Below are positions 1 to 64,000 of a DNA stretch of 64,000 nucleotides, piece after piece. Position 1 is the stretch's first letter, and each line of letters begins with the position of its first letter. Origin of the DNA: Eubacteriaceae bacterium (GTDB lineage: Bacteria > Bacillota > Clostridia > Oscillospirales > Acutalibacteraceae). Below the pieces are notes generated by a model. The model was not told where the DNA came from, did not search any database, and saw only the letters and a program-made list of their open reading frames with translations. The stretch lies in the NCBI GenBank assembly GCA_021770095.1, contig JAETRQ010000001.1, positions 224,930 through 288,929 of the forward strand, written 5' to 3'. The position numbers were made by a program, and so were the translations under genes.

Positions 1-503
1 CTGTATTTTACTTCCTGTTTGGCGAACTGAATTATTTTTCTGACTTTTGCATCACTCATATTATACATTTTTGCAATTTCTTTGCTGGTATAACCGAATA
101 TATAAGTGAGATAGAGGAAATTTTTATGTTTCTCATCCAAACTGTCAATTACCATTTTCAGTTCCGTACAATCAAATTCATCAAAATCTTCAATTGCAAT
201 CTCATCATCGCTCAATTCTTCTTCTCTTGCAGAAAGCCTGGCAAAACTTCTGAATTTATCAACCGCTTTACCTTCACTGATTACAGATATAAAACATTTT
301 GTTTTTGGGGAGTCGACTTCTTCAATCTTCTCCATATTCTGAGCAATATGAAGAAAAACATCCTGAACACATTCCTCAACATCTTCATGGCTGCTTAACT
401 TTTGGTTTACGATATATAATACAAGGCTAAGATATTGGTCATAAATTTCCTGAAACTTTAACTTATCCTCCTCTTTATCAATCAAATCTAAAAATGCTAC
501 CAT
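1..503 (-). CDS. RNA polymerase sigma-70 family (ECF-like) factor, 3' end runs off the window
   Basis: Reverse-strand translation from ATG at 503 is open to the edge: MVAFLDLIDKEEDKLKFQEIYDQYLSLVLYIVNQKLSSHEDVEECVQDVFLHIAQ...DSLDEKHKNFLYLTYIFGYTSKEIAKMYNMSDAKVRKIIQFAKQEVKY; region 2 and region 4-like HTH. Missing from ORF track because it is partial. Confidence 0.8.
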   Translation of the reverse strand, partial: MVAFLDLIDKEEDKLKFQEIYDQYLSLVLYIVNQKLSSHEDVEECVQDVFLHIAQNMEKIEEVDSPKTKCFISVISEGKAVDKFRSFARLSAREEELSDDEIAIEDFDEFDCTELKMVIDSLDEKHKNFLYLTYIFGYTSKEIAKMYNMSDAKVRKIIQFAKQEVKY

Positions 504-739
504 AATACCACCCAATTATCTGATTAAATAAAATGTTATATATAAGTTGACATATAATAACTTTTTTGTCAACACTTTTTGGCAAAAAATGGAAAAATTA
601 GACAAAAGGCAAAAAATATCGACCTGAATAATTCTATTAAAACAATAAAACACAGTTGCAAATTTGTTGCGAATATAAATCACTATCATAATATAAATTG
701 AAGAAAAGCAAATAAACACTTGTGAAAGGTTATAAGAAT

Positions 740-1822
740 ATGGCTGAAATCAGTTTATGTATGATTGTTAAGGATGAAGAAAAAGTGCTTGCTCGCTGTC
801 TTGAAAGTATAAAAGATGCTGTTGACGAAATCATAATTGTTGACACAGGCAGCACCGACAGCACCAAATCCATTGCACTTAAGTATACACAAAAGGTATA
901 TGACTTCAAATGGATTGATGATTTCTCAGCAGCACGCAATTATTCATTTTCAAAAGCAGAAAAAGACTATATTATGTGGCTGGACGCCGATGATGTAATT
1001 ACCATCAAAAACAAAGAAAAATTAATCGAACTCAAAAGTAAAATGAAAAACTTCGATACAATTATGATGCTGTATAACACCGCATTTGATGAAAACGGGA
1101 ACGCAGTTTTTTCCTATTACAGAGAACGAATAGTCAGCAGACTGTCTGCACCCTGTTGGAAAGGACGTGTACACGAAGTAATTGAATGTACAGGTAAAAC
1201 ACTTTACAGCGACATTGCAATAAATCATCAGTCCATTAAAGAAACATACAGCAACAGGAATCTCAAAATCTATGAAAAACAGATTGATGAAGGCAAAATA
1301 TTACAGCCGCGGGATATGTTTTATTACGGCAGAGAATTATACTATAACAAACAATACGAGCGCTCTGTTGAAGTTCTTTTATCATTTTTGAGAAACAAAT
1401 ATGCCTGGATAGAAAATAAAATAGAAGCCTGCAAAATACTGTCATATTGTTATGCAGAAACAAAAAACACAGAAAAAGCATTAACCATATTATTTCAATC
1501 ATTCATATATGACTCTCCACGTGCAGAAATATGCTGCATTATCGGTAGTTTATTTATGGAAAAAGAAGAATATAGAAATGCAATTTATTGGTTTGAAACA
1601 GCATTGAATATTCCGCAGAATATAGAAAAAGGTGCTTTTACAAATTTTGATGCTTACGGTTATCTGCCCAGCATACAATTATGTGTTTGTTATGACAAAT
1701 TGGGTAATCATACCAAAGCAGAAGAATATAATACAAAAGCAGGAACATACCGACCGAATTCTCCGGCATATTTGCAAAACAAAAAGTATTTCCGTTCACT
1801 TCACAACAACCAAACATTTTGA
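740..1822 (+). CDS. GT2-family glycosyltransferase with C-terminal TPR-like region
   Basis: ISLCMIVKDEEKVLARCLESI...EIIIVDTGSTDSTKSIA, DFSAARN, WLDADD motifs; TPR-like C-terminus. ATG at 740 with AAAGG upstream preferred over GTG 722. Confidence 0.88.
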   Translation: MAEISLCMIVKDEEKVLARCLESIKDAVDEIIIVDTGSTDSTKSIALKYTQKVYDFKWIDDFSAARNYSFSKAEKDYIMWLDADDVITIKNKEKLIELKSKMKNFDTIMMLYNTAFDENGNAVFSYYRERIVSRLSAPCWKGRVHEVIECTGKTLYSDIAINHQSIKETYSNRNLKIYEKQIDEGKILQPRDMFYYGRELYYNKQYERSVEVLLSFLRNKYAWIENKIEACKILSYCYAETKNTEKALTILFQSFIYDSPRAEICCIIGSLFMEKEEYRNAIYWFETALNIPQNIEKGAFTNFDAYGYLPSIQLCVCYDKLGNHTKAEEYNTKAGTYRPNSPAYLQNKKYFRSLHNNQTF

Positions 1823-1877
1823 ATAGATTATATTAAGATGTATTACTACATCTATCATTCTGTTTAGGAGATTAATT

Positions 1878-3248
1878 ATGAGTTTGAATACAAATATTTA
1901 TAATTGCAGGGACAACACAGATGAGTGCTGTACAAATAGAATTTGCTGTTGTCCCTGCAGTATTGTTGGAGCAACCGGTCCTACCGGACCTACTGGTCCG
2001 ACTGGTCCTACAGGCCCATCAAGCGGAACGCCCGGACCTACCGGTGCGACTGGTCCTACCGGTCCAACAGGTATAACCGGACCAACCGGTCCTATCGGAG
2101 CAACGGGTCCAACTGGAGCTAATGGAATCACCGGTCCTACCGGCCCTATTGGTCCAACTGGGGCTAATGGAATTACAGGTCCGACAGGGAACACAGGTCC
2201 TACCGGCCCTACTGGTTCTACCGGCCCAATGGGTGCAACCGGTCCGACTGGTGCTAATGGCATAACAGGTCCTACCGGACCTACCGGCGCAACAGGTGCA
2301 ACAGGCGCTAACGGCGTAACAGGCCCTACCGGACCTACTGGTCCAACAGGTGCAACTGGTAATAATGGTGTTACAGGCCCTACTGGACCAACGGGTTCAA
2401 ACGGCGAGGCCGGTCCTATTGGCCCTACTGGTCCTACTGGTGCTAACGGTGTAACCGGTCCTACCGGTCCGACTGGCCCAACGGGTGCTAACGGTGTAAC
2501 CGGTCCTACCGGTCCTACTGGCGCGACGGGTCCAAACGGTGAGGCCGGTCCTATTGGTCCTACCGGTCCAACGGGTGCTAACGGTGTAACCGGTCCTACC
2601 GGACCTACTGGACCTACTGGTGCAGCCGGTAGTAATGGCGTAACAGGCCCTACCGGTCCGACTGGTCCAACTGGTGCAACAGGCAATAATGGCGTAACAG
2701 GCCCTACCGGTCCGACTGGTCCAACTGGTGCAACAGGCAATAATGGCGTAACAGGCCCTACCGGTCCGACTGGCCCAACTGGTGCTACCGGTGCAACAGG
2801 TCCTACCGGCCCAACCGGCCCTGAAAACGGATTAGATGCTTATGGCGGAGTATACAGCACTGCACCGCAAACATTGAATCTTACTATTGGCGGAACAACA
2901 CAAATTCCTATGGCTTCCCAGATGCCGGCAAAAGATGTAACCTATACACCTGCGAACAGCATAACCATAACGGAGGCCGGCACTTATGAAATCAATTATT
3001 CCAGCACACTGTCAGCAGCTGTGGGTACAACCGTAACACTTGCTGTGCGCCGTAATACTGTTAACATTCCGAGTACGGTTATTTCCCGCGTTCTTTCAGT
3101 AGGTGTCGGATCATTGTACAGTGGCAGCACAATCATCACACTGAATGCAGGCGATGTTATTGACATGGCTCTATCCGCACTGCTTGCTGTCGGTATAACC
3201 CTTGGAAGCGGTGTTAACGCAACATTGACCGTAAAAAAACTGAACTGA
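1878..3248 (+). CDS. Collagen-like (G-P-T repeat) surface protein with Cys-rich N-terminus and BclA-like C-terminal domain
   Basis: Long uninterrupted Gly-X-Y repeats ([10 protein letters not shown]...), N-terminal [20 protein letters not shown]-terminal beta-rich domain ([25 protein letters not shown]...LTVKKLN); GGAG-type RBS. Confidence 0.9.
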
Positions 3249-3275
3249 ATTATTCCAATAAAATGATGTAAAAAA

Positions 3276-3305
3276 GAACCGTTTCAGTTAATACTGAGAC
3301 GGTTC
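3276..3305. terminator. Bidirectional Rho-independent terminator between collagen-like gene and araC
   Basis: GAACCGTTTCAGT-TAAT-ACTGAGACGGTTC followed by T-rich tract; convergent genes. Confidence 0.75.
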
Positions 3306-3965
3306 AAAATTTTTCTCTTTTTTCTTTTCTCTGAAGGTTTTTCCATAATACTTTTTTAATAATCTTTGAGTCTGCCTCTCACACAATCCGATTTTTTTGG
3401 ATAATTGAGTGAGCGTTAATTCAGAATTATATAAAAATGCCTGTTCAATCAAAATAAAACGTCTGTCATCCAAATTATCATCAAATGCGAAATCATTAAA
3501 TTCAGGCGGTAATAACAGTCTTATAATATCAGCCAGCAATTTTAAAACCAATCCGCTGACAGCACTTTTATAATCAGCCTTTTTATTTTTGAATTCAGAC
3601 AATACAGCCTTGGCATATGTATTATCAACATCTTTATAATAGCAAAAATGTGTTTCCAGGAAAGTGGAGGAAATTGCATTTGATTTATCAGGATTTGTAC
3701 ATTGCAGCATAATAAAAACATCACGGACAGGATTATTCTGATCTGCACTCTGAGCATGATAAACATTCGGACCGGTAATAAAAAAATCACCACCTGAAAG
3801 TTCATATCTTGTTGTGTCTGTAACAAGCCAACCCCTGCCGTCAAGAATAAAGTGCAGTTCGTAACTGTCTTTTGAATGTGCGTGACGCGGTATATCTTCA
3901 CCAAGGATTCCGCCTCCGACATCCGTAATATTAAATAATACATTGTTCCATAAAATATTTATCAT
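3288..3965 (-). CDS. AraC-family transcriptional regulator (cupin sensor)
   Basis: Cupin-like N-terminus (RHAHSKDSYELHFILDGRGW) and C-terminal HTH (LTLTQLSKKIGLCERQTQRLLKKYYGKTF). Confidence 0.8.
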   Translation of the reverse strand: MINILWNNVLFNITDVGGGILGEDIPRHAHSKDSYELHFILDGRGWLVTDTTRYELSGGDFFITGPNVYHAQSADQNNPVRDVFIMLQCTNPDKSNAISSTFLETHFCYYKDVDNTYAKAVLSEFKNKKADYKSAVSGLVLKLLADIIRLLLPPEFNDFAFDDNLDDRRFILIEQAFLYNSELTLTQLSKKIGLCERQTQRLLKKYYGKTFREKKKEKNFEPSQY

Positions 3966-4067
3966 AATCTGTCACCACAAAAACGATAACACAAATACGA
4001 CATTTTTTCAACCATAATGTCGCATTATTGCATTTATATTATGTTATAATTTTTTTGAGGTGACAGT

Positions 4068-6755
4068 ATGAATTATTTTAAAAAAGCATTATGTATTATT
4101 TTATGTACCGTATTTATTTTCACTCTTTCTGCATGCAGCGGTAATCAGCCAAACAATTCGGAAATTGAAAATTTATTTGCAGATACAACAAAAATATCAT
4201 ACAGTACAAAGTATACTCCCCTTTCTGCTAAAAAGAAAAACAGCACAAAAAAGTGGAGACAGGGAATGGTATCCGGCAATGGACTGCAAGGCTTTGTTGA
4301 AAGCGGTTCACCATATTCGGACACATTCATATTTCAGAATATGCATTTTATTATGCCCAATGAAAATGTCAGAAACTGTCCTGTGACTTTTGATGAACTT
4401 GAAACAGTTAAACAGTCAATCGTCAAACAGGAAGATATTGTTGACAATGCAAATTATGATGATGTATACCGTTATCATCCGGGAGGACAATTAAGAATTG
4501 AACTGGATGGAAAAGGTGAAAAGAATTATATCCGATATACGGATTATGAATCATCACAGGTTGGCGTCAGATATGAAAACCAAGACGGTATATGGGAACG
4601 AAAATCTTTCACATCCATGGCAGACGGTGTTGTTATCACAAAACTCTCATCATCAAGTACAGGTGCAAAAATAAATGCCGCACTTTCATTTGACGATATT
4701 TCATCAATGGCTAATTTTGGTGACAGTGATGAAGTTCATTTAAAATACAAAAAAATTGTCAGTGATAATGCCGATACGCTTTCCATAATTGCACATTATC
4801 CTGATTATGAAAACAGTGAATTAAAAAACGGCGGATATGCAACTGCTACATATATAGTGACCGACGGCACAAAAGAGAAAATTGAACTTGATAAAAACAT
4901 GGATGAAAGTCAGTTCACAGAGAGCCGCAATGAAGGCATAAAAATCAGTGATGCTGACAGTCTGTATCTTATCACAATCTCAGACAGAGATTACGATATG
5001 GGAAAATATGATGATTTTGACAACCAAACTGAATTTGCGTTGATTGAAAAGTTAACAAACAAATTAAAAGGAGTTGCTGACAAATACACAGATGACGCAA
5101 CATTCGATTATGACTCGGCACTGAACAACCATCTTGCAATTTATCAGCCGCAGTTTGATGCTGTTACACTGACTTTAGATGATGATGATGTAAATATCAA
5201 TTCAAATGAAAGTCTCCTAAAATCACAAAAAGGCAAAAAAGAAATTAATTCTGCCCTTGCACAAAGAACATATTATGCCGGCAGATATGCATACCTTTGC
5301 TGCAGCGGATATTCAACAAGCAGACTTTACGGTATGTGGACAGGGGAATGGAATACCGGCTGGGGCAGCAAATATACAATGGATGCGAATGTAAATCTGC
5401 AGACATCCTCTATGAATACAGGTAATATGAAGCGTTCCCCTATCGGCTATACATATTTCATACTGCGTCAGCTTCCTGACTGGGAAGAAAATGCATATGC
5501 AACTCATGGATTCACCGATGCAATACAAGCACCTGTCAATACAGATGGTGACAAGGCAGTAATAACCGAAACCTGCTATCCTTATCCGTTCAGATATTGG
5601 AATGCCGGAACCTCATGGATGATACAGCCATTATATGAAACCCTGCAATGTTACGGAAATATCAGCATACCGCTGAGTGACGAATTTGATTTGGGCAAAT
5701 TGAAATCTGTGCTTTCTCCAACCCAGACAGACTTAACTGACGAGCAAATACAATCCATTAAAGACAAAGGCTGCCTTCAATTACAGGAAGATATACTTCT
5801 GCCCCTTCTCATTAAATCGGCTAATTATTGGGAACAAATAATGACAACCGAATATTTCACTGACAGCAATGGATATATAAAATATGAACAAGGCAAAACC
5901 GAACTCAATGAGGGAGAAAGTTATTGCATACTGCCAAGTTATTCTCCTGAAAACAATCCGGCAAATTATCCAAGTCCGTCAGTAGCCAACAGTGCAATAG
6001 ATATAGCAGCATGCAAAGATAACCTGAATATGCTGATTGATGTTGTTACAAACATGGATTCCGATGCTGATGTAAGTAAATGGCAAAATCTTCTTGACAA
6101 TCTTCCGCCTTATCAATATGACGAAAGCGGTGCTATAAAAGAATGGGCAGCGGCAGGTTTTGAAGAAAACAATGAACACAGACACCTGAGCCATCTGTAC
6201 TGCGTATGGCCGCTGTTTGAAACACAAAACAATCCTGACTTAACCAAAGCGTGCATTCAGGCAATTGATAATCGTGAAAGTGAAAATGAAGCAAGTCATG
6301 CACTGGTTCACCGTTCACTAATTGCAGCAAGACTGAAAGACAGAGACAGTCTTACAGACGCACTTACAAAACTTATGAATCATAAAATAAGATATGATTC
6401 ACTGATGACAAATCACGATTATGACCAAAGCAGTTGCTACTGCACAGATTTTGCAATCGGATACCTTGGAATCATCAATGAGAGCCTTGTTTATTCAAAT
6501 ACAGGTGAAATTGAAATATTGCCGGCACTGCCAAACAGCGGTTTTAACAAAGGAAAAATCACAGGAATCAAGGCACGCACACAGGCAACAGTCAACTCAC
6601 TTGAATGGGATATTGAATCAAAAACAGCAACAGTTGAGATAACATCTGATATTGAACAGACAATAAAAGTTTCTTCTCCGCTTTCAGATAATGAACAACA
6701 ACTGAAATTCAGTGCAGGCGAAACAAAAACAATTACTTTTGAACTGAACAAATAA
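4068..6755 (+). CDS. Lipoprotein, GH95-like glycoside hydrolase (alpha-L-fucosidase type)
   Basis: Lipobox signal peptide (IFTLSACSGN); LYGMWTGEWNTGWGSKYTMDANVNLQ and EHRHLSHLY motifs typical of GH95. Confidence 0.7.
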   Translation: MNYFKKALCIILCTVFIFTLSACSGNQPNNSEIENLFADTTKISYSTKYTPLSAKKKNSTKKWRQGMVSGNGLQGFVESGSPYSDTFIFQNMHFIMPNENVRNCPVTFDELETVKQSIVKQEDIVDNANYDDVYRYHPGGQLRIELDGKGEKNYIRYTDYESSQVGVRYENQDGIWERKSFTSMADGVVITKLSSSSTGAKINAALSFDDISSMANFGDSDEVHLKYKKIVSDNADTLSIIAHYPDYENSELKNGGYATATYIVTDGTKEKIELDKNMDESQFTESRNEGIKISDADSLYLITISDRDYDMGKYDDFDNQTEFALIEKLTNKLKGVADKYTDDATFDYDSALNNHLAIYQPQFDAVTLTLDDDDVNINSNESLLKSQKGKKEINSALAQRTYYAGRYAYLCCSGYSTSRLYGMWTGEWNTGWGSKYTMDANVNLQTSSMNTGNMKRSPIGYTYFILRQLPDWEENAYATHGFTDAIQAPVNTDGDKAVITETCYPYPFRYWNAGTSWMIQPLYETLQCYGNISIPLSDEFDLGKLKSVLSPTQTDLTDEQIQSIKDKGCLQLQEDILLPLLIKSANYWEQIMTTEYFTDSNGYIKYEQGKTELNEGESYCILPSYSPENNPANYPSPSVANSAIDIAACKDNLNMLIDVVTNMDSDADVSKWQNLLDNLPPYQYDESGAIKEWAAAGFEENNEHRHLSHLYCVWPLFETQNNPDLTKACIQAIDNRESENEASHALVHRSLIAARLKDRDSLTDALTKLMNHKIRYDSLMTNHDYDQSSCYCTDFAIGYLGIINESLVYSNTGEIEILPALPNSGFNKGKITGIKARTQATVNSLEWDIESKTATVEITSDIEQTIKVSSPLSDNEQQLKFSAGETKTITFELNK

Positions 6756-6771
6756 AATATTATTTTCAAAC

Positions 6772-6803
6772 AAAAATCAGAGTGTTTAAAACACTCTGAT
6801 TTT
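6772..6803. terminator. Bidirectional terminator between GH95-like gene and histidine kinase
   Basis: Perfect palindrome AAAAATCAGAGTGTTTAAACACTCTGATTTTT between convergent genes. Confidence 0.85.
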
Positions 6804-6807
6804 TATC

Positions 6808-7695
6808 TTATTTGAATAATATACAAATACGCAATATCTCTTTACTATAATCAACGGAAATACTGCCGTTCATTTTTTCAGTAAGACTTTTTGAAATGGA
6901 TAGACCGAGACCGGTGGATTTTTCTGCATTTTCAACCGTATAAAACCGATTCAGAAGTTTTGCACTTTGGATTTTATCCAGTTTCGATGCATGATTTGAA
7001 AATACAATTTCACCATTTTTTGATAATGAGATGGATAGATCGCCGTCACTGTATTTGATTGCATTGCTGATTATGTTACTGAAAATCCGCAACAACGCAT
7101 TTTTATCAAGAGAACGCACAACTTTATTTTCACAAATCGAAATTTCAGGATGAATACCTGATTTTTTCAATTCTGTATAAAAGGAAGAAATACTCTCTTC
7201 AAGCACACTGTTCACAACTATATCTTCGCATTTTATATTATCAATTGTGGATGTGACAACAGAATACCTGAATAATTCCTCAGTCAATTGTTTCATTGCC
7301 AAAGTACGATTCTTTATTACATCAAGATATTTGATGAGTGTATCCGACTTATCCTCCTGCTCTATTAAATCGAGATAACCGCATATAGCAGTCAGAGGCG
7401 TCCTCAAATCATGTGATATATTTGTTACAGCCTCTTTCACTTCCATATCACCCTGCTGGAATTTTCTGCGTTCATTACACAATTCTTTCAACTGATGATT
7501 TATGTCATTTGCAAGTCTGCACATATGACTGTCATGGCATGATATATCAATAAGCGTATTGGTATCGGTTGAAAGGCGGTTTGTCAATGCACTGCAAATT
7601 TCATCAGCGGATTTTTGCAGAAGATATACTTTTACTGACAAAACAATAATGGCCGCAATCAGTATTGCAATTACAACAAACAACCAGACAATCAT
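6808..7695 (-). CDS. Sensor histidine kinase
   Basis: N-terminal TM; SHDLRTPLTAICGYLDL H-box; SNIISNAIKYS N-box; STGLGLSISK G-box. Confidence 0.92.
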   Translation of the reverse strand: MIVWLFVVIAILIAAIIVLSVKVYLLQKSADEICSALTNRLSTDTNTLIDISCHDSHMCRLANDINHQLKELCNERRKFQQGDMEVKEAVTNISHDLRTPLTAICGYLDLIEQEDKSDTLIKYLDVIKNRTLAMKQLTEELFRYSVVTSTIDNIKCEDIVVNSVLEESISSFYTELKKSGIHPEISICENKVVRSLDKNALLRIFSNIISNAIKYSDGDLSISLSKNGEIVFSNHASKLDKIQSAKLLNRFYTVENAEKSTGLGLSISKSLTEKMNGSISVDYSKEILRICILFK

Positions 7696-7704
7696 AAATA
7701 CACC

Positions 7705-8538
7705 TTACTTCAAATCTTTTTTACGAAAAGCGAAAACACCCGCACTAGTAACAATGAATGTAACAATAAATGAATAAATAATATTTAAAGGGAATCGTAT
7801 TTCATTGTTCGCCAAAAGAACACTCTGTCCTGTCGGCAGGAAATTGACAAGCCATTCATCCACTTTTCTTTCCCACCCGGATACATAAGCAGGATTTGCT
7901 ATTTCAGGGCCAAATTCCACCTGACCGTCAGCACTCATAGACACAAATTCACGTGTGAACTCAGGTTCCTGAAGCACATTGTACAACGAACTTGAAATCA
8001 TCAAGAGCAAAATACTAATCACAATAGATATAACTACTGTGATAGCTTTGTTGGTCGAAAGCATACTTATCATCGTCAGAATTGCAGTGAGTGCAACAGT
8101 TATAAAGAGACCGGTTAATAAGTATGCAATAAAATCACCTGCCGTACCCTGCCACATACCAAAATAGCAAATACCTACGCCGGAACCAAGCAACATCGCT
8201 ATATAAATCAGGAAAGTCCCTGACATACACACGGCAAAATTTGAAAGATAAATACTGCTGCGGCTGTGACCAATCATAATTTTATTTCTTATTGTGCCAT
8301 CACTGTATTCAGTCCCTAAAAACAAAGATATAAATACGGAATAAAAAAAGCCTATCATCGGCAGCAAATTGAAATAAACATCATTAAGTCTGCTTATGTT
8401 ATTGACAGAATCAGGATCAGAATGCTGCCCATTATTAATCATGGAAAATACAGATAATACAAACATGGCAGCAGCAACAATCCATAACGCTTTATCCCTT
8501 TTGAGACGGGAAAGATTTGCAAATATCAGTTTACTCAT
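7705..8538 (-). CDS. ABC transporter permease
   Basis: Multiple TM segments; SLFLGTEYSDGTIRNKIMIGHSR motif of ABC-2 permeases; overlaps ATPase gene by 8 nt. Confidence 0.85.
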   Translation of the reverse strand: MSKLIFANLSRLKRDKALWIVAAAMFVLSVFSMINNGQHSDPDSVNNISRLNDVYFNLLPMIGFFYSVFISLFLGTEYSDGTIRNKIMIGHSRSSIYLSNFAVCMSGTFLIYIAMLLGSGVGICYFGMWQGTAGDFIAYLLTGLFITVALTAILTMISMLSTNKAITVVISIVISILLLMISSSLYNVLQEPEFTREFVSMSADGQVEFGPEIANPAYVSGWERKVDEWLVNFLPTGQSVLLANNEIRFPLNIIYSFIVTFIVTSAGVFAFRKKDLK

Positions 8539-9445
8539 TCTTATCCCCTCCCAACAGACTTATATAATAACTCTCAAGACTTTCATCATGCTCAGCAATA
8601 GTCTTTACTTCACAGCCCTGTTCACTTAACCTTGATACGAGACAGGAAACATTGACCTGCGAATATATATATGCCTGCGTCTGAGAAAGAATATGATATT
8701 CCATTTGCATATCATCAAGCACCAATGCCAATATTTTTGTATCACTGACATCTATACGAAATGACTTTCGGCACGTTTTTTCAAGTTCCTGTGCACTGAT
8801 TTCTTTCACAATACGGCCTTGGTCAACAAATCCGTAATGTGTTGCCAGGCGCGATAATTCATCAAGAATATGGCTTGAAATCAAAACGGTTATCTGTTTT
8901 TCTTTATTCAGTTTCAAAATCAGTTCTCTGATTTCAACAATACCCTGAGGATCAAGTCCGTTAATCGGTTCATCCAGAACAAGAAAATCAGGGCTGCCTG
9001 CAAGTGCAACTGCAATACCGAGCCTCTGTCTCATTCCCAATGAAAAGTTTTTCGCTTTCTTTTTACCTGTATCACCCAGACCTACAAAATCAAGTAATTC
9101 AGGTATATCATCATAAGACGGAATACCAAGCACCTGATACTGCTGCCTGATATTATCTTCTGCAGTCATATCAAGATAGATTGACGGCGATTCAACCACA
9201 GCGCCGATTCTTCTTCTTGATTTCAAAATATTTTTATCGGTGTTCTTGATACCATATAAAGTATACTCCCCCGATGTTGGATTCTGCAGTCCGCAAATCA
9301 ATCTTATCAATGTTGTTTTGCCTGCACCGTTTTTACCGACTAATCCGTAAATTGCACCCTTAGGAACATTCATGGATAATCCGCTCAATGCTTTGAATTT
9401 TTTATAATTTTTTGACAACGCAGTGGCTGTAAAAACATATTCCAT
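8531..9445 (-). CDS. ABC transporter ATP-binding protein (BcrA-like)
   Basis: Walker A GKNGAGKTT, signature FSLGMRQRLG, Walker B FLVLDEPINGLD. Confidence 0.93.
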   Translation of the reverse strand: MEYVFTATALSKNYKKFKALSGLSMNVPKGAIYGLVGKNGAGKTTLIRLICGLQNPTSGEYTLYGIKNTDKNILKSRRRIGAVVESPSIYLDMTAEDNIRQQYQVLGIPSYDDIPELLDFVGLGDTGKKKAKNFSLGMRQRLGIAVALAGSPDFLVLDEPINGLDPQGIVEIRELILKLNKEKQITVLISSHILDELSRLATHYGFVDQGRIVKEISAQELEKTCRKSFRIDVSDTKILALVLDDMQMEYHILSQTQAYIYSQVNVSCLVSRLSEQGCEVKTIAEHDESLESYYISLLGGDKNE

Positions 9446-9538
9446 AATAAAAACCTCCTTAAACTGCTTATTCGCTTTGATACCTGTATTATATCCGGAA
9501 GAGTTAAAAAAGCAGTTAAGAAAAGAGTTAAGAATTCA

Positions 9539-10246
9539 TTAAGATTTATTTATTGTCTGCTCATTACCTAATGATTCTTCTTTCATTTTAAATCCGATTC
9601 CCCAGACTGATTCGATATAGTTTTTACCGCTGACTTCTTTAAGTTTCTTTCTTAGATTACTGATATGGACTTTTAATGAACTTTCAACACAATCAGGTGT
9701 ATCGGCACTTATTCGGTCAAGCATAACTGATTTTGTTATCACCTGTGATGGATTTTCCATAAGAAGTTTAAGAATAGCATACTCTGTTTTCGTGAGTTTA
9801 ACACATGTATCCTTTATAAACACTTTGTAAAGCCTTTTATCAAGAACAATATCATGAAATACAAGTTTATCACCGACTGATGAATATGCAGATTTTCGAA
9901 ACTGCACGGCAATCCGTGCAAGCAGTTCTTTCGTATCAAAAGGTTTTGTAATATAATCCGCAGCACCGCTCATAAGAAGATTCACTTTGTCATCCACACC
10001 GACTTTGGCACTGACAACAATAACGGGTATGTCTTTCATCTTCGGCAATATCTCTTCTCCGTTAAGTCCGGGCAACATCAAATCAAGAAGAATAAGATCA
10101 GGTCTATCAGAGGATAAAATAAGCAATGCCTCTGTTCCCGAATAAGCACGCATGGTACTGTATCCTTCTTTTTGAAGTATTTCTTCAACCATATTGCCAA
10201 TACTCAAATCGTCGTCAATAATCAGTATATTTTTGATTGCAATCAC
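9539..10246 (-). CDS. OmpR-family response regulator
   Basis: Receiver domain (IDDD, LLDLMLPG, VSAK, KPFD) and winged-helix C-terminus (LTKTEYAILKLL...VHISNLRKKL...SVWGIGFKM). Confidence 0.93.
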   Translation of the reverse strand: MIAIKNILIIDDDLSIGNMVEEILQKEGYSTMRAYSGTEALLILSSDRPDLILLDLMLPGLNGEEILPKMKDIPVIVVSAKVGVDDKVNLLMSGAADYITKPFDTKELLARIAVQFRKSAYSSVGDKLVFHDIVLDKRLYKVFIKDTCVKLTKTEYAILKLLMENPSQVITKSVMLDRISADTPDCVESSLKVHISNLRKKLKEVSGKNYIESVWGIGFKMKEESLGNEQTINKS

Positions 10247-10443
10247 TTCCGTTCAAATATGAATTTAAATATCAATTTAAACTACATTACTATTTTTGTT
10301 TATAAAAAAGAATAGCACAACTTAAAATTTTTGTAAATATTATGACAAACACAAACCACACTGAACGGACATTATTTACCATATCTTAACTTTTTCTTTG
10401 GTATGGCTTTGAAATAATATGTTTTAATATCCACAAAGAAGGA

Positions 10444-11283
10444 GTGAATCAAATGAAAAAGAAATATAAAGCATTTATTATTGTTATCGTTCTAATACTT
10501 ATAACAACAGTTGTATCCGTCGTAAATCAAAAAAGCACTGCAAATATAAGAGTGCATGATTTTTACTCTCTTGCATCATATGATTGTGATGAAAATTCTT
10601 TTGATAAATTCCGTAAAGACAGTTATAACTGGTATAAATCAATTGAGAATGAAGATGGTGTCTATTTAATAAACACAGCCCATTATGCGAAAAAAGTATT
10701 AAAAATATGGGAAAAGGAAGAGGTTTACAAGTCCGTACCGAAAAATGCATTTTGGTATTTTGCTGCATCACCGTCATACCTGAATACGATTGGCATAAAT
10801 ATTGAGGACGCATATCTTAAACAGGCCGAAAACGGTGTAAGATTATATATGATACCTGATACATTCAGCAAAGAAGAAATGGAAGCAATGACCGATTTCC
10901 TTAAAGAAGATGCTCTCAAAAGCGTAGAGCAAAGCAGTATTAAAACCGCGTTCACGGATAATCAGAAAATAAAAATAATTACCTATACACCAAAAGATGA
11001 TTATTTCACCTGGCCGTCAGAAAAAGGACAACCGTTGACCGACCAAGCACCTGTTATATATGTCTGCACAAGCGAGAATATGAAATATTATGAAAATGAA
11101 AGCCTTACAGCAACAGGTATTAACAGTTATATAAAATTTAAAAATAAAGAAACTATGGCAAAATACAGCAATGATACGATAATTGAAAAATACCAACTTA
11201 ATTTTACACCATCGAGTGATATATATAATGCTGCACACGAAAGCAAAATGGTCAGTTCCAATGTCAAAAAAGTATTTGCATAA
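10444..11283 (+). CDS. Single-TM extracytoplasmic protein of unknown function (possible resemblance to ectodomains of bacteriocin-associated membrane proteins)
   Basis: N-terminal TM (AFIIVIVLILITTVVSVV) then soluble domain; GGAG RBS; divergent from the response-regulator gene. Confidence 0.6.
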   Translation: MNQMKKKYKAFIIVIVLILITTVVSVVNQKSTANIRVHDFYSLASYDCDENSFDKFRKDSYNWYKSIENEDGVYLINTAHYAKKVLKIWEKEEVYKSVPKNAFWYFAASPSYLNTIGINIEDAYLKQAENGVRLYMIPDTFSKEEMEAMTDFLKEDALKSVEQSSIKTAFTDNQKIKIITYTPKDDYFTWPSEKGQPLTDQAPVIYVCTSENMKYYENESLTATGINSYIKFKNKETMAKYSNDTIIEKYQLNFTPSSDIYNAAHESKMVSSNVKKVFA

Positions 11284-11312
11284 AAAAGCAGGGATTAACC
11301 CTGCTTTTTTTA
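11282..11312 (+). terminator. Rho-independent terminator
   Basis: AAAAAAGCAGGG-ATTAA-CCCTGCTTTTTT directly after the stop codon. Confidence 0.88.
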
Positions 11313-11368
11313 TATATTTAGATTCATTTTTCCGGAAAAGTATTTACGGTTTTCGTTATATTAAAAAC

Positions 11369-12361
11369 TTACTTGTTAAAGCATACTGCATAGCCATCAA
11401 AAGAGGCAGCATAAATCTTATCTTTCGTTACACATACTTCACCTAAAACTGCAGAACCAACAGAATACTTTTTCAGTAAGTCTCCTGTATGAATATCAAC
11501 AGTATAAATACAACCGTCATTCGCTCCGAATATCAGAGTATCACCATCCAATACAGGTGATGACTCAACTGTTTTCGAGTCTTTGTTTTCACAATTAAAT
11601 TTGCAATCTGTAAAATTCTGTGCAAGCTTGTTGTATATTTCCGGAATATCCACAGGATTTGTAAATGCCGTATCTTCCATAGTGTTAAAATCGCCAACTG
11701 AAAAAACAGGACAATTATATTCATCGGCTATACTGTTTACAAATTCAATCAACTCATCTGCCTGACTGTGCATAACTGCAGTAAGTTCTTCTTCGCGGCT
11801 TTCACGAAGCAAATCAAAATGCGTATTTGTCACTGCAAACTGCTTCCCTGTTGCTTTAACTTCAAACACTGCCCACACAACACGCCTGAGCCTTGGATTG
11901 TCTTTTTCTTTGTATGCAAAGTTACCGTTTTCAACAACATCAAGTGTATCGGCATTATAAAGCATTGCCGTCATTCTTACAAATGCACCCGTTGTAAACG
12001 GATAAAGCATTTTATAACCCTCAGGCAGATTGTTATTGACACAGCAGTACCATTCATCGCACAGTTCCTGAATCCCCACAACATCAGGCTTATAACTGTT
12101 AAGAATTTCAACATACTGCTTAGCACGCGGCTTTGCCGGAAGTCCGCCCCAGCTTTCGTAATGCACAAGCAGGTTTGAGGACATAATTCTCACATCGGCA
12201 GTATTATCAAACACATCTGAAGACAATTTTTCTTCAAACCCATCCGGCAGGCTGACCTTTTTCAGATTCCCCCTTGCTGAAAACACTGACAAGGGGACAA
12301 TCGTTACAATCAGACCAAAACAAACAACCGCAATAATAACTGTTTTTAAAGTTTTACTCAT
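11369..12361 (-). CDS. Truncated endonuclease/exonuclease/phosphatase (EEP) domain fused to a PQQ-like beta-propeller fragment
   Basis: EEP motifs RIMSSNLL, VVGIQELCDEW, VTNTHFD, VGDFNTMEDT; after residue ~261 switches to PQQ repeats (SSPVLDGDTLIFGANDGCIYTVDIHTGDLLKKYSV...KIYAASFDGYAVCF). Confidence 0.75.
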   Translation of the reverse strand: MSKTLKTVIIAVVCFGLIVTIVPLSVFSARGNLKKVSLPDGFEEKLSSDVFDNTADVRIMSSNLLVHYESWGGLPAKPRAKQYVEILNSYKPDVVGIQELCDEWYCCVNNNLPEGYKMLYPFTTGAFVRMTAMLYNADTLDVVENGNFAYKEKDNPRLRRVVWAVFEVKATGKQFAVTNTHFDLLRESREEELTAVMHSQADELIEFVNSIADEYNCPVFSVGDFNTMEDTAFTNPVDIPEIYNKLAQNFTDCKFNCENKDSKTVESSPVLDGDTLIFGANDGCIYTVDIHTGDLLKKYSVGSAVLGEVCVTKDKIYAASFDGYAVCFNK

Positions 12362-12376
12362 TGGTTCTCCTCGTGA

Positions 12377-13420
12377 TTAGTTAGCACCGTCAAGTTCGCC
12401 TGCAAATGCATCATCCGGCTGAATGAACTGCTCGTAATTCTCGTTCTGCCATACTTTAACATAATCAATAAGGAAATCATCATTATCTGTATTATCGTGA
12501 CTGAATTGTCCTATTTTCTGACCATGAGGTCCCCAGCCGTCACCGGCATCAATTTCCACTGTCAGACGCAAGAATTCTTTCACCTTGGATACCTCACCGC
12601 TGTCAGAAGCCCATGTGGCTTTGCCGTCAATATAAAAAACATAATAGTCAGGCGTCCATTTGAGAGCATAGGTATGATAACCATCATACAAATCCTGTTC
12701 AAGCGAACCTATATACGCATCGGATTTTCCGTCTTTGCCGTATCCGTCCCATAAAAGAGCGTGACCCATCTTTGAAGTTTTACTTTTAATAAAAGCACTT
12801 TCAAAGACATCTATCTCCGTACCGTCCTGTCCTTCATTGCCCACTTTACGCTGGTTTGAAGACTGAAGCCAAAATGCTGACCAAAGCCCTTCTGATTTCG
12901 GAAGTTTTGCTTTGCACTCAAAATACCCGAATGCCTGAGAAAACAACATTGTATCTGCAGTACCTTTGTTATCATTATTATCTCCTGCAATCAGTCTGGT
13001 TTCAATACCGCTTGTGAATCTTCCGTTTGCAGGACAATCACCGCTGCATTTATGATTATCTTCATATCGGGAATGTATTATGGCATTGGAATCTTTAACT
13101 TCTACCATTTCAGGACACCACCAGCAAGCCTGTTCGGGTTTGTTTTTATTATTACTTTCCCAGCGAATGGCATGCGGTGATGTAGTCCAAATTTCTTTAT
13201 TGCCGTCATATCTGTCACCGAAAGTGATATTTTCGTTCAGTTGTGTTCCGTCAAAATCATCTTCAAACACAAGATACCAACCATCCTCATTCAACACCGG
13301 CACAGACAAATCATATCCTTTTTCTGTCCAACTGCTGTCTTCTTTTTTACTGCATCCAAAAAAAGAGACAATACATACAGTCAATACTGCAGCTGTTAAA
13401 ATACAAATAAATTTTTTCAT
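12377..13420 (-). CDS. GH16-family glycoside hydrolase lipoprotein
   Basis: Lipobox (VSFFGCSKK), catalytic GTEIDVFES, FECKAKLPKSEGLWSAFWL; ATG 13420 favoured over 13465, which would overlap the upstream gene. Confidence 0.88.
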   Translation of the reverse strand: MKKFICILTAAVLTVCIVSFFGCSKKEDSSWTEKGYDLSVPVLNEDGWYLVFEDDFDGTQLNENITFGDRYDGNKEIWTTSPHAIRWESNNKNKPEQACWWCPEMVEVKDSNAIIHSRYEDNHKCSGDCPANGRFTSGIETRLIAGDNNDNKGTADTMLFSQAFGYFECKAKLPKSEGLWSAFWLQSSNQRKVGNEGQDGTEIDVFESAFIKSKTSKMGHALLWDGYGKDGKSDAYIGSLEQDLYDGYHTYALKWTPDYYVFYIDGKATWASDSGEVSKVKEFLRLTVEIDAGDGWGPHGQKIGQFSHDNTDNDDFLIDYVKVWQNENYEQFIQPDDAFAGELDGAN

Positions 13421-13452
13421 TATAATCCCCTTTACTTTATCTGCCGTTTTAA

Positions 13453-14928
13453 CTACAGTTCGCATACAACACTGTTACTCTCCGCTCCCCATGAATCAAT
13501 TGCTGTTATCACAACATATTTCACATTTGAAGGGAGATTTGACGGCAATCTCAACTGTGTTGTTTCAGACATATTGCCAAGTCCCAGCACATAATCGCTG
13601 AAATATAATAAACTTGAAATTTTCTTTGATGCACCCATATCATATTTTTTATTATCAAAACTGATTTTGTCCCCATTTTTGTCATAGTGAACAATATGAT
13701 TGTCATAATCCATTTCATCAAATTCGACAGGATTTTGATTATCGTCAAGGAAGTCCAATCTGTATGAATGAACAAAATCATCATCTGTTCCTGACTTAAA
13801 AACAATCGTCGTCTGCTCATTGTCATTCACATCTGTTATTTTTCGTAAAGTTACTTGCAAATTGCTGTCAAGTTTCGGTGCCTGATTGGATTCTTTTCTT
13901 TGGTCAGTGTATTCACTTAAAGAGGACTCACTGCCGAACGGAGCATGAATCACCCATGGTTCTTTCAGGATATTTCCTGTATTTGCCTCAAGCCTGTTGA
14001 CAGTTACTTTTTCCTCATCAATCTCCATATACAAACATGCAGGCAGCAACTGGGCTATCTCATATCCGTAAGCATCTTTTGGTATACTGCCGTTAAATTT
14101 GCCTTCCTCAAGTTCAATATAGTCAAGGCTTTGTGTAGTGAATGCAGTAAAAGTATCCTGCCATATGGAACGCTCATCAATCAGGGAAAAATGAGAGTGA
14201 CCCGAAATAGATATTACCTGACTGTAATCTTTCAGAACATCTGTAATATCATCATTTCCCCATTCGTCCGAGCCATAAACTGTTCCTGACGGATTCAGAT
14301 GAGAAATAACAAAAACAGGTTTATCCGGATTATCTGCAACAGCAATATCAAGTTCTTTCCTAATCCACTCTTTGTTGGTATAGGATTTATCATAGGAGCC
14401 GTTTGATGAACTCCAGCAAATAAAGTGATAACCATTAATTACTTTATGGCTGTAAGGATATTCACCTGTATATTTTGTAAATCGTTTTTGCAATTTAGCA
14501 GGAGAAGGAATTTCAAAACTGCTGAAAAAATCCGTAAGCCAATAATCATGATTACCCATAATGTAAATCGGAATAGGATGTTCATCACTGCCGATAACCT
14601 TATCATAAATTTCCTTATATGCTGCCCAGGCACTTTTTGTTGATACATCCGTAAAATCGCCGCCGATGATCAGAGCATCCATGCCTTTATTTTTAAGCAT
14701 AGTAAGTGTCTTTTCAAATGACTGATACTGATGCGTTGTATTGTCTGCACCATCCGGCATCTGCAAGTCACTTATGATTGCCACTTTCAGCGGTTCACCA
14801 TTTGTTTCAACCGTATATGAACGCATATCATCTGTTGTTTTTGCATATCCGAAATGAATGCCTGCCGCTGCTCCTATAATTCCAATCACAGATATAGACG
14901 ATATTAATATTTTTGATAATTTATTCAT
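13453..14928 (-). CDS. Calcineurin-like metallophosphoesterase, exported or membrane-anchored
   Basis: N-terminal TM/signal, AIISDLQ, GGDFTD, MGNHDYW, SGHSHFS metal-binding motifs. Confidence 0.85.
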   Translation of the reverse strand: MNKLSKILISSISVIGIIGAAAGIHFGYAKTTDDMRSYTVETNGEPLKVAIISDLQMPDGADNTTHQYQSFEKTLTMLKNKGMDALIIGGDFTDVSTKSAWAAYKEIYDKVIGSDEHPIPIYIMGNHDYWLTDFFSSFEIPSPAKLQKRFTKYTGEYPYSHKVINGYHFICWSSSNGSYDKSYTNKEWIRKELDIAVADNPDKPVFVISHLNPSGTVYGSDEWGNDDITDVLKDYSQVISISGHSHFSLIDERSIWQDTFTAFTTQSLDYIELEEGKFNGSIPKDAYGYEIAQLLPACLYMEIDEEKVTVNRLEANTGNILKEPWVIHAPFGSESSLSEYTDQRKESNQAPKLDSNLQVTLRKITDVNDNEQTTIVFKSGTDDDFVHSYRLDFLDDNQNPVEFDEMDYDNHIVHYDKNGDKISFDNKKYDMGASKKISSLLYFSDYVLGLGNMSETTQLRLPSNLPSNVKYVVITAIDSWGAESNSVVCEL

Positions 14929-14962
14929 AACATTTTATCCTTTCGCATGAATACGCAAACCA

Positions 14963-17389
14963 TTATTTTTCAAGTTTAATGATAATACCTTTTCGTTTTC
15001 TTAATCTGAAACATTTATCTGTACTGTGTATTTTCCTTTCTTTTTTACCAAATCGAATTTCAACGGAATTTGATGGGTAAAAGCCAAGCAAATCATAATG
15101 AATGTTAAGATTAAATTTCTCAGTATTATCCGAAAAATTATACAAGCATACAAGTGCTGAATTTTCTTTAAGATATACAGTGGACAAGACATTGGGATTA
15201 TCTGTACTGACAGGATTTTGACTGTGCCAGTATCCGAGCATATTGCTGTCTGTAATACCGAAATCATCCCATATTTTATACATATGCACAGCATTTTTAT
15301 AATTCCAGCCATAGCGGTTGTTCATCCCGTAAATCATACCTGCATATAAATCACCGCCGCCCTCAAGCATCTGACCTGTTACGCCGTATGGTATTCCGCT
15401 GACCTCAGCAAGCATATATTCAGGAGAATACTTTTTATAAAAAAATCCTTCACCCAACCATACACTGTCAAGAAACGGAATGATTTCAGTATATAAATTC
15501 ATACAGCTGACATCACCTGCACGCACTTCTTCGTGATTCCACATATGCATATTGATAAGACCGTCTGTTTTTTGAAGAACCTTTTTCGCTCTTTCAAGTG
15601 TGGTCCGGTCAAGCGATGTATCATCAATATAAATTCCTTTAATCCCTATATTCTCAACCAGCCAGTTCAGACCTTCAACATAATAATTATCAAGTCTTGT
15701 GTCAGGTCTGACTATAAAAGAAATATCATGGTCATTTTTATACTTACCATGCTTATATTTAACAAACCAACCCGGAATTATATCTTCACCGAAATTATCA
15801 ATAAGCCACTGCGGTTTTTCTTTTTGCCACGAATGGCTGACGCCTTTTTTACGCAAAATAATTTCATTACCGAGAGCCTTATAAACAAAGGTCTCTGCCA
15901 TATGATTGCTGTGTTCACGCTCGGTATAATATAACTTGATACCAATTCCTTTTTCCTTTGCATAGTTGACAGCATTTTTCAATCTGTCCACCTCATAAAA
16001 AGGATAGTTGATAAACGGCATAATCATATTGCCCTGATGAAAAATCACATGCGTCAGTTTGTTTTTTTCGGCAACATCAATTTCCTTTATTTCGTCTTTC
16101 AGTTTGCTGTTATGACAATATCTTACTGAAAATGCTTTTTGATAATCAATCGGCTTTAACGGAGTGATATGCAAATCAAATGCAAAAGTTCTTGTTTCAT
16201 TTTGTTTAAATTCAAATTCATCCGTATAAGCACTGATATGTACACAATCATCAGTTTTGCTGACTTTTATTCCACCTCTGCCATGATTATCCCATGTTTC
16301 GACAGGTGTAACAAGAGGAAGATTTTTATAAAAAATATTGATAAGCGGTCTGACATAATTCTCAGCCTTTAATTTTAATCGCATACCGCAATTCACACAG
16401 CCGATAAACAAACTGTCCTGATGCTTTTGATTATCCCATTTAAAATCCAGATCTTCCGCCTGTGACGCACGATGACCTAACCCATGCATAAGTGTAGAAC
16501 AAGACGGAGAAATATAAAAATCGAGTGAAACATTTTTGGTATTAAAATCCTTTTTAGGGGTTATCTTCAATGAATATTCCATCAATCCCTCATACCTGAG
16601 TACGGATGAAATTTCAGCAATATAATCATCATTTTCACTTTTTGTCAAGCATTCAATACGGTTATTAAATATATTTTTATCTGTTGTACCTGCTGGAACT
16701 GACTTTCCGCCAATCAGGAACTCTGACGGTTTATAAAAAAGATTTTTTTGTATCTCATCTTCAATCTGAATGGATTCACTGAATTTTGATGAAACACACA
16801 ACGGTAACCCATTATCGGCAATTGTAATATCTCTGCCGAGGATTGACATGGTATTTCCATTAAGCTGTGGCGATATATACGGCTTTACTATCGTTTCATC
16901 AATACACAAATCGGAATTCAGCCAATGAATACGTGATAATCGCCACAAATCGTTGTAGCCATAATTTTCAACATAATCGGATGTGATATGAAACAGAATA
17001 TCAAAGGTATATTCCTCACGTTCGGTGCGAATGGTTAATGTGCATTCTTCTTTTCTTTCACCGAGTTTATCCGCCTTTGCTGTAAAAAACAATGGCTGAA
17101 TCATATTGCTTTTTAAACTTACAGGAACAAAGGATAATTTACCGAACTTGTCTTTTATTTCGGTATTAATACAATTCATTTCAATATTGCCTTTTGCGTT
17201 GATTGATTGAATAGTATCATCTGAATTTGACAAAGCAGCAATCTGAAAAACAAATATCTCATTTTCAGACATATACAAATCAATACAATCCTGTATTCTT
17301 CGGTCACTATTCAGTATCGTTAAATCGTCAAAATGAATAATCTTATCAGTTCTGTCAAACAAATATAAATCCATAAAACGCCTCTTCAT
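14963..17389 (-). CDS. DUF6067 / GH123-like glycoside hydrolase family protein
   Basis: NDLWRLSRIHWLNSDLCID...LGRDITIADNGLP and VSGIPYGVTGQMLEGGGDLYAGMIYGMNNRYGW segments characteristic of this family; no signal peptide. Confidence 0.6.
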   Translation of the reverse strand: MKRRFMDLYLFDRTDKIIHFDDLTILNSDRRIQDCIDLYMSENEIFVFQIAALSNSDDTIQSINAKGNIEMNCINTEIKDKFGKLSFVPVSLKSNMIQPLFFTAKADKLGERKEECTLTIRTEREEYTFDILFHITSDYVENYGYNDLWRLSRIHWLNSDLCIDETIVKPYISPQLNGNTMSILGRDITIADNGLPLCVSSKFSESIQIEDEIQKNLFYKPSEFLIGGKSVPAGTTDKNIFNNRIECLTKSENDDYIAEISSVLRYEGLMEYSLKITPKKDFNTKNVSLDFYISPSCSTLMHGLGHRASQAEDLDFKWDNQKHQDSLFIGCVNCGMRLKLKAENYVRPLINIFYKNLPLVTPVETWDNHGRGGIKVSKTDDCVHISAYTDEFEFKQNETRTFAFDLHITPLKPIDYQKAFSVRYCHNSKLKDEIKEIDVAEKNKLTHVIFHQGNMIMPFINYPFYEVDRLKNAVNYAKEKGIGIKLYYTEREHSNHMAETFVYKALGNEIILRKKGVSHSWQKEKPQWLIDNFGEDIIPGWFVKYKHGKYKNDHDISFIVRPDTRLDNYYVEGLNWLVENIGIKGIYIDDTSLDRTTLERAKKVLQKTDGLINMHMWNHEEVRAGDVSCMNLYTEIIPFLDSVWLGEGFFYKKYSPEYMLAEVSGIPYGVTGQMLEGGGDLYAGMIYGMNNRYGWNYKNAVHMYKIWDDFGITDSNMLGYWHSQNPVSTDNPNVLSTVYLKENSALVCLYNFSDNTEKFNLNIHYDLLGFYPSNSVEIRFGKKERKIHSTDKCFRLRKRKGIIIKLEK

Positions 17390-17471
17390 TTATTCAATAT
17401 AATTATATTACATACCATCTTGTAAATAAATCCAAAATACAGTATAATAAATACAAAAATCGGAAGTCGCG

Positions 17472-18353
17472 GTGTTTTTTATGTATCAAAGTGATTCTTT
17501 TTATATAAGTGATTACAGCAATTCAAAAATATTTTCACCCAGAGTAAACAGTGTTTTCAAAATACTTGCAGACAAAAGTTATTACCATCAATGTTCTGAC
17601 GAGGAAAAACAAAGTCATCCCAAAGAAACAATTTCATTTGTCAGATGCACTGAAGGACAAGGTAAAATACGCTTGCATGATATGACATTTACATTAAAGA
17701 AAGAGGAATGTATATTCATCAAATTTCATGACATTAAAGAATACAAATCACTTTCAAATGTCTGGGGATACAGATGGGTTAATTTTACTTCTGATTATAC
17801 TACGCCTGAGTTTGAACTTAACAAAATATATAATATCCCTTTCAACGAAAAAGAGGATGAAGCATTCCATATTTTTCTTTCAGTAGGTCAAAACAATCTA
17901 AAAAATAAGAGTTATATATGCTCCCTGTTTTTAAACTATTTTTACAGCATTATGTTTGAAGAAGAATTCGAAGAAAATAACTTGTTATCTAATTCAAACA
18001 AACGATTAATTGATGAAATGTGTTCATATATGCAGCAAAAAATTTATTCAAAAGTATCTGTCGACGAGATTGCACGATTCTTTACAATATCCCCAAGACG
18101 TCTGCACCAAATATTCACATCGGAGATTGGTATTGCACCAAAAAAATATATTTTAAAAAAGAAAATGGAGGAAGGATATAAACTTCTTGTACAGACATCA
18201 ACACCAATTAACAAAATTGCCGATATGCTTTGTTTCAGTTCTGCATATCATTTTACAAACGAATTTAAAAAGTTTTTCGGCACATCACCAAGTGCAGTAA
18301 GAAAAATGGAACAGGATTATGAAAATAATCATAAAAAAATTCAGGCAGGATGA
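17472..18353 (+). CDS. AraC-family transcriptional regulator
   Basis: C-terminal double HTH (VSVDEIARFFTISPRRLHQIFTSEIGIAPKKYILKKKMEEGYKLL...INKIADMLCFSSAYHFTNEFKKFFGTSPSAVRK). Confidence 0.9.
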   Translation: MFFMYQSDSFYISDYSNSKIFSPRVNSVFKILADKSYYHQCSDEEKQSHPKETISFVRCTEGQGKIRLHDMTFTLKKEECIFIKFHDIKEYKSLSNVWGYRWVNFTSDYTTPEFELNKIYNIPFNEKEDEAFHIFLSVGQNNLKNKSYICSLFLNYFYSIMFEEEFEENNLLSNSNKRLIDEMCSYMQQKIYSKVSVDEIARFFTISPRRLHQIFTSEIGIAPKKYILKKKMEEGYKLLVQTSTPINKIADMLCFSSAYHFTNEFKKFFGTSPSAVRKMEQDYENNHKKIQAG

Positions 18354-18370
18354 ATTCTGCCTGAATTTTT
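18336..18370. terminator. Bidirectional terminator
   Basis: AAAATTCAGGCAG-GATGAATT-CTGCCTGAATTTTT between convergent genes. Confidence 0.85.
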
Positions 18371-19722
18371 TAAGGTCTGTATGCACCTGTTTTGCACACT
18401 TCAATTTTTTTGATATAAGGTTCTTTTCTGCATTGTTCTATTACCAATTTTAAGGAATCTGTAATAACCGGTTTATCAAAAATTGCAATTTTAGAAAAAC
18501 CTACAACAGTACCTCTGTATACACACGAACCATTGGCATAAATCTTAAATTGTTCAATTCTCTGTGATTTCGTTGTATCTTCTTCAAATCTAATGCGGTC
18601 AACAGACTGTTTGTCAAAAGAAATATCAATCTGCATTTTGTCATCTGATTGTATATAATCACTTTTAATCACGCAGTCATCTTCTTTTCTCAGCCATTCA
18701 CCAACCTGTTTCAGGCGTCGTACATCTGCATTCGAAAACTGTCCTTTTTTATTAGGGGGAATGTTCAGAATCAGCAGACAGTTACTGCCGACAGAACCGT
18801 AATAGATAGACATAAGTTTATGTAAAGACTTCAATGTAATACTCTGCAGCGGATGATAAAACCATCCGGTCCTGATAGATACATCCACTTCAGCAGGATA
18901 CCACATAAATGAATTATAATTTTTAAGGAATTCTCTTGAGCCCATATCCTTAAGCATAACATCCTGACATTGTTTCTGAAATTTCTTCATATCGTCATCG
19001 GTCTGACTGTTATCAGCAATATTCTGAAGTTCATACTGAAATTTCGGAACAACATTCCATTCGCTCTCTCTTGTCTTTCCGCTCTCATTTCCAACCCAGC
19101 GGACATCCGGTGCACAATTTGACAAAACAATGTTAGGTTGAAGTTTGACGGCAGTCGACCAAATACGATCAAAATCATATTCCTGCTTTGGTTTTCCGTC
19201 AGAACTTGCACCGCACGCACCGTCAAGCCAAAGCATAAAAATCTCACCGTAATTGGTAAGCAGTTCGGTTAACTGTTCAATGTAAAAATCATTATATGCC
19301 TCTGTGCCGTACAAAGGAGAATTTCTGTCCCACGGAGAAAGATACACACCGAATTTTAATCCATATTTTTTACATGACTCTGCAACTTCTTTTACAACAT
19401 CACCTTTGCCGTTTTTATACGGACTGTTGCGGATGCAATGCTCAGTCGTTTTTGTCTGCCAAAGGCAGAAACCATCATGATGCTTGCAGGTCAGAACAAG
19501 ACCTTTCATACCTGCTGCTTTAATTGCCTCACACCATTGATCCGTATCCTGAGCAGTCGGATTAAAAATAGACGGAGATTCTTTTCCGCTTCCCCATTCT
19601 TTATTTGTAAAAGTATTAACTGTATAGTGAACAAATGCATAATACTTCATTTCCTGAATAATCAATTGACGCTCATTAGGCACGATAGAAGTATACAGAT
19701 CAATTCTTTCATTCTCAGTCAT
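18370..19722 (-). CDS. GH29 alpha-L-fucosidase
   Basis: YAFVHYTVNTFTNKEWG, KGLVLTCKHHDGFCLWQTKTTEHC, FGVYLSPWDRN, EIFMLWLDGACG. Confidence 0.9.
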   Translation of the reverse strand: MTENERIDLYTSIVPNERQLIIQEMKYYAFVHYTVNTFTNKEWGSGKESPSIFNPTAQDTDQWCEAIKAAGMKGLVLTCKHHDGFCLWQTKTTEHCIRNSPYKNGKGDVVKEVAESCKKYGLKFGVYLSPWDRNSPLYGTEAYNDFYIEQLTELLTNYGEIFMLWLDGACGASSDGKPKQEYDFDRIWSTAVKLQPNIVLSNCAPDVRWVGNESGKTRESEWNVVPKFQYELQNIADNSQTDDDMKKFQKQCQDVMLKDMGSREFLKNYNSFMWYPAEVDVSIRTGWFYHPLQSITLKSLHKLMSIYYGSVGSNCLLILNIPPNKKGQFSNADVRRLKQVGEWLRKEDDCVIKSDYIQSDDKMQIDISFDKQSVDRIRFEEDTTKSQRIEQFKIYANGSCVYRGTVVGFSKIAIFDKPVITDSLKLVIEQCRKEPYIKKIEVCKTGAYRP

Positions 19723-19880
19723 GGTTATGTCCTCTTTCAGAAATAATTACATAATGTTACAGTTCTATTCTAAATCAAAACCGCATTGAAATAAATACAA
19801 AATTCAGCAACATTGATATAAAATTAGGAAATTTTAAACTCTTTTATTCAAATTCATATGCTACCACAGCATCTTTCTTT

Positions 19881-20340
19881 CGGACTGTTTTTTCGCTTCG
19901 CGATGTCCTGTTCTCGTCTCTCCAATTTACAAAATAAAAAAGGAACAGTAAAAACTGTTCCTGCAATCTTTTTTTAACGCGGGAATTTTTCTCTACTTCT
20001 TTTGATTATAAACATTTGCAATCGCGACGGCTTGCCGTCTTGCACGCGGACAACAAAACAGTCCACCGGACTGTTTTTTCGCTTTGCGATGTCCTGTTCT
20101 CGTCTCTCTCATTTACAAAATAAAAAAGGAACAGTAAAAACTGTTCCTGCAATCTTTTTTAACGCGAGAATTTTTCTCTACTTCTTTTGATTATAAACAT
20201 TTGCAATCGCGACGGCTTGCCGTCTTGCACGCGGACAGCAAAACAGTCCACCGGACTGTTTTTTCGCTTCGCGATGTCCTGTTCTCGTCTCTCCAATTTA
20301 CAAAATAAAAAAGGAACAGTAAAAACTGTTCCTTTTTTAT
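19881..20340. repeat. ~2.5 tandem copies of a ~185-186 bp unit carrying a hairpin terminator
   Basis: CGGACTGTTTTTTCGCTTCGCGATGTCCTGTTCTCGTCTCTC recurs at 19881, 20067 and 20252; each unit contains AAAAAAGGAACAGTAAAAACTGTTCC. Confidence 0.92.
20307..20338 (-). terminator. Terminator of tRNA-Ser
   Basis: AAAAAAGGAACAGT-AAAA-ACTGTTCCTTTTTT just 3' of the tRNA. Confidence 0.85.
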
Positions 20341-20431
20341 TGGCGCAGAAGGAGAGACTCGAACTCTCGCGCCGGTTGCCCGACCTACGCCCTTAGCAGG
20401 GGCGCCTCGTCACCAACTTGAGTACTTCTGC
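20341..20431 (-). tRNA. tRNA-Ser (GCU)
   Basis: Reverse complement GCAGAAGTACTCAAGTTGGTGACGAGGCGCCCCTGCTAAGGGCGTAGGTCGGGCAACCGGCGCGAGAGTTCGAGTCTCTCCTTCTGCGCCA; long variable arm, encoded CCA. Confidence 0.93.
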
Positions 20432-20526
20432 AAGCTGACGGGTTTTACCTGTCAAGTATTATGCACGTTCCGTGCGTTTAATACTTTATCATAAGTCAAT
20501 TAAAAAGTCAATATAAAATTATGATT

Positions 20527-20781
20527 TTATTTTATAATATGTGCAGTAATAATTGTATAACTGTACGCATTTATCGTCAGTCTGATATTACCGAGCGTTA
20601 CATAATAATTTTTCCCGTTTCTGCTGACAACAGATTTTTCGTTCTTAATAATATCAATACAATATGCCACGGGATCAGGACAATCCATATTTAAATTTCT
20701 TTTTATCCTGTCCATCCCCAGTCGGGTAGTGTGAACTCTATCAATATTATCAACAAGCAATTTTAAATCATAATCAGACAT
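20527..20781 (-). CDS. Small conserved protein, DUF3781-like
   Basis: 84 aa, ...VHTTRLGMDRIKRNL...KNYYVTLGNIRLTINAYSYTIITAHIIK. Confidence 0.6.
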   Translation of the reverse strand: MSDYDLKLLVDNIDRVHTTRLGMDRIKRNLNMDCPDPVAYCIDIIKNEKSVVSRNGKNYYVTLGNIRLTINAYSYTIITAHIIK

Positions 20782-20847
20782 ATTCTAATTCTCCATTATT
20801 CGTATATTAACCAAAAATTCATACATATAATAAACTGGAGTGATTAT

Positions 20848-21378
20848 ATGCAAAAATCTTTATTCAGATATAGTTTAATCGGTTTTATTTTTGTCAGTAT
20901 TTTGGGAAGTCTGAGCCATTTTATTTATAAGTGGAGCGGATATAATATTGTTGCTGCAATGTTCTGCCCTGTTAATGAAAGTGTTTGGGAACATTTAAAA
21001 CTTTTATTTTTCCCATATCTGATTTGGAGCATTGCCGAATACAGAAAACTTATAGGAGAAAATCCAAACACAAAAGGCATATTGCTATGCAAACTCATTG
21101 GTGCAGTAACAGGAATGATTACAATCGTCACGTTCTTTTATACATACACCGGAATGATAGGCAGATCCATTGAAATAGTCAACATACTTTCATTCTTCAT
21201 CGGAACAGGTACGGCATTTATCACTGACAATCTTTTAATCAAGCAGAACAAACTCAAATATGACAATCTTGCAATTGCGGGATTTATATCCATAACAGCG
21301 GTATTTATTATTTTCACTTTTGCACCGCCGTTAATACCGCTGTTTAAAGACCCGATAACATCAATATACGGTATATAA
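20848..21378 (+). CDS. DUF6512-like integral membrane protein
   Basis: Five or so TM segments; LGSLSHFIYKWSG..PVNESVWEHLKLLFFPYLIW. Confidence 0.75.
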   Translation: MQKSLFRYSLIGFIFVSILGSLSHFIYKWSGYNIVAAMFCPVNESVWEHLKLLFFPYLIWSIAEYRKLIGENPNTKGILLCKLIGAVTGMITIVTFFYTYTGMIGRSIEIVNILSFFIGTGTAFITDNLLIKQNKLKYDNLAIAGFISITAVFIIFTFAPPLIPLFKDPITSIYGI

Positions 21379-21380
21379 AA

Positions 21381-21412
21381 ATGTCAGCCAAGTCAATGGA
21401 CCTGGCTGATAT
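21381..21412. terminator. Bidirectional terminator
   Basis: ATGTCAGCCAAGTC...GGACCTGGCTGATAT hairpin between convergent genes. Confidence 0.7.
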
Positions 21413-21416
21413 AATT

Positions 21417-22715
21417 TTATTTGTTATATCCTCTTTTAAATCTCTTTTTGCCTTCTTCTCTGAATGACTCAATTCCTTCTCTCTGGTCATAGAGTTCTGC
21501 TGCTTCAAGACAAATATCGAGTGAAAGATTAATACATTCCTCGCTGATATTATCAGGTGTATCCAGACGAGTATGATAATAAGTTTTCGGGTCATGGTTA
21601 ACACCGCAGAAACCAACTGCTTCAATACCATAACGTGAGAAACCTTCAGCATCCACTGCACCCGGATAAATATCAGTTTCCTTCATTTCAATGCCGCAGT
21701 TCACACCTGCCTCATAAACAAGTTCACCAACTGCATTTGAATTCTTCTGCGTACCTGTGCAGCCCTGTGTATAAATCTGGAGCTGCTCAATTTCACGCAT
21801 TGTATCCATCGCAATAACAACAGTTTCAATCTCTTTGAGTTCATCCTGATGACGCTTTGCATAAGCAACAGCACCGCGAAGACCTGCTTCTTCAGAACCT
21901 GATAAGAGACAGCAAACTTCTGTATTCTCATATCTCTTGTTATTATCTGACATTTCTTTAAGGACAGCCATTGAAATATAGTCAGCAGTAAGATTATCGT
22001 TAGCACCGTCAACAATAACTTTCCAGTTAATGAAGAACAAAATTGCAATGAAGAACGGTACAAAAATCAGCTGTATAATACCCATTACAAGCCAAAACTT
22101 TGATGCATAGTTACCGCCTGAAAGGTCATAAATTGTCCAGATAATATTAAAAACAGTTATAACAATAAGTCCGCCGATTGAACCACCCATAACAGGGGCA
22201 AGTGATTTCAGTCCGCCGTGAAGTGAATAAGTCCATTCGTTGGCAGCATCTGTATGACCGCAAAATACGATTCTTCTTTTAACTTCACCTGTAGGCTTTC
22301 TGCGTGCCATAACATTTCTTGAAACTTTTTTAGGGAACAGGAAATCGACATATTCACGGTACATCAGAAATTCGATTACCAAACAGGAAACTGCAAATAA
22401 AGTAAGAAGTGTTGCCACAATAGCAAGACCTGAATTAAGAACAACTTTTTTATATGTAAGCCAATAAAAAAGCACTGAAAAAATACCTATTATACCGGCA
22501 GGAGGAATCCAACCCATAAAAGCATGTGGATGAAGATCAAAGTCCTCTATCTCAACCTCGTCTGCCCACTGCTCGAGTTCACCCTTCAAAAATTTCTGTG
22601 CTTTTCTTTCGCTGTGAGTACCCGGTGCACGTTCTTTGAAGTTTTCACAGATATAGCGAATACCGTCAACCATAAAAGCACGCGTATTCTCTGATGCGCC
22701 TTTTGTCAATCGCAT
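21417..22715 (-). CDS. M28-family metallopeptidase with membrane segments
   Basis: IVFCGHTDAANEW, DGANDNLTADYISMAVL, LLSGSEEAGLRGAVAYAKRH. Confidence 0.85.
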   Translation of the reverse strand: MRLTKGASENTRAFMVDGIRYICENFKERAPGTHSERKAQKFLKGELEQWADEVEIEDFDLHPHAFMGWIPPAGIIGIFSVLFYWLTYKKVVLNSGLAIVATLLTLFAVSCLVIEFLMYREYVDFLFPKKVSRNVMARRKPTGEVKRRIVFCGHTDAANEWTYSLHGGLKSLAPVMGGSIGGLIVITVFNIIWTIYDLSGGNYASKFWLVMGIIQLIFVPFFIAILFFINWKVIVDGANDNLTADYISMAVLKEMSDNNKRYENTEVCCLLSGSEEAGLRGAVAYAKRHQDELKEIETVVIAMDTMREIEQLQIYTQGCTGTQKNSNAVGELVYEAGVNCGIEMKETDIYPGAVDAEGFSRYGIEAVGFCGVNHDPKTYYHTRLDTPDNISEECINLSLDICLEAAELYDQREGIESFREEGKKRFKRGYNK

Positions 22716-22808
22716 AACACAACCCCCTATATAGAATAATATTATTATATATCATAGTGCTAAAACTTTCAAGCAATTAAAAGAAATAAGATAAATTTAA
22801 TAAACTTC

Positions 22809-22837
22809 TTGACAACAGACCAAAGTTAATATATAAT
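22809..22837 (+). promoter_or_regulatory. Consensus sigma-A promoter for tRNA-Asp
   Basis: TTGACA (22809-22814), 17-nt spacer, TATAAT (22832-22837). Confidence 0.85.
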
Positions 22838-22850
22838 ACAACACAGACGC

Positions 22851-22927
22851 GGCCCGGTAGTTCAGTTGGTTAGAACGCTAGCCTGTCACGCTAGAGGTCG
22901 ACGGTTCGAGCCCGTTCCGGGTCGCCA
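22851..22927 (+). tRNA. tRNA-Asp (GUC)
   Basis: GGCCCGGTAGTTCAGTTGGTTAGAACGCTAGCCTGTCACGCTAGAGGTCGACGGTTCGAGCCCGTTCCGGGTCGCCA; cloverleaf, encoded CCA. Confidence 0.95.
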
Positions 22928-22968
22928 CAGGGTGATAAGAATACTTATCACCCTTTAAATTTAAATAT

Positions 22969-23044
22969 GCTGATATGGCTCAGGCGGTAGAGCACATCCT
23001 TGGTAAGGATGAGGTCACCGGTTCAAGTCCGGTTATCAGCTCCA
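22969..23044 (+). tRNA. tRNA-Thr (GGU)
   Basis: GCTGATATGGCTCAGGCGGTAGAGCACATCCTTGGTAAGGATGAGGTCACCGGTTCAAGTCCGGTTATCAGCTCCA. Confidence 0.95.
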
Positions 23045-23049
23045 CTAAC

Positions 23050-23096
23050 AAAACCTTGAAAATGCTTGATTTTAAGCGGTTTTCAAGGTTTTTTTG
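23050..23096 (+). terminator. Terminator downstream of tRNA-Thr
   Basis: AAAACCTTGAAAATGCTT...AAGCGGTTTTCAAGGTTTTTTT. Confidence 0.8.
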
Positions 23097-23439
23097 TTTT
23101 ATTTTTTCAAAAATCAGAATATCTCTGAATATCTCTCAGTATCTGCCGTTTGGTGTCCTTTTTGGTGCCGATTTTTTTTAAATTTTATAAAAAATGCTTA
23201 GTTTTACATGCATTGCGTGCTATAATATAAGAGTAGTAAGCAGGTGAGACAAACGAGTATAAAAGACATAAGCGAAATTGTCTTGACAGTATGATCAAAT
23301 GCAATAACCACAATAACAGTTACCCTACTGATAAAACAAGACAAAAAGAAATCCAGATTCGAGGTGATATAGTGTGAAACATTGTATTGTAGTAACCGGT
23401 ATAGTCAAACATATTTAATGAATTTTTGGAGGTTATAAC

Positions 23440-24066
23440 ATGGCTATATCGGAAAAAATATATCCCCGTACAGGTGATACGAAAACAGTTTATCTGAAGA
23501 ATGTAATTACGAATCCAAATATCGAGATTGGCGATTATACAATGTATAATGATTTTGTTTACAATCCATGTGATTTTCAAAAGAATAATGTGTTGTACCA
23601 TTATCCGGTCAATCATGACCGACTTGTGATTGGAAAATTCTGCTCAATTGCCTGTGGCGCAAAATTTATATTTACAAGTGCAAATCATTCTCTCAAATCT
23701 CTATCAACTTATCCGTTCCCTATTTTCTTTGAAGAATGGAATTTAGATATGATAAATATTACGAACGCATGGGATAACAAGGGTGATATTATCATTGGCA
23801 ATGATGTGTGGATTGGTTATGAAGCTGTAATTCTTTCCGGAGTAACGATTGGAGATGGAGCAATCATTGGAACTCGTGCAGTGGTTACTAAGGATGTACC
23901 GCCATATACAATTGTCGGTGGCGTACCTGCAAAACCAATACGCAAGCGGTTTGATGACAAAACCATTGCAAAATTGTATGAACTGAAATGGTGGGATTGG
24001 CCAGAGGAACGAATTAAAGCCAATCTTGAAATTATACAGTCTGGTCAAATTGACAAATTTGATTGA
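23440..24066 (+). CDS. CatB/Vat-family (xenobiotic/streptogramin A type) O-acetyltransferase
   Basis: Left-handed beta-helix hexapeptide repeats; [94 protein letters not shown]. Confidence 0.87.
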
Positions 24067-24183
24067 CTTATATTTGTGGTTATGGAGAATCATATCTTTT
24101 CTATAATTTTCAGTTTAGTGAACTCATTATAAATGTAATACTGCAGCGTGCATCGGATTTTGATATACAAAATCCATATAAAA

Positions 24184-24210
24184 AACCACGAACATTTGTT
24201 GTTCGTGGTT
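24184..24210. terminator. Terminator hairpin
   Basis: AACCACGAAC-N7-GTTCGTGGTT. Confidence 0.6.
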
Positions 24211-24319
24211 TACTTCGTTATGACACTCCAACTTATATCAGAGGTCTTGTTTTTTATGTAGTATTAAATTGTATACAAAATATCAAATACTGCATATTAT
24301 TGATAACAACATGATGAAG

Positions 24320-24508
24320 TTACGCCAAAACCAATGCTTTTTTAGGGCAAAAATTGGAACATTTACCGCATTTGATACATTTTTCTTCATTGACTACAGG
24401 TGCATCAAATCCATTCTGGCTTATTGCTCCGACAGGGCATATTGCCATTGCAGGGCATTTATGGTTTTGCGGGCATCTTTCAATTATCACATTCAGTCTT
24501 TTTTCCAT
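24320..24508 (-). CDS. Small 4Fe-4S ferredoxin-like protein
   Basis: CPQNHKCPAMAICPVGAI...CIKCGKCSNFCPKKAL. Confidence 0.85.
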   Translation of the reverse strand: MEKRLNVIIERCPQNHKCPAMAICPVGAISQNGFDAPVVNEEKCIKCGKCSNFCPKKALVLA

Positions 24509-24536
24509 ACGAATAACCTCTCTTAAATTAATATTA

Positions 24537-26003
24537 TCACTCTACCTCAACACAGAGACAATGAGGGATTGAATTATCCTTTTTTGAACCAATATCAACT
24601 GACAGATATTTTTCATTCTGAGCAAATGAAAGCGGCATATTTTTATCACTGAGGAATGTTATTTTTTTGATTTTGTATCTGATTCCGCCTTCATTGGCCT
24701 TGCGCAATGATTTGATTTTTAACTTTGCAGGGAGTTTTTCTCCCATAGGGAAAACATATATCCTGCCTGCTTTTGAGGTAAAACAGAAATCTTTTGAAGA
24801 AAACTTTTTATTCTCTTTAAACGAACCGTTTTTGCTTTTTCTGCCCTCAAAATCACATACCTCAAATGGATATGAACCATAAACCGCTTCACCGTTCATT
24901 TTCATCCATTTGCCGATTTCAAGGAGTACTGATTTTTCTTCTTCACATATTTTTCCGTTTGACATAGGTCCTACATTGAGCATATAGCAACCGTTTTTAG
25001 CAAAAACTTCAATCATATTTCTTATAATTTCACCGGGAGTTTTAAACTTGTTTCCTTCTGTATAACCCCATGAATTCTTAGCAATAGCAGTATCATTCTG
25101 CCACAGTTTGCGGGACACACCGTCAATCTGTCCTCTTTCGACATCAAAGACACCGCAGCCGTCAAACACGGCACCCCATTTGTAAAACACGCAGACTTCC
25201 TTTCCCCACTCGTCGCCGCGATTATAATAATAAGCAAGGAATTTTTTCAAATAAGGTCTGAACTCATCATTATGTACCCACCAGTCAAAATAAACTGCAA
25301 TAGGTTTATTTTTATCTATCATTTCACACGCTGTGGCAAGCCATTCTTTAAGAAAATCCTCTGTTGCACAAATCTCCGTATCATAATTTTCCTCTTTTCC
25401 GCTTGACGGCAGATATGCAGGACCATATAAATCAGGATATTTATTTTGCGCAACTTCAGACTCAGGATAATACTTTCGTGCTCCGTTAAAAAACCAAAAA
25501 TGCTCTGCTCTGTGATTGCTTATCATAAATCCAAGACCCGCATCATCACATGCCTGATGGAGTTCTTCTATATAATCTATTGAATTAAGCTGTGCCATAT
25601 TCCATCTGTTGAGTTGGCTTGCATACATTTTTACACCGTCATGATGTTCACCGACAGGCATAATATACTTTGCTCCGCTTTGCTTGAACAAATCGACCCA
25701 TTCCCGAGCATTAAATTCAGTCGGTTTGAACTGTTCAACAAGATGACGGTATTCAACATTCCTGCCATATTTTTTGCTATGACTAATCGCAGCCGGATGT
25801 CTTTTTTTATACATAAGACGCGGATACCATTCGTTAAAAACAGCAGGGACTGAATATACACCCCAATGAATAAAAATGCCGAATCTTCCTTCACGATACC
25901 ATGAAGGAATTTTGAATTGAGCAAGACTTTCCCAATTATCTTTAAATCTTCCTGACTCAATTACTTCGTCAATTTTATTTAAATAATCATTTATCTTATC
26001 CAT
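24537..26003 (-). CDS. GH29 alpha-L-fucosidase
   Basis: SWYREGRFGIFIHWGVYSVPAVFNEWYPRLMY, YIMPVGEHHDGVKMYAS, VYFDWW. Confidence 0.9.
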   Translation of the reverse strand: MDKINDYLNKIDEVIESGRFKDNWESLAQFKIPSWYREGRFGIFIHWGVYSVPAVFNEWYPRLMYKKRHPAAISHSKKYGRNVEYRHLVEQFKPTEFNAREWVDLFKQSGAKYIMPVGEHHDGVKMYASQLNRWNMAQLNSIDYIEELHQACDDAGLGFMISNHRAEHFWFFNGARKYYPESEVAQNKYPDLYGPAYLPSSGKEENYDTEICATEDFLKEWLATACEMIDKNKPIAVYFDWWVHNDEFRPYLKKFLAYYYNRGDEWGKEVCVFYKWGAVFDGCGVFDVERGQIDGVSRKLWQNDTAIAKNSWGYTEGNKFKTPGEIIRNMIEVFAKNGCYMLNVGPMSNGKICEEEKSVLLEIGKWMKMNGEAVYGSYPFEVCDFEGRKSKNGSFKENKKFSSKDFCFTSKAGRIYVFPMGEKLPAKLKIKSLRKANEGGIRYKIKKITFLSDKNMPLSFAQNEKYLSVDIGSKKDNSIPHCLCVEVE

Positions 26004-26023
26004 AAAATTTCACCAATTAACAA

Positions 26024-27295
26024 TCAAGTTTTATTTTCGCTTTGAACAGACGTATTGAATTTTGCCCATTTTATATTTGACAAAAATGAGAAAACTGCTG
26101 TGAACAGTGCAGATACAATCCAGACAACAACAACTGCATTCCATCCTGATTTTTCTGATACAGCACCAAAACCGTATGACGATACAGCACATCCGATATG
26201 TGCAGATGAATTCAATATACCGCTGACACTGGATGTACAGCCTTGTTTTGAAAACCGAACAGGAACCAATGATATAATCAAATAATTAAGTGCGTACATC
26301 ATGGATGTTGTCAGTGCTAACAAAAGAACAGTAATATAAACAGGCAATTTGCCAATGCCAAGCATAAATAATAATGGTATAAGTGCAAAAAGACCAACCA
26401 CACCTGCTGTCTTCATTTCATTTTCGCCTAATTTTTTATAAATCGGAACCACCGCATATGCACCGAACGCATTGAATATCGGCAGAACAATTGTTAAAAA
26501 CACAGAAAACGAAGGTGATACGCCATAGGTTTCAGTAATCATGGTAGGAACCCAATTGGTTATACCGTCTCTCATCATACCGTGCAGGAATGATGGTATC
26601 ATAATTATAAACAGTCCGCTCAAAACAGCAATATGCATCAAATTTTGTTTTGGCATACTGTGATTGGTATTCTCTCTTTTTTCAACTGCATTGACTTTAA
26701 CTTGTGTTAAATCTTTTTTGGAATAAATCAAAATGAGCAAAACAAATAATGCAGCCAAAAAGATGCATATACCGCCGCAGATAAAAACATATTGCCATTT
26801 CAGGTATTTAATAATCAAAGTAGATATAAGATAGGCACAGATTGTACCGACTGGTAAAGAGAGAGAAATATCAAGAATAGCCCTTTTTCGCAATTTTTCA
26901 TCTATTGTTTCAGAGAACACGCGCAAAATCGGTGACCATAGCATGGACTGGAAAAATCCGTTTGCCGCCCATATGACAGTCATCAAGACAATATTATTTG
27001 CTGCAGGGATACAAAAGCAACAAACCGCACCTGCCGCAGAACCTGAAATAATCATAGCAAAAGGATTAATCCTATCCCCTATCAATCCGCTGATTAACTG
27101 CCCGACTCCGTAGCAAACAAAAAATGCAGTTCCTACTAATCCGATTTCTCCTTTATCATAAACACCTTCGCTTACGATAGATGCAATCGTTGCGGCATAA
27201 CAGGCCCTAACAAAATATGAACCGGCATAAATGAGCCATAATGATATTACAACAATCCTGCTTTTTCTATAATTATTCAAAATATATTTTGTCAT
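26024..27295 (-). CDS. MFS transporter (OPA/GlpT-UhpC-like)
   Basis: ~12 TM segments; YFVRACYAATIASI...GVGQLISGLIGDRINP. Confidence 0.8.
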   Translation of the reverse strand: MTKYILNNYRKSRIVVISLWLIYAGSYFVRACYAATIASIVSEGVYDKGEIGLVGTAFFVCYGVGQLISGLIGDRINPFAMIISGSAAGAVCCFCIPAANNIVLMTVIWAANGFFQSMLWSPILRVFSETIDEKLRKRAILDISLSLPVGTICAYLISTLIIKYLKWQYVFICGGICIFLAALFVLLILIYSKKDLTQVKVNAVEKRENTNHSMPKQNLMHIAVLSGLFIIMIPSFLHGMMRDGITNWVPTMITETYGVSPSFSVFLTIVLPIFNAFGAYAVVPIYKKLGENEMKTAGVVGLFALIPLLFMLGIGKLPVYITVLLLALTTSMMYALNYLIISLVPVRFSKQGCTSSVSGILNSSAHIGCAVSSYGFGAVSEKSGWNAVVVVWIVSALFTAVFSFLSNIKWAKFNTSVQSENKT

Positions 27296-28188
27296 TTTAT
27301 TAATTCCTCAATAGATTTTGACATTGCCAAGAATGTTGTTCTGTCCTCAATTTTCTGTGTACCGTGACGATTTGAATGTCCGGCATGGTCAGAGCCGATT
27401 ATAATAAGCCAGTCCTCATCGGGATAAGTCGGTCTTTTTTTAATTTCCTCCAGCAATACATATGACAGCCTGTCAAGATTGCAAACACCTGCAACATATC
27501 TGTAATTCTTATCACCGAAATTTGAACCATGACCGTTAGAATCAGGATTTTCATAAATACCGAATATAAAATCATCATCACTGTTGATTCTGTCCAGCAA
27601 GTTAATATGAAGTTGTTCATCTGTTTCAAATTTAAAATAATATTGCGGCAAATTGTTCTGCTGTGCAAACTCAATTTCTTTTACATATGTATTATCAAAA
27701 TGAATAGGCCATATTGCATTGAAAGAGGATTTATATCCTTTCAGTGCCAATGTTTTCATTACGGTAGGATAATCTTCATCCAGACTCCATTCAATTCCAT
27801 ATTTCCATTCTTTTTTCATCCACTTTCCGCACAGTGCAGACGCCCAGCCTTGTGCAGTACTCGTTTCCTGCTCATTACCATTTTCAGCACCAACATAGGT
27901 TATATATAAACCACCGTTCTTTTTCATCGTACGGATTGCACTGAATATTGCAGTATCATTGCTGCCGCTGATTTTTTCATCTTCACTTTTTATCAGATAT
28001 TTCATAGCATCTGCACGGCAGCCATCCCAACCGATAAACAGGCATTTGGGTTGTTTTGTACAAGTATCAAAATGGTTAATAATGATTTGTGAGATAACTG
28101 TTTGGGGATATTTTGTTTCAAATGTATTATCAAATATTCCTTTTGCATTAACGGAATGAATATATTTTTTCTTCATATTACTTTCCAA
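27292..28188 (-). CDS. Alkaline-phosphatase-superfamily hydrolase (phosphodiesterase/sulfatase-like)
   Basis: LFIGWDGCRADAM, STAQGWASALCGKW, SDHAGHSNRHG metal/nucleophile-type motifs. Confidence 0.72.
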   Translation of the reverse strand: MESNMKKKYIHSVNAKGIFDNTFETKYPQTVISQIIINHFDTCTKQPKCLFIGWDGCRADAMKYLIKSEDEKISGSNDTAIFSAIRTMKKNGGLYITYVGAENGNEQETSTAQGWASALCGKWMKKEWKYGIEWSLDEDYPTVMKTLALKGYKSSFNAIWPIHFDNTYVKEIEFAQQNNLPQYYFKFETDEQLHINLLDRINSDDDFIFGIYENPDSNGHGSNFGDKNYRYVAGVCNLDRLSYVLLEEIKKRPTYPDEDWLIIIGSDHAGHSNRHGTQKIEDRTTFLAMSKSIEELIK

Positions 28189-29326
28189 ATATTACTTTTG
28201 CCTTTTTCATATTATCAATAATTTTCACTTCAAACGGGCACCTTGTTTCACAAGCACCGCAGGCAACACAATCTCCTGCATAATGTTCAAGCAATTCATA
28301 ATGCTCTCTCACAGTTTCGGGCACTTCGCCTTGTGCCAAAGATAAATTCAGGAATTTTGTAACTGTTGCAACATCTATTTTCATAGGGCACGGAGCACAG
28401 TGACTGCAATACATACAGTGCCCTTTCCAACTGATATTGGGAAATGATGCAAGAGCAAGTGCGTAATCTTTTTGTGCATCAGATGCATTTTCATATTCAC
28501 AACTCTCCCTCAACTGTTCCACACTGTGTGCACCTGCGAGAACAGTTGCAACCGCCGGTCTGGTTAAAGCATAATGAATGCACTGATTAACTGTAAGCGC
28601 TGCACCTGCAGGTGAAAGTTGTGCATCAAGCAAATCACCACCGCCAAACGCTTTCATTACAGTTATACCAACACCGTTTGCCTGACAGAGTTCATATAAT
28701 TCCTGCCTTGCAGGGTCCATGTTTTCAAGCGGATTAACATAATTTTCTTCATTCCAGAGTTGTTCAACATCCTCAGCAGCAGGCTGCAAGTCATAGCACG
28801 GATTGACACTGAACATAAGCACCTCAATATTTCCGCTCTTTACTGCTTCAATCGCAACCTCAGGATTATGGCTGCTTAATCCGATATGATGAATTCTACC
28901 CTCTTTTTTTAAGTCGAGTGCAAATTGCATAACACCACCGTTTACAATTTCATCCCAATCCTTTAACGAATCACAATAGTGTATCATACCAACATCCAAA
29001 TAATCCGTTTGGAGCAGTTGCATCATCTCGTCAAAACCGCTTTTCACTTCTTTTAAATTTCGGCTTCTTTTATACTGTCCGTTTTTCCAGACAGAGCAAA
29101 TATGTGACTGAATAATAAACTTCTCTCTCCTGCATGCCAATGCCTTGCCGACACTTGCTCTGACATCAGGATTTGAAGTATACAAATCGAAATAGTTTAT
29201 TCCTTGCTTTTCTGCTTCATCCAAAAGAATCATTGTATTTCTGCAACCATTAACGGCAAAACCTTCACAGCCCATGCCGATTTCACTAACCATTAAGCCG
29301 GTGTCACCAAGTGGATTATATTTCAT
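28178..29326 (-). CDS. Aldo/keto reductase with C-terminal 4Fe-4S domain
   Basis: AKR core (NYFDLYTSNPDVRASVGKAL, GLSSHNPEVA) plus CMYCSHCAPCPMKID and CVACGACETRCPFEV. Confidence 0.88.
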   Translation of the reverse strand: MKYNPLGDTGLMVSEIGMGCEGFAVNGCRNTMILLDEAEKQGINYFDLYTSNPDVRASVGKALACRREKFIIQSHICSVWKNGQYKRSRNLKEVKSGFDEMMQLLQTDYLDVGMIHYCDSLKDWDEIVNGGVMQFALDLKKEGRIHHIGLSSHNPEVAIEAVKSGNIEVLMFSVNPCYDLQPAAEDVEQLWNEENYVNPLENMDPARQELYELCQANGVGITVMKAFGGGDLLDAQLSPAGAALTVNQCIHYALTRPAVATVLAGAHSVEQLRESCEYENASDAQKDYALALASFPNISWKGHCMYCSHCAPCPMKIDVATVTKFLNLSLAQGEVPETVREHYELLEHYAGDCVACGACETRCPFEVKIIDNMKKAKVIFGK

Positions 29327-29348
29327 ATTACCCCTCCCACATATAATA

Positions 29349-29379
29349 ATTATATAACTTAGAGTTAATCCTAAGTCAA
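29349..29379 (-). promoter_or_regulatory. MerR-type promoter: -35 and -10 separated by 19 nt, with operator-like palindrome in the spacer
   Basis: Minus strand TTGACT (29379-29374), 19 nt, TATAAT (29354-29349); near-palindrome ACTTAGGATTAACTCTAAGT between them. Confidence 0.72.
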
Positions 29380-29392
29380 GACTTTTTTAAAT

Positions 29393-29432
29393 AAAAAGAC
29401 AGTGAAAATCAACCGAATCACACTGTCTTTTT
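29393..29432 (-). terminator. Terminator of the CoA operon
   Basis: AAAAAGACAGTG...CACTGTCTTTTT hairpin after coaX stop. Confidence 0.8.
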
Positions 29433-29436
29433 TTAT

Positions 29437-30213
29437 CTATATTAGATTTACTGTATTAGATGTACTATTTCTCACATACAGTTCATATAAACCGCTGAAA
29501 ATAAGATTATTGTCATAAATTATTTTATGATTACATAAAGAGATTATGTCCTTTGCCAAACCGCCTGTTGCAATAATACGCATATCAGATATACCAAGTT
29601 TTGCTTTCACTTTATCTATCATACCATCAAGCATTGCCGCATGCGCAGTAATCGTTCCGATTTTTATACAATCAACCGTATTTGTTCCAATAACTTTATC
29701 TGTTAATTCAAAACCTATTTCAGGTAACTGAGAAGCCTTGTCAAATAAAGACTTAATTGAAGTGCAGGGACCCGGAGCAATCATACCGCCGAGATATTCA
29801 CAGCGTTGATTTATTATTGAAAATGTTGTGGCAGTACCAATATCAATTATAATAGCCGGTGCTCCGTATTTTTTCACCGCTCCGACTGACACACCGATAA
29901 GATCTGCCCCGAGTTTGTGCGGATTATCATATTTTATATCCAATCCTGTATTCATGTCACTGCTTACAAATAAAGGCATAACCCCTGTCAGGCAAAAACA
30001 TATATCTTTAAGATACGCATTGACTTCAGGTACGACAGATGAAATAATGATTCCGTCTATACACCATTCACCAATAAATGCGGACAAATTATTTTTATGG
30101 TATTCGTATCCTTCTTCTTTATCAGTAGAATAACGATATGTATTAAAAAGATTACCCTCATTCATCAGAGCCATAACAATATTGGTATTACCCACATCTA
30201 TTGCAAGAATCAT
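29437..30213 (-). CDS. coaX: Type III pantothenate kinase
   Basis: MILAIDVGNTNIVMAL, KLGADLIGVSVGA, IIDIGTATTFSII, GGMIAPGP, ATGGLAK. Confidence 0.93.
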   Translation of the reverse strand: MILAIDVGNTNIVMALMNEGNLFNTYRYSTDKEEGYEYHKNNLSAFIGEWCIDGIIISSVVPEVNAYLKDICFCLTGVMPLFVSSDMNTGLDIKYDNPHKLGADLIGVSVGAVKKYGAPAIIIDIGTATTFSIINQRCEYLGGMIAPGPCTSIKSLFDKASQLPEIGFELTDKVIGTNTVDCIKIGTITAHAAMLDGMIDKVKAKLGISDMRIIATGGLAKDIISLCNHKIIYDNNLIFSGLYELYVRNSTSNTVNLI

Positions 30214-30216
30214 GAA

Positions 30217-31425
30217 TTATTCCTCATTTTTATTCTTATAAATTTCAACTGCTTTATTTAAAATTTCAACTGCTGCATCTTTTTTTGAGAGCAGGTCAAA
30301 ACTTTTCAAATCATCTTTGGTTATTATAGTGATTTTATTTGTATCCGAACCAAAGCCTGCGCCTTCTTCTTTCAGGCTATTGGCAACAATCATATCACAG
30401 CATTTGGATTCTAATTTTTTCTTTGAATTTTCAATCAGATTGCTTGTTTCCATAGAAAATCCGCAAATAACCTGATTATCTTTTTTACTTTCACCGGCAC
30501 TTTTTAAAATATCTTTTGTTCTTATAAGTTCAAGCGTTAAGTCATCGTCATTCTTTTTTATCTTTTCATCACTGATTTTATCTATTGTATAGTCCGCAAC
30601 TGCTGCAGCCTTAATCAAAATATCACATTTATCCAAATTGCTCATCACACCATTATACATATCATCTGCTGATTCAACATTCTTTACGTGAACAAATACC
30701 GGAGCTTTAATATGAACAGGGCCTGATATAAGGGTTACATTCGCACCGCGGCGAGCTGCAATTTCTGCAATTGAATACCCCATCTTGCCGCTTGAATGAT
30801 TGGTAATATACCTGACGGGATCAATCTTTTCAACTGTCGGTCCTGCTGTAACGAGAACATTAAGACCTGCCATATCCTTATCAAACTGAATTTCCTGTCT
30901 TATATAATCCAGCAAGATGTCTTCATCAGGGAGTTTGCCCGCTCCGACTGATGCACAGGCAAGTCTGCCCACTGCCGGTTCTATAATTTCAAATCCATAG
31001 CCCTTCAATTTTTCAAGATTATCCTGTACTATTTGATTGTTATACATATATGTATTCATCGCAGGAGAGACAATAATTCTGCAATCCGCTGCAAGAGCCA
31101 TTGTGCTGAGCATATCATCTGCAATACCGTTTGCAAGTTTACCGATGATATTTGCCGAAGCAGGAGCAATAAGCATTACATCCGCTTTTTGTGAAAGTGA
31201 CACATGGGCAACATGGAACTGAAAATTTCTGTCAAAAGTATCAACAAGGCACTTATTGCCTGTAAGCGTTTCAAATGTTATCGGATTGATAAAATTAACA
31301 GCATTTTTTGTCATAACAACATGAACATCTGCACCTTCCTTAACAAGAGCGCTGGCAACATTCGCCATTTTATAAGCAGCAATACTGCCTGTGATACCTA
31401 ATACAACTGTTTTCCCTTTTAACAT
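30217..31425 (-). CDS. coaBC: Bifunctional phosphopantothenoylcysteine decarboxylase/phosphopantothenate-cysteine ligase
   Basis: GKTVVLGITGSIAAYK, SPAMNTYMY, VLVTAGPTVEKIDPVRYITNHSSGKMGYSIAEIAARRGANV. Confidence 0.95.
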   Translation of the reverse strand: MLKGKTVVLGITGSIAAYKMANVASALVKEGADVHVVMTKNAVNFINPITFETLTGNKCLVDTFDRNFQFHVAHVSLSQKADVMLIAPASANIIGKLANGIADDMLSTMALAADCRIIVSPAMNTYMYNNQIVQDNLEKLKGYGFEIIEPAVGRLACASVGAGKLPDEDILLDYIRQEIQFDKDMAGLNVLVTAGPTVEKIDPVRYITNHSSGKMGYSIAEIAARRGANVTLISGPVHIKAPVFVHVKNVESADDMYNGVMSNLDKCDILIKAAAVADYTIDKISDEKIKKNDDDLTLELIRTKDILKSAGESKKDNQVICGFSMETSNLIENSKKKLESKCCDMIVANSLKEEGAGFGSDTNKITIITKDDLKSFDLLSKKDAAVEILNKAVEIYKNKNEE

Positions 31426-31426
31426 A

Positions 31427-31807
31427 TCAATCCATATCCTTTAACAATCCGTGTTTTTCATAATTCGTTGTGCGCAGAATTTTGTTATGATCATCGACAA
31501 AAACAACTTTCGGCGAATGGGTCTGAACTTCATCCTCATCCATCATAGCATAAGCCATGATAATAATTTTATCGCCTGTCTGAACTTTCCTTGCCGCCGC
31601 ACCGTTAAGACAGATTAAACCGCTGTCTCTTTCTCCTGCAATTGTGTAAGTCTCAAAGCGATTTCCGTTATTGACATCCACAACCTGTACTTTTTCATAT
31701 TCATAAATTCCGGAAGCATTCAAAAGTTCTTCATCAACAGTGATACTGCCGACATAATCAAGTTCAGCCTGAACGACTGTTGCACGATGAATTTTCCCTT
31801 TAAGCAT
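31427..31807 (-). CDS. panD: Aspartate 1-decarboxylase (start could also be 31819)
   Basis: [29 protein letters not shown] (G-S self-cleavage site), [51 protein letters not shown]. Confidence 0.94.
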
Positions 31808-31823
31808 ATTTACCAACATAATC

Positions 31824-32675
31824 TTATACACGCTCCACAATAAAATTATCAATCAATCTTGTTTTGCCGATATAAACAGCCATTGCAATGAGTGTATTAT
31901 CCGAAATGGTATCTTTTATTGAAATATTATCAAAATCAACAACTTCAACATAATCAATTTTTGCAAGCGGCTCGCTTTCAATATTTTTCTTCATAAGGGC
32001 TATCAATTCTTTTGAATTTCTAAGACCGCCTTTGATTAATTCCTGTCCCATAAAAACAGTCTTACTCAAAATAAGAGCAGCTTTTCGTTCTTCTTCATTG
32101 AGATATGTGTTTCTTGAGCTCTTGGCAAGACCGTCTGCCTCACGGATAATCGGGCATCCGATAATTTCAACAGGGATATTAAGGTCTGTAACCATTCTTT
32201 TGATAACAGCCAACTGCTGTGCATCTTTCTGACCAAAATATGCTTTGTCAGGCATAACAATATTGAACAGTTTGCTGACAACAGTGCATACACCTCTGAA
32301 GTGGATAGGTCTGCTTTTTCCGCACAATTCTGCTGTCGGTCCAATCATATCAACAAAAGAACAAAAGCCGTTTTTATACATTTCTTCAGGTTCAGGATTA
32401 AAAATCAAGTCTGCACCTGTTTTTTCACATACCTGGGCATCAGCGTTCAAATCTCTCGGATAACTTTCCAAATCCTCTGTCGGTGCAAACTGCATAGGAT
32501 TTACAAAAATACTTACAACCGTTCTTTCATTCTCTTCAACTGATTTTTTTATAAGGCTTTGGTGCCCCTCATGCAGATAACCCATAGTCGGAACAAATCC
32601 TACCGAAAGTCCTTCCTTTTTCCATTGGCTTACGTATTCTCTGACTTCACGGATTGTATGTACAATTTTAAGCAT
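31824..32675 (-). CDS. panC: Pantothenate synthetase
   Basis: [62 protein letters not shown]. Confidence 0.95.
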
Positions 32676-32696
32676 AACATCACCTTCATATCATAA

Positions 32697-33524
32697 TTAA
32701 TATAACTTTTCTATGACTTCGTCATCAATTCTGTATGTATGTTCTTCTGACGGAAAATCAGAACTTTTTACTTCACTGTCATATTGCCTGAACGCAGCAG
32801 TCATCAACTCACCGATATTTGCATATCTTTTCACAAATTTCGGAGTAAAATCAGAAAACATACCCAGCATATCCTGATATACCAGAACCTGACCGTCACA
32901 GCCATTGCCTGCTCCTATTCCGATTGTTACAATATCCAATTTTTCAGTTATGAGGCGTGCAAGTTTTTCAGGTACTGCTTCAATCACAACCGCAAAAGCA
33001 CCTGCCTCCTGAACTGCAAAAGCACTTTCAAGCAACTTTTTTGCTGCATTTTCGGTTTTTCCCTGAACTCTGTTGCCGCCGAAAACATTTATGGACTGCG
33101 GTGTCAATCCAATATGAGCACATACCGGAATACCCGCCTGAACAATAGCCTGAATCTGCGGGCAGACTTCTGCTCCGCCCTCCAGTTTCACGGCATTTGC
33201 TCTGCCTTCTTTGACCAGTCTGCCTGCATTAACAAGTGCATCATAAACAGAAGTCTGATAAGACATAAAGGGCATATCCGCAATAACAAGTGCGTCCTTT
33301 GCACCTCTTGCAACTGCTTTGGTGTGGTGAATCATATCCTCCATTGTGACGGATATGGTATCATCATAACCAAGCATAACATTACCTAATGAATCGCCGA
33401 CAAGTATGGAATTGATCCCTGCGTCATTCATAAGTTTTGCGGTTGAATAATCATATGCTGTGAGCATTGAAATTTTTTGTTTTTCTTTCTTTGCCTGTGC
33501 AAAAGTTAATACTGTATTTTTCAT
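32697..33524 (-). CDS. panB: 3-methyl-2-oxobutanoate hydroxymethyltransferase
   Basis: [70 protein letters not shown]. Confidence 0.95.
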
Positions 33525-33527
33525 TTT

Positions 33528-34406
33528 CTAACTCTCCGTATTGAGCAATTTTTCTAATTTATCATAATCTCTGCTCGGGTATTTTTGCTTTGCAATTTTC
33601 AGCACTTCGGATGAAAGCAGCTTATATACATTCAAATAGGAATGATCACTGAGAACGGACAAATGTTTTTCAACAGTTGATATGTCATTCCTGTCCACCG
33701 GACCTGTCAGTGAACGGATACAACCGTTTTCACACAAAGATTCTGCGTTATTAAGGAACAAAGATTTCAAAACCTCATTTGCTGTTAAATCAGAAAAACC
33801 ACATTCCTCAAGCAATCCCAAGGCAATGTGGTACAGACCTATAACCAAATTACTTGACATAACAAGAGAAGTATGATATTTGCATTTATTTTCAGCACTT
33901 ATTATCCGGTAGGAATTCCCCAAATTCTCAATCATTTCTTGGATTAAATGCATTTTTACATCGTTTCCTTCGATTGTAAAAAATGCTTTTGACATTTCCT
34001 TATATGAATTCTTTTTATCACTGATTGCAAGTGCAGGATGGATTGAATAGCCATATCCGCCGATTACGTCTAATCCCTCAAAAACCTCAGCAGATAACGC
34101 TCCGCTGCAGTGGCATAATATTTTATCCTTCAATTCATATTGCTTAAGCTGCAAATAAGTATCATAAATACTCGAGTCGGGAACTGTAACAAAAATAATG
34201 TTGCTTTCCTTCACAAGTTCTTTGATTGTACTAAAAGATTTACTGCAGGTAAAATCTGCCGCATCGCAGGCACTGTTATAACTTTTGCTGTAATAACCTG
34301 AAAGCGGAAAATGATTTTCATAAAAATAGCGGCCAAGAGTACATCCGACTCTGCCCGCACCAATAAATCCGATAAATAAATGATTCTTTTTCATCATACC
34401 ACCCAC
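33528..34406 (-). CDS. Rossmann-fold/DUF2520 protein, candidate PanG-type ketopantoate reductase
   Basis: FIGFIGAGRVGCTLGRYF; FVTVPDSSI; HCSGALSAEVF; IHPALAI; head of panBCD-coaBC-coaX operon. Confidence 0.8.
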   Translation of the reverse strand: MGGMMKKNHLFIGFIGAGRVGCTLGRYFYENHFPLSGYYSKSYNSACDAADFTCSKSFSTIKELVKESNIIFVTVPDSSIYDTYLQLKQYELKDKILCHCSGALSAEVFEGLDVIGGYGYSIHPALAISDKKNSYKEMSKAFFTIEGNDVKMHLIQEMIENLGNSYRIISAENKCKYHTSLVMSSNLVIGLYHIALGLLEECGFSDLTANEVLKSLFLNNAESLCENGCIRSLTGPVDRNDISTVEKHLSVLSDHSYLNVYKLLSSEVLKIAKQKYPSRDYDKLEKLLNTES

Positions 34407-34565
34407 TTATAACTCCAAAAATCCTGTGCACATAGTGTTACAGGTTGTAATTCAAGACAGTATGAATAAAATATTAAGCACGGTACGGTTTCAGCAGAAT
34501 ACCATCCACAGATAATATACAATATTATTTATAATTTGTAAAGTAAAATATGAATTGTATTGCAA

Positions 34566-34596
34566 AAATAAGACCACCTTTTTGGCGGTCTTATTT
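34566..34596 (-). terminator. Terminator near the end of the GH31 gene
   Basis: AAATAAGACCACC...GGCGGTCTTATTT. Confidence 0.7.
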
Positions 34597-34605
34597 CCAA
34601 TACGA

Positions 34606-36978
34606 TTATATTGTTTCCAATTCTTCTTTAATTGCAGAAGAAACGCAGTGAGGAAGTCTGGATTTGTTGAGTGCAGCACGCAGTTCTTCACGGCTTTGGG
34701 CATTCTTAAAAGGAGAGTATGCTCTGCTTTTAACAATTGTTTTTTCCTGCCAGCGTGAAAAGATATTTATAATTCTATCTTTTATATCTTTCGTACTTTT
34801 ACGCACAGCACTGTTTAAAGTTATATTGACTTTGCTGTCCGGTGTAAAATCTGTAACTGTTACAACTGCACTGCCGTTCTCGTATGTAAAAGTATAATCG
34901 TCACATTTAAGTTCATCCAAATCCAAATCTTTAAAAATCAATTTGAAAGTTCTGTTTTGAGGAATGACGGTTATATCGCCTGTCGGCTTATCAATGCTGA
35001 AATCAAGTTTCTTGGCATCTTCATCATAACATACAGTAAATCGGGTTTTGCAACTATGATTTTCAAAATCGATTTTATCATTATCTTCATAAAGACTGAA
35101 ACTGTTGTTGCCTGAATAAATCCACAATTCAAGTGTATCAGGATTATCTGTACTGTTACCGTTAACAGATGAAAAAGGAATTACAGCGCCCTCTTTTGCA
35201 AGTACGGGAATAGAATCCATATCACGATTAAGAGCAATAACCCTGTCACCCATATAACTTTGACCGGTAAATATATCTGTCCATCTTCCTTCGGGAATCC
35301 ATGCATCAACTTTGCCCATATTGATTTTTTTATTCTGTTTTGAAGTTATAGGGCAAACCATAAGTTCACTGCCGAACATATACTGATTTTTAAATCTATA
35401 TGCATTCATATGGTTCGGATAGGAATAGTACATTGGTTCACACAACGCAATACCATCATTATGGCAGCGATAATCCATAGTATAAATATACGGAATAAGC
35501 GAATGACGCAAACGCAGATATTCTTTTGAAATTCTGTATACTTCACTCCTGTATTTCCAAGGTTCTTTACCGAGCAAATCATTCGATGTTGAATGCAGGC
35601 GGAGTATCGGACTGAACACACCAAACTGAATCCAGCGCAGATACATATCATCATCACGTCTTCCAAAATGATGTCCGCCTATATCATGGCTCCACCATGT
35701 ATATGCCGCATTGGCAGCAGTGATTGTAAAATAAGGCTGAAAATCAAGTACTTTCCATGAAATTGCGGTGTCACCTGAAAATCCAAGAGGATACCGATGA
35801 GAACCCAATCCGCTGTAACGTGATAAAATCATTGGAATTTTACCATTTTCAGCATTATCAAGATAGTGATAATGATTAAGTGCAGTCAGCGGGTCAAGAC
35901 CTTTTACATCCCACTTTTTGCCCTGCTGCCAATCAATCCACCAAAAATCTACTCCTTCATTCTCATACGGTTTATGGAGAATATCAAAATAAGAATTCCA
36001 AAAATTATCATCACCGCATTTGAACTTAATTTTCTGCTTAGTAGATGGATCAATACCGACAGCCTTTGCCATATCCTCATACATATCTTCGTATGAATGA
36101 ACACCGTCAGCAGGATGAAGATTTAAAGTAATATGCAGATTATCATCTTTTAATTTTTTCAGAAATGCTCTGTAATCAGGGAACAAATCTGTATTCCACG
36201 AATATCCGGTCCAGCCGTAAGTACCACAGCCGTCATATTTAACACCGAATTTACCCTTAATATCTTTTTCCTTAACCCAATGCCAATCCATATCAACAGT
36301 TGCAACCGTTAACGGAATATCCTGTGTCTTGAATTCCTGCATCAAATCTTCGTATTCTTTTTGTGTATATGCTCTGTATCGGCTCCACCAAACACCAAGA
36401 GCATAGCGGGGAATAATCGGCGTCGGTGAACTGATTTTATAAAAGGCTCTTATGGTTTCTCGGTAATCTTTTTCATATGCAAAAACATATAAATCCTTAC
36501 CATTACCCTTTCTTGCCATGAAATTACCATGCTCATTAATCAAAAAAGAGCTGCTGTCATCCAGAACATAAACACCGTTTTCTGTTAAAAGTCCTTGCGC
36601 AAGAGGAACTTTACCAAAAGTACCGTCAAGTGTGCGGCATGTTCCTCTGAGATTGCCTTTATTATTACACTTAATGGTTTTGCCGCTGCTTTTTATCTGA
36701 ACACAATATGGCTTCGCCTTTTTCTTATTAATAAAAAACTTTACTGCATCGGTCTCAACCACAATGTTATCCTTGATTTCTTTAACTGAAAAAGGAATAG
36801 GTGCAAAATTTCTGAACCATACTGTATGGCTTGCCATATCAACAAATGTTTTTTCCTTTGAATATTCAAAACGTATAAGCCTGTCGGTCAATACAGTGAC
36901 TCTGTAACAATCACCAACATAAATCTGATTATGATTTGCTTTGGCATCTGTTTTTGCAATAAGTGATGGTTTGAGCAT
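34606..36978 (-). CDS. GH31-family glycoside hydrolase (alpha-glucosidase/xylosidase type)
   Basis: PRYALGVWWSRYRAYTQKEYEDLMQEF, VDFWWIDWQQG, SGDTAISWKVL, WSHDIGGHHFG, FSPILRLHS. Confidence 0.92.
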   Translation of the reverse strand: MLKPSLIAKTDAKANHNQIYVGDCYRVTVLTDRLIRFEYSKEKTFVDMASHTVWFRNFAPIPFSVKEIKDNIVVETDAVKFFINKKKAKPYCVQIKSSGKTIKCNNKGNLRGTCRTLDGTFGKVPLAQGLLTENGVYVLDDSSSFLINEHGNFMARKGNGKDLYVFAYEKDYRETIRAFYKISSPTPIIPRYALGVWWSRYRAYTQKEYEDLMQEFKTQDIPLTVATVDMDWHWVKEKDIKGKFGVKYDGCGTYGWTGYSWNTDLFPDYRAFLKKLKDDNLHITLNLHPADGVHSYEDMYEDMAKAVGIDPSTKQKIKFKCGDDNFWNSYFDILHKPYENEGVDFWWIDWQQGKKWDVKGLDPLTALNHYHYLDNAENGKIPMILSRYSGLGSHRYPLGFSGDTAISWKVLDFQPYFTITAANAAYTWWSHDIGGHHFGRRDDDMYLRWIQFGVFSPILRLHSTSNDLLGKEPWKYRSEVYRISKEYLRLRHSLIPYIYTMDYRCHNDGIALCEPMYYSYPNHMNAYRFKNQYMFGSELMVCPITSKQNKKINMGKVDAWIPEGRWTDIFTGQSYMGDRVIALNRDMDSIPVLAKEGAVIPFSSVNGNSTDNPDTLELWIYSGNNSFSLYEDNDKIDFENHSCKTRFTVCYDEDAKKLDFSIDKPTGDITVIPQNRTFKLIFKDLDLDELKCDDYTFTYENGSAVVTVTDFTPDSKVNITLNSAVRKSTKDIKDRIINIFSRWQEKTIVKSRAYSPFKNAQSREELRAALNKSRLPHCVSSAIKEELETI

Positions 36979-37021
36979 ATTATCACCTCAAAATAATTCA
37001 AAACGATATAATTATTTATTC

Positions 37022-40000
37022 TTAATTCTTAGGCTCAACCTCAAACGAGAAACAGAGCGGATTGAAATAACCGAATTTTATCATATGCTCCTTACTTGGA
37101 ATAGGACCGCAGCTGCCTGAACCTGTACCCCTTACAAAACCGTCTACGGTTACATATGTTGTATCAACATCAGGCAAATCCTCAATGTGATTTGCATTTT
37201 TGAGTTGTTCAAGGGTAAAATGATTTGCATTGAAATTCATATGTTTTTCAAGAGCCGTGAACTTCAATCCTTTGCCGTTATCGTTTGTAAGCATACTGTA
37301 ACGCACATCACCCCTGTTGCCTGAATCCTGCGGTTTGATATATTTGTGTGCCATATCCGTTACAGTTGTTTCATAAATACCAATCGGTGCATGTTCCTTA
37401 AAATCGGAATAGTTCTCTACAGGTCCTCTGCCGCAGTACTCTACCTTTTCAAACTCACTCTTAATTTCTGTATGAACACCAAATCTCGGCAGCTGGTCAG
37501 TAAGCGGACAAACTTTTTTCAATGATGTGCTTACTGTCATTTTTCCGTTTTCGTCAAAGTAATAATCTACTGTTGCCTTTGCAAGGACAAAAATACCTCT
37601 TGTTACAAAGTTATATGAAGTCCTGATATATTTCATCCTGCCGTTGCTCTTAACATTGCAGGACACAAGTTTCGTCTTTGCACTGTCAAGACCGATTATC
37701 TTCCAGAATATGACCATATACTGGTCATTGTCCAGTCTGCCGCGGTAAATGTGCGGAACAAAACCATTCTGCTTGTCATATGGATTTTGATTCAGATATT
37801 CATTATTGTTTTTCTGATAACTTACAAGACCTTTTCTCTTATCAAACACTGCACTGCCGTTATGGAATGATACATTGATTGTATTGCCGCTCTGTGTTAT
37901 CTCTGCAGAATTTGTCTGTGTATTTGCCTTTTTCAGTTCTGCCTGTGTAAAAACAATCTGTTCAACTGCAATCTCATTACCGCTGTTTTTATCAGTATAG
38001 ATAAAGTTTACAAAAATATCTTTGCGCGGTTTATCAAGATAAGGTAAACGAATCTGAACTGTTTTTCTTTCCTGTGCAGCAATCACATCATCTATACAGC
38101 CAAATTCAACCGGCTCTCCGTCAACAAGAATTGTATAGTCAATTTTGATGTCTGAACTATCACAAAAACTCAAAGTATTCCAAAGTTCAAAATCATTATT
38201 TCCGATATATCTTGCTCTGATTGGACGGTAACAAACCTTCATTTCAAGTGCACCGCTTGACGGCTTTCTGTCCGGATAGAAAAGACCGTCAACACAGAAA
38301 TTGCCGTCATGGATAGGTTCGTTATGGTCACCGCCGTAGGTCCACTTGTATTTTGCATTTTCGTCATAAACGCTGTGGTCTGCCCATTCCCAGATACAGC
38401 CGCCCATAAACTGATCAGATGAATAGAACAACTGCATATATTCCTCAAGTCCGCCCGGTCCGTTGCCCATTGCATGTGCATATTCACACTGGAAGAATGG
38501 TTTGCCTTTATACTTATTCCCTGCTGTGCCATTAAGAATTTTTCTCATTAAGTCAGGTGTACCGTACATTCTTGACACAACATCATAAGCCCAGCGTTTA
38601 CTGCGGATTGCACCCTCATAATGAACAGGTATTTCAGGATTAACGCTTTTCAAATAATCATAGCAGACATCCTGACATTTGTAACCGCCTGACTCATTGC
38701 CAAGGCTCCACATCGTGATGCTTGGGTGATTTTTATCTCTGCCGTACATTCTCTTAACCCTGTCAAGATAATGTGATGCCCATCTTGTATCATTACTGAG
38801 GCGATTAGGATTGTATGTACTGTGCGGAATGGCATAAAAACCGTGTGTTTCAATATCCGCCTCATCAACCACATAAAGACCGTACATATCACACATTGTT
38901 AAAAATGCAGGGTCAGGAGGATAATGAGAAGTTCTTACTGCGTTGCAGTTATATTCCTTCATCAGCTGAATATCCAGTTCCATATCCTCAAGGCTCATCG
39001 CATAGCCCTTTGTCATATGGGTATCGTGATGGTTAACACCCTTGAACTTAATTGCTTTTCCATTGAAGAGGAACACCTCTCCCTGAATTTCAACATTTTT
39101 AAAACCGTAATACGTTCTGATTGCTTCAATCTCTTCATCATTTTTGTACAGGACAATTGTGAGCTCGTAAAGATTCGGTGTTTCGGCAGTCCACTCATTC
39201 ACAGCAAGATTTGTCAGATTCACATTCTTTTCAGGCAAAAGAGCAGCATGGATAACAGGCTGATTTTCTGCTGATTTGATTTCAATTCTTGTATGATTTT
39301 CAAACTCGCCGTCCACAGAAATGGAGAGATTATATGTTCCGTCGCTGTTCTTTGATGAGCGCAGTGTAAAATCATTTATATAACTGCTTTCAAACGCAGT
39401 GATAAACACGTCACGGAAGATACCGTTTTCTCTGAACATATCCTGACATTCAAGATAAGAGCCGTTGCTCCACTTGTAATTCACGACAACAATCTCATTT
39501 GCACCTTCTTTGACAAAACGGGTTATGTCAAATTCTGCTGTATTATGTGAGCCTTCACTGTAACCGACATACGCACCGTTTACATATACAGCAACAGCAC
39601 CTGCAACACCTAAGAAAGAGATTGTACGGCGTTTGTCTGCATTTTGTACATCCACAAATTTTCTGTATATACCTGTTGCCACATCGGCAGGAATATGCGG
39701 CGGCTTTTTAGGGAACGGATAACGTGTATTGATATATGCTATCTGGTCATAACCTGTTCTCTGCCATGTGCATGGAACGGTAATTTTATCAAAACGCACC
39801 TTATCTGTATCCAAAGAATCCGGAACAAGGCTTAATTTTTCATAATACGCAAAGTCCCATTCTCCGCTGAGCATGGTTACACGGTCAGAATTATACCGTT
39901 CGTTTTTATAGTCTGTTTTTTCAAGCTTTTCTACTGTTGAAAACGGTATGAAATAACTTCTTTCTTCCAATTTGTTTTCTTCATATATATTGAATTCTTT

Positions 40001-40030
40001 ATGCTGTTTTTTCTGGATTTTGTAATTCAT
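37022..40030 (-). CDS. GH2 beta-galactosidase
   Basis: VPCTWQRTGYDQIAYINTRYPFPKKPPHIP, VNHHDTH, NCNAVRTSHYPPDPAFLTMCDMYGLYVVDEADIETHG, WSLGNESG, CEYAHAMGNGPGG, GCIWEWADH. Confidence 0.93.
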   Translation of the reverse strand: MNYKIQKKQHKEFNIYEENKLEERSYFIPFSTVEKLEKTDYKNERYNSDRVTMLSGEWDFAYYEKLSLVPDSLDTDKVRFDKITVPCTWQRTGYDQIAYINTRYPFPKKPPHIPADVATGIYRKFVDVQNADKRRTISFLGVAGAVAVYVNGAYVGYSEGSHNTAEFDITRFVKEGANEIVVVNYKWSNGSYLECQDMFRENGIFRDVFITAFESSYINDFTLRSSKNSDGTYNLSISVDGEFENHTRIEIKSAENQPVIHAALLPEKNVNLTNLAVNEWTAETPNLYELTIVLYKNDEEIEAIRTYYGFKNVEIQGEVFLFNGKAIKFKGVNHHDTHMTKGYAMSLEDMELDIQLMKEYNCNAVRTSHYPPDPAFLTMCDMYGLYVVDEADIETHGFYAIPHSTYNPNRLSNDTRWASHYLDRVKRMYGRDKNHPSITMWSLGNESGGYKCQDVCYDYLKSVNPEIPVHYEGAIRSKRWAYDVVSRMYGTPDLMRKILNGTAGNKYKGKPFFQCEYAHAMGNGPGGLEEYMQLFYSSDQFMGGCIWEWADHSVYDENAKYKWTYGGDHNEPIHDGNFCVDGLFYPDRKPSSGALEMKVCYRPIRARYIGNNDFELWNTLSFCDSSDIKIDYTILVDGEPVEFGCIDDVIAAQERKTVQIRLPYLDKPRKDIFVNFIYTDKNSGNEIAVEQIVFTQAELKKANTQTNSAEITQSGNTINVSFHNGSAVFDKRKGLVSYQKNNNEYLNQNPYDKQNGFVPHIYRGRLDNDQYMVIFWKIIGLDSAKTKLVSCNVKSNGRMKYIRTSYNFVTRGIFVLAKATVDYYFDENGKMTVSTSLKKVCPLTDQLPRFGVHTEIKSEFEKVEYCGRGPVENYSDFKEHAPIGIYETTVTDMAHKYIKPQDSGNRGDVRYSMLTNDNGKGLKFTALEKHMNFNANHFTLEQLKNANHIEDLPDVDTTYVTVDGFVRGTGSGSCGPIPSKEHMIKFGYFNPLCFSFEVEPKN

Positions 40031-40150
40031 ATTTTACCCCTTATTGTTTAATATTTTAAATGAGAACAATACATCATCCCCATATCATAACCGAAATTTC
40101 ATATTCAAGGCTATTTTCATTATATAATAATTTATAATGTAAAGCAATAT

Positions 40151-40187
40151 AAAACCACCACTATTTAATATGAATAGTGGTGGTTTT
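40151..40187 (-). terminator. Terminator after GH38 gene
   Basis: Perfect AAAACCACCACTATT...AATAGTGGTGGTTTT. Confidence 0.85.
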
Positions 40188-40225
40188 AATATTTAAAAAT
40201 GAATATTCCGTTTATTCCTTAAAGT

Positions 40226-43200
40226 TTATTTTCTATTTAATTTCAGGAGTTTCAGTTCAAACGGGCGGAATTCCGGCAAATCCTTGAACGCAATTATTTC
40301 ATCTTCCATAATATCTGTAATGCCCGAAATCTCATAACCATCAAAACATACAGAGCATTTTTGAACACTGTCACTGCAGTTGTACAATCGCAAAACTGCA
40401 CCGTTCTTATCATCAGATATTTTCACAGATTCCAGAACAATGTTTTCATTATCACACTTAAACGGTGCAAAAGTGTCCAAATCGCCAACACCATTTACGG
40501 CAACCGGTTCGTTATTAACCGCATAAGCATGACGATATGTATCAGCAGAAAGTTTGCCGCTGTGTGTATAAACTGCGAGTTTCAATGTATGCAAACCCTG
40601 GTCCACGTTTGTTCCGGGTCCTTTTAACGGACTTCTGATAAGGTCCACGTCAATAACACTGCCCTTACATCTGTAACCATACTTGCAGTCATTGATAATT
40701 GAAATTCCGTATTCATCATTACTCATATCAACAAACTTTTGACCCGAAACCTCAAACTGTGCCTTTTCAACACTGTTATTTTCTGTTGTTGCACGCATGA
40801 TATGACCGAATGGAACATTAAAACTGCATACATCACTGACTACACTGACAGGGAATTCAACACGCATCATCTGACACTTCTGATGACAATCAATAGTCAA
40901 ATCCATGTCAAGACACTCACTGTCCTGTGCAAGAGTATAACAGCATCTGATTGTGCTTGCACCGAGTTTGAACTCTGCTGTTGCAGTCGCACAGGCACCG
41001 TCAAGATTTGTTTCAAATGATGTACATTTTGCATCACGGCGGCTTTTCTGATAATGGATTGGATGAATATCCCAGCAGTCACCTATATCCGTATAGGCTG
41101 AAAATACACCCATTTTTTTGCCATTCTGAACAAACTCACGATTAAGTGTTTTATCAAAAAGAGAAACGATACAGCCGTCTTTGAATTGAACACGCAGTTT
41201 ATCATTCTCTATGGTATGATTGGTTGCTTTAACTGTGAACCGATTTGTCTGTTTCATCTGTGATACAGGCAAAAATCCCATTGCAGGTATATCACAAGAA
41301 TACCAATTACCATCCACTTTAAAGACACCGCTTTGTGCAAAGGAGTTCAGGTTAAGCAGCCCTTTGCCGAAAAGTTTATTTGACAGAATTGCTATTGCGT
41401 CATTCAGATGAGGAAGTATCTTTTCATATCTTGCAACACTTTCATCATAAACACGGTTTATGGATGAACCGGGCAGAATATCATGGAATTGATAAAGCAA
41501 TACTTCTTTCCAAATTGTTTCCAGTTCTTCAGCTGAAATAGGAACATCAATATCACGTTCTTCTGCAAGCAGCATAAGATATTCATAATTTTTAAGTGCA
41601 AATTCGCATTTACGGTTATACTTTTTATTTTTGCTTTGGGTTGTATATGTACCCCTATGCCTTTCAAGATAGAGTTCTCCAATATGCGTCGGATATTTTG
41701 TTTTTCCGTCATCGAGAATTTTAAAACTGTCCAGTGCCTTTTTCGGTGTAACTTTCGGCATATGTGAAAGGTCATTAAAACGATGCATACGTTCAATATG
41801 CTCATATCCCGGTCCTGCCCCGCCGTCACCGATACCGTAAAGCATCATCGATTTATCGCTGATTGGACGCTCCTGATAATTTTGTTCACCGAATTTGAGG
41901 CGCATACCTTCAACAGGTCCGTTATATGTATCATCAGGAAGCATATGAGCAAATACTTCAGACCCATCAGGTGACTGCCATTTAAATGTATGATACGGGA
42001 ATTTATTGACGGTATTCCAACTCATTTTCTGCGTAAGGAAATACGGTACGCCTGCAAGTTTCATTACCTGCGGCAAACATGCTGAATAGCCGAAACTATC
42101 AGGCAGCCACAGAATTTTCATATCCTGTCCGAATTCTTCACGAAAAAACTTTTTGCCGTAATAGAATTGTCTTATCATACTCTCACCGCTGATAAGATTT
42201 GAATCCATTTCAACCCATGTTGCACCCTGAACATCCCAATTAGGTGTTTTTGCTGCCTCAAGCACACGCTCATAAATTTGAGGATAATCTTCTTTAATCC
42301 AATCATAGAGTTGTGCCTGTGACGCACCGAAAATATAATCGGGATATTTTTCAATATTATGCAGTTGTGTACTGAAAGTACGTGCACCCTTGCGCTTGCT
42401 TTCTCTGATAGGCCACTTCCACGCCAGATCAAGATGTGCATGACCTACTGCGAAATATTCAAACTGAGGACCATTATTTTTTTGTGCAAGCAAAGGTGCA
42501 ATGTCTTTACGAATAACAGCAGCCGTTTCATCGCTTAAATTACGATATGATTTTGACAACTTATTGCATACACTATAGATTTGTTCTGTATATTCATCAT
42601 CATAATTTGTGTCATAAACAGAGATTAAAACCTGCAAGTCATAGGCAAGCGCACGTATATTTTCATTACATACGGCAATAGAAGCCTCATCAATTGCGGC
42701 TTTATTTTTCAGATTGCCGAACAAATCATTTGCTGCTGCATCCACCCAAAAATCGACAATACCGTTCTCTGAAAAATCATCCACAACACGTTTTACAGGC
42801 AGACCGAGACTATAAGCATATTCCGATGCATAACAAGTGATGGACTGGACAGGTGTGCCGTCTGTTTTGTATATCAGGCCTTCACCGCCGAGATTCAAAA
42901 GGTATACTATTTTTTTGCCATCTACGCCATTTGGAACCCTGCCTGTTATATGGAACCATGCACAGTCAAAAGTTTGTTCTGCCCATACGTCGCCGACAGT
43001 AATATCTGCAATTTTTCTGCCGTTTGTACGTTCGTCAAATTTCAGCGGTTCATGACTGACATATGCGTCCATTTTTAAATCTGCAATAGGCGTATATGCA
43101 TGGTCCTGCAAATAATCAATCATTGCATCCATTCGCTCACGTTCAGCAATTTTAGGGATACTGATACCGCCTTTTTTATTACGTCCGGTTTTAATACGAT

Positions 43201-43249
43201 CTAATTTACATTCAGCAATCGTTGTTTTTTGTTTAAATGTTTTTTTCAT
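40226..43249 (-). CDS. GH38 alpha-mannosidase
   Basis: YFAVGHAHLDLAWKWPIRESKRK, WDVQGATWVEMDSNLISGESMIRQFYYGKKFF, WLPDSFGYSACLPQ. Confidence 0.92.
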   Translation of the reverse strand: MKKTFKQKTTIAECKLDRIKTGRNKKGGISIPKIAERERMDAMIDYLQDHAYTPIADLKMDAYVSHEPLKFDERTNGRKIADITVGDVWAEQTFDCAWFHITGRVPNGVDGKKIVYLLNLGGEGLIYKTDGTPVQSITCYASEYAYSLGLPVKRVVDDFSENGIVDFWVDAAANDLFGNLKNKAAIDEASIAVCNENIRALAYDLQVLISVYDTNYDDEYTEQIYSVCNKLSKSYRNLSDETAAVIRKDIAPLLAQKNNGPQFEYFAVGHAHLDLAWKWPIRESKRKGARTFSTQLHNIEKYPDYIFGASQAQLYDWIKEDYPQIYERVLEAAKTPNWDVQGATWVEMDSNLISGESMIRQFYYGKKFFREEFGQDMKILWLPDSFGYSACLPQVMKLAGVPYFLTQKMSWNTVNKFPYHTFKWQSPDGSEVFAHMLPDDTYNGPVEGMRLKFGEQNYQERPISDKSMMLYGIGDGGAGPGYEHIERMHRFNDLSHMPKVTPKKALDSFKILDDGKTKYPTHIGELYLERHRGTYTTQSKNKKYNRKCEFALKNYEYLMLLAEERDIDVPISAEELETIWKEVLLYQFHDILPGSSINRVYDESVARYEKILPHLNDAIAILSNKLFGKGLLNLNSFAQSGVFKVDGNWYSCDIPAMGFLPVSQMKQTNRFTVKATNHTIENDKLRVQFKDGCIVSLFDKTLNREFVQNGKKMGVFSAYTDIGDCWDIHPIHYQKSRRDAKCTSFETNLDGACATATAEFKLGASTIRCCYTLAQDSECLDMDLTIDCHQKCQMMRVEFPVSVVSDVCSFNVPFGHIMRATTENNSVEKAQFEVSGQKFVDMSNDEYGISIINDCKYGYRCKGSVIDVDLIRSPLKGPGTNVDQGLHTLKLAVYTHSGKLSADTYRHAYAVNNEPVAVNGVGDLDTFAPFKCDNENIVLESVKISDDKNGAVLRLYNCSDSVQKCSVCFDGYEISGITDIMEDEIIAFKDLPEFRPFELKLLKLNRK

Positions 43250-43373
43250 AACAAAAATTCACCGCAGTTCAAATCATTAATTAAATTAAATTATATAATT
43301 AAGATATGCAACTGCGGTTTTCCTTTATCATTATTATAAATATATTAACACAATATATGAGTTTTCACAAACA

Positions 43374-44807
43374 TTAATTATTTTCTGCTTTTTCAAGTGC
43401 TGCTCTTTGAGCAAGAACCTTTTCATGCACCTCGTCTTTGGTTTTGCCTGTCAGTTTGTAGAAAAAGAAAGGTACACCTGCAAGGAACATCATAAGACCA
43501 TGGAATATTGTGTAGAAGAACAGCATCCATACCTTTGTTTTCAGGCTCTGTCCTGTACCGTCCTCAAGCCCCTGAATATATCCACAGATTGAATTTGAAC
43601 CATAGAGAATTTTAGGTGCAAGACCATTTGCGATAGTTCCTGAAATCATTGTACCTATACCGATAACAAACGGAAGTGACGCATCAAGACGTTTGCCTGT
43701 TTTAAGTTCAATATCTTCGAGTACATCTGCCTGAAACATTGTCGGCAGAAGATTTGATGCACCAAACTGCAAACCAATAAGGAAGAGGAATACGATAAAC
43801 AATATCTGAAGCACCGGGCTTGGAGATTTGAAATAAATATAACCGACTGCAAATGCGGCAGTGTTGATAATAACAGAATAGATGCCGCTTGCAATATACA
43901 GAACTTTTGAGTTGAATTTTTTAAGCAGGAAGTTGATTACAAGCATACCAACCGCTGTACCGATACCTGTCGGCAATCCGAACCAAAGCAATTTGCTTGA
44001 ACTTCCCAAAAGTGCTGCTGCAAGGAAAGCCTGCATAAAGTTTGCGATACTTCTGAAACTCTTTAAGAATTCCGAAATAATAATTGCCCATGCATATTTA
44101 TTTTTAAGAACATCTGCATAACCCTCAAGAGGATTTTTCTTTTCATTATCATACGCAATACGCTCTCTCGTCATTCTGATGCCGAAGAGCATTGTTATAA
44201 TCCCGATTACTCCGCAAAGGGCAGCACCGATAATGTACTGCCAACCTGCATCTTTAACAAAAATTGCGATAACAAGCACAATTACGAGCGGTGCAGAATT
44301 GCCGACTGCTGAAACAATACCCCTGAATGACATTACAGAGTCACGCTCTTTAAGATTAGGAGTCAGAACCGCAGCCATACTGTTAATCTGATTACCAAAA
44401 TTAGTAGCAACCGCCCAGCCAATGGCAATGGTTACAATGTAAATCATCAAAAATGTATCTGTTAAGCCCTTAGGCGTCCAAAAACTGAGGACAAGCAAAA
44501 TTCCAACAGGTATTGCTGCGAGTAGAACGAGCGGTCTGAACTTACCTTTTTTGCCGATAGAACGTCCGTCAATATACATTGCAATAAAGAAATTCAGTAT
44601 AAATGGAATTACACTTACCAGAACATTGAACAAGGATGCCTGAGAATCTGTAATTTTCAATACATCTACAAGATATGCATTACGATATGAACCAACCATA
44701 CCCGTCATATTGGTATAAAAAAATACTGCAACAAGATATGCGATAAATTCACCGGTTTTCAAATGTTTTTTATTCTGTACATTCATTTTAATTTCATTTT
44801 CTGGCAT
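43374..44807 (-). CDS. MFS transporter, GPH-like sugar/cation symporter
   Basis: ~12 TM segments; FFIAMYIDGRSIGKKGKFRPLVLLAAIPVG. Confidence 0.82.
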   Translation of the reverse strand: MPENEIKMNVQNKKHLKTGEFIAYLVAVFFYTNMTGMVGSYRNAYLVDVLKITDSQASLFNVLVSVIPFILNFFIAMYIDGRSIGKKGKFRPLVLLAAIPVGILLVLSFWTPKGLTDTFLMIYIVTIAIGWAVATNFGNQINSMAAVLTPNLKERDSVMSFRGIVSAVGNSAPLVIVLVIAIFVKDAGWQYIIGAALCGVIGIITMLFGIRMTRERIAYDNEKKNPLEGYADVLKNKYAWAIIISEFLKSFRSIANFMQAFLAAALLGSSSKLLWFGLPTGIGTAVGMLVINFLLKKFNSKVLYIASGIYSVIINTAAFAVGYIYFKSPSPVLQILFIVFLFLIGLQFGASNLLPTMFQADVLEDIELKTGKRLDASLPFVIGIGTMISGTIANGLAPKILYGSNSICGYIQGLEDGTGQSLKTKVWMLFFYTIFHGLMMFLAGVPFFFYKLTGKTKDEVHEKVLAQRAALEKAENN

Positions 44808-44825
44808 AAAATTTACCCCTTACAA

Positions 44826-46139
44826 TCATTCACGATTGATTTTTAAAACAGTATCATAATCTCTTTGCTCTTTATCCCCTATCATAGAAAGAACAAAAGT
44901 ATCAATATCTGACAATATCGGATTTTTGGCACTGGCTTTTTTCTCAATAATATGAGTAACAGGATGCAGTCTTTTAAGCAGTTTGGACATAGCATTATAC
45001 ATCGGGGTACCTTCAACATAAGGCTCATTTCCTATAAATATATTGCGTACCAACTCAACACCGACATCCTTGGCAAGCAGATTTTCAATACTCTTATCCA
45101 CTATAAAGCAAAGTAATCTCCCGAGTTTTTTCAATGTAAATCTATCAAGAATTTTCTTTACGGGAGCAGGGAGTATTTCTTCCATCTTCCAGTTAATCAT
45201 TCGGTCAAAACGCCATTTAAAATACTCTTGGGCAGTCTTGCCCTGTTTATCATAATCAAAATCATGGATTGTATAAGACTTTATATCAATCGTTTTATTA
45301 TCTTCAAACGTAACTTTTCTGTATGCACACGGACAGCCGACAAAACATCCCGTCTGCACATCTGTAATTTTATTGCCTTTTTTTGTGGTATAATCCGTAA
45401 TAGCCTGTGCATGCATATGGCCTGTAAAAATCAAGTCCAAACCTGCATCTGCTAACTTGGTTGCAACATTTTCCCAATCAGTCAATTTTGCATCGCCAAT
45501 CAGATTCATAACGGCAGAAAACGGCAGGAGCGGATAATGTGTCATTGCAAATATGTACTGCCCTTCATCATGAGCCTTTTTGATTTCATCAAGAGCCCAC
45601 TCCATCTGACTGTCCCATATTCCTTTAAAATCCTTGCAGTCACCATCACAGTTCAGAGCAAGAAGTCTTATGCCGTCTGCAATCTGTGCAACATAACTCA
45701 TACTTTCTTTATGTTCACTTATTGCGCTGTCAAAGCCGAAATCTTTGTAAAAATCTCTCAGTTCTTCCCTCGGCATACCTCTGACAGGTATCATTTCATC
45801 TCCCTCAAACTCAACAGGTTCACCGTCTTCACAATAATCGTGTCTTGCGGTGATAAGATAAATTTTCTTACCCTGTTCAGTGAGTTTATACAGTCGTTCT
45901 CTGATTCCTACGTGGCTTTGATATTCTCCGCGGTAAACCAAATCGCCCGGAATAAGAATAACATCCGTATCCTTATCCTGTGCAATCTGCTCAAATCCCG
46001 CATCGACTATTGCAGGTGTTTCAGCAACACACTTCTGGTCTGTTACACTCCTTTTTTCATACGCATCACCTGTTCGCTTGAACGATGAGTCATAATAATG
46101 CGTATCCGTCACGAGAAAAAAGGAAAATGGTTTTTCCAT
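44826..46139 (-). CDS. Calcineurin-like metallophosphoesterase (cytoplasmic)
   Basis: FFLVTDTHYYD, ILIPGDLVYRGEYQSH, ITARHDY, FAMTHYPLLP, FTGHMHAQA; ATG 46139 with AAGGGG RBS. Confidence 0.87.
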   Translation of the reverse strand: MEKPFSFFLVTDTHYYDSSFKRTGDAYEKRSVTDQKCVAETPAIVDAGFEQIAQDKDTDVILIPGDLVYRGEYQSHVGIRERLYKLTEQGKKIYLITARHDYCEDGEPVEFEGDEMIPVRGMPREELRDFYKDFGFDSAISEHKESMSYVAQIADGIRLLALNCDGDCKDFKGIWDSQMEWALDEIKKAHDEGQYIFAMTHYPLLPFSAVMNLIGDAKLTDWENVATKLADAGLDLIFTGHMHAQAITDYTTKKGNKITDVQTGCFVGCPCAYRKVTFEDNKTIDIKSYTIHDFDYDKQGKTAQEYFKWRFDRMINWKMEEILPAPVKKILDRFTLKKLGRLLCFIVDKSIENLLAKDVGVELVRNIFIGNEPYVEGTPMYNAMSKLLKRLHPVTHIIEKKASAKNPILSDIDTFVLSMIGDKEQRDYDTVLKINRE

Positions 46140-46212
46140 ATTTTCATCCCCTTTATTTACATTTATAAAATACCACATCAGATAGGCTTTATAAATAAGC
46201 AATATCACTCAT

Positions 46213-46230
46213 AATGTTAGGATTATAACT
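46213..46230 (-). promoter_or_regulatory. 18-bp motif AGTTATAATCCTAACATT upstream of metallophosphoesterase/MFS operon
   Basis: Identical to 47074-47091 in opposite orientation; contains TATAAT facing the downstream operon. Confidence 0.6.
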
Positions 46231-46266
46231 TTTTTGTGCTTTCACCTTAAAGGCTTAGAATGATTT

Positions 46267-47073
46267 TTATCTTGTTTTTCTTCTGTATTCAAGAGGTGAA
46301 CAGCCTACTGTTTTCTTAAAACTTGATGAAAAATACTGTTGGTCGGCATAATGCAGGATTTTAGAAATATTGCCGATACTGACATTTGTATGGGTTAAAT
46401 AACTTTTGGCTGCATCTATCTTTTTATCCAAAAAATACTGATAAGGAGTAATATTATATTTATTCTTAAAAACATTGATAATATAGTTTTTTGAATAATT
46501 CATGCTTTCACAAAGTTTATCAAGGTTAAAATAACTTTCAACACACTCGTCAAGTTTTTTTCTGATAATATCCGGCAAATCCGCATTCTCAGCCAAAACA
46601 CGGTTTCTGATATACATAAAAATATGAATAAGACTGATTGTAATCTTGTTCACCATTACATCATAAGGAATATCCTGCTTTGAAGCATCAACTATTTCTT
46701 CAAAATGCTTTTTTACAGCATCACAATTTTTGAACAAATACACATCTTTGGGCAAGTAATTACGAATCAGACTGTCAGCAAAATCTCCTTTAAAAACAAT
46801 CCATAATTTGTGCCACGGATTTGTAGCATCGGATTTATAGCAATGGCGGCTGCCGACTTTCAATAAAAATATATCATTCTTTTCAGGTTCAAGATGATTA
46901 CCGTCAATATCAAGTGTACCTTTACCATCAATTATAAATTCCAATGCATTTAAATCGGAGTTAGCCCTTTCAATAACAAATGTTTTGTCGCAATAGGTTT
47001 CACCCACAATTTCAATTTTCAGCGGTTCATCTTCATCATTCAGTGCAGTAAAATTTTTGAATTTCTCAATCAT
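46267..47073 (-). CDS. AraC-family transcriptional regulator
   Basis: Cupin-like N-terminus; C-terminal NLDKLCESMNYSKNYIINVFKNKYNITPYQYFLDKKIDAAKSYLTHTNVSIGNISKILHYADQQYFSSSFKKTVGCSPLEYRRK. Confidence 0.92.
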   Translation of the reverse strand: MIEKFKNFTALNDEDEPLKIEIVGETYCDKTFVIERANSDLNALEFIIDGKGTLDIDGNHLEPEKNDIFLLKVGSRHCYKSDATNPWHKLWIVFKGDFADSLIRNYLPKDVYLFKNCDAVKKHFEEIVDASKQDIPYDVMVNKITISLIHIFMYIRNRVLAENADLPDIIRKKLDECVESYFNLDKLCESMNYSKNYIINVFKNKYNITPYQYFLDKKIDAAKSYLTHTNVSIGNISKILHYADQQYFSSSFKKTVGCSPLEYRRKTR

Positions 47074-47091
47074 AGTTATAATCCTAACATT
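47074..47091 (+). promoter_or_regulatory. 18-bp motif AGTTATAATCCTAACATT between araC and GH36
   Basis: Second copy of the motif; abuts the araC start codon and faces the GH36 gene. Confidence 0.6.
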
Positions 47092-47185
47092 CTTCTTAAT
47101 TTTTCATATTTATATAAGATTTTATTTGTGATATTTTTATAATATCTAATAAATTTAATTTCGTCAACCATAAGGAGAAATCAAT

Positions 47186-49267
47186 ATGATAATAAACAAA
47201 AATAACATTTTTGTTTTAGAAACAAAAAACGCCCACTATGTTCTGGGTGTTGATAAATATGGATACAATCATCATTTGCATTGGGGTAAAAAATGCAACG
47301 CTGATGATTATTATATTCAGAAAATTAAAGATCAGAATTCCAATCACTCTGTGCTTGATGAATTCAAACAGGAATATACTCCGTTCGGACAGACAATGTA
47401 CAGAGGCTGTGCAATCAAAGCAGAATTTGCAGACGGATGCCGCGATATATGTTTGAATTATAACGGATATGAAATTGAAGAAAACACGCTTAAACTAAAA
47501 TTCTCCGATAACGTGTATCCTTTAAAAATTGTTCTTAACTATTCAGTCTGTGATGAGAATGACATCATAACCAGATGGACCACCGTGAAAAATAATTCTG
47601 AAAATTCAATATATTTTGAAAAGCTGTTCAGTGCGGAATTCAATCTTCCGTCGAAAAAGCCGTACACTTTTAAGAACACAAACGGTGCATGGGGCGGAGA
47701 AAATATTGAAACAAATACAACGCTTGAAAGCGGAACTTTTGTAAGTGAAAGCCGCAAAGGCACAACAGGTCATAATCAATCCCCATATTTTATTGCATAT
47801 CAAAATGCGGACGAAAAAATCGGTGATGTTTATTTTGCAACTCTTGCTTACAGCGGTAATTTCAAAGTAAAAGCGGAAAGAGACTTATTCAACTCAACAA
47901 GAATTATTATCGGAATAAGTGACTTTGATTTTAAATTTGAACTCAAAGCAGGAGAAAAATTTGATACACCAAAAGTGTTTTGCGGATTCACGCAGGGATT
48001 CGGCGATATGTCAAGACAGATGAATAAATTTGCGATTGATTATGTATTGCCTAAAACATTTAACAATAAACCGCTTCCTATTCTTTATAATTCATGGGAA
48101 GCAACCGAATTTGATGTAAACTGCAAAAATCAATCTGCACTTGCCGAGATTGCTGCACAAATCGGAGTAGAACTGTTTGTTATGGATGACGGGTGGTTCG
48201 GCAAACGCAATAATGACAGAGCCGGACTCGGCGACTGGTTTGTTAATAAAGAAAAATTCCCTAACGGGCTTGATGAACTTATCAGCAAGGTTAATGAACT
48301 GGGTATGGATTTCGGTATCTGGGTTGAACCGGAAATGGTGAACAGAGACAGTGATTTATACAGAACACATCCTGACTGGGCATATCATTTTGACACCCGT
48401 TATTCCTGTGAACTGCGCAATCAGCTTGTTTTAAATATGACAAGGAAAGAGGTTCAGGAATACATATTTGATTGTCTTAACAATCTACTTTCTAATCACA
48501 ATATCAAATATATTAAATGGGATATGAACAGACCGTTCTCAGAAGTCGGAGCAGAAAATCTTGACTGCCAGCAAATGTTATGGTATCTGCACACAAAAGC
48601 AGTATATGACATCGTGGATAAACTCAAAGAGCTTCACCCTGATGTTGCATTTGAAAGCTGTGCGTCAGGCGGCGGCAGAGCAGACTATGGCGCACTTATG
48701 CACTATGATCAGGTGTGGACCAGTGATAACACAGACGGTATTGACCGTATGGTTATCCAGAAAGGATATTCTCTGCTCAGGCCAATCAAAACAATGCGTG
48801 CTTGGGTAACCGACATTGCAGGTATCAACAAACATTGTTCACTTGACTTTCGTTTCAATATTGCAATGCAGGGGTCTTTGGGAATCGGTGGTGATTTAAC
48901 AAAATATTCCGACGAAGATATAGAAATCTGCAAAAAGAATGTTGCATTATACAAAGAAATCAGAAATCTTGTTCAGTTCGGCAATTTGTACAGACTGATG
49001 GACATTGATGAGGATGAAGTTCTGTTCAATCAATATGTCAATGAAGATAAAACAGAAAGTGTTGCCTTTATTGCTGCAAACGGAACAAGATTTTACAAAA
49101 AGAGCATACCAATGCGTTTTGACGGACTGGATGAAAACAAGCGTTACACACTCACTTTGAACGACAAAACATATAACAAGAGCGGTGCTTATCTGATGAA
49201 CATCGGCATTGATTTGGAAATCCGCGGTGCTGATTATAATAGAATTATTCTAATTAAAGAAGCATAA
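47186..49267 (+). CDS. GH36 alpha-galactosidase
   Basis: LPILYNSWEATEFDVNCKNQ, FVMDDGWFGKRNNDRAGLGDWFVNKEKFPNGLDELI, FGIWVEPEMVN, YIKWDMNRPFSE, ESCASGGGRAD, WTSDNTDGIDR. Confidence 0.95.
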   Translation: MIINKNNIFVLETKNAHYVLGVDKYGYNHHLHWGKKCNADDYYIQKIKDQNSNHSVLDEFKQEYTPFGQTMYRGCAIKAEFADGCRDICLNYNGYEIEENTLKLKFSDNVYPLKIVLNYSVCDENDIITRWTTVKNNSENSIYFEKLFSAEFNLPSKKPYTFKNTNGAWGGENIETNTTLESGTFVSESRKGTTGHNQSPYFIAYQNADEKIGDVYFATLAYSGNFKVKAERDLFNSTRIIIGISDFDFKFELKAGEKFDTPKVFCGFTQGFGDMSRQMNKFAIDYVLPKTFNNKPLPILYNSWEATEFDVNCKNQSALAEIAAQIGVELFVMDDGWFGKRNNDRAGLGDWFVNKEKFPNGLDELISKVNELGMDFGIWVEPEMVNRDSDLYRTHPDWAYHFDTRYSCELRNQLVLNMTRKEVQEYIFDCLNNLLSNHNIKYIKWDMNRPFSEVGAENLDCQQMLWYLHTKAVYDIVDKLKELHPDVAFESCASGGGRADYGALMHYDQVWTSDNTDGIDRMVIQKGYSLLRPIKTMRAWVTDIAGINKHCSLDFRFNIAMQGSLGIGGDLTKYSDEDIEICKKNVALYKEIRNLVQFGNLYRLMDIDEDEVLFNQYVNEDKTESVAFIAANGTRFYKKSIPMRFDGLDENKRYTLTLNDKTYNKSGAYLMNIGIDLEIRGADYNRIILIKEA

Positions 49268-49278
49268 ACACAAAAATG

Positions 49279-49312
49279 AGGCAGGGATGCTGTAAAAACA
49301 GCATCTCTGCCT
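49279..49312 (+). terminator. Terminator after GH36
   Basis: AGGCAGGGATGCTGT-AAAA-ACAGCATCTCTGCCT then TTTTATTTTT. Confidence 0.85.
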
Positions 49313-49398
49313 TTTATTTTTATTCATAGAATTGTATATTACGAAAAATATGATATAATTGTATTACAATATACCAATAAGATTTGATTGTAATCTGA

Positions 49399-50343
49399 TT
49401 ACGGAGTATCTATATCAAATTCGGTGTTTTCTGTAAGATATTCTTCAGCAAAATGTACTGCCACAGCACCGTCCGCAACTGCAGTAACAACTTGGCGAAG
49501 GGCTTTTGTACGAATATCCCCAACTGCAAAAACACCATCAACATTTGTCTTTGTATCCTCACCGGCAATGATATATCCGTTGGAATCAAGTGCAACTGAA
49601 TGATTCAAAAAATCCGTTGCAGGCTTTCTGCCTATGCTTACGAATATAGCGTCACAAGTAATATCACGCTCTTCTTTTGTAATTTCATTTCTTATTTTTG
49701 CACCGACAATTCGCTCTTCAGCATGTAATTCTGAAACAACGCTGTCCCATACAAATTCTATATTAGGTGCTTTCATCAATGAATCATGATAAATTTTTGT
49801 GGCACGAAGCGTGTTTCTGCGGTGAACAACATATACTTTAGCAGCAATACGGGACAGATACAAGGCATCCGCTGCCGCAGTATTACCTCCGCCGACTACA
49901 ATTACCGACTTATCTTTATAAAATCTTCCGTCACAATGTGCACAATAATGGATACCTTTACCAATCATCTTTTTTTCCATCGGCAATCCCAATTCACGGG
50001 GATTTGCACCTGAGGCAATCACAATTGTTTTTCCGTAAAAATCTTTACTCATACTTTTAACTTTTTTAATTTTTTCAGAGAAATCAACCGATATAATATC
50101 CTCATATTCTGTTTTTACCCCAAAACGCTCGGCACCCTGCTGCATTTTCATGCCAAGAGTGAAACCATCAATGCCTTCTTCAAATCCGGGATAATTATCA
50201 ATTTCTCCTGTCAAAGCCATTTGACCGCCGACTGACATTCTCTCAATTACCAAAGTATCAAAACCCGCACGGGCAGCATACAATGCGGCTGTATATCCCG
50301 CCGGTCCTCCGCCGATAATAATCATATCATAAATATGTTGCAT
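49399..50343 (-). CDS. trxB: Thioredoxin-disulfide reductase
   Basis: IIGGGPAGYTAALYAARAG, HYCAHCDG redox site, VVGGGNTAAADALYLS, GVFAVGDIR. Confidence 0.93.
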   Translation of the reverse strand: MQHIYDMIIIGGGPAGYTAALYAARAGFDTLVIERMSVGGQMALTGEIDNYPGFEEGIDGFTLGMKMQQGAERFGVKTEYEDIISVDFSEKIKKVKSMSKDFYGKTIVIASGANPRELGLPMEKKMIGKGIHYCAHCDGRFYKDKSVIVVGGGNTAAADALYLSRIAAKVYVVHRRNTLRATKIYHDSLMKAPNIEFVWDSVVSELHAEERIVGAKIRNEITKEERDITCDAIFVSIGRKPATDFLNHSVALDSNGYIIAGEDTKTNVDGVFAVGDIRTKALRQVVTAVADGAVAVHFAEEYLTENTEFDIDTP

Positions 50344-50500
50344 TACTAATCTCCTGTTACCTTATTAATAAAATAATATGAAATACAAACAGAATATATC
50401 TGATTGCATCAATAATTTGAACCTCATTTGCAATCGGTGCAAATACATTCATAAATCGTTTCGTTTAATCGTTTTACGCTCTTTCTGAAAGGAATTTCTT

Positions 50501-51175
50501 ATGGCACAAATATATTTTAAAGAGGTATACAAAGATATTTTCCCGTTTTGGGATGAAATCTCAGAATCCGACCGAGAATTCATCTGTCAAAATTCTGTCG
50601 CTGTAACCTACCCTAAAAAGACAAATATTCATAATGGGAATGAATGTTCAGGTGTTATTATCGTTCGTTCCGGTTGTCTGCGTATTTACATAATGTCTGA
50701 AGACGGAAAAGATATTACACTATACCGTCTGCACAAAGGAGACATGTGTATGCTGTCTGCCTCCTGTGTTTTACAGTCGATTACATTTGATGTTTTTGCA
50801 GATACAGAAGACGAAAGCGAATGCTATGTTATCAATGGTTCTGCCTTTTCCCAAATCTCTGAGCGTAATCCACAGATTAAAATTTTCGCACTTGAAACTG
50901 CTGTCAGCCGTTTTTCAGATGTTATGTGGATTATGCAGCAAATACTCTTTATGAGTATGGATAAACGGCTTGCAATTTTCCTGTCAGACGAATCTGTCAG
51001 AACTGCTTCTGATACAATCAACCTCACTCACGAACAGATTGCCCGTTATATCGGCTCTGCCCGTGAGGTAGTATCAAGAATGCTGAAATACTTTGCCAGC
51101 GAGGGTATAGTTGAGGTCTCACGCAAAGGGATTAAAATCCTTGATAAAAGCCGTCTGAAACAATTAGTCCTCTAA
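50501..51175 (+). CDS. Crp/Fnr-family transcriptional regulator
   Basis: Cyclic-nucleotide-binding-like domain and HTH INLTHEQIARYIGSAREVVSRMLKYFASEGIVEVSRKGIKILD. Confidence 0.9.
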   Translation: MAQIYFKEVYKDIFPFWDEISESDREFICQNSVAVTYPKKTNIHNGNECSGVIIVRSGCLRIYIMSEDGKDITLYRLHKGDMCMLSASCVLQSITFDVFADTEDESECYVINGSAFSQISERNPQIKIFALETAVSRFSDVMWIMQQILFMSMDKRLAIFLSDESVRTASDTINLTHEQIARYIGSAREVVSRMLKYFASEGIVEVSRKGIKILDKSRLKQLVL

Positions 51176-51472
51176 CATGGCAAGTATCTGTGCCTTTGGT
51201 CTTGCACCTGTAGATTGATTGACAATATTTCCGTCTTTCATAACAACCAGAGTAGGAATACTTGCAACACCAAACGCCGCAGCAAGTTCAGGCTCACTGT
51301 CAACATTGATTTTTCCTACAAGATACTGTGGATTTTCTTCTGCAATTTCATCAACCAGCGGGGATACCATACGGCAAGGTCCGCACCAGTCGGCGTAAAA
51401 ATCAAGAAGAACTGTTTTATCACTTGCTTTTACTGATTCAAAATTATTTTTATTAACACTTAAAACTGACAT
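51164..51472 (-). CDS. trxA: Thioredoxin
   Basis: VLLDFYADWCGPCRMVSPLVDEIA, INVDSEPELAAAFGVASIPTLVVMKDG. Confidence 0.95.
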   Translation of the reverse strand: MSVLSVNKNNFESVKASDKTVLLDFYADWCGPCRMVSPLVDEIAEENPQYLVGKINVDSEPELAAAFGVASIPTLVVMKDGNIVNQSTGARPKAQILAMLED

Positions 51473-51510
51473 ATTTTTTACCTTTCTTTCTCTGTTTAGT
51501 TTGTACCCTT

Positions 51511-51552
51511 AGTATAACCCTTTTTCTCGCTCGTTTCTGTGACGTAGTCACA
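51511..51552 (-). promoter_or_regulatory. trxA promoter with Crp/Fnr-type palindrome
   Basis: TGTGAC-GTA-GTCACA at 51538-51552; minus-strand TATACT -10 at 51516-51511 places palindrome centre ~41 nt upstream of the predicted start. Confidence 0.65.
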
Positions 51553-51700
51553 AAACAAACATTAATTTGCTAAAATAACATTTTTGATATATATAGTTTA
51601 GAATTCATATTTATCTTTTATCATAAATTTTAACTGTAAAAGCGAAAGAATGACCTTAACAGATTTCACTATGTATAGGCATTCCAACAAAACACACAGA

Positions 51701-51739
51701 AAAATCGCCCTTTATCCATATCGGATTGAGGGCGGTTTT
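51701..51739 (-). terminator. Terminator of fructose PTS operon
   Basis: AAAATCGCCCT...AGGGCGGTTTT immediately after the ptsI stop. Confidence 0.75.
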
Positions 51740-51742
51740 GTC

Positions 51743-53371
51743 TTATTCCATACTATTTTCACAAATTATTTTTCTGGTTTGCAGAATACTGCTTGGTGAA
51801 ACCGAAAATTCATCCAGCCCCCATTCAATCAGATGCGGAATCATTCCGGCATCAGCAGCTGCCTCGCCGCACATACCTACAGGAATCCCTGCTTTTTTTG
51901 CATTTTTTATTGTAATTTCTATGGCTTTCATAACCGACGGCTGAAAAACATTATAAAGATTGCTTACTTTTGAATTTCCTCTGTCAACAGCCATAATATA
52001 CCCGGTCAAATCATTTGTACCTATAGAAAAGAAATCTACTTCATCAGCCAAGACATCAGAAATCATAACCGCTGATGGTGTTTCAATCATAACGCCTATC
52101 GGAACATTCTTATAATCCACACCGCTGTTCTGAAGTTCCGCCTTACATTCTTCAATAATACTTTTGGCATTTTTCACTTCATCAATCGTTGTAATAAGAG
52201 GAAGCATCAGTTTTATATTTCCATAAACGGATGCTCTTAAAATTGCCTTAATCTGCTTTTTGAACAACAAAGGATTGTCAAGACAATATCGTATTGCCCT
52301 ATGCCCGAGAAACGGATTTTCTTCTTTCGAAATCGACAAATAAGGAATATCTTTATCTCCGCCTATATCAAGCGTTCTGATAATCACCTCTCTGTTATTC
52401 ATAGTTTTAGCGACAGTAGAATATGCTTCAAACTGTTCTTCTTCTGTAGGCTCACAATTCCTTTCCATAAAAAGAAATTCCGTTCTGAACAATCCTACAC
52501 CCTCACCGCTGTTCTGAATAACATTCTGAACATCCTCAGGTTTGCCGATATTGCCATAAACGAATTTTCTTATTCCGCTTTTTGTTCGGGTTTCTTTACC
52601 CATATAGGATTTCAGTCGTTCCTTTTCTGTGATAAATTGTCTTTGTTTTTCAGTATATCGGGCAATTTCTTTTTCAGTTGGATTAACGATTAATTGACCT
52701 TTAAAACCATCTGCAATAATCAACTGACCGTTCTTAATTATTTCTGTTGCACCAACAAGCGAAAGAATTGCCGGTATCCCCATAGCCCTTGCAATAATGG
52801 CACTATGGCTTGTAATTCCGCCGACTTCCGTAATGATAGCACTAACATTTTTCTTATTTATCTGACTGGTCATGGATGGCGTAAAATCCTTTGCAATAAG
52901 CACAGAATTTTCAGGCACCGATGATACATCAACACATTTTACACCAAGAAGAATTTTAAGCAGGCTGTCTCTTATATCCTTAACATCCGAGGCCCTTTGG
53001 TTGGTAAGTTCATCATCTGACGATGAAAATATTTCAATAAACATTTTGCATACTGTGTCAACAGCCTTTTCTGCCACTGCTCCGTTATCAATATGATCCT
53101 TCATCTGTGACAACATAAAAGGATCATTGAGCATAGCAAGATGGCCTTCAAGAATTTCCACCTGCTTTTCACCGGCAGAATTTTTTAATACACAGGCAAG
53201 TTCTTTCGTCTCTTCTGCAAATTGATCAACCGCATTTTGCAGCCTGTTCTTTTCATTTTCAGAATCTGTAAATCTGATATGGCTGTAATCGAGATTGCAA
53301 TCCGTAATCAAAACAGCATGCCCTATGCCGTAACCCTGACTTGCTCCAATCCCTCTTAACATAAAACACAC
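51743..53371 (-). CDS. ptsI: Phosphoenolpyruvate-protein phosphotransferase (PTS EI)
   Basis: ITEVGGITSHSAIIARAMGIPAI (active His), GVGLFRTEFLFMERN, GVMIETPSAVMISDVLADEVDFFSIGTNDLTGYIMAVDRGN, MCGEAA. Confidence 0.95.
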   Translation of the reverse strand: MCFMLRGIGASQGYGIGHAVLITDCNLDYSHIRFTDSENEKNRLQNAVDQFAEETKELACVLKNSAGEKQVEILEGHLAMLNDPFMLSQMKDHIDNGAVAEKAVDTVCKMFIEIFSSSDDELTNQRASDVKDIRDSLLKILLGVKCVDVSSVPENSVLIAKDFTPSMTSQINKKNVSAIITEVGGITSHSAIIARAMGIPAILSLVGATEIIKNGQLIIADGFKGQLIVNPTEKEIARYTEKQRQFITEKERLKSYMGKETRTKSGIRKFVYGNIGKPEDVQNVIQNSGEGVGLFRTEFLFMERNCEPTEEEQFEAYSTVAKTMNNREVIIRTLDIGGDKDIPYLSISKEENPFLGHRAIRYCLDNPLLFKKQIKAILRASVYGNIKLMLPLITTIDEVKNAKSIIEECKAELQNSGVDYKNVPIGVMIETPSAVMISDVLADEVDFFSIGTNDLTGYIMAVDRGNSKVSNLYNVFQPSVMKAIEITIKNAKKAGIPVGMCGEAAADAGMIPHLIEWGLDEFSVSPSSILQTRKIICENSME

Positions 53372-53377
53372 CTCTGT

Positions 53378-53641
53378 TTATTCTCCGAATCCGGATTCAA
53401 TAAGGTTAACAGCAGCATCAAGCATTTCCTGCTCATCCTCGCCATTGCATTCAATTGTAATTTCACTGCCGCATTTAATACACGCAGCCATAATATTCAT
53501 GATACTTTTTCCATTCATTTTTTTATCATCTTTTATAATATTAATATCAGATTTATATTTGCTCATTTCTGTGACAAAAAGATTTGCCGGGCGCATATGA
53601 AATCCCATTTCATTCCTAATTTTAACAACTTTTGAAACCAT
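53378..53641 (-). CDS. ptsH: HPr-family phosphocarrier protein
   Basis: MVSKVVKIRNEMGFHMRPANLFV (His site), NGKSIMNIMAACIKCGSEITIECNGEDE (Ser site). Confidence 0.9.
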   Translation of the reverse strand: MVSKVVKIRNEMGFHMRPANLFVTEMSKYKSDINIIKDDKKMNGKSIMNIMAACIKCGSEITIECNGEDEQEMLDAAVNLIESGFGE

Positions 53642-53681
53642 CGTTTTCTCCTTCAAATTAACTTCTCATTTTGTCTTGCCG

Positions 53682-55604
53682 CTATTTGTCAACATTTTTC
53701 TTGAGCAAGGAAAGCATGAGTGCACCTGCGGCTGAACCTGCAACCAAAGCAGCCAAATATCCAAGAGGATTATCCACAACTGCAAAGACAAACACACCGC
53801 CATGAGGAGCAGGACATGCAACATTGAACAGTTCTGTTACTGCACCTGCAACTGCCGAACCGACCATACAGGACGGAATGACACGAAGAGGATCTGAAGC
53901 GGCATAAGGAATAGCACCTTCTGTTATGAAGCACAGTCCCATAAGATAATTCACAGGACCGTTTTTCAGTTCCTCCGGCGTCCATTTCTTTTTATTAAAT
54001 GTTGTTGAAAGTGCAATTGCAATAGGAGGAATCATACCGCCAATCATAACAGCCGCCATAATCCATGTATTGCCGTCTGCAACTGCGGCTGTACCGAACA
54101 CATATGCTGCTTTATTGAACGGTCCGCCCATATCAGTAGCCATCATTGCAGCCAGAACAATGGAAAGAAGAAGTCTGCTTGTATCTCCAAGACTTGAAAG
54201 GCCATTAGAAAGTGCAAGGTTAAGATAGCCTACAAATGGATTTATCGCAAGCATAAACAAACCGATTAAGGCAGTCCCTAATAATGGATAAATAAACACC
54301 GGTTTGATGCCGTCCATACTTTTCGGCAGCCAATTAAATGCTTTTTTTAGAACATTTACAATCACACCTGCCGCAAAACCGGCAAGAAGCGCCCCTAAAA
54401 ATCCTGATATTGCCGTATCATTGCCTGTTGGAGAAGAGAGTGTTGCACCTGTTGTTGCAAGGTATCCGCCGACAATACCGGGAAGCAGTCCCGGTCTGTC
54501 AGCAATAGACTGAGCAATATATCCGGCAAGAATCGGCAGCATAAATGCAAATGCCGCCTTACCTATCCAGAAAATGACGGATGCAACAGGATTCGTATAT
54601 CCGAAATCTCCGCCGACATCGGCATTGCCTGCGATAGTATCAATTAAAAATCCAAGTGCAATCAGTACACCGCCGCCAACAACAAAAGGCAGCATATGAG
54701 AAACACCATTCATCAGATGTTTATAAAATTTTCGTCCAAATCCTTCTTTGCCGTCTGAATCATTATTCACAACATCGCCTGCGTCAGCATGATAAATCGC
54801 TGCTTCACCATTAATGATTTTATGAATCAGTTCCTCAGGTTTATGAATACCATTAGATACGGTAGTTTTTATCACAGATTTTCCATCAAAACGGGCCATA
54901 TTCACATTCTTATCCGCTGCAACAATAATTCCGTCACATTCTTCGATTTCTTTTTTTGTCAAAATATTTTTGGCTCCGCCCGAACCATTTGTTTCAACCT
55001 TCAACGGGCAGCCTAATTTTTCTCCTGCCTTTTCGAGTGCCTCAGCAGCCATATAGGTATGGGCTATACCGGTTGGACAGGCAGTTACTGCAAGGATTCT
55101 GTATCTTTTTTCTGCTATTCCTGAATTATCAGGTTGCTCCTCAGGATATTTTTCTTTCTCTTTTTTATCAATAATCTGTAAAAATTCAGAAGTTGTTTTT
55201 GCATTTCGTAAATCATTGCAGAATTCGGGCTCCATAAGCATAACCATAAGTCTTGAAAGAATTTCAAGATGAACATCGCCATCCAAAGGTGCGGCAATCA
55301 TAAATATAATATCTGATAATTTACCATCCAAAGCTTTATAATCAACACCATCAACAAGTGTAACGGCTGAAAGCGCAGGAAATTTTACACTTTCAGATTT
55401 TGCATGCGGAACTGCGATTCCTTCGCCTATAGCTGTTGAACCCTCTTTTTCCCTTGCAAATATTGCCTTTCTGTAAACTTGAGCATCAGAAAGATTCCCG
55501 CTTTTTTCATGCAGTGCTATAAGTTTATCAATAACATCTTCCCTTGAAACAGCAGATGTATTCAGTTCAACAGCACTTTCTTTAAGCAAATCAGTTATTT
55601 TCAT
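53682..55604 (-). CDS. fruA: PTS fructose transporter subunit IIABC
   Basis: EIIA (EGIAVPHAKSESV), EIIB (AVTACPTGIAHTYMAAEAL), EIIC (MNGVSHMLPFVVGGGVLIALGFLID...PAPHGGVFV). Confidence 0.94.
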   Translation of the reverse strand: MKITDLLKESAVELNTSAVSREDVIDKLIALHEKSGNLSDAQVYRKAIFAREKEGSTAIGEGIAVPHAKSESVKFPALSAVTLVDGVDYKALDGKLSDIIFMIAAPLDGDVHLEILSRLMVMLMEPEFCNDLRNAKTTSEFLQIIDKKEKEKYPEEQPDNSGIAEKRYRILAVTACPTGIAHTYMAAEALEKAGEKLGCPLKVETNGSGGAKNILTKKEIEECDGIIVAADKNVNMARFDGKSVIKTTVSNGIHKPEELIHKIINGEAAIYHADAGDVVNNDSDGKEGFGRKFYKHLMNGVSHMLPFVVGGGVLIALGFLIDTIAGNADVGGDFGYTNPVASVIFWIGKAAFAFMLPILAGYIAQSIADRPGLLPGIVGGYLATTGATLSSPTGNDTAISGFLGALLAGFAAGVIVNVLKKAFNWLPKSMDGIKPVFIYPLLGTALIGLFMLAINPFVGYLNLALSNGLSSLGDTSRLLLSIVLAAMMATDMGGPFNKAAYVFGTAAVADGNTWIMAAVMIGGMIPPIAIALSTTFNKKKWTPEELKNGPVNYLMGLCFITEGAIPYAASDPLRVIPSCMVGSAVAGAVTELFNVACPAPHGGVFVFAVVDNPLGYLAALVAGSAAGALMLSLLKKNVDK

Positions 55605-56538
55605 GATTATTCCCACTTTCTTTAACTGCTTTTATATATTGGCTTAATAGCATATGGTCTATTTCATTCTTTGCAGCAAGGCTGCTTGAAAATGCGGTTG
55701 CATTTCCGCAGGCAGCACCTAACTCAAGTGCCTCTGCATAGTCATGGGATTGAATATATCCTGCAAGAAATCCTGCAACCATTGAATCACCGCATCCAAC
55801 CGAACTGACGATTTTTTCCGGCACATTACCAACAGAAAATACATTGCCGTTTTCATCAACCAAAGTTGCGCCGTCCTTTGCTCTTGATACCAAAACGTTT
55901 TTGGCACCCATTTCCTGAAGTTGTTTTGCATAATATATAACATCTTCAGTTGTATTGATTTGGACAGAAAAGATTTCTCCGAGTTCATGATGATTCGGCT
56001 TTATTAAAAAAGGTTTATATTTCAAAACATTTTTTAACAAATCCTTTTCTGCATCAACAACAAAATGAATATTTTTTTCGCAGAATTTTTTCATAATTCT
56101 TTCATACATATCATCAGGAAGTGAATTAGGAACTGAGCCTGCCAGTACGAGATAATCGCCGCTTTTTATATTTTCAAGTTTGCTGAAAAGCAAATCAACA
56201 TCTTCTGCTGAAATCTCCGGACCGGAAGCATTAATATCAATTTCCTTTTCCGTTTTTATCTTAACATTTATTCTTGAATATCCCGTTTTGATATATACAA
56301 AATCCGTTGCGATTTTTTCCTCTTTCAGCATATGTTCAATCTGTTTGCCTGAAAATCCGGCCAAAAACCCCAATGCACTATTCTCAATACCAAGCCTTGA
56401 AAGAATAACGGATACATTTATTCCCTTTCCGCCAACATTAAGTTCTTCTTTTTCGGCTCTTATAATATCATTTGACGAAAGTGTCTGCACATTCAATATA
56501 TAATCAAGCGCCGGATTAAAAGTAACCGTATAAATCAT
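55591..56538 (-). CDS. fruK: 1-phosphofructokinase
   Basis: MIYTVTFNPALDYIL, NVGGKGINVSVILSRLG, GSVPNSLPDDMY, SVGCGDSMVAGFLAGY. Confidence 0.93.
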   Translation of the reverse strand: MIYTVTFNPALDYILNVQTLSSNDIIRAEKEELNVGGKGINVSVILSRLGIENSALGFLAGFSGKQIEHMLKEEKIATDFVYIKTGYSRINVKIKTEKEIDINASGPEISAEDVDLLFSKLENIKSGDYLVLAGSVPNSLPDDMYERIMKKFCEKNIHFVVDAEKDLLKNVLKYKPFLIKPNHHELGEIFSVQINTTEDVIYYAKQLQEMGAKNVLVSRAKDGATLVDENGNVFSVGNVPEKIVSSVGCGDSMVAGFLAGYIQSHDYAEALELGAACGNATAFSSSLAAKNEIDHMLLSQYIKAVKESGNNHENN

Positions 56539-56793
56539 TTACCGCACCTCTTTTATACCTGTTAATTTTTATTTTATCATTCGTAAATTTATTTGTTATT
56601 ATGCATACTGGTTTTTTCTTATCATAACTAAATCATACCAAACTATTTCACTGTCAGTCAATATCAATCAAAATGATTATCGTACTTTCTTATTGAGTCT
56701 GTCATACAAACAATCAAATTTAAAAATCCGAATTCGATTTTTTATTATTGTACCCAAAAAACAATGAGTTGTCAGACGAAATATTAAACAAAA

Positions 56794-56840
56794 AAGAACT
56801 AACTTTAGTGCAATATTGCAACACAATTGAGTTAGTTCTT
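56794..56840 (-). terminator. Terminator after DUF5054 gene
   Basis: AAGAACTAAC...GTTAGTTCTT with T-rich flank. Confidence 0.7.
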
Positions 56841-56851
56841 CTTTATATTCA

Positions 56852-58897
56852 TTATTGATTGTCACTATCAATCTTTATATCAAATTCAAAACGGGCATTT
56901 TCCTCATACCAAAGAGGGAAATTTGTTCCCCATACATTATTGTACAAAACATATGTTATCCCGTCAGTTACTGCATTTTCAAATTTATTATCAAACTGAA
57001 GAATTTTGCCCCTGCCAATGGAGATAAGCGGTGAATGATAATTTGTAATTTTATAATTGTTATCATGGGATTCCAGCGCGGCATTAAACACTGCATGAAG
57101 ATTTCTTCCGCCCATTGATACTACAGAATTCGGAGCAACTGCAGAATCCATTTTTTTCAATTTAATATTATTTGTTGATGGAAAAAGATGCATATAAACA
57201 GCCTCAGTCAGGCGATTGGCATCCTTACCGAACCATGATACATCTATTTTTAAACCGTTCTCATTCAGTGTATAAATAATTTGAACAAGTCTTGGGGCAC
57301 CAAGTTCAGTGCAAAGTTCGCTGCTGCATTTAAGATTAACGGCAATTTTATTACTGTCTATACATGCAGTTTTATCAACCGAATAGGCAAATCGTCCTAT
57401 CGGATATTTGCCGTTTACATATTTAAGCAAAGGTCTTGCAAAATCACCAAGAGCCCACACAGCCGTTTTCTCAAGATTTCTTGAATAGTGACTGAGCCAG
57501 TATTTGTAATCATCATTAGAAAATGAAACATAATCAATAACAGTCTCATTATTCTGACGGATTATTACATCATCGCCACAAGCAAGATACCCTATACCGC
57601 CTTTTTCATTCAGTTCCAAACTCCATTTTCCACAGGTAACTGCTTTGCAGGAATGATTACTGCTCGGCAAATTCACAGGCGAAACCGGAATAAGCCGCTC
57701 CAATACTTTTTCAGCCTGAAATTTATGCTCTTCATTCAAATTTGAAAGGGCAAGATTTATATAATTTCTCTGCTCCTGCCAACTTTTTTCAATTTTTTTG
57801 TAAGAACCTTTTTGATAAATACCACCGGCACGATTTAATGCAACCATAAAATTCTGAGGAAATTCCCGAAACAAATGATGCATCTTTACGCTGTCATTAG
57901 ATCTTGCTTTTTTAAAATCCTTCTTAAGATAATGCTCATAATCAGCAAAATGCATTTTGGAATCCATACCGCAGGTATGTTCTGCAATGCATAAAAGTGC
58001 ATCGGAAAATTCATTATATTCCTTACTGCCTTTTTGCATACTGCCGTCACTGAGCCATTCACGCTTCAACCGCATAAGTTCACGCAGTGATGCAGATTTA
58101 TACGGGTCGGTTGCTGCACCATGAATCCATGTGTCACCGATTTCACCTTCACAAACAGGGAGTTTATCCTTATATTCCCAAATAACATCGGCAAAATCAT
58201 CCATAGTGCCTGCTGTTATCTCATAATCAGGGAATTGTGATTGAATCTTATTAAACTTATCCATAACCTTTTGCGGTGATGGTGCTCCGTGATTATCAAG
58301 CGTATGATCAAAATAGAGAACCTCATCCATAAAATCACTTTTAAATGCTCCGCCGTAATCACCTGAATAAATGACGACAACTTCATAGTCACCATTTTTC
58401 CACAAAAAGCATTCAGGCACCTCAGGTATTGCAGATGCACCGTTAACACCAATATGTAAAAGTTTGATTTCATGCTTTGCAAGCAGCGGAACAATAGCCT
58501 TGGTATGACCGGGAACATCAGTCATCTTTGCAGCAATGGTTTTTCTGCCTCTGATTTCATCCAGACTGTCAACAATTGAAAGCCCATAATCAAAAGTATC
58601 ATAATCAAGCAGTTCCGAATGTGTTGTAAAAGGCATTGCATGGGGTGCAATATTGCCGTTTTTGATTGCAGTTATCAACTTTTCTTTTTGTATATCATCG
58701 GCATTGACTATCATTTCTTTTAAAAGCCATGAGCCTGTTGTCCACACAAAATATTTTTTATCAGGGGTATTAACGTGCTCTGCAAGACTTATCGCCTCAG
58801 GTATAAAGGAATTCAGATACTTTTGCTTTATATTTTCGGCATAATCAGTAAAACCCAAATCAAGATGTGTTTTGGATACAACAAATACCTTTTTCAT
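56852..58897 (-). CDS. DUF5054 / GH38-like glycosidase-family protein
   Basis: VVSKTHLDLGFTDYAENIKQKY, FVWTTGSWLLKE, MPFTTHSELLDYDTFDYGL, MTDVPGHTKAIVPLLAKH, GEIGDTWIHGAATDP. Confidence 0.75.
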   Translation of the reverse strand: MKKVFVVSKTHLDLGFTDYAENIKQKYLNSFIPEAISLAEHVNTPDKKYFVWTTGSWLLKEMIVNADDIQKEKLITAIKNGNIAPHAMPFTTHSELLDYDTFDYGLSIVDSLDEIRGRKTIAAKMTDVPGHTKAIVPLLAKHEIKLLHIGVNGASAIPEVPECFLWKNGDYEVVVIYSGDYGGAFKSDFMDEVLYFDHTLDNHGAPSPQKVMDKFNKIQSQFPDYEITAGTMDDFADVIWEYKDKLPVCEGEIGDTWIHGAATDPYKSASLRELMRLKREWLSDGSMQKGSKEYNEFSDALLCIAEHTCGMDSKMHFADYEHYLKKDFKKARSNDSVKMHHLFREFPQNFMVALNRAGGIYQKGSYKKIEKSWQEQRNYINLALSNLNEEHKFQAEKVLERLIPVSPVNLPSSNHSCKAVTCGKWSLELNEKGGIGYLACGDDVIIRQNNETVIDYVSFSNDDYKYWLSHYSRNLEKTAVWALGDFARPLLKYVNGKYPIGRFAYSVDKTACIDSNKIAVNLKCSSELCTELGAPRLVQIIYTLNENGLKIDVSWFGKDANRLTEAVYMHLFPSTNNIKLKKMDSAVAPNSVVSMGGRNLHAVFNAALESHDNNYKITNYHSPLISIGRGKILQFDNKFENAVTDGITYVLYNNVWGTNFPLWYEENARFEFDIKIDSDNQ

Positions 58898-59113
58898 ACA
58901 CTTCTCCTTATTTACAGTCCATTTTGATAAATTAATTATAGCATAAAAGATTATTAATTCAATAACTGTTCGGACTTTGAAAATAAAGTAAAATCTGTAT
59001 TGGTTTGAAAAATAAGGATAGGCAGCAGTATTTTAAAATCCGTATCTTTATTTCACAAAAACTTTCACATTAATAAATCATTTTATGAATACAATTTAGC
59101 AAGGAGGAATCGT

Positions 59114-59614
59114 ATGGAAAACAATTCACTTTATGAAAACGTCAACACTTCTTTAATCTCAATTCTATGCAGTAATCCACAAGCATTCGCAGAAATAAAA
59201 GGCAGCAAGGATTATAAGCAAATTTCAGGTATTGTCAAATTTTACCAAACTGCTAACGGTACTTTAGTTTATGCAACGGTTACAGAACTGCCTGAGAAGA
59301 GTGGTTTTCACGGTTTTCATATCCATGAAGGCAAAAAATGCAGCGGTAATAAGGATGACCCATTTGCTGATGTAAAATCACACTATAATCCATCCGGCAG
59401 TACACATCCAAATCATGCAGGTGATTTACCGCCGCTGATTAATAATAACGGATTTGCTCTGTCAATCTTTATAACCGACAGATTTACTGTTGATGAAATT
59501 ATTGAAAAAACGGTTATAATACATGAGAAAGCAGATGATTTTACAACGCAGCCGTCAGGAAATTCAGGCAAAAAAATTGCCTGCGGAGAAATTATCAAAT
59601 ACAACAGGAAATAA
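59114..59614 (+). CDS. sodC: Cu/Zn superoxide dismutase family protein, no signal peptide
   Basis: GFHGFHIHEGKKCSG, HYNPSGSTHPNHAGDLPPL, VIIHEKADDF, GNSGKKIACGEI. Confidence 0.88.
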   Translation: MENNSLYENVNTSLISILCSNPQAFAEIKGSKDYKQISGIVKFYQTANGTLVYATVTELPEKSGFHGFHIHEGKKCSGNKDDPFADVKSHYNPSGSTHPNHAGDLPPLINNNGFALSIFITDRFTVDEIIEKTVIIHEKADDFTTQPSGNSGKKIACGEIIKYNRK

Positions 59615-59637
59615 ATCTAACGCATAAAATAAAAAGA

Positions 59638-59674
59638 GAGGCAGGGGCACTGTAAAAAGCAATGCTCCTGCCTC
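59638..59674 (+). terminator. Terminator after sodC
   Basis: GAGGCAGGGGCA...TGCTCCTGCCTC. Confidence 0.7.
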
Positions 59675-59830
59675 AAAATTTGCTCACAAAAAATATAAAA
59701 TACGCGATATTTTACCAAAACTAAGTTGCTGAAATACCAAAGATTGATTCTTGCGATTATTCTATTTTGGGAATATAATAGATTCAATATCATACCGGAA
59801 CATAACGAATTCAACCGAAAGGAGAATCCT

Positions 59831-60901
59831 TTGAAAACAACCGATTCAATCTACAAACAACTACCCGATACACTCTTGCCCTGGTACAAACAACATGCAC
59901 GTAACCTTCCTTGGCGACAGGACACCGATCCTTATCATATCTGGCTTTCGGAAATTATGCTGCAACAGACACGTGTAGAGGCAGTACGGACATACTATCT
60001 TCGTTTTTTAAAACAACTTCCCAACATCCATGCTTTGGCTGAAGCACCGGAAAACCAACTGCTTAAACTGTGGGAGGGGCTTGGCTATTATAACCGGGCA
60101 CGCAATCTGCAAAAAGCGGCACGTGTGATTGAAACACAATATAACGGAATTTTCCCGAATCAATACAAAGACATCCTTGCTCTGCCCGGTATCGGTCCCT
60201 ATACTGCCGGTGCCATTTCTTCTATCTGTTTCAATCAGCCTTATGCTGCTGTAGACGGTAATGTACTGCGTATTATCACACGTATGACTAAAAATGATGC
60301 TCCGATTAATCAACTGCAAACGAAATCCGAAATCGCCGCACAACTTGAAAAGGTGTATCCGAAAAAAGATTGCGGGGCATTTACACAAGCGTTAATGGAG
60401 CTGGGGGCAATGGTTTGTACACCAAAATCGCCCAAATGTACAGAGTGTCCGGCAAATAAATTCTGCCTCGCATATATGAACAATACGGTGCTGCAGTATC
60501 CAATCAAAGAGCCGAAAAAGGATAAGCGTTTGGAGGAACGTACTGTCTTTTTATTGCAATGTGAAGACAGATATGCCCTGACTAAACGCACCGAAAGCGG
60601 TCTGCTTTCCGGTTTGTGGCAACTGCCGAATGTAATCGGCAATATGGATATTGAGCATGCATTGCATACTGCCGATACCTTTGGCGTTCAGCCTGTGGAA
60701 TTATATAAGCAGATGCAGCGTGTTCACATCTTTACACACATAAAATGGCAGATGACCTGTTATCATATTCTATGCAGCAAAAAAACATCTGATTTTGTTT
60801 GGGCTACTGCACAGGAAATTCAAACTACCTATGCACTGCCGACTGCATTCCGTATTTTTTTTGATTTCCATCACGAAGCCAATAAAACAGAAAACCGTTA
60901 A
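59831..60901 (+). CDS. mutY: A/G-specific adenine glycosylase
   Basis: LPWRQDTDPYHIWLSEIMLQQTRVEAV, LPGIGPYTAGAISSICFNQPYAAVDGNVLRIITR, Fe-S CTPKSPKCTECPANKFC; likely TTG start at 59831 with AAAGGAG upstream. Confidence 0.94.
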   Translation: MKTTDSIYKQLPDTLLPWYKQHARNLPWRQDTDPYHIWLSEIMLQQTRVEAVRTYYLRFLKQLPNIHALAEAPENQLLKLWEGLGYYNRARNLQKAARVIETQYNGIFPNQYKDILALPGIGPYTAGAISSICFNQPYAAVDGNVLRIITRMTKNDAPINQLQTKSEIAAQLEKVYPKKDCGAFTQALMELGAMVCTPKSPKCTECPANKFCLAYMNNTVLQYPIKEPKKDKRLEERTVFLLQCEDRYALTKRTESGLLSGLWQLPNVIGNMDIEHALHTADTFGVQPVELYKQMQRVHIFTHIKWQMTCYHILCSKKTSDFVWATAQEIQTTYALPTAFRIFFDFHHEANKTENR

Positions 60902-60956
60902 CCAACAGAAGAAAATGAGGCAAAAGCCTGTCTGTCAAACATCATCTGTCTGCTTT

Positions 60957-62047
60957 CAGTTCATTACAATATGTTCAATATTAACTGACTGATTTTCTTT
61001 TTCACCTGTAATCGTAATCAAAGTACCGCCTGTTTCCTTTGCAAAATTCCAAGGCACAGGTGAAGGACCTGTTTTAAGACCATATGTATAAGTAATTCCG
61101 TCATATGTAATACTTGCATTATTCTCGTGATCGTGACCGCAAAAGATGTACTGTGTTGAACCAAGTTATTTGCATTTATCTACAAAGCCCGATTGAACAG
61201 GTGCAGCACTGGGGAGATACTGACAATATCCGAATCCGTATTCTTCAGGAATTGTATAGGAACCGTCCTCTTCCTGTACTCCATATTTTTCTACAGCATC
61301 GTGAAATTCAGGCTGAGCAAAGTGTGAAAAGGTCATAGATGGTACTGTTCTTCCTGCTGCATTTTCAATACCCTTAACATTCCATTCATACCATGCAATC
61401 TGCTCATAACCCATATAAACTTCTTTTGTATAAGTTTCATTTGCTTCGTCAAGATACTTAATATACCGTCCATTATCAAACATAAAGAGCGAATAAACAG
61501 GATTACTGTCTTCTGTAATATTGATTACATAATTGCCGCAGCCGTAAAGATTGGACGGACCTTTCTGCATCAGGCAATACTCTGATTCCATATATTTATC
61601 TGTCTGCCAGTTCAGTGAATTTGTTGGTATTTCATTATCATGATTACCATAAACAGGCGCCCATGGAATTTTATAGTTATCCATATGCTTAATAAAATTA
61701 TTTATTGAAAATCGGCTTGCAAATGCAGACAAAACATCACCCGGAAGTACAATCAAATCAGGCTGTGTTTTTTCAACCAGTGCGTCCATCTGCTCATAGC
61801 ATTCTTTATTTTTGCCGAGATTTGCCCAAAGCTGCGTATCTGTAAACATAAGAATTTTAAAGTCTTCCCTATCCTTTTCGACTGTCTGAATTTTTGCAAT
61901 ATCAAACGTCTGATCTGCACTCCAAATTTCAATATGCTTTTTGCCGGTTAAAGGAAAAAAGAGTATTCCCGCGATTACCAATACAATGGCAAGCAATATA
62001 CATATGGCTGCTTTTACAATTTTAATTATTCTTGTTTTTTTAGTCAT
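60957..62047 (-). pseudogene. Metallophosphoesterase gene interrupted by one in-frame TAA (61166-61168)
   Basis: ORF ends ...GFVDKCK*, but the same frame continues LGSTQYIFCGHDHENNASITYDGITYTYGLKTGPSPVPWNFAKETGGTLITITGEKENQSVNIEHIVMN* to 60957, including the conserved GHDH motif. Confidence 0.88.
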
Positions 62048-62216
62048 AATACGAATCTTCTGTTATTTATATTAATACCATTATAACCTATTTAATCATA
62101 TTTTTCATCAAAAATCTTTGCCGGATTACAAACAGCAAGAATCTACCTAATAAATCGTATCCGCCCACATGGTCTTGACCGGTTACAGCATCATTTCACT
62201 ATAATAAAATTTTGCG

Positions 62217-63137
62217 TTAATTATAAAATTTATTTTGCAGGAAACGGATTCTCGTTTTCATACTTCTGATAACAATACTGCTCTTTGACGCCATTTCAAA
62301 ACCATGAATCGTGTTTTTTGTTTCATTCAGTATAACCGTATTTCCGGCCGTTCTCAAAGCATTTGCATATTCAACACCTTCATCATGCAAACAATCAAAT
62401 TCTGCCGTTTCAATATATGCTTCGGGCAAATCGGATAAATCTGCTGATTCAATAGGTGAAGCATACCGTATCTTATCCTCATCACTGCCCTGCAAATATA
62501 AATTCCACATTTTTTCAGATAATCGGCTGTTCCATATAGGCGTATCCGTATATTTTTGCATTGATGAGGTTTTCATCCGCCTGTCAATAACAGGATAAAT
62601 AAGCATCTGTGCGCATGGCTTAAACAAATTGTTATCTCTTGCCATAAGTGTTACAGCAGCCGCAAGATTACCGCCTGCACTGTCACCTGCTATAGTAATT
62701 CGCTCTTTGTCAACACCCAATTTATCGGCATTTTTTATAAGCCATTCCAATCCGCTGTAGCAGTCATTAACAGGAATGGGATATGCATTTTTCGGAGTTA
62801 AACGATAATCCACCATAAGCACTTTACATGGTGTTTGCATACAATACTGTTTAACAAGCCTGTAATGATACGGTGCTGCCTTATAAATGAAACCGCCGCC
62901 ATGGTAATACACCATTGCAGGAACATTTCCGCTGCAATTTTTAGGTTCATAAAACAGAGCATCAATTTGTCCGTTTGCAACATCAATCGTATGCTTAGTC
63001 ACCTTAACCTGTTGGTCTGAATGTTCAACTTGCATAAAAATCCCCAAAACCTTTTCGGCAATCGGTGAAAAAGCCTTAACAATCGGGAACGTCATAAACC
63101 GAATATATTTGAAATCCTTGCTTATATTATACTTCAT
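62217..63137 (-). CDS. Alpha/beta hydrolase (HSL-type esterase)
   Basis: VYYHGGGFIYKAAPYHY, DYRLTPKNAYP, TIAGDSAGGNLAAAV, HGFEM. Confidence 0.9.
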   Translation of the reverse strand: MKYNISKDFKYIRFMTFPIVKAFSPIAEKVLGIFMQVEHSDQQVKVTKHTIDVANGQIDALFYEPKNCSGNVPAMVYYHGGGFIYKAAPYHYRLVKQYCMQTPCKVLMVDYRLTPKNAYPIPVNDCYSGLEWLIKNADKLGVDKERITIAGDSAGGNLAAAVTLMARDNNLFKPCAQMLIYPVIDRRMKTSSMQKYTDTPIWNSRLSEKMWNLYLQGSDEDKIRYASPIESADLSDLPEAYIETAEFDCLHDEGVEYANALRTAGNTVILNETKNTIHGFEMASKSSIVIRSMKTRIRFLQNKFYN

Positions 63138-63311
63138 ATAATTACCTCTTTCAGTTTATGAATATCATTTTGAAATTCATGAACTGATTTTTATTTTCTG
63201 CGATATTCAAATTATATATTGATTATATTATACTATATTTAAAGATGGATGAAAATAATATATATCTAAAAATAACAGCAAAAAATCGGCACATAGCACA
63301 TACAGGTAATA

Positions 63312-63337
63312 AAAAATCCCGACGAATAATCGTCGGG
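63312..63337 (-). terminator. Terminator after ferredoxin gene
   Basis: CCCGACGA-ATAA-TCGTCGGG; minus-strand T run follows. Confidence 0.8.
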
Positions 63338-63394
63338 TATAAAAACATTTCAGTAGTTTCGCTGAGAAGTTTATGGTTAAAATATCATTCTGTT

Positions 63395-63577
63395 CTAATC
63401 CACCTCAATAGCATCTACCGGACAACTGTCTGCAGCCTCGTGAACAGAATTTTCCTGTTCAGGGGGAATCGTATCGTTTGCTTTTGCGGTTTTGCTGTCG
63501 GTCATGGAAAAAACTTCAGGACAAATACCCACACATAATCCACAGCCTATACAGTTTTCATTAACATGAGCAGTCAT
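63395..63577 (-). CDS. Ferredoxin (4Fe-4S)
   Basis: ENCIGCGLCVGICPEVFSM...ADSCPVDAIEVD. Confidence 0.92.
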   Translation of the reverse strand: MTAHVNENCIGCGLCVGICPEVFSMTDSKTAKANDTIPPEQENSVHEAADSCPVDAIEVD

Positions 63578-63829
63578 AAAAAACTCCTTTCAAATTTTCA
63601 AACGAAATTGCAAACTGTATTTGGATTTCTTCTTGTACACATGGAAAGAAAAATGTCACACAGACAGTTTTATTCTGCCAATCGCTTTCTGACACTTGGT
63701 ATTCTGATACGCATTCGATTCCTACAACTGTAATTCCGTCTGTTTTTCAATATTCCTGTACATAAAAGTATGCCACCGATTCATTAAACTATTCAAAATT
63801 TTACAACTGACGGATTTATCAAAAATCAT

Positions 63830-64000
63830 AACCACCCGTGAAACGGGTGGTTTGCACAAGGGCTAAAAGCCACTGATACTAACTCGCGTCTCAAGGCGCG
63901 GGCTTTCTCTTTGTTCAAGCCTTATTGTATTTGCCACTTTGGCATACCCCTAAAGGGGTTAATTTAAAAATGGGTCTTTGTATTCTTTTACGCTCAATTT
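63830..64000 (-). other. Dense hairpin region, candidate IS200/IS605-type element end or omega-RNA-like structure running off the window
   Basis: Perfect AACCACCCGT-GAA-ACGGGTGGTT (63830-63852), then GGCTAAAAGCC, CGCG...CGCG, TGCCACTTTGGCA, CCCCTAAAGGGG within 130 nt and no supported ORF. Confidence 0.35.

Follow-up and report, generated by a model that had tools for sequence, protein, structure and literature searches.

Probable recent nonsense mutation in an accessory, membrane-anchored calcineurin-like metallophosphoesterase gene

The window, that is, the whole 64,000-nucleotide stretch of DNA analyzed, carries near its end a metallophosphoesterase gene whose reading frame is interrupted by one stop codon. 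The locus comprises the following features.

61166..62047, minus strand: truncated metallophosphoesterase ORF, 293 codons plus TAA (from translation, the PF00149 profile, alignment, and a structure model)
61166..61168, minus strand: in-frame TAA stop, found in none of the orthologs examined
60959..61165, minus strand: 69-codon in-frame tail with the GHDH ligand motif (residues 304 to 307) and the C-terminal strands
60956..60958, minus strand: original terminal stop, TGA
59726..60901, plus strand: MutY-type adenine glycosylase, convergent neighbor
62217..63137, minus strand: alpha/beta hydrolase (Abhydrolase_3), upstream neighbor on the same strand as the metallophosphoesterase

Minus-strand translation confirmed the single in-frame stop at 61166 to 61168 that was reported in the first-pass annotation, and a search of the whole frame found exactly one TAA inside it. 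The same frame continues past the stop, as had been proposed, but for 69 codons rather than 68, and the final TGA, previously placed at 60957 to 60959, lies one base away. The tail reads LGSTQYIFCGHDHENNASITYDGITYTYGLK...EHIVMN and includes the peptide ITYDGITYTYGLK. It aligns end to end with ortholog C-termini, which rules out a frameshift, in agreement with the earlier reading, as well as a second lesion in the tail. A match of the tail to CBM77 was below the curated cutoff and is contradicted by the full-length alignment. The 293-amino-acid ORF has an N-terminal membrane helix at residues 3 to 30, followed by the first part of a calcineurin-like domain in which the DTQ, PGD, GNHD, and SHFAQPE motifs are kept. 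A whole-genome search found the metallophosphoesterase locus once in the 2.39-Mb, 53-contig draft; no second, intact copy was found in this genome, and its other PF00149 proteins are distant.

A scan of bacterial genomes yielded 54 loci, the nearer of which were aligned. The closest of them belong mostly to uncultured gut-type Clostridia (Eubacterium sp., Ruminococcaceae, and Oscillospiraceae). Twenty-seven full-length or near-full-length orthologs, about 47 to 88% identical, are all open across the TAA position, as is L042, a 242-residue fragment (residues 118 to 363 only) that spans this position and was counted apart from the 27. At the column occupied by TAA, every relative that exceeds about 70% identity has Glu, encoded by GAG or GAA, and below that level the residue varies among Glu, Ala, Arg, and Asn. 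No stop was seen at this column among the orthologs examined; the window stop thus falls at a codon where they remain open, as in a nonsense pseudogene. A natural C-terminus at VDKCK, which the first-pass annotation had named as a finding that would speak against a broken gene, was rejected, since no homologue terminates there. Two candidates for further damaged copies were also set aside: L033 is open throughout its main match and changes frame only close to the N-terminus, on a short contig, and L050 lacks its N-terminal part near a contig start and was left out of the decay count. A single substitution, for example GAA to TAA, had been suggested as the origin of the stop. This fits the GAA codon of L042, but most other close relatives carry GAG; moreover, dS is about 1 or more versus relatives, so that synonymous sites are close to saturation and the exact, single-change last step is one that we infer only.

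The 293-residue part matches PF00149 (E = 2e-8) over profile positions 1 to 72 of 191 only, with a score of 35.3 bits that places it within the family (cutoff, 21.5 bits). The calcineurin-like motif set D..GD..GNH[DE]..H..GHxH is complete across the read-through frame and in orthologs, with DTQ as the first motif. The histidines of GHxH are metal ligands in known superfamily members. In this protein the GHDH motif lies after the TAA and is absent from the encoded product, while it is invariant in 29 of 29 aligned sequences; the short ORF does lack an active-site motif, as previously stated, and a part that is essential by its conservation in relatives is lost beyond the stop. GHxH is also part of the published metallophosphoesterase superfamily signature (PMC8366450).

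A confident structure model was obtained for the read-through frame, with TAA treated as Glu for folding only (pLDDT, 91; pTM, 0.89). Its best solved matches are metallophosphatases, namely, zebrafish dimetal phosphatase (2nxf), Lmo2642 (2xmo), purple acid phosphatases (pig, 1ute), and Rv0805 (3ib7), with E values down to 3e-9 and TM-scores of about 0.5, and the modeled frame is accordingly assigned a metallophosphatase fold. It shares with these calcineurin-like proteins both the fold and the motif order D..GD..GNHD..H..GHxH, although it is only 11 to 15% identical to the nearest solved structures and its first motif is D-T-Q rather than D-x-H. A phmmer search of the PDB with an intact ortholog returned no sequence match. 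Unlike superfamily members, the window copy has no GHxH, owing to the stop, and a product that ends at residue 293 is missing the five final strands of the model. Without the GHDH metal ligands and these strands, the 293-residue product should, as judged from sequence and model, be inactive, and it is probably unstable; for the intact enzyme, metal-dependent phosphoesterase activity is predicted. The retention of the four N-terminal motifs could be taken to mean that the 293-residue protein is a functional shorter form. However, no aligned relative departs from GHDH, the truncation removes the C-terminal strands of the model, and no homologue ends at the residue 293 position, which makes this the least probable reading that we considered.

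The tail bears no mark of age. Its dN/dS versus the four nearest orthologs is 0.02 to 0.05, similar to that of the core (0.04 to 0.07) and to values for intact ortholog pairs, which indicates that the tail has been under strong purifying selection like the rest of the gene. Only one tail residue in the window is unlike near relatives, a number equal to that in L022 and L042, and no excess of changes or decay after the TAA was seen in comparison with near relatives. The undecayed tail therefore implies that the stop is either very young or not real, and an intact signature of selection is equally expected from a sequence error. A sequencing or assembly error, or a base from a minority strain in the draft consensus, with the real gene intact, is in fact the main rival to a recent loss-of-function allele; the 53-contig state of the draft and a fully conserved tail free of a second lesion both suit it. 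We nonetheless consider it unlikely. Errors at single bases are generally uncommon when short reads are assembled, as may be the case here, and an internal stop occurs in none of the 14 PF00149 stretches of the genome, although the match of this gene itself ends before the TAA.

Purifying selection on the tail would also be expected if the TAA were read through or recoded, with full-length enzyme made at a low level, and a survey in which dN/dS stayed below 1 for many in-frame stops in bacteria (PMC7918605) could be counted in favor of this. According to the same survey, in-frame stops persist only briefly (PMC7918605), and a young stop would show a conserved tail anyway. Programmed read-through is further expected to conserve the stop, whereas this TAA occurs in no ortholog. 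Neither a suppressor tRNA nor a downstream RNA element was found: none of the 40 tRNA genes detected has a UUA, CUA, or UCA anticodon (the set is incomplete in this draft, as it contains no alanine or isoleucine tRNA), and there was no RNA structure in the 100 nt after the TAA, which are less structured than shuffled sequences (z = +2.2). A recoded genetic code was rejected in view of the absence of a matching tRNA among those detected and of other genes here, which terminate at TAA in the ordinary way. Stop read-through, one of the four options listed in the first-pass annotation, thus found no support, and we regard it as highly improbable. Still less probable is its extension, in which low-level UAA read-through would make the stop tolerable and keep a trickle of surface phosphoesterase, as a way of controlling expression that arose recently in this lineage. 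No functional recoding is needed for a young nonsense allele to match the picture given by the survey.

The metallophosphoesterase gene is accessory in the genus, since a long match was found in just 12 of 79 other genomes. The MutY neighbor is common to the window and L042, with the metallophosphoesterase gene convergent to mutY in both and 83% DNA identity on either side of the gap between the two genes, and it therefore marks the locus; many other relatives hold the gene elsewhere. It directly follows a PF01663 phosphodiesterase-like lipoprotein gene in L022, L031, L032, and L056 (the L032 member was clustered by BLAST only and has no Pfam match of its own) and directly precedes GH35 in L023, L024, L028, L030, L031, and L056, with GH35 one gene further in L025. 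Genes for GH2, GH95, a GH101-like protein, and AraC regulators lie near it in several relatives. The gene is in many relatives part of a glycan-degrading operon. The order PF01663 phosphodiesterase-like lipoprotein, metallophosphoesterase, GH35, with GH2, GH95, or GH101-like genes close by, recurs across L022 to L032 and L056 and is possibly an uncharacterized phospho-glycan module. The recurrence of the intact family beside a surface phosphodiesterase and GH35 suggests that uncultured gut Clostridia use an uncharacterized phosphoesterase when they forage on host glycans. No GH35 match was found in the window genome, and the phosphodiesterase has only a 34%-identical relative there. L042 is likewise without a close GH35, yet its visible part (residues 118 to 363) is intact.

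Given the intact tail and the absence of the stop from every ortholog examined, a recent nonsense mutation or strain polymorphism is the best supported of the four options in the first-pass annotation. We think it likely that the stop is a true and very recent nonsense mutation, whether fixed or still polymorphic, and that it knocked out this membrane-anchored calcineurin-like metallophosphoesterase, the product of an accessory gene. With translation halted after residue 293, the product would have neither the C-terminal strands nor the GHDH loop with its metal ligands. The intact enzyme may be a cell-surface phosphomono- or diesterase. In relatives whose loci include a type I phosphodiesterase/nucleotide pyrophosphatase-like lipoprotein and/or GH35, it would contribute to host O-glycan foraging by helping to process phosphorylated glycans or nucleotides. 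The window gene stands alone, and because the genome lacks a GH35 partner, its loss would cost little, in line with a presumably relaxed need. The orphan state by itself does not force loss, since L042 remains intact in its visible part without a close GH35. We read the mutation as an ordinary case, the first step in losing a dispensable, orphaned enzyme. It resembles bacterial nonsense pseudogenes and short-lived in-frame stops (PMC7918605) in its single in-frame stop, intact tail, low tail dN/dS, and absence from relatives, and we found no difference from the ordinary nonsense pseudogenes surveyed there. Its significance is small beyond the annotation of the 293-amino-acid ORF, which is a probable pseudogene rather than an active enzyme.

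A decayed remnant of the metallophosphoesterase gene was also recovered in the rumen MAG hRUG903 (L053, 8001 to 8289), with the N-terminal part missing and a stop and a frameshift in the rest; one contig of the same genome (G063:C35) holds GH35 fragments and a partial phosphodiesterase gene. With this remnant, the gene is seen to have been lost repeatedly, and the window copy would represent an early stage. Elsewhere in the window, a 330-amino-acid ORF (11369 to 12361, minus strand) matches a family of 314- to 321-amino-acid proteins in relatives over residues 1 to 264 (47 to 65% identical), while its residues 259 to 330 match, at 60%, the C-terminal 72 residues of a separate open frame of 703 residues in another genome (G024) that combines a metallophosphatase with a beta-propeller. 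From these matches the ORF looks like a deletion fusion and would count as a further sign, the second, that genes are decaying in the window. A relative of this protein (L131; G004:C147:7080-8000) has one TAG inside the matched frame. At 1878 to 3248 on the plus strand, the window also encodes a collagen-like GPTG repeat protein with a BclA C-terminal domain.
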